39,603 bases of DNA from a virus, in the IMG/VR virus record IMGVR_UViG_3300017931_000004, positions 1 through 39,603 of that record; one strand, written 5' to 3'. The notes below the pieces were generated by a model that saw only the letters and a program-made list of their open reading frames with translations, had not been told where the DNA came from and ran no database searches. Below are positions 1 to 39,603 of the stretch, piece after piece. Numbering within the stretch: the first letter of the stretch is position 1; each line of letters begins with the position of its first letter. Both the position numbers and the translations under genes were made by a program.

Positions 1-123
1 ATTGGGAAACCCTCCATTCAGGGGAAATATAAACTACCTTACTGGCGTGGTTACGCTTACATTCATAGCCAATGTCGCTGCTTCAGCACCTATAAACGCA
101 CACTATTTCTCATACAAACCGTC
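1..123. repeat. Terminal direct repeat, left copy
   Basis: These 123 bases are identical to the last 123 bases of the window (39481-39603). The adaptor reading frame continues exactly in phase across the join. This is what a circular assembly cut at an arbitrary point looks like. A true terminal repeat of a linear genome would rarely sit inside a coding region. Confidence 0.95.
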
Positions 124-487
124 TAGACCACAGACAGTATGTTTCTTCCAAGACCAAATAGAAATGTTCCCATGCCCAGATCAGGCGTATACTGTCTCAT
201 TTGAATGCTATCAGTACCCAACGGCATTTTTGTCTTCCGCGTCTACTTCATCGCCACAGGTTAAAGAATGGTGGCAACTATTAGCTTACCTGGCTGCCGA
301 CAAACTTTTTACTGACAACGGCGACTTCGAAAACGCACAAAAGTTCAGAAGTTTGCTCGACGAACAGATGAGGCTGTGTAATAGACGAACCATCGTCCAG
401 CAATCGACAGAACGAACGCCAACGATGTATAGTACACAACAAATTGGAGTAGGCTTGTACCCCTTCGGAAGTCCGTTTAGCTATTGA
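1..487 (+). CDS. Head-tail adaptor protein, C-terminal part (gene starts at 38906)
   Basis: This is the 3' part of a gene that starts at 38906 and wraps through the circular join. Joined, it gives 353 residues ending at TGA 485-487. The visible half carries a beta-rich insert and then a helical stretch (SPQVKEWWQLLAYLAADKL, DFENAQKFRSLLDEQM). That helical stretch matches the C-terminal helical part of phage adaptor or connector proteins, which form a ring under the portal. It lies downstream of portal, scaffold and capsid genes and just upstream of the nozzle-like gene, the usual place for an adaptor. The role is inferred from order and fold pattern; no catalytic motif is expected. Confidence 0.7.
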   Translation, partial: LGNPPFRGNINYLTGVVTLTFIANVAASAPINAHYFSYKPSRPQTVCFFQDQIEMFPCPDQAYTVSFECYQYPTAFLSSASTSSPQVKEWWQLLAYLAADKLFTDNGDFENAQKFRSLLDEQMRLCNRRTIVQQSTERTPTMYSTQQIGVGLYPFGSPFSY

Positions 488-508
488 TTTTTTTAATTTG
501 ATAGTCTG

Positions 509-591
509 TGAACACTTCAACAGACGCTGAAGAAGAGTATAAAGAGTTATATATTTATTCTCTTCTCTATAGCGACTGTTGGACTTGTTCA
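509..591 (+). other. Long imperfect inverted repeat (stem-loop) between adaptor and next gene
   Basis: Paired arms run 509-514/586-591, 518-523/576-581, 525-528/571-574, 531-537/560-566 and 539-543/554-558, around a 10-base loop (544-553). About 28 pairs can form, interrupted by small mismatches. There is no U-tract after it, so it does not look like a simple intrinsic terminator. It could be an RNase processing site or an intercistronic control element. A GTG reading frame that would extend the next gene upstream starts inside this stem and is not credible. Confidence 0.6.
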
Positions 592-654
592 AAGCTCTCC
601 TTTCAACTATTTACTTTACATACTATAGTAAAGAAAAAATTGAAACGAGGCTCC

Positions 655-1251
655 ATGGTATACAAAATCATACCTCTGTCTAGTGATGTGCCAGCCACAT
701 CTCAGGCAGACATACTAGAAAACTTTAATCAACTAAATCTTCAAATAGGAACAGAGCACACAGCTCTCAACGCAGCCATAAACAACGGCCTGCATAAATG
801 CGTTACACTTGTACGAACTCCTGGTGCTGCTGCTCCTACTGGAACTAATGTGCTGCTCTCTCAAGAGATCACTGGTGGAACTCCATATCAGAGGTTCTTA
901 GACGCCGCAGGGCAAACCACATACATTCCAGTTCGTCACCAAGCTTGGGGTATCAACGTCCCAGCAGGTACCAATAATGTGAACCTCATCGATGTTACAA
1001 CGATTCTCACTGGCTCACATAGTGCAGGGACTATTTTTGTAAGCGATGATTTAAATAGAACCAGAATGGTTTACTCTCCATACATCTACATTGGCGGAAC
1101 TCTCTCAATTCCGGTTGGGTCATGCCAGTTATTTGCTGGGGCGACATTTCCCAAGGTTATGTCATCAGGAACGTTCATACAGCTCGAAGTAGTCGGTTAC
1201 CCAGCTGGTGGTACCACAGTCACCCTAATCATTACCGAGTCGTTTGTATGA
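655..1251 (+). CDS. Virion-associated protein of unknown function (198 aa)
   Basis: The start is taken at ATG 655, preceded by the purine-rich gaaacgagg. The frame can be extended to a GTG near 508, but that stretch lies in a stem-loop and encodes implausible protein. The N terminus (PATSQADILENFNQLNLQI) is helical. The rest is glycine, threonine and valine rich and looks like beta structure. It ends with an ATGA overlap into the nozzle-like gene, so the two are translationally coupled. The position among tail genes suggests a small structural or tail-attached protein. No family is recognised. Confidence 0.7.
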   Translation: MVYKIIPLSSDVPATSQADILENFNQLNLQIGTEHTALNAAINNGLHKCVTLVRTPGAAAPTGTNVLLSQEITGGTPYQRFLDAAGQTTYIPVRHQAWGINVPAGTNNVNLIDVTTILTGSHSAGTIFVSDDLNRTRMVYSPYIYIGGTLSIPVGSCQLFAGATFPKVMSSGTFIQLEVVGYPAGGTTVTLIITESFV

Positions 1252-3608
1252 GCTATAAACCGCACTACATCGCGTCATTCGAGGAAGACTCTGGTTTACA
1301 CACCTATTACGAGCCATTTCTTGCTCCAGAGAAAGCCTTTCCTGTGTTGGAAGATGCATATTGTTTCAGAGGTACTGTATTACGCAGACAAGGATTTAAA
1401 CTTCTAGGACGCCTTAGACGCGTTCTCACTACAGAATCTCTTGGAAATATTCAGGTCGCAGGAGCTGGTATCTGGTCAGTTCCGCTTTTTACAAATCTAG
1501 GTCTCGACGCCACAGAACCCTTGGCACAATTCCAACCAGGCACTGCAACAAGCCCTATAACCATCGTTATTGCCGCTCCAATCGGTCAAACGCTAACGGA
1601 TGACACTAGTACAGGGACAATGACGATCGTTGGAGCTGGGCCGATTACGGCGGCTTCTATCAACTACAGTACCGGACTCCTGACAATGACATTCACCGCA
1701 GCAGCTGGACCAGCAGCAGCAACGATCACAGCAAATTACTATCCTTGTCTTCCCGTCATGGGATTGCCTACCTACGAGCAGCCAGCGATCAATGATGAAA
1801 TGCTCATAGCGTCTGATACCAAATATGCTTATAAATACGACGCTCCATCAAAGCAATTCATAGAGCTACCGTCTACTCTAGCAGTGACATGGCAAGGATC
1901 TAATTCAGATTTCTTCTGGTCATCAAATTATTACGTAGATCCTACGAGTAATGCCAATCTATTCTGGGCTACAAATAGCAACATGACTGGCGGTATACAA
2001 GATCCAATCAGGTACTACAATAACGCCACATGGAGCGCGGCATTTAATCCACTCATTCTTGCTGCGAGCAATCTCTATAACGCACAGATTATTGTGCCAT
2101 ACAAGGACAGGTTGCTCTTCTTCAATACATGGGAAGGCACTACGGCAGGAGGTATCGCTGGGGCAACTAATTTCAGACAGCGTTTACGATATAGTCAGAA
2201 CGGCACTCCTTTAGCGGCGGATGCATTCAGACAAGACATAGTAGGAAAAGGCGGGTACATAGACGCGCCGACTAGCGAAGCAATCGTAAGTGCGGAGTTC
2301 ATTAAGGATACCCTGATCGTTAAATTTGAACGATCTTCATGGAAAATTGTTTATACTGGAAACGAAGTCCTCCCGTTTGTATTCCAAAAAATCAACACAG
2401 AACTCGGATCTGAGAGCAAGTTTTCTCTCGTTCCGTTCGACAGGGGCGTATTCTCTGTGGGCAACTACGGAATCACCACAGACGATAGCGTCAATGTCGA
2501 GCGTATAGATGTTCAGATACCGAACACAATATTCCAGTTCAACAACGATCAACAAGGCCCTGTGCGTGTTCATGGAATACGTGACTACACAGACGAGTTG
2601 GTATACTGGACCTATTCCATCTCTAGGCAGATTTCTAATCCTCAGCAAGTCACGAGCGTTGGATATCCAAATAAAATGCTCGTATATAACTACAGAAACA
2701 ACACGTATGCGATATTCAACGATAGCTTTACCTGTTTTGGAAACTATCAAGGCACAGTTGATCTAACCTGGGCGGACCTTACATGGTTTACATGGGCACA
2801 ATGGACAGCTCCTTGGAACTCTGGAATGTTGCAGAGTCTATACCCTGAGATCATCGCTGGCAATCAACACGGATTTGTTGAGATTCTTAATCAAGACGTT
2901 CTCAATAACCCTTCTCTATTCATAAAGGCAATCAATCCGGCCGTTCCTACATTTACTGTGCCACAGCACAACCTCTCATCTGGCGATATCGTCAAAATAA
3001 CCAATGTTATTGGAGATGGTACGCCTAATCCCAATGGCCTTAACGATCTGACGTATAGGGTGAATTACCTAGATGCCGACACAATCTCTCTAGAGGTATT
3101 CTGGACGGATGGCAAATTCTATGCCCTCAATGATCCTACTGTGAATCTATTGAGCGCAGCGAGTATCTACATCGGCGATGGTATAATAGCCAAATTTAAT
3201 GGATTCACTATAGCGACAAAGCGATTCGCTCCATTCTACGAGCAAGGTTCTCAATGCAGAATTGGGTATATAGATTTTCTACTAGCTAAAACAAGTCTTG
3301 GAGAAATCACAAGTTCAGTTTTCATAGACGAAAATACTTCCCTTTCGATGACTGATTCAGTTGTCAATGATTGCTTGACAGGTTCCGATATCGTCAATAC
3401 GAAACCAGACAACACGACACTCATTCCATTCCAGGCGTCTCAAGACAAAATCTGGCATAGGCAGTTTGTGCAGGCAATCGCGCAGAACTTCCAGATTGAG
3501 TTGTCGATGAGCAATGAGCAGCTTGCCACAGAATCTATTGCTCAAGAACCTATGAATCTATATGCCCTGGCCTTCTATCTCTCACCGAACGCAAGGTTAA
3601 CCCAATGA
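1248..3608 (+). CDS. Large tail protein, nozzle / tail tubular protein B-like (786 aa)
   Basis: ATG 1248 overlaps the previous stop (ATGA). The frame is open further upstream (to 1122), but that part overlaps the previous gene and is rejected. The protein is about the size of T7 gp12-type nozzle proteins and follows the adaptor, as nozzle genes do. The N terminus contains FLAPEKAFPVLEDAYCFRG and then VLRRQGFKLLGRL, a pattern I associate with tail tube proteins of uncultured podoviruses. The body is Trp, Tyr and Asn rich with propeller-like repeats. Around residue 565 a stretch (FTVPQHNLSSGDIVKI) resembles the small FCCH-type beta domain found in phage tail proteins. The nozzle role is inferred from size and order. 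Confidence 0.6.
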   Translation: MSYKPHYIASFEEDSGLHTYYEPFLAPEKAFPVLEDAYCFRGTVLRRQGFKLLGRLRRVLTTESLGNIQVAGAGIWSVPLFTNLGLDATEPLAQFQPGTATSPITIVIAAPIGQTLTDDTSTGTMTIVGAGPITAASINYSTGLLTMTFTAAAGPAAATITANYYPCLPVMGLPTYEQPAINDEMLIASDTKYAYKYDAPSKQFIELPSTLAVTWQGSNSDFFWSSNYYVDPTSNANLFWATNSNMTGGIQDPIRYYNNATWSAAFNPLILAASNLYNAQIIVPYKDRLLFFNTWEGTTAGGIAGATNFRQRLRYSQNGTPLAADAFRQDIVGKGGYIDAPTSEAIVSAEFIKDTLIVKFERSSWKIVYTGNEVLPFVFQKINTELGSESKFSLVPFDRGVFSVGNYGITTDDSVNVERIDVQIPNTIFQFNNDQQGPVRVHGIRDYTDELVYWTYSISRQISNPQQVTSVGYPNKMLVYNYRNNTYAIFNDSFTCFGNYQGTVDLTWADLTWFTWAQWTAPWNSGMLQSLYPEIIAGNQHGFVEILNQDVLNNPSLFIKAINPAVPTFTVPQHNLSSGDIVKITNVIGDGTPNPNGLNDLTYRVNYLDADTISLEVFWTDGKFYALNDPTVNLLSAASIYIGDGIIAKFNGFTIATKRFAPFYEQGSQCRIGYIDFLLAKTSLGEITSSVFIDENTSLSMTDSVVNDCLTGSDIVNTKPDNTTLIPFQASQDKIWHRQFVQAIAQNFQIELSMSNEQLATESIAQEPMNLYALAFYLSPNARLTQ

Positions 3609-4093
3609 CGTACGCTCCTTCTAATTCTAAGACTGCGTTTGTTTCTACTAGTGAAGTATTCCCCCAGGATGAAAGCCAACTCCTAATCAAACTCACAAAC
3701 TTACATACTACAGTAGCTACAGCCATCAATGTACGAGAGATCTGTCTATACCAAGACAATAACGAAATCCTCACTGGCCAAGAGTTTTCTGTCCCAGGCA
3801 ATTCACAGTTGAAACGATACACGTTCAGGAAGGCCTTTTATTTCGGTGCTATAGCGACTGGGGCTACGTTGAACATAGCACATGGTATAACTGATTTGGT
3901 TGAATGTACGGCGTTTAAAGGGGCTTGCGTGACCGATGTAGTGGACTATAGGCCAATACCATATGTTTCTACCGTCGCAGTCAACCAGCAGATCTCTATT
4001 AGAGTACTTGGAGCCAACATAGAGATCATCAATGGAGCGGGTGCGCCGAACATAACATCGGGTAAGGTTGTGATAGAGTATTTTAGAAACTAA
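3605..4093 (+). CDS. Tail-associated structural protein (162 aa), unknown
   Basis: It starts with an ATGA overlap at the end of the nozzle-like gene and is probably co-translated with it. The C-terminal half contains ATLNIAHGITDL, PIPYVS and VLGANIEIIN. This is a pattern of short beta strands that I recall from small domains at the ends of phage fibre or receptor-binding proteins. No signal peptide or membrane segment is visible. A tail tip, plug or appendage role is plausible from context only. Confidence 0.6.
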   Translation: MTYAPSNSKTAFVSTSEVFPQDESQLLIKLTNLHTTVATAINVREICLYQDNNEILTGQEFSVPGNSQLKRYTFRKAFYFGAIATGATLNIAHGITDLVECTAFKGACVTDVVDYRPIPYVSTVAVNQQISIRVLGANIEIINGAGAPNITSGKVVIEYFRN

Positions 4094-4149
4094 TTACCTA
4101 ATCAAATAATTTCTTACCTGATACCATGAAGAAAAACGTGAGGTAAATT

Positions 4150-4872
4150 ATGGCATGGGCAATCCCACTTGCTATGTCGGCAGGCGGACTATTAAGTGGA
4201 CTTCTAGGGAAGAAAAGTAGTACTTGGAGCGGGAAAGAGGCTACATACAAAAAAGTTGACACTCTAAATCATAATCAACGAACATTGCTGAGCAAACTAC
4301 TACGTCATCCTGAGGTCAAGCTTCCAAACGTCCAAAAAGATCAGATGTATCAACAGGGAACGGATTATCTGAGCAAGATTTTGAGCCAAGATCCCGAGAT
4401 GATGAAACAATTCGAGGCTCCGTATCAAAGGCAATTCCAAGAAGAGACGGTTCCTGGAATAGCGGAACGGTTTTCTGGAGCAGGAGCACAAAATTCAAGC
4501 GCATTCGGACAGACCATGGGGGCAGCTGGTGCAGGACTACAAGAACAACTAGCCGCTCTTAGAGCGAATCTAGGAATGAACGCGTCTCAACAGGCCTACA
4601 GCTACGCGCAATTACCATTTCAACAACAATATCAGAATCAAGCATTGAATCTATCTAGAATTGGGATGGGTTTAGGCACTCCAGCATTTGGATACCAAAG
4701 TGTCGGAGGGACAACTGGTATTGGTCAAGGTCTGAGTAGCGGACTGTTACAAGGCGGAACGTCTGCCATGGGATCTATGGGTATTTTGAGTATGTTAGGA
4801 AGCTTATTCGGAGGAAGCTCTGGAGGATCATCAATGAGCCTGGGCGGATTTAATTCAATGGGAGGTTCGTAA
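4150..4872 (+). CDS. Probable internal virion / DNA-ejection protein (240 aa)
   Basis: The N terminus (AIPLAMSAGGLLSGLLG) is a small-residue hydrophobic, glycine-zipper-like segment. The middle is helical and Gln rich (PYQRQFQEETVPGIAERFS, then alanine-rich helices). The C terminus is a low-complexity Gly, Ser and Met tail. These properties fit the small ejection proteins of podoviruses, which enter the cell envelope with the DNA. It is the first of three consecutive genes of this kind and shares a TAATG junction with the next. No sequence family can be named with certainty. Confidence 0.55.
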   Translation: MAWAIPLAMSAGGLLSGLLGKKSSTWSGKEATYKKVDTLNHNQRTLLSKLLRHPEVKLPNVQKDQMYQQGTDYLSKILSQDPEMMKQFEAPYQRQFQEETVPGIAERFSGAGAQNSSAFGQTMGAAGAGLQEQLAALRANLGMNASQQAYSYAQLPFQQQYQNQALNLSRIGMGLGTPAFGYQSVGGTTGIGQGLSSGLLQGGTSAMGSMGILSMLGSLFGGSSGGSSMSLGGFNSMGGS

Positions 4873-6329
4873 TGGTACAAGTACTTCCTCAACTACAACA
4901 ACCGCCAAGCATGGGCGCAACAATGGGTAATGCCATTGGTCAAGGGTTTTTGCAAGGGGCGACCGCTAGTTTAAATCAACGTATCCAAGATCAGCAAGAG
5001 CAAAAGAAACTAAAACTTCAAGAAGCCTACAATACAAAAACAAATGAAAGTTTAGCGGAAGCGTTTGGTTATCCGGAACTAGGCAAAAGATTGGGATCAG
5101 CACCGCCCGAACTAACATCAAAGCTACTTACAACACTATATGAAAATGGTGTAGAACAGAAATCCATATTAGATCAAATAAAAATGGCAACTGGCGGAAA
5201 CATATCCGTCAATAACCAACCAAATCCAGTGCCGGACAATCAACCTATACAACAAAACAATCCTCAACAAGGCGGCATTGGTCAGAATATTGGATTTCAA
5301 GTACCCAGTCAGACCTCTTCCTTAAATCAACAACAAATATTAGGAAATGCATCTCAACAAACTCCACAGACTATTCCGATACAACAACCGTCTCAAGGGC
5401 CATTACCGTCTACTTATCGACAAGACATAGATCAGGCCAATAAAGATCTGTATGAAGCAATAAATAGACCTGGAGCAAATAATAAATCAAGACAAGCAGC
5501 TCTTTCAGCTTTTAATACTCGCATGAATCTGATTGAAAAGCAAAACACTAGCAGACTAGCACAAGACAAACAATCGTATAAAGAGAAGCAGGATATAATA
5601 ACTAGGGCCGAAAAATATACTGATCCAATAAAAAAAGAAATTACTGCAATTAAGTCTAGCATAGAAAAAAGAAAATCAGATTTTGCACTACAAAAAGACG
5701 CTATCAAACGCGGCAACTTTGGCCCAGGCAGTCTAGATCATCTTCTTTCCCTTATCGGTCTAGATGCGAGTGTGTCTAAAGAGGCTTCTCAATTTAAGGG
5801 AGCTATAAAAGGAAACGTGGTTGATACGCTCAATACGGTCACTGGTCAAAAAAACATGTTTCTTGAACGAATGATGGTCGGAGCTGCTGGAGAACTGGGC
5901 GCTACACCGCAAGGCAATTTAATTTTAGCAGATGGAATAGGGAATAAAATAGCTATCGACGAAATGAAAATAAATAATTGGGACAAAATTGAAGATAGAT
6001 ATCTTAATGATCCAGAATATGGATATGTACCAGCTAAGGGTATTCGAGAATGGGAAGATAAAAATCGTCAAGACTCAAGGATATTAGCAAAAGATCTTAT
6101 GAAAACTATTCAAGAAGATCGCGAATATGGAATGACAACACAAGAATTAATGAAGCTGGATAAAAATGCAGAACCCACACCATTAACAGAGAAACGTGCC
6201 GAGGCGATTGTACAAAGATCTGTTTCTTCATTGAAGAAAGCCCGTGGGAGAGAGCCTTCAAAAAATGAAGTATTAAAATACTCTCAGCAGTTAATTAAAG
6301 ATTATAATTACATAATGCCAGAAGAATAA
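4872..6329 (+). CDS. Probable internal virion / DNA-ejection protein (485 aa)
   Basis: It starts inside the previous stop (TAATG). The N terminus has a glycine-zipper-like stretch (SMGATMGNAIGQGFLQGATA) and then a highly charged, Lys and Gln rich helical region. Residues about 115-185 are a Gln, Asn and Pro rich disordered linker. Long coiled-coil-like helices follow (TDPIKKEITAIKSSIEKRK). The composition and place between two similar genes fit an ejection protein of the P22 gp7/gp16/gp20 kind, but no homology is visible by eye. Confidence 0.55.
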   Translation: MVQVLPQLQQPPSMGATMGNAIGQGFLQGATASLNQRIQDQQEQKKLKLQEAYNTKTNESLAEAFGYPELGKRLGSAPPELTSKLLTTLYENGVEQKSILDQIKMATGGNISVNNQPNPVPDNQPIQQNNPQQGGIGQNIGFQVPSQTSSLNQQQILGNASQQTPQTIPIQQPSQGPLPSTYRQDIDQANKDLYEAINRPGANNKSRQAALSAFNTRMNLIEKQNTSRLAQDKQSYKEKQDIITRAEKYTDPIKKEITAIKSSIEKRKSDFALQKDAIKRGNFGPGSLDHLLSLIGLDASVSKEASQFKGAIKGNVVDTLNTVTGQKNMFLERMMVGAAGELGATPQGNLILADGIGNKIAIDEMKINNWDKIEDRYLNDPEYGYVPAKGIREWEDKNRQDSRILAKDLMKTIQEDREYGMTTQELMKLDKNAEPTPLTEKRAEAIVQRSVSSLKKARGREPSKNEVLKYSQQLIKDYNYIMPEE

Positions 6330-6330
6330 T

Positions 6331-7794
6331 ATGACTAACTTCTTAAGTAAAGTTTACGATAATCTTAAAAACGAACCATCTCAACAAAAAACTATTGAAA
6401 CAGATGGACAGACGGCAGCTTACGAACCCGAATCTAAAATAACAAGGACAAATCCATTTCTTGAATCTGCGTATGAACAAGTCGAAAAAGGTCCTCAAGA
6501 AGAATTAGAAGAATCCACGTCTCCTGAATATTTTAGAAGGCAGGTATCTAGGGTAGGCGCAAGAATAGCAGAGACTCCATTTGATATTCTTGAATCTGGG
6601 CGATCTTTATTAAGTAAGGGAATAGAAAAAGGAACAGAACTAATAACCGGGAAAGAATTAGGCGAAGAGGGAAGAGAAAAAATAAGAAGAGGCGTTAAAG
6701 CCGCAACCGGATCGTTTATTCCTACCGGAGAAGAGATCAGAGAGAAAGAAAAAAAGTACGCAGGAAGTTATCTTGAGCCCAAAACAGCAAAAGAAAAAGA
6801 GTGGGATGAGATTACTCAAGATACCGCTGGAGCGTCGTTACCATTTCCTGGAGCCGCTCCGATCAGAATGCTAGGAACTATTGTCAGAGCATTTACAGGA
6901 GCTTACTTTGGACAAAAAGGTAAACAGATTGTCAAAGAGAGAGGTGGTAGCGAGACGGCTCAAGAAGGAACAAAAGCCGGAGCTCAGTTGTTGGCTTCGC
7001 TTTTTAATCCACGCTTAGCGGCTAATCATATAAATGACTTGTATCAAGATTTTAATAAATCATTACCACAAAACGCTCGTGGAGACGCAAGAAATCTTGA
7101 GAGATATTTAAGCGCCACTAGAACAAGACAATTAAGCGGTACTTTATCAGCTGATGAAAGATTAATATTAGACGAATCTGAAGCATTATTGGGTAAAATA
7201 CAAAATGGCCAGATGAACTATGAAGACGCAATAAACAGCAGAATTAGTTTAAACAAGAAGTCTCAATCCGTTTTTAAACAGCCCATTGACAAGGCCGGAA
7301 TAAGGAATGCCAGGAGGGGTTATACTCAAATTAGGAATGAATTAAATAGATTCATTGGCCAAATGGAACATCAATATCCGGATGCCTATAGATATTTGCG
7401 ACGTGCCGATGAAGCGCATGGTGTATATCAAGGAAGTAGAGCTATATCTAATTTCGTGTCTCAATATTTACCAAAAGACGCTGACACTGGGAAAATAGGA
7501 AAACTATTAGGAGCTACTTTATTTGGTGGCGGAGCAGCCCTTGCATCAGTTGCACCAAAAGCGGCATTGGGTATTGGCGTTGTAACGGCGGGAGTGAAAG
7601 CTGGAGAACTAACCGCTAGAATTCTTAGAAGCCCAGAATTAAGAAGCTTATATTTTAGAGCGTTACGTCAAGCCACATCTCAAAATGCTCCATCATTCCT
7701 GAATACGATGCATAAATTTGAAGAAAAGGTTAAACAAGATCCAGATTTAGTTAAATTTTTAGAGTCAAATCAATCACAATCACAATCTGAATAA
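6331..7794 (+). CDS. Probable internal virion / DNA-ejection protein with hydrophobic C-terminal segment (487 aa)
   Basis: It starts one base after the previous stop. The first half is strongly charged and helical (EKGPQEELEESTSPEYFRR, EIREKEKKYAGSYLEPK). A glycine-rich hydrophobic segment lies near residues 391-420 (LGATLFGGGAALASVAPKAA), long enough to insert into a membrane. The last third is helical and ends in a Ser/Gln tail. It is the third and last gene of the putative ejection cassette. The cassette is followed by a promoter-bearing gap, which separates it from the appendage genes. Confidence 0.55.
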   Translation: MTNFLSKVYDNLKNEPSQQKTIETDGQTAAYEPESKITRTNPFLESAYEQVEKGPQEELEESTSPEYFRRQVSRVGARIAETPFDILESGRSLLSKGIEKGTELITGKELGEEGREKIRRGVKAATGSFIPTGEEIREKEKKYAGSYLEPKTAKEKEWDEITQDTAGASLPFPGAAPIRMLGTIVRAFTGAYFGQKGKQIVKERGGSETAQEGTKAGAQLLASLFNPRLAANHINDLYQDFNKSLPQNARGDARNLERYLSATRTRQLSGTLSADERLILDESEALLGKIQNGQMNYEDAINSRISLNKKSQSVFKQPIDKAGIRNARRGYTQIRNELNRFIGQMEHQYPDAYRYLRRADEAHGVYQGSRAISNFVSQYLPKDADTGKIGKLLGATLFGGGAALASVAPKAALGIGVVTAGVKAGELTARILRSPELRSLYFRALRQATSQNAPSFLNTMHKFEEKVKQDPDLVKFLESNQSQSQSE

Positions 7795-7934
7795 GAATTT
7801 GTTACTCCAGTAAATATGACAAAACAAACTATGCCGACAAAAATAGATAACATTTTATTTCCTCCTAACTAAACAATCATCATATAGAAACGCTCCTATA
7901 TACGCAACCCAATACCCCTCATTCAAAAATAATC

Positions 7935-7963
7935 TTTACACATCCATCCTCCAATGTTACGAT
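7935..7963 (+). promoter_or_regulatory. Possible sigma70-type promoter for the tail appendage cassette
   Basis: The 199-bp gap 7795-7993 is the only sizeable gap in this long + block. It contains TTTACA (7935-7940), a 17-base spacer and TACGAT (7958-7963), 30 bases before the next ATG. A TATATACGCAA motif near 7895 matches motifs in two other control regions of this genome. The match to consensus is partial. Confidence 0.35.
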
Positions 7964-7993
7964 TAAAATAAATCATACTAACATGGAGTGTGT

Positions 7994-8692
7994 ATGGTTA
8001 GACTTAGACAGCAAGCGGAGACGTTTTACGGGACGCCTTCACCACTTACTAGACAAAATCCTACCCCAATATCAGCCAAGAGGGATCCTGTCACATCAGA
8101 TACGGGCTACGCAATTGGTCAACAATGGGTCAACACCGTAGCTGGAACCTGGTTCGGCTTAGCTCGTGTAGCCGCTGGAGTAGCAACGTGGGTATCATTT
8201 GGTACAACCACAGGCTCATTTGCCACAGTTAACGCAGCAACGTTCAATACGACAACCGCAGCGACAGCAATTAGCCTAGCTTCAGGAAATGTCTTTACAG
8301 GAACAGGTACAAACGCGGCAGTTGGGTTTACTTTCACACCTAAAGGCACCGCCGGGCTTACTCTCACCACAGGTACTCTTGCCATTACTAACGGCAATCT
8401 TACCCTGGGTACAGCTGGCAATGGTATCTCTATCAAATCTGGTGCCAATGCACGCATAGGCCAGACAACTCTAGTTCTTGGGACAAAAGCAGTCGCCAAC
8501 ACCTCTGTAACAGCAAACACACGCGTATTTCTAAGCCGATCTAGCAAAGGCGCATCTACAGCACTTGGAGTACTAGAAGCCGTCGTAAACGCTGGCGTTG
8601 GGTTTACAGTCAATTCATATACACCTGCTACAGCCGCGGTAGAGACAAATGACATCTCTGTAATCGACTGGACATTAATAGAATCAGCTTAA
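7994..8692 (+). CDS. Tail appendage protein with N-terminal anchor module (232 aa)
   Basis: ATG 7994 follows GGAG by a few bases; a GTG two codons upstream is less likely. Residues about 35-70 (TGYAIGQQWVNTVAGTWFGL, then AAGVATWVSFG) closely match the N terminus of the protein at 11316-12344. This suggests a shared module that anchors appendages to the tail. The remainder is Thr, Ala and Gly rich beta repeats (TFNTTTAATAISLASGNVFT; GTAGLTLTTGTLAITNG) typical of fibre shafts. It is the first gene of the appendage cassette. The adsorption role is inferred. Confidence 0.65.
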   Translation: MVRLRQQAETFYGTPSPLTRQNPTPISAKRDPVTSDTGYAIGQQWVNTVAGTWFGLARVAAGVATWVSFGTTTGSFATVNAATFNTTTAATAISLASGNVFTGTGTNAAVGFTFTPKGTAGLTLTTGTLAITNGNLTLGTAGNGISIKSGANARIGQTTLVLGTKAVANTSVTANTRVFLSRSSKGASTALGVLEAVVNAGVGFTVNSYTPATAAVETNDISVIDWTLIESA

Positions 8693-8703
8693 GGAGCTTT
8701 TAT

Positions 8704-9048
8704 ATGGCATTTGGAACAAGAGTTCGTTTTGATGAATTGCGACAGCTAGCGTTCGGTTCAATTGGCGCAGCATATGCCGCCGTTGGCGCTGCTACATCGG
8801 ATCATACAAGACTATTTACAATCCATAATTCTACAGACGTTGATCTCTATGTCTCCCTTGATGGAGTTACTACTCATCTACGACTGTTCTCTGGTGAAGC
8901 TAGAGTACTTGATCTCACTGCTAACAGAGTCCAAAACGACGGGCTTTTTCTTTCCTCAGGAACTATTTTCTGGGTGAAAGAAGTTGGTGCCGCTCCATCA
9001 TCTGGCTCTATATGGATTGAGGTAATGTACGCCGATGGAGGTGTGTAA
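8704..9048 (+). CDS. Small virion protein (114 aa), unknown
   Basis: AAGGAG precedes the ATG at good spacing. The protein looks like one compact beta domain: RLFTIHNSTDVDLYVSLDG, a middle strand, then an SIWIEVMYADGG end. Small proteins with the pattern 'hNsTDvdlyvSlDG' recur next to tail fibre genes in uncultured phages (from memory). It ends TAATG into the next gene. It probably forms part of the same appendage assembly; no enzymatic motif is seen. Confidence 0.6.
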   Translation: MAFGTRVRFDELRQLAFGSIGAAYAAVGAATSDHTRLFTIHNSTDVDLYVSLDGVTTHLRLFSGEARVLDLTANRVQNDGLFLSSGTIFWVKEVGAAPSSGSIWIEVMYADGGV

Positions 9049-9569
9049 TGTCACAAATTACAAAGTTCTTTGACGGCACAGTAGCACCGAATATTGAAAC
9101 ACTCACCGGAGACGCTGGCGGTGCCGTATCTCCAGATGGTGCGTTTAATATCAATTTGTTGACTGGTGATGGCATAACAGCAACGGGAGTCCCTGGCACA
9201 CACACCATTACGTTTACCCTAGATGGCTATGCCGCTGGTACTGGTCAGACAATAGGTGCCGTGACCGCCGATCTCATAACGATCCCTCTTGGAGCTACTC
9301 CAACAGAATACACGATCGAGGCAAAGATTGCCGCGTTTGAGTCAACTACTCCAGCAGGAGCTAGCTATAACCTCATTTGTGGTGCTCGAACTACAGGTGC
9401 TGCCGCTTCTATTGTAGGAACTCAGGACAAATACGTAGCCGAGGATGCCGCTTTAGTCGGCTGTGACGCTAATTTTGTCGCGGTTGGCAATACGATCATC
9501 GTCAGAGTACTTGGTGTGGCTGCATTGACGATCAACTACAGAGCCTCAACAATTCAAATAAAGGTTTAA
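9048..9569 (+). CDS. Tail appendage protein (173 aa)
   Basis: It overlaps the previous stop by one base (TAATG). The N terminus (ITKFFDGTVAPNIETLTGD) and the following TINLL/GDGI-type turns are typical of short fibre or trimeric appendage proteins. The C-terminal two thirds is a beta domain rich in Ala, Thr and Val, ending in RASTIQIKV. It is homologous in style, though not obviously in sequence, to its neighbours. It is co-directional and tightly packed in the appendage cassette. Confidence 0.6.
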   Translation: MSQITKFFDGTVAPNIETLTGDAGGAVSPDGAFNINLLTGDGITATGVPGTHTITFTLDGYAAGTGQTIGAVTADLITIPLGATPTEYTIEAKIAAFESTTPAGASYNLICGARTTGAAASIVGTQDKYVAEDAALVGCDANFVAVGNTIIVRVLGVAALTINYRASTIQIKV

Positions 9570-9571
9570 AT

Positions 9572-10120
9572 ATGCCTGGCTTTGACAATGGAACATGTTT
9601 TTTTGAGGCGGGGGTTGACCCGCGTGGAGTTACCCCAATAGTAAATCAGATGGGAACTAATGGCAAGTTGATGATTGGATCGGCGGCATCTCCCTATGTT
9701 GTTTGCAATACGCTTACAGCGGGTACAGGTATTGGCATTACAAACGGTGCCGGATCTATCACAATAAACTCAACTGGAAATGGTATGACGACTGTCGATG
9801 TCACAGGAACTACGCAAACAATAGCCGTCAATACCAGGTATATTGCAAATCCAGGTGGTAACACCCAGGTGCGGTTTACTCTACCAGCCACTGCAACTAT
9901 ACAAGATTCTTTCAAAATCACTGGGAAATCAGGGTTTTGGGTTATTGACCAAAACGCAAATCAACAGATTGTGTTTGGAACACTCAGTTCCACAGTGGGA
10001 GTAACTGGCCATCTTGCCGCCGCAGAACATACAGATTGCGCAACGCTTACATGTACCACGGCCGGAGCGTCGACAGTATGGACTATTGAAGGTTCGCAAG
10101 GAAATATTATTATAAATTAA
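9572..10120 (+). CDS. Tail appendage protein (182 aa)
   Basis: It begins two bases after the previous stop. It has a short N-terminal region, then fibre-like repeats (LTAGTGIGITNGAGSITIN). A C-terminal beta domain follows, containing FKITGKSGFWVIDQNANQQI and TVWTIEGSQGNI. The pattern 'i.G.sG.w.I.qn..Q.i.fG' is common in head domains of phage fibres. The role in host binding is inferred from position and composition. Confidence 0.6.
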   Translation: MPGFDNGTCFFEAGVDPRGVTPIVNQMGTNGKLMIGSAASPYVVCNTLTAGTGIGITNGAGSITINSTGNGMTTVDVTGTTQTIAVNTRYIANPGGNTQVRFTLPATATIQDSFKITGKSGFWVIDQNANQQIVFGTLSSTVGVTGHLAAAEHTDCATLTCTTAGASTVWTIEGSQGNIIIN

Positions 10121-10129
10121 GAGGAAAAA

Positions 10130-10612
10130 ATGACGGCTAATATTTTCGCTAACTCAACAAACGCACTCATATATTGTTTCGCTGCCACCTTATCCACTCC
10201 TGTTCTTACTGTAACTGGAACAGGAACAGTATATCCCTATATCTGCGACACTCAATACGACACTCTCGACACTGGAATATATGATACATCGACTGGGCAA
10301 TTCACAGCTCCAGTAGATGGTATATATCAATTTACGGCACAAGCGTTGTGTCAAAATTGCTCTGTTGGCACAGGAATAAAAATAGGATTAGTCTGTTCCA
10401 GCGGAAATTCATATACAAACGTACTCTATCGCCCAGCTGCCTCAACCGATTTATGTCTAAATATAACACAGAGTTTTACCGTCCTTAAGGGACAAACAGT
10501 ACATCCGACGGTAGCCGTTATGGGAGAAGCTACCGACAGATGCAGCGTTAACGGTAGTGGAGCGCCATATTTTACCACATTTTGTGGGCAGTTCGTTGGG
10601 CTAATCGCATAA
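10130..10612 (+). CDS. C1q-like jelly-roll appendage protein (160 aa)
   Basis: GAGG precedes the ATG. Nearly the whole protein is one C1q/TNF-like domain: VTGTGTVYPYICDTQYD, then GQFTAPVDGIYQFTAQAL and a closing strand FCGQFVGLIA. The 'tG.FtaPvdGiY.F' block is the hallmark of C1q-like trimers used as receptor-binding heads. The same domain forms the C terminus of the protein at 11316-12344. About 29 bases around the APVDG codons are identical in both genes (near 10291-10320 and 12030-12058). That points to duplication or gene conversion within the cassette. Confidence 0.7.
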   Translation: MTANIFANSTNALIYCFAATLSTPVLTVTGTGTVYPYICDTQYDTLDTGIYDTSTGQFTAPVDGIYQFTAQALCQNCSVGTGIKIGLVCSSGNSYTNVLYRPAASTDLCLNITQSFTVLKGQTVHPTVAVMGEATDRCSVNGSGAPYFTTFCGQFVGLIA

Positions 10613-10613
10613 T

Positions 10614-10663
10614 GAGGAAACATGACAACAAATAATTCGAGGAAACATGACAACAAATAATTC
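10614..10663 (+). repeat. Perfect 25-bp tandem duplication of a ribosome binding site and start codon
   Basis: Copy 1 is 10614-10638 and copy 2 is 10639-10663. Each contains GAGGAAAC followed by ATGACAACAAAT. Because 25 is not a multiple of 3, the first ATG (10622) is out of frame with the gene. It encodes a 12-residue peptide that stops at 10658-10660, just inside the true gene. The second ATG (10647) opens the 222-residue frame. Confidence 0.95.
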
Positions 10664-11315
10664 ATGGAATAGTCAAAGCCCAGCACAAGTTGCAATGGGG
10701 GGCACGGGTGTCGCAACACAAGCGGCCTATTCTCTAGTTGCTGGTGGGACAACTGCGACTGGAGCATTCCAGGCTATTAGTCCTCCAGCGTCTATATCAT
10801 CGGTGATGATGTCTACTGGAGCGTCCTCGCTTCCCGCATTCACTACAACAGGCACACCTCTAGTCAATTCGTTGACATTTAATGGGGCTCATCAGGTCAC
10901 CTGTTCGACATTCGATTCCAATACATTCACTCCAGGAGTGACATTTGGGGGCGGTAATACAGGCATTACCTATACAACGCAGACGGGGAAATATTACCGT
11001 TTAGGACCATTGGTTTTTTATTCCGTTTACGTTCTGTTGTCTAGTAAAGGCTCTTCTACAGGATATCTCTCTATTACCGGACTACCGTTTACCTCAGCTA
11101 GTGATACCGTTACGATGGCCACATGTCCAGGAGAGTTCTGGGGAGCTTCATTCCCATCTGGAGCCAATTATAGTTACATCATAGGGCAGATTCCTCCAGG
11201 TGGAACTGTAATAAACGTGTATGACAATGGCCCAGCGTATTTCTCTAATGTTACAGACGCCAATTGCGTCAACACATCTGTATTTTCATTTTCCGGCTTT
11301 TATTGGACTGCATAA
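10647..11315 (+). CDS. Tail appendage protein (222 aa)
   Basis: The start is the ATG of the second copy of a duplicated ribosome-binding block. The N terminus carries SPAQVAMGGTGVATQAAYSL and VAGGTTATGAFQ. The 'GGTG.at..ays.v.GGTt.tg..q' motif is very common in phage tail fibre shafts. The C-terminal beta domain includes GKYYRLGPLVFYSVYVLL and SSKGSSTGYLSITGLPF, a fold pattern seen in several phage fibre tips. It ends TAAATG into the next gene. A host-recognition role is inferred. Confidence 0.7.
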   Translation: MTTNNSWNSQSPAQVAMGGTGVATQAAYSLVAGGTTATGAFQAISPPASISSVMMSTGASSLPAFTTTGTPLVNSLTFNGAHQVTCSTFDSNTFTPGVTFGGGNTGITYTTQTGKYYRLGPLVFYSVYVLLSSKGSSTGYLSITGLPFTSASDTVTMATCPGEFWGASFPSGANYSYIIGQIPPGGTVINVYDNGPAYFSNVTDANCVNTSVFSFSGFYWTA

Positions 11316-12344
11316 ATGAGCACACAATTTACATCAAATAACCCAACTGCCTATTTCGGTATCTCTGCAACCATGCCAGGGCAAACCTGGTATAGGTTCA
11401 GAGATCCGAACTCTAGCGATTACAAGGGCTACACAATAGGCGATCGTTGGATAAATAAAACAGCTGGCACTATGTGGGGACTGACGGCCAATGCCGCTCA
11501 AGTCTCTACCTGGGTCCCGCTCGGCGGTTTAACGACTGCCGTACAATCGCTTACTCCAGATGTTGGGGCTGTAGTAACCCCAGTAGGTGGTACAATAGCC
11601 ATAACGGGAGACTCGGCCCAAGGCGTATCAACGCTCAATTCTGGTGCAGCCTCGCTACAGGTAACGGTGCAAAGTGCCACAACGGCTCTTAAAGGCGTCG
11701 TAAATCTCGCTAGCAACGCCGAAGCCATAGCAGGCACAGATACAGCCAAGGCAGTCACATCAGACGATCTGGCGGTCAAATTGGGGCCTCAGACGGCACA
11801 TGGCGTTTTGATAGGTGAAGGAACCTCTGTGGCCGTAGCCTCTACAGTCGCAGGCGCCGCCGGACAATACCTAATCTCCAATGGTGCTGCTGCCGATCCT
11901 GGTTGGTTCAGCGTTCCGTCGTTCAGCGCATATAAAAGTGCTCCTACGCTAAACGTTACTGGCAACTCAACAAACTATCCCTATATCTGCGACACAACAG
12001 AGTTTAATTCTGGTGCGTACAATACAACCACTGGGCAATTCACAGCTCCAGTAGATGGGAAGTACCTTTTCTCAGTCTCTGTCTATATGACGAATTGTAC
12101 GATAGCGGTACAGATAACCCTCAATGTTGTCACTACAGCGAACACGTACAATATGGCAGATCAGTTTAGAGTAGCATCTAACCAAAACTTTGCCACCAAT
12201 GCCACAATGATCGCACATATGGCCGCTGGAGATACGGCATATCCTACAGTGACGGTGGTTGGAGAAGCTGGAGACACAGATACGATATTTGGTGCAGCGA
12301 ATAATTTTGCTACGTCATTCCAGGGGAGTTACATAGGTCAATGA
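11316..12344 (+). CDS. Tail appendage protein: anchor module plus C1q-like head (342 aa)
   Basis: The N-terminal part (YKGYTIGDRWINKTAGTMWG, then STWVPLGG) matches the module in the 7994-8692 protein. The middle (VNLASNAEAIAGTDTAKAVT) is the repeat that phage fibres use before receptor-binding tips. The C terminus from about residue 205 is a C1q-like domain (TTTGQFTAPVDGKYLFSVSV) paralogous to the protein at 10130-10612. It therefore combines the two modules reused in this cassette. It follows directly on the previous stop and overlaps the next gene by ATGA. Confidence 0.75.
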   Translation: MSTQFTSNNPTAYFGISATMPGQTWYRFRDPNSSDYKGYTIGDRWINKTAGTMWGLTANAAQVSTWVPLGGLTTAVQSLTPDVGAVVTPVGGTIAITGDSAQGVSTLNSGAASLQVTVQSATTALKGVVNLASNAEAIAGTDTAKAVTSDDLAVKLGPQTAHGVLIGEGTSVAVASTVAGAAGQYLISNGAAADPGWFSVPSFSAYKSAPTLNVTGNSTNYPYICDTTEFNSGAYNTTTGQFTAPVDGKYLFSVSVYMTNCTIAVQITLNVVTTANTYNMADQFRVASNQNFATNATMIAHMAAGDTAYPTVTVVGEAGDTDTIFGAANNFATSFQGSYIGQ

Positions 12345-12565
12345 AGACTAAGGATGTTAAAGGCGTTGTCTCAAGGCAGAAAAGATATTCTACACTAGCC
12401 AAGAAAGAGGGCCAATATGCTCTCAAGCAGGAGAAGAAAGAGAAGACGAAGCATGAACCTGAGATGGCGAAGGATTCTGCTAGAGAAGCGGAGATTGCGT
12501 TTAAATTCGCGGCCTATAGGAAAGGCATAGCGCAGAAAGAGGCCAAGAAGCTCAGGAAACGCTAG
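12341..12565 (+). CDS. Small lysine-rich protein (74 aa)
   Basis: It overlaps the end of the fibre gene (ATGA), so it is probably made with it. It is almost entirely Lys, Glu, Ala and Arg, predicted helical, with a basic C terminus (KEAKKLRKR). Small basic helical proteins of this kind also follow the portal gene here (32978-33303). It could bind DNA or a virion component. No family is recognised. Confidence 0.6.
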   Translation: MKTKDVKGVVSRQKRYSTLAKKEGQYALKQEKKEKTKHEPEMAKDSAREAEIAFKFAAYRKGIAQKEAKKLRKR

Positions 12566-12807
12566 ACGTAGAATACTTTACATTGCTTTGTGGACTCGTG
12601 GATAGAGATATCTTCTTTTGTCGATATTTTCTTTATCTCCTTCAACTCATCCAATATCCCCATAATCTCCTTAGTGTTCTCAGTAATCCGTGAGAACGTG
12701 CCCTTTCGAAGGTTTAATATAGCGTTCTCTATTTTGCTGAATCGTAATTCTATCCGTTCTTCCTGGGTCAATGGGAATAACTCTTGCTCTTGTTCACATG
12801 TATTCAT
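12562..12807 (-). CDS. Small coiled-coil protein (81 aa)
   Basis: ATG at 12807 has GGAG upstream; the frame is open two codons further to a GTG. After an acidic N terminus (CEQEQELFPLTQEE) the protein is heptad-like helical (IELRFSKIENAILNLRKG; KEIMGILDELKEIKKI). It converges with the fibre-side gene and overlaps it by four bases. It faces away from the lipoprotein gene. The function is unknown. Confidence 0.55.
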   Translation of the reverse strand: MNTCEQEQELFPLTQEERIELRFSKIENAILNLRKGTFSRITENTKEIMGILDELKEIKKISTKEDISIHESTKQCKVFYV

Positions 12808-12902
12808 AACCACTCCAATAAAGACTGTGAACGAAGAGGGTACTAGATCGCTGTTTAAGAATGCAAGAATTTGTTATGTGAAGAGTGTAACAAGGAGAAT
12901 TT

Positions 12903-13067
12903 ATGAGATCATTAGTTCTGAGTTTTATATTGCTCGCGTCATCGGGATGTACAATTTCTATTATACAAACAGATACCCACGGTACCGCGACAGATGTCGT
13001 CGATAGCACGCCATCAACAACGGCAGAGACAGAGGCAGATATACAAGTGCCCGTAAAGCCTATTTAA
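12903..13067 (+). CDS. Small lipoprotein (54 aa)
   Basis: AAGGAG lies six bases before ATG 12903. The first 16 residues are a lipoprotein signal: MRSL, a hydrophobic core VLSFILLA, then a lipobox-like SSGC. The predicted mature peptide starts at Cys16 and contains QTDTHGTATDVVD and a Thr, Glu and Pro rich tail. Similar tiny lipoproteins with a 'T.G.AtDVVD' core occur in uncultured phages (from memory). Exposure on the cell envelope could mean a lysis, adsorption-blocking or superinfection role; none is demonstrated. A TTGTTA...TAACAA inverted repeat (12871-12893) reaches into its ribosome binding site. Confidence 0.6.
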   Translation: MRSLVLSFILLASSGCTISIIQTDTHGTATDVVDSTPSTTAETEADIQVPVKPI

Positions 13068-13072
13068 TAAAC

Positions 13073-13103
13073 AGAGGGTAGGTGCGTCTTAGTACTACCC
13101 TCT
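13073..13103. terminator. Hairpin between convergent genes
   Basis: AGAGGGTAG (13073-13081) pairs perfectly with CTACCCTCT (13095-13103) across a 13-base loop. It separates the + lipoprotein gene from the minus-strand gene ending at 13125. No strong U-tract follows on the + strand; on the minus strand a TTTATTAAAT stretch follows. It is probably a bidirectional transcription stop. Confidence 0.55.
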
Positions 13104-13124
13104 GAAAAGAATCTCCCACGTAGG

Positions 13125-13343
13125 CTATTCTTTCTCAATTGTGAAAAAAATTCCTGTGTCGTCTCGACGTATGCTATCTACGGCAATCCATTCGTCATGG
13201 TATTGGACGAGTATTTCATTTTTGACGATGACAATTTGATTGTCAGAGCCTAGATATCCCGTATGAGGGTTATCGCTAGAGGCAAAAATACATATTGTCC
13301 AACTAAATAAAAACAGTAGAGCAGTTCCAAGAATTTTCTTCAT
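13125..13343 (-). CDS. Small exported protein (72 aa)
   Basis: The start is ATG 13343, with AGAGGA upstream overlapping the end of the previous gene. The N terminus (MKKILGTALLFLFSWTICIFA) is a typical signal peptide, probably cut after FA. About 50 mature residues follow, with a short beta-like domain (NQIVIVKNEILVQYHDEWIAV). It is the last gene of the minus operon that begins with the RusA gene. A periplasmic or envelope location follows from the signal. The function is unknown. Confidence 0.6.
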   Translation of the reverse strand: MKKILGTALLFLFSWTICIFASSDNPHTGYLGSDNQIVIVKNEILVQYHDEWIAVDSIRRDDTGIFFTIEKE

Positions 13344-13351
13344 CTAATCCT

Positions 13352-13573
13352 CTAGAATGGTACATCATCAGCAGTTGCAGGTTTAACATTTGACGGACTT
13401 TTTGACAACTTTTCTAATGCTGTAGCAATTCTTTCAACGCCAATAGCTATTCTCTGGCATACGCTAAACAACATTTCCATCTTTTCATCGATACCCTTGA
13501 TATTCCATGCCGCATATTTTGCGCTGATCTCAATAGGTGGAGGTGGCGCGTTACTTTTTCCTTGAGGTTGCAT
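13352..13573 (-). CDS. Small protein with SSB-like C-terminal tip (73 aa)
   Basis: The gene overlaps the previous one by one base (TAATG). The body is a helical segment (IDEKMEMLFSVCQRIAIGVE, then RIATALEKL), followed by a flexible Ser/Pro/Lys linker. The last residues are ADDVPF. This resembles the conserved acidic tip of bacterial SSB (DDIPF), which recruits repair and replication proteins. There is no OB-fold-sized domain, so it is not a normal SSB. It sits in an operon with a RusA resolvase. It may act as an SSB-tail mimic or recruiter, or the resemblance may be chance. Confidence 0.6.
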   Translation of the reverse strand: MQPQGKSNAPPPPIEISAKYAAWNIKGIDEKMEMLFSVCQRIAIGVERIATALEKLSKSPSNVKPATADDVPF

Positions 13574-13725
13574 TATTTCTTTCCTTTCTTTTTAATTTTA
13601 GCTCCAGCCTTACGAGCTGTATTTAAAGCGGCGGCGACTGCCTGGGCCTTCGGGTGTCCCGCGGCTTCCATCTCAGAAATATTTTTTCCGATCGAGCTTT
13701 TGCTACCAGATTTGATCAATGGCAT
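13573..13725 (-). CDS. Small basic phage protein, DUF6496-like (50 aa)
   Basis: The short frame starts MPLIKSGSKSSIGKNISEME and ends in a lysine cluster (AGAKIKKKGKK). The middle (GHPKAQAVAAALNTARKAG) matches the pattern of small phage proteins in which 'kqAvAiAls.ArkaG' is conserved. AAAGGAGAT lies upstream of the ATG. It overlaps both neighbours slightly, as expected in a compact operon. The function is unknown; a nucleic-acid-binding role would fit the charge. Confidence 0.65.
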   Translation of the reverse strand: MPLIKSGSKSSIGKNISEMEAAGHPKAQAVAAALNTARKAGAKIKKKGKK

Positions 13726-13909
13726 CTGAAATCTCCTTTACATGTTTATCAGTTTTATACTCTAGACGTACTCCTAGACTGTATTCCCTACCACGTATAT
13801 GAGCCTTACTTGTCACTAGGTGGTAGCTGGAAATTAGCCTCGATTCGTTTTCCGTCAGAACAATCTCTAGGAATTGTTCTCCCTCCACAGTCTCTTGGAT
13901 CAATTTCAT
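13703..13909 (-). CDS. Small protein of unknown function (68 aa)
   Basis: It starts at ATG 13909, inside the 3' end of the RusA gene, and overlaps it by 104 bases in another frame. The protein looks natural: an acidic beta-rich N terminus (EGEQFLEIVLTENESRLIS) and a C-terminal helix (DKHVKEISDAIDQIW). Its 3' end overlaps the DUF6496-like start. The unusually long overlap with RusA suggests that one of the two genes was extended recently. No family is recognised. Confidence 0.5.
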   Translation of the reverse strand: MKLIQETVEGEQFLEIVLTENESRLISSYHLVTSKAHIRGREYSLGVRLEYKTDKHVKEISDAIDQIW

Positions 13910-14345
13910 ACAATTTCGTTAGTTCTTCCTGTAGTTTTGGATTAAATGTCAGCCTAACGATACGTATTACTGTCCTTGGGAATTCACTAAATAATTTAAT
14001 ACCCCTATTGTCAACAATTTTACAATCATCGTCATATACAACGCCCGTCATACAATCGCAAATGAATTTTTCAAGATTGTCTTTATCAGGCTTGACAATA
14101 TGATGCACCTCTCCACTCAGCATCGCGCTACGCATTTTTTTACTTGCGGACTTGGGCACTGGAAAGAAATAGAGAATATAGGCCTGTAATGGCCCTGTGA
14201 GCAGCTCTTCTTTATAATCAGATCTTAGCTGCCAACGCACCTCTTCCTTTTCTTTCTTCTGCGGATCGTACATACACCGCGTGCGGTAATTTGGTGACGC
14301 ACGCTTCTGCGCAATCGGCTCACCCGCCACTTCTAAAATTATCAT
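13806..14345 (-). CDS. rusA: RusA-family Holliday junction resolvase (179 aa)
   Basis: RusA resolves four-way DNA junctions during phage recombination and replication. The core is clear: residues 85-107 read KPDKDNLEKF, then a short helix and GVVYDDD. This carries the acidic metal-binding positions of RusA (Asp87, Asp89 and the Asp cluster 105-107). The N terminus (VAGEPIAQKRASP) is also typical. Usual RusA length is 120-140 residues. Here about 35 extra C-terminal residues (ending RIEANFQLPPSDK) run over the next gene and may be a lost stop. It is first in a minus-strand operon facing the RecT/Bet block. Confidence 0.85.
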   Translation of the reverse strand: MIILEVAGEPIAQKRASPNYRTRCMYDPQKKEKEEVRWQLRSDYKEELLTGPLQAYILYFFPVPKSASKKMRSAMLSGEVHHIVKPDKDNLEKFICDCMTGVVYDDDCKIVDNRGIKLFSEFPRTVIRIVRLTFNPKLQEELTKLYEIDPRDCGGRTIPRDCSDGKRIEANFQLPPSDK

Positions 14346-14423
14346 TAGGCTCTCTATGATTACTTTTTTCCCTCATAGATCGCATAATGTTTTATAACAA
14401 CACGAAAATACTTCTCTTTTGTG

Positions 14424-14449
14424 TATACGTAAATACGAGCACACGTATA
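14424..14449. promoter_or_regulatory. Inverted repeat in divergent control region
   Basis: The gap 14346-14476 separates the RusA operon (minus) from the RecT/Bet-helicase block (plus). TATACGT (14424-14430) and ACGTATA (14443-14449) form an inverted repeat. The CGTATATA core recurs in the other divergent gap (21053-21070). It is probably a phage regulator site. Confidence 0.45.
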
Positions 14450-14476
14450 TAGTTAGCGTTCGGCAAAGGGGGAAAC

Positions 14477-14716
14477 ATGAAAGCCAGGATTGAAATACAG
14501 CCAGTTCAAAAAACACACGGTCAGTTTTTGTATCGGCCAGCGTGTCCGGTAACAAAAGCTCTGGCACAGTCTACTGTCAGAAAAAAGAATGTGCAGCTTA
14601 GACAAATACAGGCGTTATTAAACGAAGGAGTGATAGTTGAATATATAGGGGCTACATGTCCGCCGTTAGATAAGATAGGAGCTAAACATATAGAAGCTCC
14701 AAAAGAACAAAAATAA
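14477..14716 (+). CDS. Small early protein (79 aa), unknown
   Basis: A strong GGGGGAAAC lies upstream of ATG 14477. The protein is basic and helical in the middle (AQSTVRKKNVQLRQIQALLN) and ends in a charged tail. It is the first gene of the + strand early block, directly downstream of the putative operator region, so it may be an early regulator. No helix-turn-helix can be assigned with confidence. An A-rich tract and a hairpin follow it. Confidence 0.6.
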   Translation: MKARIEIQPVQKTHGQFLYRPACPVTKALAQSTVRKKNVQLRQIQALLNEGVIVEYIGATCPPLDKIGAKHIEAPKEQK

Positions 14717-14720
14717 AAAA

Positions 14721-14748
14721 CCCTGTACTGGCGCGAACCAATACAGGG
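14721..14748. terminator. Hairpin after first early gene (possible attenuator)
   Basis: CCCTGTA (14721-14727) pairs with TACAGGG (14742-14748), and TGG with CCA extends the stem inward. An A-tract lies before it and no T-tract after it on the + strand. It could partly terminate or stabilise the early transcript. Confidence 0.4.
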
Positions 14749-14790
14749 AAACAAACTTCAAAATGCAAATCACAAAAAAAGGAAGTCATC

Positions 14791-15009
14791 ATGAATATGA
14801 CTAGCTCTCCAATCGAGAATATACTGGCATTCTCATTTTCTGACATTAAAAAACTGCAAGAATTTTATGCGTTCCCAGTGACGGCTCTACGAGATGCTGA
14901 ACGTGAAATAGATGATCAGCGCGAGTACATCCATCATCTGGAAGCTGTCATTGCCAAGACAGAGGACGAAAGGGATCATTACAAAATGATTCTTCAAGGT
15001 TGTCTTTAA
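14791..15009 (+). CDS. Small coiled-coil protein (72 aa)
   Basis: The leader just before the ATG (aaaaaaaggaagtcatc) is identical to that of the gene at 25511, giving 22 shared bases (14774-14795 and 25494-25515). The protein has a short N-terminal part and then a long helix (TALRDAEREIDDQREYIHHL, AVIAKTEDERDHY) with heptad character. It lies directly upstream of the recombinase gene. The function is unknown. Confidence 0.6.
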   Translation: MNMTSSPIENILAFSFSDIKKLQEFYAFPVTALRDAEREIDDQREYIHHLEAVIAKTEDERDHYKMILQGCL

Positions 15010-15039
15010 CGATATAAAAAACTAATTTGCAGGTAAGTT

Positions 15040-15915
15040 ATGAAAAATGAGGGTAAACATATGTCCAGTCTAGTACAGGCACAAAATCAAGATATAGATT
15101 CGAAGAAAGAACTGATCAAACGAACAATGTGTAAGGGGGCGACCGACGACGAGCTGGAGCTATTTTTACACGTGTGTAAAAAAACGGGTCTAGATCCATT
15201 GGTGAGACAGATATATGCTGTAACAAGATATACAAAAGACGGCAATCAAATGACGATACAGACTGGTATCGATGGATATCGTCTCATCGCAGATAGATCG
15301 GGCAGATATGCCCCTGGTCGTGAACCGGAGTGGAAATACGATGAGAAGGGTCGTTTGATATCGGCTACCGCTACAGTACGTAAAATGACTGAAGACGGCA
15401 CATGGCACGAGGTAGCAGCTACAGCGTTTTACTCTGAGTATGTCCAGACATACAAAGACGGCAATCCCACGTCATTTTGGTGCAAGATGGGACACACAAT
15501 GCTAGCAAAATGTGCAGAGGCTCTTGCTTTAAGAAAGGCCTTTCCAGCGGAGCTCTCTGGTGTATATACCGCGGAAGAGATGTCTCAAGCGGATCAACTG
15601 GAAGAGGCTGAGGTAGTAAAAGAACCTCCGAAAGTTTTTACCAAAACCATTGAGCAATGTACCAAGGCGGGATTGAGATTCTGGGAATTGCTACGCAAAA
15701 ACGACGAATCACTGAGTCCAATAATGCCAGCCGAATTGCCGTGGTATATCTTGACCTGTCAGCAAGAAATGCCAGGAAATGACATATATGATCGATTACC
15801 GCAATTGGCACAAGACCCCCAACGATTTATGGGGTCTCTCAAAATGTGGTATGTCAATCGCGGTAAATTGCTGATCGAGAACTCTAGATACGAGGATAAG
15901 GCCAAGACGGCTTAA
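15040..15915 (+). CDS. RecT/Bet-family single-strand annealing protein (291 aa)
   Basis: These proteins bind single-stranded DNA and anneal complementary strands in phage recombination. The N-terminal two thirds show the family pattern: GATDDELELFLHVCKKTGLD, PLVRQIYAV, QTGIDGYRLIADRSG, AEALALRKAFPAELSGVYT and EEM. The C-terminal third is variable. ATG 15040 is used here; ATG 15061, with GAGGG upstream, is an equally good start. No partner exonuclease is recognised nearby. The RusA gene lies just across the control region, so recombination genes flank it. It ends tail to tail with the next gene. Confidence 0.85.
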   Translation: MKNEGKHMSSLVQAQNQDIDSKKELIKRTMCKGATDDELELFLHVCKKTGLDPLVRQIYAVTRYTKDGNQMTIQTGIDGYRLIADRSGRYAPGREPEWKYDEKGRLISATATVRKMTEDGTWHEVAATAFYSEYVQTYKDGNPTSFWCKMGHTMLAKCAEALALRKAFPAELSGVYTAEEMSQADQLEEAEVVKEPPKVFTKTIEQCTKAGLRFWELLRKNDESLSPIMPAELPWYILTCQQEMPGNDIYDRLPQLAQDPQRFMGSLKMWYVNRGKLLIENSRYEDKAKTA

Positions 15916-16271
15916 ACAATTGTTCTGCTCGCGACAGCGTAAACTCTAATCTCTGTCGCAGAGCTTTTTAGAAACTCTCGTATCCATCGTAAATCGCCCA
16001 TGCCATTGATAACATCGTTATCGTGGCATATGTGTAGACGGTTATTGATGTTAAGGAGTGTGCGATACACGCCGACAAGAAAATCGTCAGTGTCTTCCTT
16101 GAGGTGATCAAATACGTTGAACCCAAATAGATCTAGCCGACGATTGACGGTAGCGTCATTGATGATTGCTAGACGTAGATGAGATTCTTCGAGAGACATA
16201 CGCTCATGAATTGGCTTAAAATCATCAACAGAATAGCTACGCGTTAGAGGATAGGTGATGTGTGTCGACAT
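15912..16271 (-). CDS. Unknown protein on opposite strand (119 aa)
   Basis: This is a lone minus-strand gene inside the early + block, with AAGGA before ATG 16271. The predicted fold is mainly helical (MSLEESHLRLAIINDATVNR, DFLVGVYRTLLNINNRLHI). No motif is recognised. It overlaps the end of the RecT/Bet-type gene by four bases. It probably has its own promoter in the gap 16272-16447, so it could be an accessory (moron-type) gene. Confidence 0.55.
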   Translation of the reverse strand: MSTHITYPLTRSYSVDDFKPIHERMSLEESHLRLAIINDATVNRRLDLFGFNVFDHLKEDTDDFLVGVYRTLLNINNRLHICHDNDVINGMGDLRWIREFLKSSATEIRVYAVASRTIV

Positions 16272-16389
16272 ATTTTCCTTGAGATAATTGTGTCAGAGGA
16301 TGGAGAGTATGGGCTCTGTGAACAAGAATGACAATCTAGAAAGATTGTTTGAAATGGACTTAAGAGTTCCGAAAGTCTAAGATAAAGGA

Positions 16390-16417
16390 AAGCGCGATCT
16401 TGTAACAGATCGCGCTT
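16390..16417. other. Perfect 11-bp stem-loop upstream of the putative replication gene
   Basis: AAGCGCGATCT (16390-16400) and AGATCGCGCTT (16407-16417) flank a six-base loop. It is GC-rich, lies 30 bases before the next ATG, and lacks a U-tract on the + strand. It could be a protein binding site or an RNA control element. The rest of the gap 16272-16447 shows nothing clear. Confidence 0.5.
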
Positions 16418-16447
16418 AATGTACATAGACCCCGACAAAAGAATCAT

Positions 16448-17419
16448 ATGCGGTATCAAGATAACCTACAGCCTCAATTTAACTCAAGCGAAGATTCTCG
16501 CACAACTAGTTTTCTATATGATTCTTTAATCTGTAACGATCCTGTTGCTTGTGATGATCTACAAAATGAACTTGAGTTGCTAAGAAATGATCTTCCTCAA
16601 CAATCCAACGAAATTGCTCACCTAATTAGGTATCTAAACCTAGTAAAAACATTCAAAAACGCCACGCCATCACAGAAAAGCTGTCTCGGATTACACCTAT
16701 GCGGTAGCCGTAAAGCAGAAAAGAAGCAATTTACCTTCTACCACTCTGTGAAGGCATATTTATCTAATTATTCAGAAAAAACAATGCAGCGTGGCAATCT
16801 ATTTTGGGAAAAAAATCACTGTTTACGCAAAGCAGATCGCAAAAGAAGAGCTTGGGATAAGACAGAGAATCTATACCACAAAGACAGAATGCTCGAACCA
16901 TTACGTATTGTCGGAGATCGACTCTTCATCAATTATGTCGATGATTCTGGGAAAAAACATTTCTTACCATTGTTCGATTTCATCAAAACGCGAGTTCAAG
17001 AGCTCAAAAAACTAAACGAAAAGCGCAAATCTTTCATTGAAAAAAACTTGGTCTCACAGAGACAATGTCCCCCTAATTATATTGTTCTAAGAAGTATATG
17101 TATATCTACTGGTAGACCAGCGCATACGCGCCAAAAATTAGCAAATTCTATTTACATTGAAAAGAAACTTTCAGCTGGAATTCATATACCTGGAAGACCT
17201 AAACTGTTTCCAATATCAGAGACGGACAGACAAAAGTTCGCCTGGTATGATGAGCATGTAACGATGGATGCAATAGCAGTCCTAGAGAATATGAACCCAA
17301 AAACATTCTCTAAGATACATTCTCCGGTCGCTTACATGCTCATTGTGTGTAAAAACGCTACAACAGGAAACATATCATGGAAAAAACCTTTTCCCAAGAA
17401 GAAATGCCTCACGACCTAA
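16448..17419 (+). CDS. Unknown protein preceding the helicase (323 aa)
   Basis: The protein is basic and helical, with a Cys-containing middle (QKSCLGLHLCGSRKAEKKQ) and long Lys/Arg-rich segments (CLRKADRKRRAWDKTENLYH). Near residue 218 there is RSICISTGRPAHTRQKLANS. No family is recognised. Its 3' end overlaps the DnaB-type helicase by 43 bases in another frame. Genes placed just before a phage DnaB often encode an initiator or helicase loader, and the charge would suit DNA binding. That role is inference from position only. Confidence 0.5.
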   Translation: MRYQDNLQPQFNSSEDSRTTSFLYDSLICNDPVACDDLQNELELLRNDLPQQSNEIAHLIRYLNLVKTFKNATPSQKSCLGLHLCGSRKAEKKQFTFYHSVKAYLSNYSEKTMQRGNLFWEKNHCLRKADRKRRAWDKTENLYHKDRMLEPLRIVGDRLFINYVDDSGKKHFLPLFDFIKTRVQELKKLNEKRKSFIEKNLVSQRQCPPNYIVLRSICISTGRPAHTRQKLANSIYIEKKLSAGIHIPGRPKLFPISETDRQKFAWYDEHVTMDAIAVLENMNPKTFSKIHSPVAYMLIVCKNATTGNISWKKPFPKKKCLTT

Positions 17420-18762
17420 ACGCAGAACTGGCGATATTAGGAACGATGTTATCAAACGAGACGGCGGCAGAAGAAGGGCTTGCTACATTATCCCCAAAAG
17501 ACTTCTTCGACGCAAAACACAGAGAAATATTTCTCGCCATGAAATCCTGTGCACAGAAAGACAGGGCAGTACAAATATTAACCGTATTTGAAGAATTAAC
17601 AAATGTCGGTCTGAGAAATATGTTCCCGACACCAGAAAGACTCGTCGAGTGTATACAGGCATATTATCCTGGACTTGATATTGAATCGCACATAGCAATA
17701 ATCAAGGACAAGAGGGCTCACAGAGAGTTGATTATAGCATCTCATCTAATATTTAATACCGCTTCTAGACCAATAGAGGACGTCTCTGCCACTCTAGAAT
17801 TGTGCCGAAAGAAATTGTTCGATATAAATAATCCGTCTTCTGATAAAGAGGCTATGTCATTGAAAGAAGCGGCTAAAGAATGTATGCGAAAAATGATGGA
17901 GCGGGTCGCGTACTATAGAGAGACAGGTAAGATAAAACCGGTGGGTGTTGAAAGTGGATTTCCAGCCCTCGATAAAATTATAGGAGGTCTCCGCCCAGGC
18001 AATCTTATTGTAGTGGCTGCTCGGCCTGGAGTTGGTAAAACAGCGTTTGCTCTCAACATCGCACATGAAATAGGAGTCAATAGGAAAGAGGGAGTGGCGT
18101 TTTTTTCTCTAGAGATGCCAAAAGAAGAGCTCGCTATCAGGTTAATTACTATTGACTCTCAAATATATTCTGAAAAACTTTCGAAGGGGTCCTTATCTGA
18201 AGATGATCTTTCGTCAGTTTCCGAAACAGTAGAAAGATTTGACTGGTCTCAAATTATAATTGACGACAAATCAGGGATTAAAATTAATGAAATAAAAAAC
18301 AGGGCTAGAAGATTAAAAGAGTCTCATAATATAAAGGTTGTTATTATAGATTATTTACAGCTCATTAGCGGATCTGGAACAGGAAGAAATTATGAAAATA
18401 GACAAACGGAAGTCGCCGATATATCACGCAGCCTAAAGAGTATGGCTAAAGAGCTCGATCTTCCAATTATATGTCTAGCACAACTATCTAGAAAGACAGA
18501 GGAAAGAGATAGTAAAAAGCCTATTTTATCAGATTTGAGAGAAAGTGGAGCGATCGAACAAGATAGCGATTCTGTGATATTTCTCACGCGCCCTGATATG
18601 ACCGATCCATACCAGAAACCAGGCATTGTTGAAATATATGTTTCAAAGAATAGGCACGGCCCGATTGATAAATTTGATTTACAATTTAACGGAGCAACGT
18701 CTAGGTTCAATAACATAGTGTATAATATCGAGCCAGCATATCAAGAAACAGATAGGGAATAG
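17377..18762 (+). CDS. DnaB-type replicative helicase (461 aa)
   Basis: This hexameric helicase unwinds DNA at the phage replication fork. The N-terminal domain starts DLNAELAILGTMLSNE and includes SPKDFFDAKHREIF, matching the DnaB N-terminal fold. The RecA-like domain has Walker A ARPGVGKT (215-222), Walker B VVIIDYLQL (321-329), AQLSR (368-372), DLRESGAIEQDSD (386-398) and KNRHGP (424-429). Length is that of normal DnaB. AGGAAA precedes ATG 17377. It is the last gene of the early + block. Confidence 0.93.
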   Translation: MEKTFSQEEMPHDLNAELAILGTMLSNETAAEEGLATLSPKDFFDAKHREIFLAMKSCAQKDRAVQILTVFEELTNVGLRNMFPTPERLVECIQAYYPGLDIESHIAIIKDKRAHRELIIASHLIFNTASRPIEDVSATLELCRKKLFDINNPSSDKEAMSLKEAAKECMRKMMERVAYYRETGKIKPVGVESGFPALDKIIGGLRPGNLIVVAARPGVGKTAFALNIAHEIGVNRKEGVAFFSLEMPKEELAIRLITIDSQIYSEKLSKGSLSEDDLSSVSETVERFDWSQIIIDDKSGIKINEIKNRARRLKESHNIKVVIIDYLQLISGSGTGRNYENRQTEVADISRSLKSMAKELDLPIICLAQLSRKTEERDSKKPILSDLRESGAIEQDSDSVIFLTRPDMTDPYQKPGIVEIYVSKNRHGPIDKFDLQFNGATSRFNNIVYNIEPAYQETDRE

Positions 18763-18860
18763 CGCAAGAGACCCTTAATCCGCCCTAGGTTGAACGATCG
18801 TAGACTAAACATGCAAATAGCCGTCTAGCATAGAAGATCGAATCTGGGGCAGATTGGGGG

Positions 18861-18926
18861 CTAAATTAGGCCTTTCTCTTTTCCGTCATGTCTAGCTCTT
18901 TCAATCATTTCTTCATCAGTTGGCAT
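18861..18926 (-). CDS. Possible very small ORF (21 aa)
   Basis: The ATG follows the stop of the next upstream minus gene by two bases (TAATAATG), suggesting translational coupling. The peptide is charged (MPTDEEMIERARHDGKEKGL) and ends at TAG 18861. It is too short to judge. It is listed because the rest of the gap 18763-18928 holds nothing else recognisable. Confidence 0.25.
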   Translation of the reverse strand: MPTDEEMIERARHDGKEKGLI

Positions 18927-18928
18927 TA

Positions 18929-19309
18929 TTAGTCCCTCTCTTTATCAGATTTTTCAATTCTTGCTATCCTGATTGAGCATTTCAATATTTCAGAATAAAT
19001 AGTCACAAAATCATCATCAGAATCAGGGGGCAGTTTGGCCTGTCCCTCGACTATTCGCGATACGTGAAAAAAAGATATTCTGTTTATACAGTCAATCGCT
19101 TCTTCTATTTCTAATTGTTCGATTTTTTTTGAAAATTCTAATTCAGTAGTTATAGCCACCGTTTTATACTCATTGATTTCTTCAATTAGTGTTTCGTACG
19201 TCATTCTTCCTCGTCGTATAGCCGCGGCTCTCATTGAGCCAATAGCGTCGTATTGCTCTTTATTGATAGCCTCAATTTCTTTTTTAGTGGCTGATTTAGG
19301 AACTTCCAT
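18929..19309 (-). CDS. Unknown helical protein (126 aa)
   Basis: The protein is almost wholly helical and charged: EVPKSATKKEIEAINKEQYD, TELEFSKKIEQLEIEEAIDC and ILKCSIRIARIEKSDKERD. No motif is recognised. It lies directly downstream of the ParB-like gene with a short gap, last in a minus-strand operon. It could be a partner of that gene, but this is only proximity. Confidence 0.55.
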   Translation of the reverse strand: MEVPKSATKKEIEAINKEQYDAIGSMRAAAIRRGRMTYETLIEEINEYKTVAITTELEFSKKIEQLEIEEAIDCINRISFFHVSRIVEGQAKLPPDSDDDFVTIYSEILKCSIRIARIEKSDKERD

Positions 19310-19326
19310 CTCTAACCCCTCTGTGT

Positions 19327-20103
19327 TTATTCTGGTATTCTATAGCTTGCATGCCAGTTGTATATTTCCAAAAACAATTTTCTGTATTCTGCTGATCTAG
19401 TTTTTTGTGTTAATGCGTCTATCTTAAGTTCAAGATTGTTTAAAAATTTATCAAACGATATATTGTCCTCGTATTTGATTAAAAAAGAAAGAAATCCAGA
19501 GAAGAAACATTTTGTGTATATAAACTTTCTTTTTAGTCTAGTAACAGAAGCCCTGTTTACAAGATCTTTTACTTGTTGCAACATATTTAAATATTTACGT
19601 AATTCGATTTCTGTTTTTTGTGGTAGTACAAAATCTCCAGATTTAAATATATGGAGTTCATTATCTACAAAAGAATCTCTTGAATAGCTTCCACTGTGAA
19701 CATCCACCATTTTGATTGCGTGTAAAACATAACTAACGCTGATATCATAATCCTTTACCAAGTCCTCAAGTTTTTTATATTGAGGGTACCCTTGTTTTGC
19801 GAACATTGTAACATAATCCCCGCTACTCCAATTCATGGCCGCCTCATTGAGTATCGCGACATCTTTATAGTCACCTCTTGCCATCACAACATAGTATATA
19901 GGGACGTTTAGCAACTTGGCTGCCTCTAACCTGTGTTGCCCGTCGATGACCTCAAATTCAGCATTTACAATGATGGGTCTAGCACTCAACATATTTCTAT
20001 TGTCGATTGCATCAGCAAGTTTTGATACATGCCCGCGACTGATTTCCCTATTTCCTGTAACTGTTTTGAAAATAGAGTAATCTGTTGTTGATAAGATTGT
20101 CAT
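19327..20103 (-). CDS. ParB/sulfiredoxin-superfamily nuclease-like protein (258 aa)
   Basis: The N-terminal domain carries the ParB-type motifs: GNREISRGHVSKLADAI (17-33), then VIDGQHRLEAAKLL (53-66). In this superfamily the GxxR-like and DGxHR motifs bind and hydrolyse nucleotide or act in DNA cleavage or binding. The middle contains a helix-turn-helix-like stretch (LVKDYDISVSYVLHAIKMV). The C terminus is helical and Lys rich. No ParA is seen, so plasmid-type partition is unlikely. Phage proteins of this type are usually regulators or nucleases. AAAGGAAA precedes the ATG. Confidence 0.75.
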   Translation of the reverse strand: MTILSTTDYSIFKTVTGNREISRGHVSKLADAIDNRNMLSARPIIVNAEFEVIDGQHRLEAAKLLNVPIYYVVMARGDYKDVAILNEAAMNWSSGDYVTMFAKQGYPQYKKLEDLVKDYDISVSYVLHAIKMVDVHSGSYSRDSFVDNELHIFKSGDFVLPQKTEIELRKYLNMLQQVKDLVNRASVTRLKRKFIYTKCFFSGFLSFLIKYEDNISFDKFLNNLELKIDALTQKTRSAEYRKLFLEIYNWHASYRIPE

Positions 20104-20128
20104 TTTAATTTCCTTTTGTTTGTGTTAG

Positions 20129-20416
20129 TTACAGGTCTTCAAATTCTATGTTTGTATATCTCCACCCCTTTGTTCTAAAAACAGCCCATTCCTCCTCTGT
20201 GGTTTCGGCTTCCGATATTCTTATTGCCTCTTTTGCAGCCCTGATTGCCTCTTTTTTGGACAATTTTTCGTCCCCCTCGAAACAATCCGTACCTATGGAA
20301 ACTATAATAGCTCTTTGTTGTTTAGCTATTTTATTGGCCTCCTTTAGTGTGTCGGCGTATTGTGGACAATCATCGCCAAAATACTCATCTGAATTGTAGA
20401 TTCTGTATTTTTTCAT
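20129..20416 (-). CDS. Unknown small acidic protein (95 aa)
   Basis: A strong GGAGGAG precedes ATG 20416. The protein begins KKYRIYNSDEYFGDDCPQYA and continues with helices (TLKEANKIAKQQRAIIVSIG; SKKEAIRAAKEAIRISEAE). It ends WRYTNIEFEDL. The fold looks like a small alpha/beta domain. It is part of the minus-strand operon with the ParB-like gene. No family is recognised. Confidence 0.6.
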   Translation of the reverse strand: MKKYRIYNSDEYFGDDCPQYADTLKEANKIAKQQRAIIVSIGTDCFEGDEKLSKKEAIRAAKEAIRISEAETTEEEWAVFRTKGWRYTNIEFEDL

Positions 20417-20462
20417 TTTGTCTCCTCCATCTCACGCATATATTGAAAGCTCATGTTCTGCT

Positions 20463-20744
20463 CTAAATTGATTTTTTAGTTAAAAAATCAATTACTTGTT
20501 TTATGCTTGTACAATCAAACTTTTTTGTAGGAGTGTAAACGTTTATCCAGGTAATGTCGTCGTGTTTGTTTTCAGCCCACGCAATTAATGCTTTGTTTGA
20601 CTGAAACCTGTGCCACAACGTGGATTCTTCAATGTCTTTTACCTCATTACTTTCTGTTATAACTGTCTTTTTTGACTTGATCTCGATCGGTATGTCTTTG
20701 GGCCCAAGATTGACAAGAGCTTTAATGATTGATTTGCCTTTCAT
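20463..20744 (-). CDS. Unknown small protein (93 aa)
   Basis: It starts at ATG 20744 after an AAAAAGG stretch. The predicted alternation of strands and helices (DIPIEIKSKKTVITESNEV; WHRFQSNKALIAWAENKHDD) suggests a small alpha/beta fold. It is in the same operon as its neighbours. No motif is recognised. Confidence 0.55.
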   Translation of the reverse strand: MKGKSIIKALVNLGPKDIPIEIKSKKTVITESNEVKDIEESTLWHRFQSNKALIAWAENKHDDITWINVYTPTKKFDCTSIKQVIDFLTKKSI

Positions 20745-20831
20745 TTTGATAGCCTTTTTGTTTGTTTTGTTTAAATTAGTTGTTTATAAATTCTTCGTTA
20801 AACTTTTCTTTATGCGCTTTGCAATAGGCAT

Positions 20832-21002
20832 CTAAAAAACTTGCTCAGAACATGGACAAAGCTTGTTATGTAAGCCGTCTCTAATATCGTCATCCATAGC
20901 GGCTACGCATGACTCGTAATACATTGCCGCCTCACCTAGTGGCTCTCCCTTAATCAACATGTCGCTGTATGTCTTGCTGGCTGATTGTGTGTCAAAGCTC
21001 AT
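20832..21002 (-). CDS. Small Cys-containing protein (56 aa)
   Basis: ATG 21002 follows AAGGGAT. The peptide reads MSFDTQSASKTYSDMLIKGE at the start and ends NKLCPCSEQVF, with a CPC pair. It is the first gene of the minus-strand operon, directly facing the 21053-21070 palindrome. It may therefore be the first product of that control region. The function is unknown. Confidence 0.5.
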   Translation of the reverse strand: MSFDTQSASKTYSDMLIKGEPLGEAAMYYESCVAAMDDDIRDGLHNKLCPCSEQVF

Positions 21003-21052
21003 CTTGTTATCCCTTGCTCATTGAGCGTTATTGATCATGCGACCATATTACA

Positions 21053-21070
21053 CGTATATACGTATATACG
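21053..21070. promoter_or_regulatory. Perfect 18-bp palindrome in divergent control region
   Basis: CGTATATACGTATATACG is its own reverse complement. It sits in the 158-bp gap between the minus operon ending upstream and the + terminase block. Its half-site recurs at 14443-14449 and near 7895, and a related palindrome precedes the zinc-finger gene (28837-28861). It is probably an operator for a phage repressor or activator. Confidence 0.6.
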
Positions 21071-21160
21071 CAAGTGATTTGTGTAGAAAAAGAAAATAAA
21101 AGAATACCTTAGTGCATCAAATCCAAAAATAGGACAGAATTAAAGAAAAGAGGTGATAAT

Positions 21161-21532
21161 ATGGTTAGAAACTACGTGAGCAGGAAGAAAACGCCGACCT
21201 ACGATGTTAACGAAGTCCTGCTCAAAAAGCTGTGTACTATACAATGTACATACAGCGAGCTATCAGCGTGTCTTGGGGTAAGTGTTGACACTCTCGAGCG
21301 TAGATATGCGGAAAAGATAAAAGCGTGGAAAGAGGCTGGCAAGTCATCCTTGAGGCATGCTCAATGGCAAAAAGCCATGGAGGGGCATCCTGGAGACACT
21401 ATTATGCAAAAACACTTAGGCAAATACTATCTTGATCAAATAGATGGTCCTACAACTACGTCACAACAAACATTGTTTGATAAGTTTGATAGCGAAATGT
21501 CTAAAACAGCCTCCACAGATACAACAGAGTGA
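21161..21532 (+). CDS. Terminase small subunit-like DNA-binding protein (123 aa)
   Basis: It starts after AAAGAGGTGATAAT. Residues 25-50 form a helix-turn-helix (LCTIQCTYSELSACLGVSVD, then TLERRY). It is followed by EAGKSSLRHAQWQKAMEG and IMQKHLGKYYLDQID. This is the pattern of a common phage family in which 'G..SLRr.QW..A..gn..m...lGk..LgQ.d' follows the HTH. Small terminase subunits recognise the packaging site and hand DNA to the large subunit. The large subunit gene follows 1.1 kb downstream on the same strand. Confidence 0.7.
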   Translation: MVRNYVSRKKTPTYDVNEVLLKKLCTIQCTYSELSACLGVSVDTLERRYAEKIKAWKEAGKSSLRHAQWQKAMEGHPGDTIMQKHLGKYYLDQIDGPTTTSQQTLFDKFDSEMSKTASTDTTE

Positions 21533-21721
21533 TATTACATGCCCCACAATATGCTGTGAGCGTGGTAGTAAAATATTGTCTTGTCCACGATAAGCGCGGT
21601 TAACGTAGTCTAGACTTGTGTAGGTAATGCGTTGCGATAATATGCCAATATCTGGTACAGAGAGCTAACGCTAATGAGCGTATTTGTCAATTACCAAACA
21701 TTATTTTATCAGAGGGCGATT

Positions 21722-21931
21722 ATGTTTGTCCCAGATGTCGAATCACAGGATAGGATTATTGCGCTGATGCTTGCGGCACCTATTGATGATCTATCCGATG
21801 CAGAGTTGCTTGTTGAAATAAAAAATATGTCTAGCGGTGCGAGATACCTCGAAAGCGAAATCTTTTCTGAGGCGTTAAGGAGAATATTTGAAGAGCGTGT
21901 AAAAATCAAACCTAGTGAGATATCATGTTAA
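21722..21931 (+). CDS. Unknown small helical protein (69 aa)
   Basis: ATG 21722 is chosen because AGAGGGC lies six bases upstream; the frame is open to an ATG at 21674 with no such site. The protein is acidic and helical (DRIIALMLAAPIDDLSDAEL; SEIFSEALRRIFEERVKI). It overlaps the next gene by seven bases. The gap 21533-21721 shows weak hairpins only. The function is unknown. Confidence 0.55.
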   Translation: MFVPDVESQDRIIALMLAAPIDDLSDAELLVEIKNMSSGARYLESEIFSEALRRIFEERVKIKPSEISC

Positions 21932-22212
21932 GATTTCTATTCGGCGCGTCCGTATCAATATTTCTTTTGGATCTTGGAATGACCGTCGCCGGTAACCCAA
22001 ACCATATCGTCTCATCAACCGCCGTAGTCTCATGTGGACTATTACTAGCTCTTGGCGTCTATCAATTAGTAAAAAAAACAGTTGATGATCGCACCGAAGA
22101 ACTTGAGCGTAGACTACATACAGTAGAGTCTAGGATTGATAGGTACAGCACTAGATGGTATGCCGATTTGAAAGAAAAAGTGGATGAAATGAATAGCAAA
22201 GAGAACACTTAA
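21925..22212 (+). CDS. Two-TM membrane protein with coiled coil, holin candidate (95 aa)
   Basis: The first transmembrane segment is about residues 4-22 (FLFGASVSIFLLDLGMTVA) and the second about 29-48 (SSTAVVSCGLLLALGVYQLV). A charged coiled coil follows (RTEELERRLHTVESRIDRYS). Size and topology are compatible with a class II holin, but the long charged tail also fits other small envelope proteins. No lysis enzyme is recognised next to it. It overlaps the previous gene and lies just upstream of the terminase. Confidence 0.55.
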   Translation: MLRFLFGASVSIFLLDLGMTVAGNPNHIVSSTAVVSCGLLLALGVYQLVKKTVDDRTEELERRLHTVESRIDRYSTRWYADLKEKVDEMNSKENT

Positions 22213-22257
22213 CATCGATCGGACACTGAATCGAACAGGGCTTACGTAATAGTCTCC

Positions 22258-22353
22258 CTACACCAGGACGACCCAAATCCCCAGCCCTAGCGTTATCAAC
22301 AGAAGTAGCATAGCCTCTGGTATTATTACCATATCAAGATCTTTATTTAACAT
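22258..22353 (-). CDS. Possible tiny membrane protein (31 aa)
   Basis: ATG 22353 follows CGGGGGATT, a good ribosome binding site. The peptide is a single transmembrane helix (EAMLLLLITLGLGIWVVLV). A longer frame, from a TTG at 22467, overlaps the + strand gene and is less likely. It faces convergently toward the two-TM gene. A real product is uncertain. Confidence 0.35.
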   Translation of the reverse strand: MLNKDLDMVIIPEAMLLLLITLGLGIWVVLV

Positions 22354-22430
22354 AATCCCCCGATAGTAAAAATAGTCCTTGACGTCATCATTGCTCACCC
22401 AATATATACCGTCAATAGTGAGGTATACTA

Positions 22431-22667
22431 ATGATTTTACTTGTCTGTTTGCTGTCTCTGTACTCAATAGTCGCTAGTTGCTGCATCTATACTCTCGATA
22501 GATCAATCCGTCAATTACGGCTAGATATAGAGCGTACAGAGACTAGATATGCTAAGCACCTATTGCAATATCACCATGACTCTCTTTTTTGTTCGCCTTG
22601 TCTACCTATAGCCGATAGGATCCAACCAACCGCCTCAAAAGCAAAGATAAGCAGCGGTAATGTCTAG
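22431..22667 (+). CDS. Small single-TM protein (78 aa)
   Basis: GTGAGGT precedes ATG 22431. It has an N-terminal transmembrane segment (ILLVCLLSLYSIVASCCIY), a short charged helix (RSIRQLRLDIERTETRYAKH) and a Cys-containing tail. The topology resembles an inner-membrane spanin, but the periplasmic coiled coil is short. It ends one base before the terminase ATG. The role is unknown. Confidence 0.5.
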   Translation: MILLVCLLSLYSIVASCCIYTLDRSIRQLRLDIERTETRYAKHLLQYHHDSLFCSPCLPIADRIQPTASKAKISSGNV

Positions 22668-23972
22668 ATGATCAATGAATTTTCCGACAAGCAAAGACTT
22701 TCTTATAATCAATCCAACGCTCGCATAAACATCTGGGAAGGCGCTGTCCGCTCTGGTAAAACCTACATCTCTCTCATCCGCTGGCTAAAAGAATTGCGTT
22801 ATGGTCCGGCTGGAGAGTACTGTATGATCTCTCGTACCTACGACTCCCTCAAGCGTAATTTACTGCCTATGCTATCTCACATGATAGGTGCGGATAGCAA
22901 GTTCTACATCGGCAAGCGCGAGTTGACAATCTGGGGCAAAACAATCCATTGTGTGAGTGCAGATGATGAGTCAAGTGAAAAAAAGATTAGAGGTTCGACA
23001 TTTGCCGGCTGTTATATCGATGAAGCCACCATCATCCCTGAGTCAGTTTTTAAAATTGCAATTAGTAGGTGCGCGATGGGCGATGCGAAAATATTCGCAA
23101 CTACCAATCCAGATTCTCCGTTCCATTGGCTCAAGCGCGACTATCTTACCAGCAATCCTGACGTGCTATCGTGGCAATTTACCCTCAATGACAACCCCGC
23201 CCTCACTCAGGACGAGAAGGATTATCTATGTCGGCAATACAAAGGTATCTGGTTCAAGCGTTTTATAGAAGGTCTGTGGGTACAGGCCGAAGGTTCAATT
23301 TATGATATGTTCGATGCTGCTATACATACTATTAGCGTTGCCCCTGGTTTACCTGAGTATTCAATTGTTGGAGTGGATTACGGCACTACTAATCCTTGTT
23401 CTTTTGTTTCTCTTAGCGTTAATCTTTCTAAGTATCCTAACATGTGGGTGGATAATGTATACTATTGGGACTCGCGTATTCAGCAGCGCCAAAAAACTGA
23501 TTCAGAGTATTGCGCGGATCTAAAGAAATTTATTGAAGGAAAGAACGTTCGTGCGATCTATATAGATCCATCAGCGGCTAGTTTTAAACTAGAGTGTCAA
23601 CGCGCTGGTATACAAGGCATTGTGGACGCCGAGAATGAAGTCCTAGATGGTATACGTATGGTCGGCAAGTACTTAGATAATGGTACGTTAAAGATCATGT
23701 CTCACTGCACAGATCTCATCAAAGAGATACAATCCTATGTGTGGGATCCCAAGTCCCAGCGCACAGGTGAGGATAGTCCACTCAAGCAGCACGACCATTC
23801 GATCGACGCGTTACGTTATATAATTTTTTCACATTTCTACAACAAGCCCGCCCAGCGTCTCACAGCCAAAGATCTCGAGGCTATTCAAGCAGAGGTCTAC
23901 GGTGGTGGTAACAATCTCCCTAGAGTATTCCAAGATCCAGGCAATATCGAGCAATACGGCCAGTTTTTTTGA
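22668..23972 (+). CDS. terL: Terminase large subunit (434 aa)
   Basis: This ATP-driven motor packages DNA into the prohead and cuts it. The ATPase part has Walker A GAVRSGKT (25-32), Walker B CYIDEA (115-120) and the coupling motif ATTNP (144-148). The RNase H-like nuclease part has its acidic residues in GVDYGTTNP (Asp237), IYIDPSAA (Asp300) and HSIDALRY (Asp380). The sequence resembles the PBSX/XtmB branch of terminases. Length is normal. It begins immediately after the previous stop. The headful or cos mode cannot be decided here, although circular permutation would fit headful packaging. Confidence 0.95.
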   Translation: MINEFSDKQRLSYNQSNARINIWEGAVRSGKTYISLIRWLKELRYGPAGEYCMISRTYDSLKRNLLPMLSHMIGADSKFYIGKRELTIWGKTIHCVSADDESSEKKIRGSTFAGCYIDEATIIPESVFKIAISRCAMGDAKIFATTNPDSPFHWLKRDYLTSNPDVLSWQFTLNDNPALTQDEKDYLCRQYKGIWFKRFIEGLWVQAEGSIYDMFDAAIHTISVAPGLPEYSIVGVDYGTTNPCSFVSLSVNLSKYPNMWVDNVYYWDSRIQQRQKTDSEYCADLKKFIEGKNVRAIYIDPSAASFKLECQRAGIQGIVDAENEVLDGIRMVGKYLDNGTLKIMSHCTDLIKEIQSYVWDPKSQRTGEDSPLKQHDHSIDALRYIIFSHFYNKPAQRLTAKDLEAIQAEVYGGGNNLPRVFQDPGNIEQYGQFF

Positions 23973-24023
23973 TTGAAAGTTGCCGTCTCGTGTGAGAAGA
24001 TGCTTTGTTTTTGAGAGGTGTAT

Positions 24024-24203
24024 ATGGAAGATCTCGAAGAGACAGCAAAGTTACTCTGGGGACAACGTCACCCCAATGTCAGCTATCAAGAGCAATTGCG
24101 TAGGCTGATAACAGAGCTAGATATCGACTACCCAGGCGAGAGAGTACGTAACGAGGAACGCGAGCACGCCGTACGCGATGGCCATGAGCAGCATGACTAC
24201 TAG
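24024..24203 (+). CDS. Small acidic protein (59 aa)
   Basis: ATG 24024 follows GAGAGG; a GTG two codons upstream is possible. The peptide is helical and charged (EDLEETAKLLWGQRHPNVSY; EQLRRLITELDID) and ends in a His/Asp/Glu-rich tail. It follows the terminase closely on the same strand. No family is recognised. Confidence 0.5.
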   Translation: MEDLEETAKLLWGQRHPNVSYQEQLRRLITELDIDYPGERVRNEEREHAVRDGHEQHDY

Positions 24204-24216
24204 CCATCTAAAATCA

Positions 24217-30638: not shown

Positions 30639-32681
30639 ATGACTCTTTTTCCTCAGTTGAGCGATTCGTATTATGTTGATAACGATCATAATATTTTAAA
30701 GCTCATGGATTACACGTATTCGAAAAATATAACGATCAATCAGAGCTATTGGACCGAGGCGGATATTGATGCCAGATTTGTCGCTGGTGATCAGACCATA
30801 ATAAACTCTATTTACGGAACTCTACCGAATTTCCAACGTCACCAATTCAATTTTAATAGAATCCGGCGCGTCATCAATATGATAAGCGGCTACCAACGCC
30901 AACATCGTAAATCTACGGTTGTAACCCCAGTAGAAGAGCGAGGTCAAAAAACAGCCGATCAATTCACTAAGCTGATGTACCACATAAATAACAAAGGAGG
31001 TGTGTATGAAACACTCTCTGATGCATTTATGGGGGCTATTTCATGCGGAATGAATTTATTGTCTGTATGGCAAGATTTTAGAACGGATCCGGTAAATGGC
31101 GAAATTAAAGTTGATAATATCGGATATTCTAGTTTCTTGATTGATCCATATTTCAAAAATAGAGATCTATCAGATTGTAATTCGATCTGGACAAGAAAAT
31201 ATCTCTCTCGTACGCAAGTGATGATGCTTCTTCCTGGCCGTTCTGAAGAGATAAAAACAATGACTGGGTACGGGGGACGTGATGGAAAATTTCAGTATCA
31301 GCCAGAGTCATACAATTATGGAAATCAAGATTTAATTATTTACGACGAGTTCTGGTATCTCTCGACGAGAAATCAGACCCTGCTTGTCGATGCGACTAAT
31401 GGTGAAACAATTGAATGGCGTGGACAAGATGACGATCTAAAAGAATTCATGAACATGTATCCTGATGTCGTTAAAATCGAGCAGGAGATACCTACCACAA
31501 AACTTGCCATCGTTGTGCAAGGCAAGGTGATGTACCACGGTCCGAATCCTCTAGGCATAGACAGATATCCATTTGTTCCTGTGTGGGCTTACTACGATCC
31601 AAATATGGCGTATTACCCATGGCGGTGCCAAGGAGTTACTAGAGGACTTCGCGATTCACAATATTTATTTAATCATCGCAGACGTTTAGAGCTAGATCTG
31701 CTCGAGAGTCAAGTAAATTCTGGATGGAAGTATAAAGAAAATGCATTAGTAAACCCTAAAGATGTTTTTATGCAAGGCCAGGGTCGCGGCTTGGCACTCA
31801 AAGCCGAGGCTCAAATGACAGACGTGGAGAAAATTGAGCCAGCACAGGTTCCGCCTTCGATGATTCAGCTTTCAGAGTTGCTAGCGCATGAAATTCAAGA
31901 AATTTCTGGTATAAACGAGGAATTACTCGGTAGTGCCGAAGACGACAAAGCTGGGATCTTGAGCATGCTACGGCAAGCCGCCGGACTTACTACGCTCCAA
32001 ATTCTGTTTGATTATCTAGATCAATCTCAAAAGCTACTCGGAGATATTCAAATTGAGCTCGTTCAATCGAATTGGACTCCTGGTAAAGTACAGCGAATCC
32101 TTGGCGAAGACCCAACAGAAGAATTCTACAATAGGGCATTTGGCAAATACGATGCGATTGTTGAAGAGCAGCCCCTGACGTCTACACAAAAACAATTAGC
32201 TCTTAGACAGGCCCTTTATCTACGTGAGCTCGGAATTCCAGTTCCTACGTCATACCTGATTAAAAACATGAACATCCCAGACAAAGACGAACTAACACAA
32301 GAGATAGCGCAGGCAGAACAAGTCCAACAGCAACAACAAGCTCAAATGGCTCAACTACAAATGCAGCAGTTGCAGGTCGACAATGAGACCAAGCTATCCT
32401 ACTCAGAGGCCCAACATTCCCTCGCGGCTGAACGAATGAATAAGACTCGACTAGATGCAGCCTTGAGTGCGGAACGCATGCAGCGCGCCGATGAAGATCG
32501 TACAGGCGCGGTTTTGAATTTGGTCAAGGCGATCACAGAGATACGTGGCATGGATCTAGAGCACATAGAGCGATCTGTAAACGTCATACGAGAGATAAGC
32601 GAGGAAGAACGATTAATGGCGAACCCTGAATCTAGTAGCCCCAGAGCTACTAAATCCCCAGAGCCCGCCAGAGTTAGTTAA
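30639..32681 (+). CDS. Portal protein, P22-like (680 aa)
   Basis: It forms the dodecameric channel through which DNA enters and leaves the head. The N-terminal part contains INMISGYQRQHRKSTVVTPV and DQFTKLMYHI, the typical P22-type portal opening. It is followed by the wing/stem region and HEIQEISGINEELLGSAED. The C terminus is a long Gln-rich helical barrel-like tail (QQQQQAQMAQLQMQQLQVDN). Length fits P22-type portals (about 700). It starts the virion block. The ribosome binding site before ATG 30639 is weak. Confidence 0.88.
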   Translation: MTLFPQLSDSYYVDNDHNILKLMDYTYSKNITINQSYWTEADIDARFVAGDQTIINSIYGTLPNFQRHQFNFNRIRRVINMISGYQRQHRKSTVVTPVEERGQKTADQFTKLMYHINNKGGVYETLSDAFMGAISCGMNLLSVWQDFRTDPVNGEIKVDNIGYSSFLIDPYFKNRDLSDCNSIWTRKYLSRTQVMMLLPGRSEEIKTMTGYGGRDGKFQYQPESYNYGNQDLIIYDEFWYLSTRNQTLLVDATNGETIEWRGQDDDLKEFMNMYPDVVKIEQEIPTTKLAIVVQGKVMYHGPNPLGIDRYPFVPVWAYYDPNMAYYPWRCQGVTRGLRDSQYLFNHRRRLELDLLESQVNSGWKYKENALVNPKDVFMQGQGRGLALKAEAQMTDVEKIEPAQVPPSMIQLSELLAHEIQEISGINEELLGSAEDDKAGILSMLRQAAGLTTLQILFDYLDQSQKLLGDIQIELVQSNWTPGKVQRILGEDPTEEFYNRAFGKYDAIVEEQPLTSTQKQLALRQALYLRELGIPVPTSYLIKNMNIPDKDELTQEIAQAEQVQQQQQAQMAQLQMQQLQVDNETKLSYSEAQHSLAAERMNKTRLDAALSAERMQRADEDRTGAVLNLVKAITEIRGMDLEHIERSVNVIREISEEERLMANPESSSPRATKSPEPARVS

Positions 32682-32743
32682 AAATATGTTAGAAAATAAC
32701 ATCTAACATGTTATGTAAATATTTTACTCTAAGGAGAAAACAA

Positions 32744-32965
32744 ATGGCAGAAAAAAAGCATGCTCGTGGTGGATTTGCCACAGGGCACGATAAATCAATT
32801 GGTAAGACTTCAAGGGCAGGTCTACCAGATCAAGTGATCACGCATGAGTATGGCAAAGGTGCGTGCTATGGAGAAGACAGCCAGGACGATACGATGGGCG
32901 GGATCGACGAGGTTCAGCACTCAATGGTCAACAAGGCCAAGAAATACGTCTCTAACCAAAAATAA
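32744..32965 (+). CDS. Small unknown protein (73 aa)
   Basis: AAGGAG sits eight bases before ATG 32744; an upstream in-frame start is rejected. The peptide contains ARGGFATGHDKSIGKTSRAG and HEYGKGACYGEDSQDDTMGG, glycine-rich and probably flexible. It lies between portal and capsid genes with three other small genes. No family is recognised. Confidence 0.6.
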   Translation: MAEKKHARGGFATGHDKSIGKTSRAGLPDQVITHEYGKGACYGEDSQDDTMGGIDEVQHSMVNKAKKYVSNQK

Positions 32966-32977
32966 AGGATTACTTTC

Positions 32978-33109
32978 ATGGTCATGATTCGTAAAGAGGG
33001 CAAAGCACTCAAAATAGCGACAGAGGTCATGAAAGGCAGGTCTGTCAAGATTGAAAAACCTAAGAAGATGGATAAAACTATTTTGACAGGCCCTTACTTA
33101 CAACACTAA
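32978..33109 (+). CDS. Very small basic protein (43 aa)
   Basis: It starts at ATG 32978 after AAAGGATTACTTTC and ends at TAA 33107-33109. It is Lys rich (IRKEGKALKIATEVMKGRSV). It fills the space between two other small genes of the same type and spacing. The function is unknown. Confidence 0.5.
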   Translation: MVMIRKEGKALKIATEVMKGRSVKIEKPKKMDKTILTGPYLQH

Positions 33110-33120
33110 AGGATTTTTAA

Positions 33121-33303
33121 ATGGTCAAGATGAAAGGGCACTCTGACGCTGCCCAAGACAAGAAATTATTTGGATCTATGATGAAGAAAGCCGCTCCTAT
33201 GAAGAAAATCAAGAGTCACCTCAAAGAAGACATCAAAGAGCAAGCGCATGGGATCAAGAAGGATGTCAAATTAGCCAAGTCTTTAAAGAAAAAGGCATAT
33301 TAA
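33121..33303 (+). CDS. Small lysine-rich protein (60 aa)
   Basis: AAAGGATTTTTAA precedes the ATG. The peptide is strongly basic and helical (DKKLFGSMMKKAAPMKKIKS; KDVKLAKSLKKKAY). Together with its neighbour it may bind DNA or nascent capsid components. No family is recognised. Confidence 0.6.
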   Translation: MVKMKGHSDAAQDKKLFGSMMKKAAPMKKIKSHLKEDIKEQAHGIKKDVKLAKSLKKKAY

Positions 33304-33307
33304 CGCA

Positions 33308-33817
33308 GTGTTGAATTCAGATGATCCACGCTACCAATACGATCGTTTTGGCACTAAGGGAGCCCGTGTAGGGCAAGCCGTACTAGACATCCTCTCTACA
33401 GATCAACCAGACTATACCTGCGAAGAAATTCTCGAAGGTATGGCCCCTGAGTTTACTAAGGAGATGGAGAAAACCATCAATGAGAATCTTGGTAAATATA
33501 AAAACCCGTTCTACGTTCTGGTTTTGACTAAGAAAGAGCATTTTGCCACGAATGTACTAAGGAATTGGTTCATAGCACGCCAAACGGCTCCATATGCCTC
33601 TAAAATGATGTTCGAGTATCCAATACATACTAAGACTCTTTACATAGTGAACGCTGAACGTGGAGACGTTAAGGTCTGCTGGAGTCTCCCCGGGATTGCA
33701 GATTGTCAGGCTATTGCTAAAAACCCTGCCAATATCAGCCAAGAACTCGTTGGATGGATTTTAGATTGCTTTGAAGGTAAGCTCGATAAGGAAGGATTTG
33801 ATTATCTGTTTAAATGA
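33308..33817 (+). CDS. Conserved phage protein of unknown function (169 aa)
   Basis: The start is GTG 33308 or the adjoining TTG; no ATG is available. The core FYVLVLTKKEHFATNVLRNW followed by FIARQTAP, FEYPIHTKTLY and VCWSLPG is a pattern I recall from proteins encoded between portal and capsid genes of uncultured phages. It is predicted alpha/beta. It overlaps the next frame by ATGA. The role is unknown; position suggests head assembly or an early accessory role. Confidence 0.65.
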   Translation: MLNSDDPRYQYDRFGTKGARVGQAVLDILSTDQPDYTCEEILEGMAPEFTKEMEKTINENLGKYKNPFYVLVLTKKEHFATNVLRNWFIARQTAPYASKMMFEYPIHTKTLYIVNAERGDVKVCWSLPGIADCQAIAKNPANISQELVGWILDCFEGKLDKEGFDYLFK

Positions 33818-34011
33818 CGCCGATGAGCCAGAGCAAGATTTTACCACTATTATCACAAACGACGATTGGATCAGCGCAATGTATGAAAATCTCACAAAAC
33901 CACGAGATGAAAAGATTCAGGAATCAATGGATATGGGTGGAATGGATTCCAATAGATGTGTGGAGCAAGAAATATCCACAGCGAGAGAATAACTATGAGT
34001 TTACAGACTAA
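33814..34011 (+). CDS. Small ORF of uncertain frame (65 aa)
   Basis: An ATGA overlap with the preceding stop favours this frame, which ends WIWVEWIPIDVWSKKYPQRE. The alternative frame (33771-33992, TTG start) encodes a more protein-like acidic stretch (EPEQDFTTIITNDDWISAMY) over the same DNA. One of the two is real, or a frameshift joins them. Confidence 0.35.
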   Translation: MTPMSQSKILPLLSQTTIGSAQCMKISQNHEMKRFRNQWIWVEWIPIDVWSKKYPQRENNYEFTD

Positions 34012-34014
34012 CGA

Positions 34015-34443
34015 TTATAGGACGCCATCTTTATTCAATTTATCGGAAATTACTTTTACTGTATGACCATAGAACCCATTATGAATGTTATATAGAGTGA
34101 ACTGGAGAATTCCGAGGCCTGTAATTAAATTAACAAATAACACCCGACATTCCTCAGAGTCCCAAACATAATCATCAAGACTTCTACCTTTCAGATCTGT
34201 AGATTCAAGTCTGTCATTTACAATACAGATGTCTAATAGTTCGGCCCCCTTAAAATGCTCAAAATCCTCATCACTTGATATATGCCCAAATATTTCGCAA
34301 CAATCTTGGGTATTATCGATCAAGATTTCGATTTTTTGTTTGTTTGTATAAACGTAAAATCCTTCATATCCCTTATCATCGTCAAATGACTCGATAGAGA
34401 TAATGATCTCTCTTTCTGGATTTTGTAGTGTGTCAGTGCTCAT
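34015..34443 (-). CDS. DUF7448-like protein (142 aa)
   Basis: Residues about 36-50 read KIEILIDNTQDCCEIFG, followed by a FKGAELLDICIV strand. The 'DCCE' motif after a short strand is the mark of a small phage family of unknown function that I know as DUF7448. It belongs to a three-gene minus-strand insert inside the virion block. It overlaps the RHH regulator by four bases (ATGA). Insertion on the opposite strand suggests an accessory gene with its own promoter. Confidence 0.65.
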   Translation of the reverse strand: MSTDTLQNPEREIIISIESFDDDKGYEGFYVYTNKQKIEILIDNTQDCCEIFGHISSDEDFEHFKGAELLDICIVNDRLESTDLKGRSLDDYVWDSEECRVLFVNLITGLGILQFTLYNIHNGFYGHTVKVISDKLNKDGVL

Positions 34444-34661
34444 GTTTTCTCTTTACCTTCTGATAGAATTTTTTTCCACGCCATACAGTTAGACTTATCC
34501 AAAACCCTATCGTTCATCGCGTCCAAAATAGAATCAAGAATGAATTCATTCAGAGGACAGGCTATTGATTTTCTAACCGCCTCTATCTCTTTGAAGAATG
34601 GCGTAGGAATATACACAACGATTTGCCGCATTCCCGGTATTGGTCTACGTGTTCTAGCCAT
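34440..34661 (-). CDS. Ribbon-helix-helix-like regulator (73 aa)
   Basis: ATG 34661 is preferred, with GGAGG seven bases upstream; another ATG lies too close to that site. The core RQIVVYIPTPFFKEIEAVRK, then PLNEFILDSILDAM, fits a beta strand followed by two helices, as in Arc/MetJ-type RHH repressors. Such proteins bind operators as dimers. It may control the palindromic sites of this genome or its own small operon; neither is shown. Confidence 0.65.
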   Translation of the reverse strand: MARTRRPIPGMRQIVVYIPTPFFKEIEAVRKSIACPLNEFILDSILDAMNDRVLDKSNCMAWKKILSEGKEKT

Positions 34662-34729
34662 TGGCATACCTCCAGTAAAACACGTAGAATATCATCCATG
34701 ACCGTATTTTTCAACAGACGCTAGAGATG

Positions 34730-35074
34730 TTACTCATCATTATCTTCGTCATCATCTTCTTCGACCTCTTTTGCCCGACGTTCCTGCTGTTTTTCAGCCT
34801 TTCTGACTTTTTTAAAAGCTTTTTCTGCCTTTTCGTTGAGTTTTAAAAACATTGTTTTTGCCTTATCAAGCTCTTCAATTGTAAAGTTATTGTTTTCAAT
34901 TAATTGACTGATACCTTTTGAATCACACCTAGAAAAATCGCCCTTATAGGTATAATCCTTCAGAGTCTCAATACATGCCGATTGAACATCTAGAAAATTA
35001 GGTCCGATAAGCATGCCTGAATGAGCAACAATAGCGTCCATAAACCAAGCTTGAACACGATACTTATATTCCAC
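34730..35074 (-). CDS. Unknown helical protein with acidic tail (114 aa)
   Basis: GTG 35074 is chosen because GAGGAGG lies six bases upstream; the frame extends to a TTG at 35134 with no such site. The N-terminal part (YRVQAWFMDAIVAHSGMLIG) is followed by a long charged helix (KTMFLKLNEKAEKAFKKVRK). The end is nearly all Asp and Glu (EVEEDDDEDNDE), as in DNA mimics or chaperones. It heads the minus-strand insert. Confidence 0.55.
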   Translation of the reverse strand: MEYKYRVQAWFMDAIVAHSGMLIGPNFLDVQSACIETLKDYTYKGDFSRCDSKGISQLIENNNFTIEELDKAKTMFLKLNEKAEKAFKKVRKAEKQQERRAKEVEEDDDEDNDE

Positions 35075-35189
35075 GCGCCACCTCCTCAATGTTTGTAAAA
35101 GTCTCTCTTTATTTGTCTTCGATATTTTCTTCAATCTTTTTTAATTAAAAGATTTCTTTGACATAATGCCATCACTCCTGCTATTAAAA

Positions 35190-35241
35190 AATTAGTTGTC
35201 TAAAAACATTCGTCGGCCTCGTTACGGCCAGGCAACTAATT
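35190..35241. other. Cruciform-like inverted repeat upstream of the scaffold gene
   Basis: AATTAGTTG (35190-35198) pairs with CAACTAATT (35233-35241). Inside lies a GGCC...GGCC arm (35214-35229). The element occupies the 147-bp gap between the minus insert and the scaffold gene. It may be an operator, a processing site or a scar of the insertion. Confidence 0.5.
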
Positions 35242-35281
35242 CATAAATAGCGTAAGGGGTCCGCAACCCAAGGAGTGCCAT

Positions 35282-35974
35282 TTGACTGATGAAGAAACAG
35301 AGATCGTAGAGGAACAAACTCAGGAAGTCGATCAGTCCACCGAATCAGAAGATCAGCAAACCGAACGTCAAGAAGAACAGCCACAACAGACGCCTCAGCG
35401 CAGAGACGTTGAATACAACTGGGCAGAAGCTCGACGTGCGTCACAGGAGAAGGACAGGTTAATTCGGGAACAGCAAGAGGTGATTAATAGACTGTCTAAG
35501 AACAAATCAACAGAAGACGAACCGCAGCTATCCTCAGACGACATTTTAACTGTCGGACAACTACAAAAGTTCCAGGAAGCAGAGCGTAAAAAACAAGCGG
35601 CTGATTTCGATAGACAGCGAGAAGAGATTCTCCGATTGAAATACCCAGATATTGATCAGGTTCTTTCTCCAGAAAATATCGCTCATTTTGAACAAATGGA
35701 ACCAGAACTAGCAGAATCCCTTTGTGGACTAGGCCATGACCCTATAAAAATGAAAGCAGCAGCCTATAAAATGATTAAGAAGACTATACCACGTGAAACG
35801 CCTCCAAGCATGGAGAAGAAAAAGGCACAGATTAATTCTCAAAAGCCCGTTTCCGTCCAGTCCGTCGCCAAATCATCTCCAATAGGAAATGCTCATATTT
35901 TTGAGAATGGTCTTACTCCAGAGTTAGCAGTCCAACTTCGTAAAGAGATGGAAGACGCTGCAAGCCAGGGCTAA
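35282..35974 (+). CDS. Scaffolding protein (230 aa)
   Basis: AAGGAG lies before the TTG start at 35282; no ATG start is available. The protein is very acidic and Gln rich at the N terminus (EEQTQEVDQSTESEDQQTER). Long helices follow (EARRASQEKDRLIREQQEVI; EAERKKQAADFDRQREEILR), with a compact C terminus. Length, charge and place directly before the capsid gene are those of scaffolds that guide prohead assembly. The family is diverse, so identity rests mainly on composition and order. Confidence 0.75.
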   Translation: MTDEETEIVEEQTQEVDQSTESEDQQTERQEEQPQQTPQRRDVEYNWAEARRASQEKDRLIREQQEVINRLSKNKSTEDEPQLSSDDILTVGQLQKFQEAERKKQAADFDRQREEILRLKYPDIDQVLSPENIAHFEQMEPELAESLCGLGHDPIKMKAAAYKMIKKTIPRETPPSMEKKKAQINSQKPVSVQSVAKSSPIGNAHIFENGLTPELAVQLRKEMEDAASQG

Positions 35975-36045
35975 TTTTTTGTCCTTAGTGACAAGTAAAA
36001 TTATTACCGCTCTCTGATTCCTATTATTAAGAGAACATTAAAGTA

Positions 36046-36202
36046 ATGAGTATTACAACAACGAGTCTTTTAACGGCTCCAGTGCAGACTAGTTTTAGTT
36101 ATAAACTATTGTCTGTAGCTGTCCCGTACATGATCCATAAAATACCAGCCATGTTGAAAAATATGCCTCGTAATGGTGGTACGGACATTAGGTTTAGACG
36201 AT
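36046..36202 (+). CDS. Major capsid protein, N4-gp56-like, exon 1 (codons 1-52 plus one base)
   Basis: The frame starts at ATG 36046 and runs 52 codons to DIRFRR. The unspliced RNA then reads TAG at once. The segment (VPYMIHKIPAMLKNMPRNGG, TDIRFRR) is the conserved N-terminal arm of N4-gp56-family capsid proteins, normally followed directly by YNPLA. That continuation is found at 36405. Exon 1 ends at T36202, the U of a U-G pair in the predicted P1 helix. Alone this would be a useless 52-residue peptide. With exon 2 it makes a 315-residue capsid protein. Confidence 0.85.
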
Positions 36203-36404
36203 AGATTATGTCGTCTATAAATCTTCTCTGATTGACTTGGAAGCCCGACAGGGTGACAGGGCGGAAGCGAAAGCACCGTGATCGACTGAGTGAGAAGACT
36301 CGAAAGAGATGCGACAGTCAGGACAGCGAATATAAATAAAATCGCTGAGGAGTGCTCGAAGAAGCGCTTCCACCAACTATAGTTGGTCATAAGGTAACAG
36401 ATTG
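36203..36404 (+). ncRNA. Group I intron (202 nt, no ORF) interrupting the major capsid gene
   Basis: P1: exon bases 36195-36202 pair with 36210-36217, ending in U36202-G36210 at the splice site. P10: exon 2 bases 36405-36408 pair with 36206-36209. P3: 36222-36228 with 36292-36298, seven perfect pairs. P7: 36284-36288 with 36315-36319, plus U36282-A36320 around bulged C36283, giving a G-C guanosine site. P8: 36299-36301 with 36306-36308, closed by GAAA. J8/7 is six bases. P9-type hairpins follow (36324-36347, 36349-36370, 36372-36387). The intron ends in G36404. P4-P6 lie in 36229-36281 and include GC-rich hairpins, but exact pairing was not settled. It carries no homing endonuclease. Confidence 0.85.
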
Positions 36405-37195
36405 ATAACCCTCTCGCTACGGCTACAGTGCCATTGGGGAATTCCGGGGTATACCCACCTCCTCAAACCCTGAGCGCCTTGAACATCGATGCGAGGATGT
36501 CGTTCTACGGAACGTATGTCCTTCTAAATGAACAAGTTACGCTCCAAGCCCAAGATCCTGTTTTGAACGAAGCGGCTCTTAGGCTAGGCGTGAGCCTTAG
36601 GCAGACGGAGGATGAATTAATTTCTTCGATGCTGAGCTCGACAAGTTCATTTATGAACTGTACAAATGGTAGTGATGGAGACAATCCGACCGAAATCACT
36701 CTTGCCGATATTCAAAACGTAGTTCGCACGTTACGCAATAACAGTGCTTACTCATTTTTATCGGGTATCAGTGGTGAAAATAAATTTGGAACTGCACCAG
36801 TACGCGATGCCTACTTTGCATTAGGGTCTACTCAAATGATCGGGCAAGTAGATAACGTTCAAGGGTTCATCCAGAAGTGGAATTACGCCAATCAGCAATC
36901 TACTCTAGATGCTGAATACGGTTCCGTATCGAACCTACGATTCCTTTTGTCGCCTATTGGTAGCGTAACGCCAAATGCGTCATTACTAGGAAACGACGTC
37001 ATGAACATCTTTTGCGTAGGCCGTGAGGCATATGCGACAGTTGAGCAAGACGGGTATTCAAGTAAATTTATTTATAGACCAGGCATCTATGATGGCCCAT
37101 TGGCTCTTAATGCTTCTATCGGCTGGACTATGGCAACTGTGCCCCGCCTATTGAACGATACTTGGTGTATTAACATGCGCTGTACGTTGGCATAA
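36405..37195 (+). CDS. Major capsid protein, N4-gp56-like, exon 2
   Basis: AT at 36405-36406 completes a Tyr codon with T36202. The frame then reads NPLATATVPLGNSGVYPPPQ and on to TAA 37193-37195, for 315 residues in all. Features of the N4-gp56 family are visible: FRRYNPL at the junction, MSFYGTYVLLNEQVTLQAQD, and later AYFALGSTQMIGQVDNVQGF, VGREAYATVEQDG and IGWTMATVPRLLNDTWCINM. A GTG at 36428 could start a truncated protein, but it lacks a convincing ribosome binding site and would lose the N-terminal arm. Confidence 0.88.
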
Positions 37196-37212
37196 GGAGA
37201 CATTAAAACAAT

Positions 37213-38190
37213 ATGAGTACATCAATACATTCGCTTTTAACTGGTACATTCCTTTCCGACGGACTAGCTAGAACAATCTCGCTACCTTCTGGGTATGACC
37301 AAATAGAATTGGTAAACATCACCGATATTGGTGATGCTGGTGCTACGACCCAAGTCATGAGAGCTAAAGGTTATTCTTCGCTCCCTGCTGGGTCTGCATA
37401 TTTGAATCTTAAAACCAACGGTGCAGCTACATTGGCTATTGAGTCAATGATCACAACTGCTGGTTTTACGTTCTTACAAGACAGTGGCAATCAAGCCCCT
37501 GGTGCAGCTGTAGCAGTAACCGCTATTACCGCGGCTTCTCCTGGCGTCATCTCTTCGGCCTCTACGGCTGTTGTTGGCGACGTTGTACGAGTATACGGTA
37601 CCACCGGCATGCTCCAAGTAGCTGGCTGGGACTTCACCGTCACGGCTGTCAACCCTGGTGTTACACAGACAAGTCAGAACCTTATTGCAGCGGGCTTCGC
37701 AGCACCTGCAACGGCTGGTTTTATCCGTATAATTCCGTTTAGTCCTAGATTCTATCCCGTAAATAGACGCATTACCGCCATTACAGCTGGTTCGCCAACC
37801 GTAATTGCGTTAAACGTCACCCATGGTTTCACTGTGGGCCAACGAGTACGTGTAAAGATGCCTGCAATCTATGGCATGACACAAATCGATGGGTTAATTG
37901 GGACCGTAACAGCAATAGGAACTGCAATCGGTGGGTGTACAAACACCATTTCTCTAGATATCGATTCTACAGCTTTCACAGCATTTGCCTTCCCGACAAG
38001 TGCTCAAGCGGCCGTCGGCGTCGATGTTCCTGAGATAATTCCTATTGGAGAAGGAGCCGTCTCCCCATACGGAAACCTCAACGACGATGCTACCAGGAAC
38101 GTTTCGTTAACTGGCGTCATCATCGGAACAGGCGTACAGACAACCGCGAAGGTCTATCAGTGGATCGCACGACGCGGACAGTCTATCTAA
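37213..38190 (+). CDS. Virion structural protein with FCCH-like beta domain (325 aa)
   Basis: AAGGAG lies upstream of the ATG. The N-terminal half is beta rich with LPSGYDQIELVNITDIGDAG. Around residue 190 the block RRITAITAGSPTVIALNVTH, then GFTVGQRVRVKMP, resembles the small FCCH-type domain also seen in the nozzle-like protein here. The end (VYQWIARRGQSI) is compact. Directly after the capsid gene, it could be a decoration, vertex or fibre-base protein. It is the last gene before a strong terminator, so it is transcribed with the capsid. Confidence 0.65.
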   Translation: MSTSIHSLLTGTFLSDGLARTISLPSGYDQIELVNITDIGDAGATTQVMRAKGYSSLPAGSAYLNLKTNGAATLAIESMITTAGFTFLQDSGNQAPGAAVAVTAITAASPGVISSASTAVVGDVVRVYGTTGMLQVAGWDFTVTAVNPGVTQTSQNLIAAGFAAPATAGFIRIIPFSPRFYPVNRRITAITAGSPTVIALNVTHGFTVGQRVRVKMPAIYGMTQIDGLIGTVTAIGTAIGGCTNTISLDIDSTAFTAFAFPTSAQAAVGVDVPEIIPIGEGAVSPYGNLNDDATRNVSLTGVIIGTGVQTTAKVYQWIARRGQSI

Positions 38191-38222
38191 AGCAACATTC
38201 TGGAATTTCCGGATAGTTCAAC

Positions 38223-38251
38223 GGGGCACTCGCAAGGGTGCCCCTTTTTTT
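38223..38251 (+). terminator. Intrinsic terminator after the capsid operon
   Basis: GGGGCACTC pairs with GGGTGCCCC around a GCAA tetraloop and is followed by seven T residues. This is the strongest terminator in the window and probably sets high capsid RNA apart from the tail genes. Confidence 0.9.
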
Positions 38252-38323
38252 GACCTTGTTGTAAAGAAAATTTATGTTTATAGAGTCAAGTAAAAGGTTT
38301 AAAATAAAAAATGGAAGGTATGA

Positions 38324-38848
38324 ATGGCAAGACCTAAGAAAAGTAATCCTATTGTAGAGGATACCGTAAGCCAAGAAGAAGAAGTTAAAGAGGTTGTCAA
38401 AGAAACTAAAAAGTTGTCAGAGATAATCGAAATTAAACCATCTACTGGTGGATGTAAGAATCCAAAACTACAGAAGTTTATCGATGAGGAAACCGTACTT
38501 GTTAAAGGTAGATTCAAAATGTACGAGTCGCCTGGGGCTAGTGTCAAGATTATAGTTAAAAAGTATCCTGGCATACCTCAGTTCGAAAAATTAATGTACG
38601 ACGGTGATGTTTATGAGGTCCCCTTATACGTGGCGAGGCACTTGAACGGAATCGATGTAACAGCTGGTGGATGCGATAAAAAGATTGGTACTTGCTCATA
38701 TCCAATCCATGGATTTCAGACGCCAGAACGAGGAGGTACCCAACCGTGCCATTTAAACGAGGCTGGAGTTCCAGTTCCAGTTGTCACAGTGGCAAAACGA
38801 GTTCGTAGGTATGGGTTTGAATCACTGACGTTCGACGTTGACGAGTAA
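38324..38848 (+). CDS. Conserved virion-block protein of unknown function (174 aa)
   Basis: GGAAGGT precedes ATG 38324. The N terminus is charged and probably disordered (PIVEDTVSQEEEVKEVVKET). The second half contains MYDGDVYEVPLYVARHLNGI and then CSYPIHGF. This pattern recurs in small proteins between capsid and adaptor genes of related uncultured phages (from memory). Several Cys and His residues (CDKKIGTCSYPIH) could bind metal. A head-completion role is possible. Confidence 0.65.
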   Translation: MARPKKSNPIVEDTVSQEEEVKEVVKETKKLSEIIEIKPSTGGCKNPKLQKFIDEETVLVKGRFKMYESPGASVKIIVKKYPGIPQFEKLMYDGDVYEVPLYVARHLNGIDVTAGGCDKKIGTCSYPIHGFQTPERGGTQPCHLNEAGVPVPVVTVAKRVRRYGFESLTFDVDE

Positions 38849-38862
38849 AAATAATAACGCTT

Positions 38863-38886
38863 CCCCAGACGTTTCAGCCTCTGGGG
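38863..38886. other. Hairpin before the adaptor gene
   Basis: CCCCAGA (38863-38869) pairs with TCTGGGG (38880-38886) around a ten-base loop. No T-tract follows. It could be a weak terminator or RNA stabiliser. Confidence 0.45.
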
Positions 38887-38905
38887 TTAGCATCATGAGG
38901 TAAGT

Positions 38906-39603
38906 ATGACTGCTCCCAGTACGCTACAAGACATTCGCGACAAAGTTCGCCGAATCACAGCACGACCATCGGCAGCCCAGATAACAGATACCGAGATCGA
39001 CAAGTACATAAACACGGCATACATTTTCGATTTTCCAGAGCATTTGCGATTAGAGAATCTTAGAGTTAATTATCAGTTTTTGACGCAAGCCAATAGACCT
39101 GTATATGATTTTCCTACAGATCTCTATCTAACAACAATGCCTCCTGTCTATATCGACGGCTATCAATCCTATATGACTCAGAGTAGAGAAAACGCGTTTA
39201 GAATATATCCACAGCTATCGAATGTAATTAAATCTGTAGCCACAGGAAACGGCACCGCTGGTCCATATACTTTCACGCTCGCCAATACGCCAATTCTACC
39301 AGGATTCAAGAGAAACCCTCCTGGAGCATATGCGAATGTATTCGGCCAAGACCCCGCTACGTGGAATTGGAATGTCATGTTCTCAACCACAACGGCATCG
39401 GGACAAACAATCTCTTTAATTGACGATGGCCTGGGCAATCTATGGGATCTATCGGATAACCCAACGCTTGATCCAGCTATATTGGGAAACCCTCCATTCA
39501 GGGGAAATATAAACTACCTTACTGGCGTGGTTACGCTTACATTCATAGCCAATGTCGCTGCTTCAGCACCTATAAACGCACACTATTTCTCATACAAACC
39601 GTC
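38906..39603 (+). CDS. Head-tail adaptor protein, N-terminal part (continues at position 1)
   Basis: ATG 38906 follows GAGGTAAGT. The N terminus STLQDIRDKVRRITARPSAA, then TDTEIDKYINTAYIFDFPE, is the typical opening of phage adaptor proteins ('tL..l...vr.....t....td.ei..yIN.ay'). A beta-rich insert (SVATGNGTAGPYTFTLANTP) precedes the join. The frame continues exactly into 1-487, giving 353 residues. It forms part of the ring that connects portal to tail. The last 123 bases of this segment duplicate the window's start. Confidence 0.78.
   Translation, partial: MTAPSTLQDIRDKVRRITARPSAAQITDTEIDKYINTAYIFDFPEHLRLENLRVNYQFLTQANRPVYDFPTDLYLTTMPPVYIDGYQSYMTQSRENAFRIYPQLSNVIKSVATGNGTAGPYTFTLANTPILPGFKRNPPGAYANVFGQDPATWNWNVMFSTTTASGQTISLIDDGLGNLWDLSDNPTLDPAILGNPPFRGNINYLTGVVTLTFIANVAASAPINAHYFSYKP
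39481..39603. repeat. Terminal direct repeat, right copy
   Basis: It is identical to 1-123. Joining the two copies closes the molecule at 39,480 bp and keeps the adaptor frame open (39482 is a codon start, as is position 2). Confidence 0.95.

What the first reader, a model, noticed from the sequence alone, without database searches (positions are those of the whole stretch)
36046..37195. Major capsid gene split by a 202-nt group I intron
Seen in sequence: the capsid frame stops right after codon 52, and the conserved continuation (YNPLA) appears 202 bases later. Splicing T36202 to A36405 restores one 948-nt frame. P1 has the required U-G at the 5' site, the intron ends in G, P10 forms, and P3, P7 (bulged C, G-C pair) and P8 with a GAAA loop can be drawn in the right order. 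Known: group I introns occur in phage polymerase, nucleotide reductase, lysin and some structural genes. A very short ORF-less one in an N4-gp56-type capsid gene is one I have not met. Production of virions would depend on ribozyme activity.
Basis: partly seen in the sequence, partly recalled or inferred. Interest (0 to 1): 0.92.

Follow-up and report, generated by a model that had tools for sequence, protein, structure and literature searches.

The report
Self-splicing intron in phage capsid gene
A phage's coat-protein gene is cut by a 202-base RNA insert that should splice itself out, and it belongs to a large, uncatalogued family of such inserts that repeatedly invades phage coat genes and, in relatives, seems to have produced 30-60-base inserts that borrow a neighbour's splicing machinery.

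Summary
Confirmed and extended. The N4-gp56 capsid frame stops after codon 52 and resumes 202 nt later. Joining 36202 to 36405 gives 315 codons scoring 143 bits to TIGR04387, against 21.5 and 100.5 for the halves; 80 relatives have the gene uninterrupted. The insert is a group I intron: P1 with U.G, P3-P8 including the P3/P7 pseudoknot, bulged P7, P10 and terminal G are present. Rfam RF00028 misses it and all 15 related records tested, but 61 homologues give overwhelming covariation (563 double changes against 168 shuffled). Homology-defined excision ends in G in 79 of 94 capsid introns (14 more are one-base offsets) and also restores a tRNA-Asn. The family is essentially phage-borne, mainly in capsid and ribonucleotide reductase genes; this capsid gene has at least 20 insertion sites. 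Capsid introns are already known (LittleE, Tuc2009), so the window alone is a new variant. Outside the window, 46 capsid genes carry 29-59-nt core-less micro-insertions that keep the splice guide (P10 covaries, terminal G); their tail pairs, with covariation, with exon abutting P1 of the next full intron. This suggests one ribozyme core serving two introns. No RNA evidence was available.

The parts
36046..36202 (+). Exon 1 of the N4-gp56 family major capsid gene (52 codons plus first base of codon 53)
   Evidence: TIGR04387 profile 1-49, 21.5 bits alone; ORF
36203..36404 (+). Group I intron, 202 nt, no ORF; ends in G36404
   Evidence: Model R1 162.4 bits, E 6e-32 (R1 was built from an alignment that includes the window); removal restores frame; covariation
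36195..36217 (+). P1: exon 36195-36202 (UAGACGAU) with guide 36210-36217 (GUCGUCUA), U36202.G36210 wobble at the 5' splice site; loop 36203-36209
   Evidence: Sequence; same P1 found by rule in most of 104 family members
36206..36209 (+). P10 guide UUAU, pairs with 3' exon AUAA (36405-36408)
   Evidence: Sequence; 4 contiguous pairs
36222..36228 (+). P3 5' strand UCUUCUC, pairs with 36292-36298 GAGAAGA
   Evidence: 7 of 7 pairs covary, 99.3% paired
36236..36260 (+). P4 (36236-36239/36257-36260) and P5 (36243-36246/36251-36254) with J4/5 GAA
36261..36279 (+). P6 (36261-36264/36276-36279) with P6a and GAAA loop; site of large ORF inserts in relatives
   Evidence: 5 of 6 pairs covary, 100% paired; inserts
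36282..36320 (+). P7: 36282, bulged C36283, 36284-36288 with 36315-36320; guanosine-binding site G36284-C36319
   Evidence: pair next to the bulge occurs as AU, GC, CG, UA; last pair as AU, GC, UA
36299..36308 (+). P8 with GAAA loop (36302-36305)
   Evidence: 3 of 3 pairs covary
36324..36347 (+). P9 (36324-36329/36342-36347)
   Evidence: 6 of 6 pairs covary
36349..36387 (+). P9.1 (36349-36356/36363-36370) and hairpin P9.2 (36372-36377/36382-36387)
   Evidence: P9.1 covaries; P9.2 by folding only
36405..37195 (+). Exon 2 of the capsid gene to the stop codon
   Evidence: TIGR04387 100.5 bits for its ORF alone
30639..32681 (+). Portal protein gene upstream (context: head gene module)
   Evidence: phrog_156 E 9e-75

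Best explanation
The capsid gene is interrupted by an ORF-less group I intron that removes itself from the late mRNA. A guanosine bound at the P7 G-C pair attacks after U36202 in the P1 U.G helix; the freed exon 1 then attacks after G36404, aligned by P10, so that a 315-residue N4-gp56 capsid protein can be translated. The intron belongs to a compact group I family, essentially confined to phages, that Rfam RF00028 does not recognise. Shown: split gene, structure by covariation, splice-site rules across the family. Inferred: that the RNA splices in the cell, and that it needs no protein help.
For: Restored frame and profile score; uninterrupted relatives. Covariation of P3, P6, P7, P8, P9 in 61 homologues, 44 pairs, 0/500 shuffles. 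P7 bulge with G-C, and the adjacent pair as AU/GC/CG/UA. P1 with U.G at a fixed place in most of 104 members. Homology-defined 3' sites end in G in 79 of 94 capsid introns; 14 more read GC and fit a one-base offset in the 5' site. Excising a relative (L257) with the same U|...G| rule turns a stretch without a recognisable tRNA into tRNA-Asn. Homologues split coat and ribonucleotide reductase genes in named phages.
Against: No Rfam match at any threshold. No RNA reads or virion proteomics. No spliced or intron-free copy of this very junction in IMG/VR. J3/4 is 7 nt and P4 only 4 bp as drawn, unlike textbook group I cores (from general knowledge).
Confidence: 0.96

Rival explanations
1. The gene is read through at the ribosome: programmed bypassing (as T4 gene 60) skips the 202 nt.
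For: The insert begins near a stop codon and folds strongly (z -4.1).
Against: 202 nt is far longer than known bypasses (about 50 nt, general knowledge); a conserved P3/P7 pseudoknot core with covariation and the U|...G| rule in 93 of 94 introns after one-base correction have no role in bypassing; the same element interrupts a tRNA gene, where translation cannot act.
Confidence: 0.01
2. Exon 1 is a dead remnant and the capsid protein starts at a downstream start (GTG 36428).
For: A 255-aa ORF starts at GTG 36428 and scores 100.5 bits alone.
Against: The 52-residue exon 1 and the junction add 43 bits; intron structure and guide pairings are intact; relatives keep the full 315 residues.
Confidence: 0.02
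3. Assembly artefact or inactive, decaying intron.
For: Single metagenomic contig; no second contig with the same insertion at codon 52 was found.
Against: Every core helix and all splice signals are intact; model score 162 bits is among the best of the family.
Confidence: 0.01

Closest known systems
Group I intron in the major capsid gene of mycobacteriophage LittleE (Pope et al. 2013, PMC3706429)
   Same: Capsid gene split; U before the 5' site and G at the intron end; splicing shown there by RT-PCR and N-terminal sequencing
   Different: 819-bp insertion with a homing endonuclease ORF, in a different (HK97-like) capsid family; here 202 nt, no ORF, N4-gp56 family
Phage group I introns of T4, Twort, SPO1 and Bastillevirinae (mostly IA; PMC3984707, PMC11878797)
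   Same: Phage protein-coding genes incl. ribonucleotide reductase; some with homing endonucleases
   Different: The Bastillevirinae ones were found with RF00028/GISSD models; this family is not found by RF00028, has J7/3 of 3 nt and J3/4 of 7 nt as drawn, and sits mostly in capsid genes. GISSD models could not be run, so its subgroup is open
Rfam RF00028 Intron_gpI
   Same: Overall fold
   Different: No match at E<=10 for the window, nor at E<=5 for 15 related records
Euglena group III introns and spliceosomal introns (general knowledge), as analogy for the micro-insertions in relatives
   Same: Short introns that have lost their catalytic core and depend on a core supplied from elsewhere
   Different: Those descend from group II; the micro-insertions here carry a group I guide and dock beside a group I intron of the same transcript

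Membership tests
Group I intron | U.G pair in P1 at the 5' splice site | tested here: met
   U36202.G36210 in an 8-pair P1; P1 with U.G found by rule in most of 104 members
Group I intron | Core helices P3-P8 in canonical order with the P3/P7 pseudoknot | tested here: met
   44 named pairs, 563 double changes vs 168 in shuffles
Group I intron | P7 with a bulged nucleotide next to the G-C guanosine-binding pair | tested here: met
   U cGACUG / CAGUC A in the window; G-C invariant in 61
Group I intron | Intron ends in G | tested here: met
   G36404; in 94 introns placed by protein homology 79 end in G and 14 read GC (one-base offset of the 5' site)
Group I intron | P10 between guide and 3' exon | tested here: met
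   AUAA/UUAU in the window; at least 3 contiguous pairs in 63 of 94
Group I intron | GTP-dependent self-splicing | not testable with these tools
   needs in vitro transcription
Rfam RF00028 | Covariance-model score above gathering cut-off | tested here: not met
N4-gp56 family major capsid protein (TIGR04387) | Profile score above 60 bits | tested here: met
   143.1 bits spliced
Group I intron (for the micro-insertions in relatives) | Own catalytic core P3-P8 | tested here: not met
   29-59 nt, no room for a core; only P1, P10 and terminal G are kept, so they may work like one but are not one

The most novel reading that the evidence does not exclude
In relatives of this phage, the capsid gene carries 29-59-nt 'micro-introns' at codon 88 that have lost the catalytic core. 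They keep the group I guide, and a tail that base-pairs with exon abutting P1 of the next full-length intron. One ribozyme core would then splice both itself and its core-less neighbour: a group I counterpart of dependent, spliceosome-like introns.
Probability: 0.62. Interest if true: 0.97.

Novelty: new variant of a known kind. Interest (0 to 1): 0.82.

Why it matters
A numerous family of self-splicing introns has been invisible to the standard RNA database, so many phage coat and nucleotide-reductase genes are probably annotated as broken or split. One capsid gene is invaded at 20 or more positions, so virion production in some of these phages depends on several ribozymes acting on one mRNA. 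If the micro-insertions in relatives are spliced by a neighbour's core, phages would show in progress the step, long inferred for group II introns and the spliceosome, by which an intron loses its own catalyst and depends on another. It can be tested directly in vitro.

Tried and rejected
Rfam searches of the window (whole and local, E up to 10) found nothing and were at first taken as evidence against group I; the family alignment overturned that (against 43). L081, found by an exact 20-nt core match, has no intron. Weak blastn hits in Synechococcus, Gordonia, Rhodococcus and Staphylococcus phages (E 3 to 9) were set aside. In bacterial genomes the 15-nt pattern is mostly chance: 2 of the first 100 loci are introns, both in Omnitrophota MAG contigs; the remaining 18 loci gave none. 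Two of 60 micro-insertion pattern hits (L353, L364) are chance. Bypassing for the micro-insertions was considered: the triplets before the landing site do not match the take-off codon GGU, and the tail's partner moves with the position of the next intron. A spliced copy of the window junction was sought in IMG/VR and not found. Some site assignments are weak (L164 is a reductase gene, not a capsid gene).

Full report
OBSERVATION. The ORF at 36046 stops straight after codon 52 and the conserved continuation YNPLA starts 202 nt later. The joined 315-residue protein scores 143.1 bits to TIGR04387, the N4-gp56 major capsid family (cut-off 60), and the two halves 21.5 and 100.5; PHROG 1357 'major head protein' agrees. 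Eighty IMG/VR relatives at 65-77% identity carry the gene with no interruption. The neighbouring genes are head genes (portal phrog_156; terminase further left). The split is real.

IS IT A GROUP I INTRON? Rfam says nothing: no match in the window, even at E up to 10 on 401 bases. A distant blastn search nevertheless found related DNA in named phages exactly where genes are split: a P22-type coat gene in MW202674 (annotated as two 'P22 coat protein' CDSs) and a ribonucleotide reductase gene in Roseobacter phage CRP-118 (two CDSs; the paper describing that phage does not mention an intron). A third match is in Desulfovibrio phage 7757, where the upstream exon matches an anaerobic ribonucleoside reductase. 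Rfam, searched at E up to 5, misses the introns of all 15 related records tested.

STRUCTURE. In 61 aligned members (A1) the named structure P3-P4-P5-P6-P7-P8-P9-P9.1, pseudoknot included, is paired in 92.8% of cells; 563 cells carry changes on both sides against 168 in shuffles (0/500), and sliding the partners drops pairing to 46% or less. All seven pairs of P3 and all of P8 covary, and several P6/P6a positions show opposite G-C/C-G orientations. In P7 the pair beside the bulge occurs as A-U, G-C, C-G and U-A, the bulge is C with A-U/U-A and A with G-C/C-G, and the adjoining G-C pair never varies. That is the guanosine site of group I introns. P4 is supported only by one U.G/U-A position. 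P1 with U.G at a fixed place was found by rule in most members.

SPLICE SITES ACROSS THE FAMILY. Using only homology to the capsid protein to place the 3' site, 79 of 94 capsid-gene introns end in G and 14 more read ..GC, which fits a one-base misplacement of the 5' site. ORF-less members are about 195-278 nt; longer ones reach 879 nt and many of them hold ORFs. The P6 loop is one place for such inserts. The ORF in L155 matches an HNH endonuclease PHROG; the ORF in L125 has a LAGLIDADG-like motif by eye only. In Omnitrophota contig L257 the family member lies in a tRNA D-loop: ARAGORN sees no tRNA in the contig, but removing 215 nt with the same U|...G| rule yields tRNA-Asn(GTT) (two other trial 3' sites, 2 and 4 nt further on, also gave a tRNA-Asn call). 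This independently supports excision at the RNA level and rules out a purely translational explanation for the family.

DISTRIBUTION. Of the first 100 bacterial/archaeal genome loci with the 15-mer, two are introns, whereas most IMG/VR hits are. Host genes, where identifiable: this N4-gp56 capsid (a capsid match in 50 of 98 records), other major head proteins (phrog_283, phrog_9953), class II and anaerobic ribonucleotide reductases. In the N4-gp56 gene at least 20 insertion positions are supported by frame restoration, with up to four full introns in one gene. The window's position (codon 52, phase 1) was seen only here. Introns in phage capsid genes as such are known: LittleE, proven, and Tuc2009, cited (PMC3706429). 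PMC11878797 states that Rfam's seed lacks ID and IE and that phage introns are under-represented, which this family bears out. Its subgroup could not be decided here.

BEYOND THE WINDOW: MICRO-INSERTIONS. In relatives, a 29-59-nt insertion lies at codon 88 (FYG|TYV). The search pattern found 60 contigs, 58 true. A regular expression that does not demand a terminal G gives 48 distinct cases: one is a full intron at the same site (L155) and one is at a contig end (L335), leaving 46 micro-insertions with sequence downstream. 47 of the 48 end in G, the exception being the full intron L155, whose true end lies further on. Note that the collection scan itself imposed G and GTGCCGTA; the cases met without that scan (L096, L133, L140, L157, L206, and L092, L104, L107, L168) all end in G too. 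They have no room for a core. They keep (a) a strand GCCGUA pairing with 5' exon UACGGU, U.G at the splice site; (b) a strand pairing with the 3' exon, whose third base pairs as C-G 36, U-A 5, G-C 2, A-U 2, with no exception in 45; (c) a tail pairing with a downstream exon stretch that abuts P1 of the next full-length intron within 2 nt in nearly every case, whether that intron is at codon 97, 104 or 118. Own-tail/own-exon matches beat exons of other loci at the same site (means 8.67 vs 4.28 and 9.97 vs 6.40; permutation p about 0.0002 for codons 97 and 104; for codon 118, n=4, no power), and helix columns hold up to four Watson-Crick types. All 14 micro-insertion records searched whole contain family introns; 14 records of 34-39 kb with an uninterrupted capsid gene contain none. 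I infer that the micro-insertion docks beside the next intron and that this intron's core excises it. This is not shown; ordered excision, bypassing and protein-assisted excision remain possible. No precedent was found in the open-access library, which lacks most subscription papers.

VERDICT. The finding stands as a group I intron of an uncatalogued phage family. On its own locus it is a new variant of a known kind; the family and its micro-insertions raise the interest.

Noticed in passing
L107 531-578 (-), L168 734-780 (+), L104 1112-1183 (+), L096, L140 and about 40 more: 29-59-nt frame-breaking micro-insertions at capsid codon 88 that keep a group I guide (P1, P10, terminal G) but no core, with a tail that pairs, with covariation, with the exon abutting P1 of the next full intron. 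Possible core-less introns served by a neighbour's ribozyme.
   Followed up: yes
L133, L173, L180, capsid codon 118: A 4-nt insertion (TATG, TTCG, TACG) exactly at a known intron site, absent in 151 other matches. In all three the upstream exon pairs 7/7, with a terminal U.G, with exon abutting P1 of the next intron at codon 144; only 1 of 54 genes without the insertion has 7/7. Possibly a 4-nt intron; only three related cases.
   Followed up: partly
L257 about 2675-2960 and L255 (Candidatus Omnitrophota MAG contigs): Members of the same intron family near or in tRNA-Asn(GTT); in L257 the intron is in the D-loop and excision restores a recognisable tRNA. L255 looks similar at its 3' end but was not tested.
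   Followed up: partly
MW202674 16569-18084; OR420741 34084-36157: Coat and ribonucleotide reductase genes annotated as two separate CDSs are one gene split by introns of this family.
   Followed up: partly
L155 about 8070-8640; L125 2663-3166 (-): Endonuclease-like ORFs inside full-length introns of the family: L155 matches an HNH endonuclease PHROG; L125 has a LAGLIDADG-like motif by eye.
   Followed up: partly
L188 2280-2400: A capsid gene with a small insertion near codon 80-88 that may be one or two further micro-insertions with guide-like complementarity.
   Followed up: no
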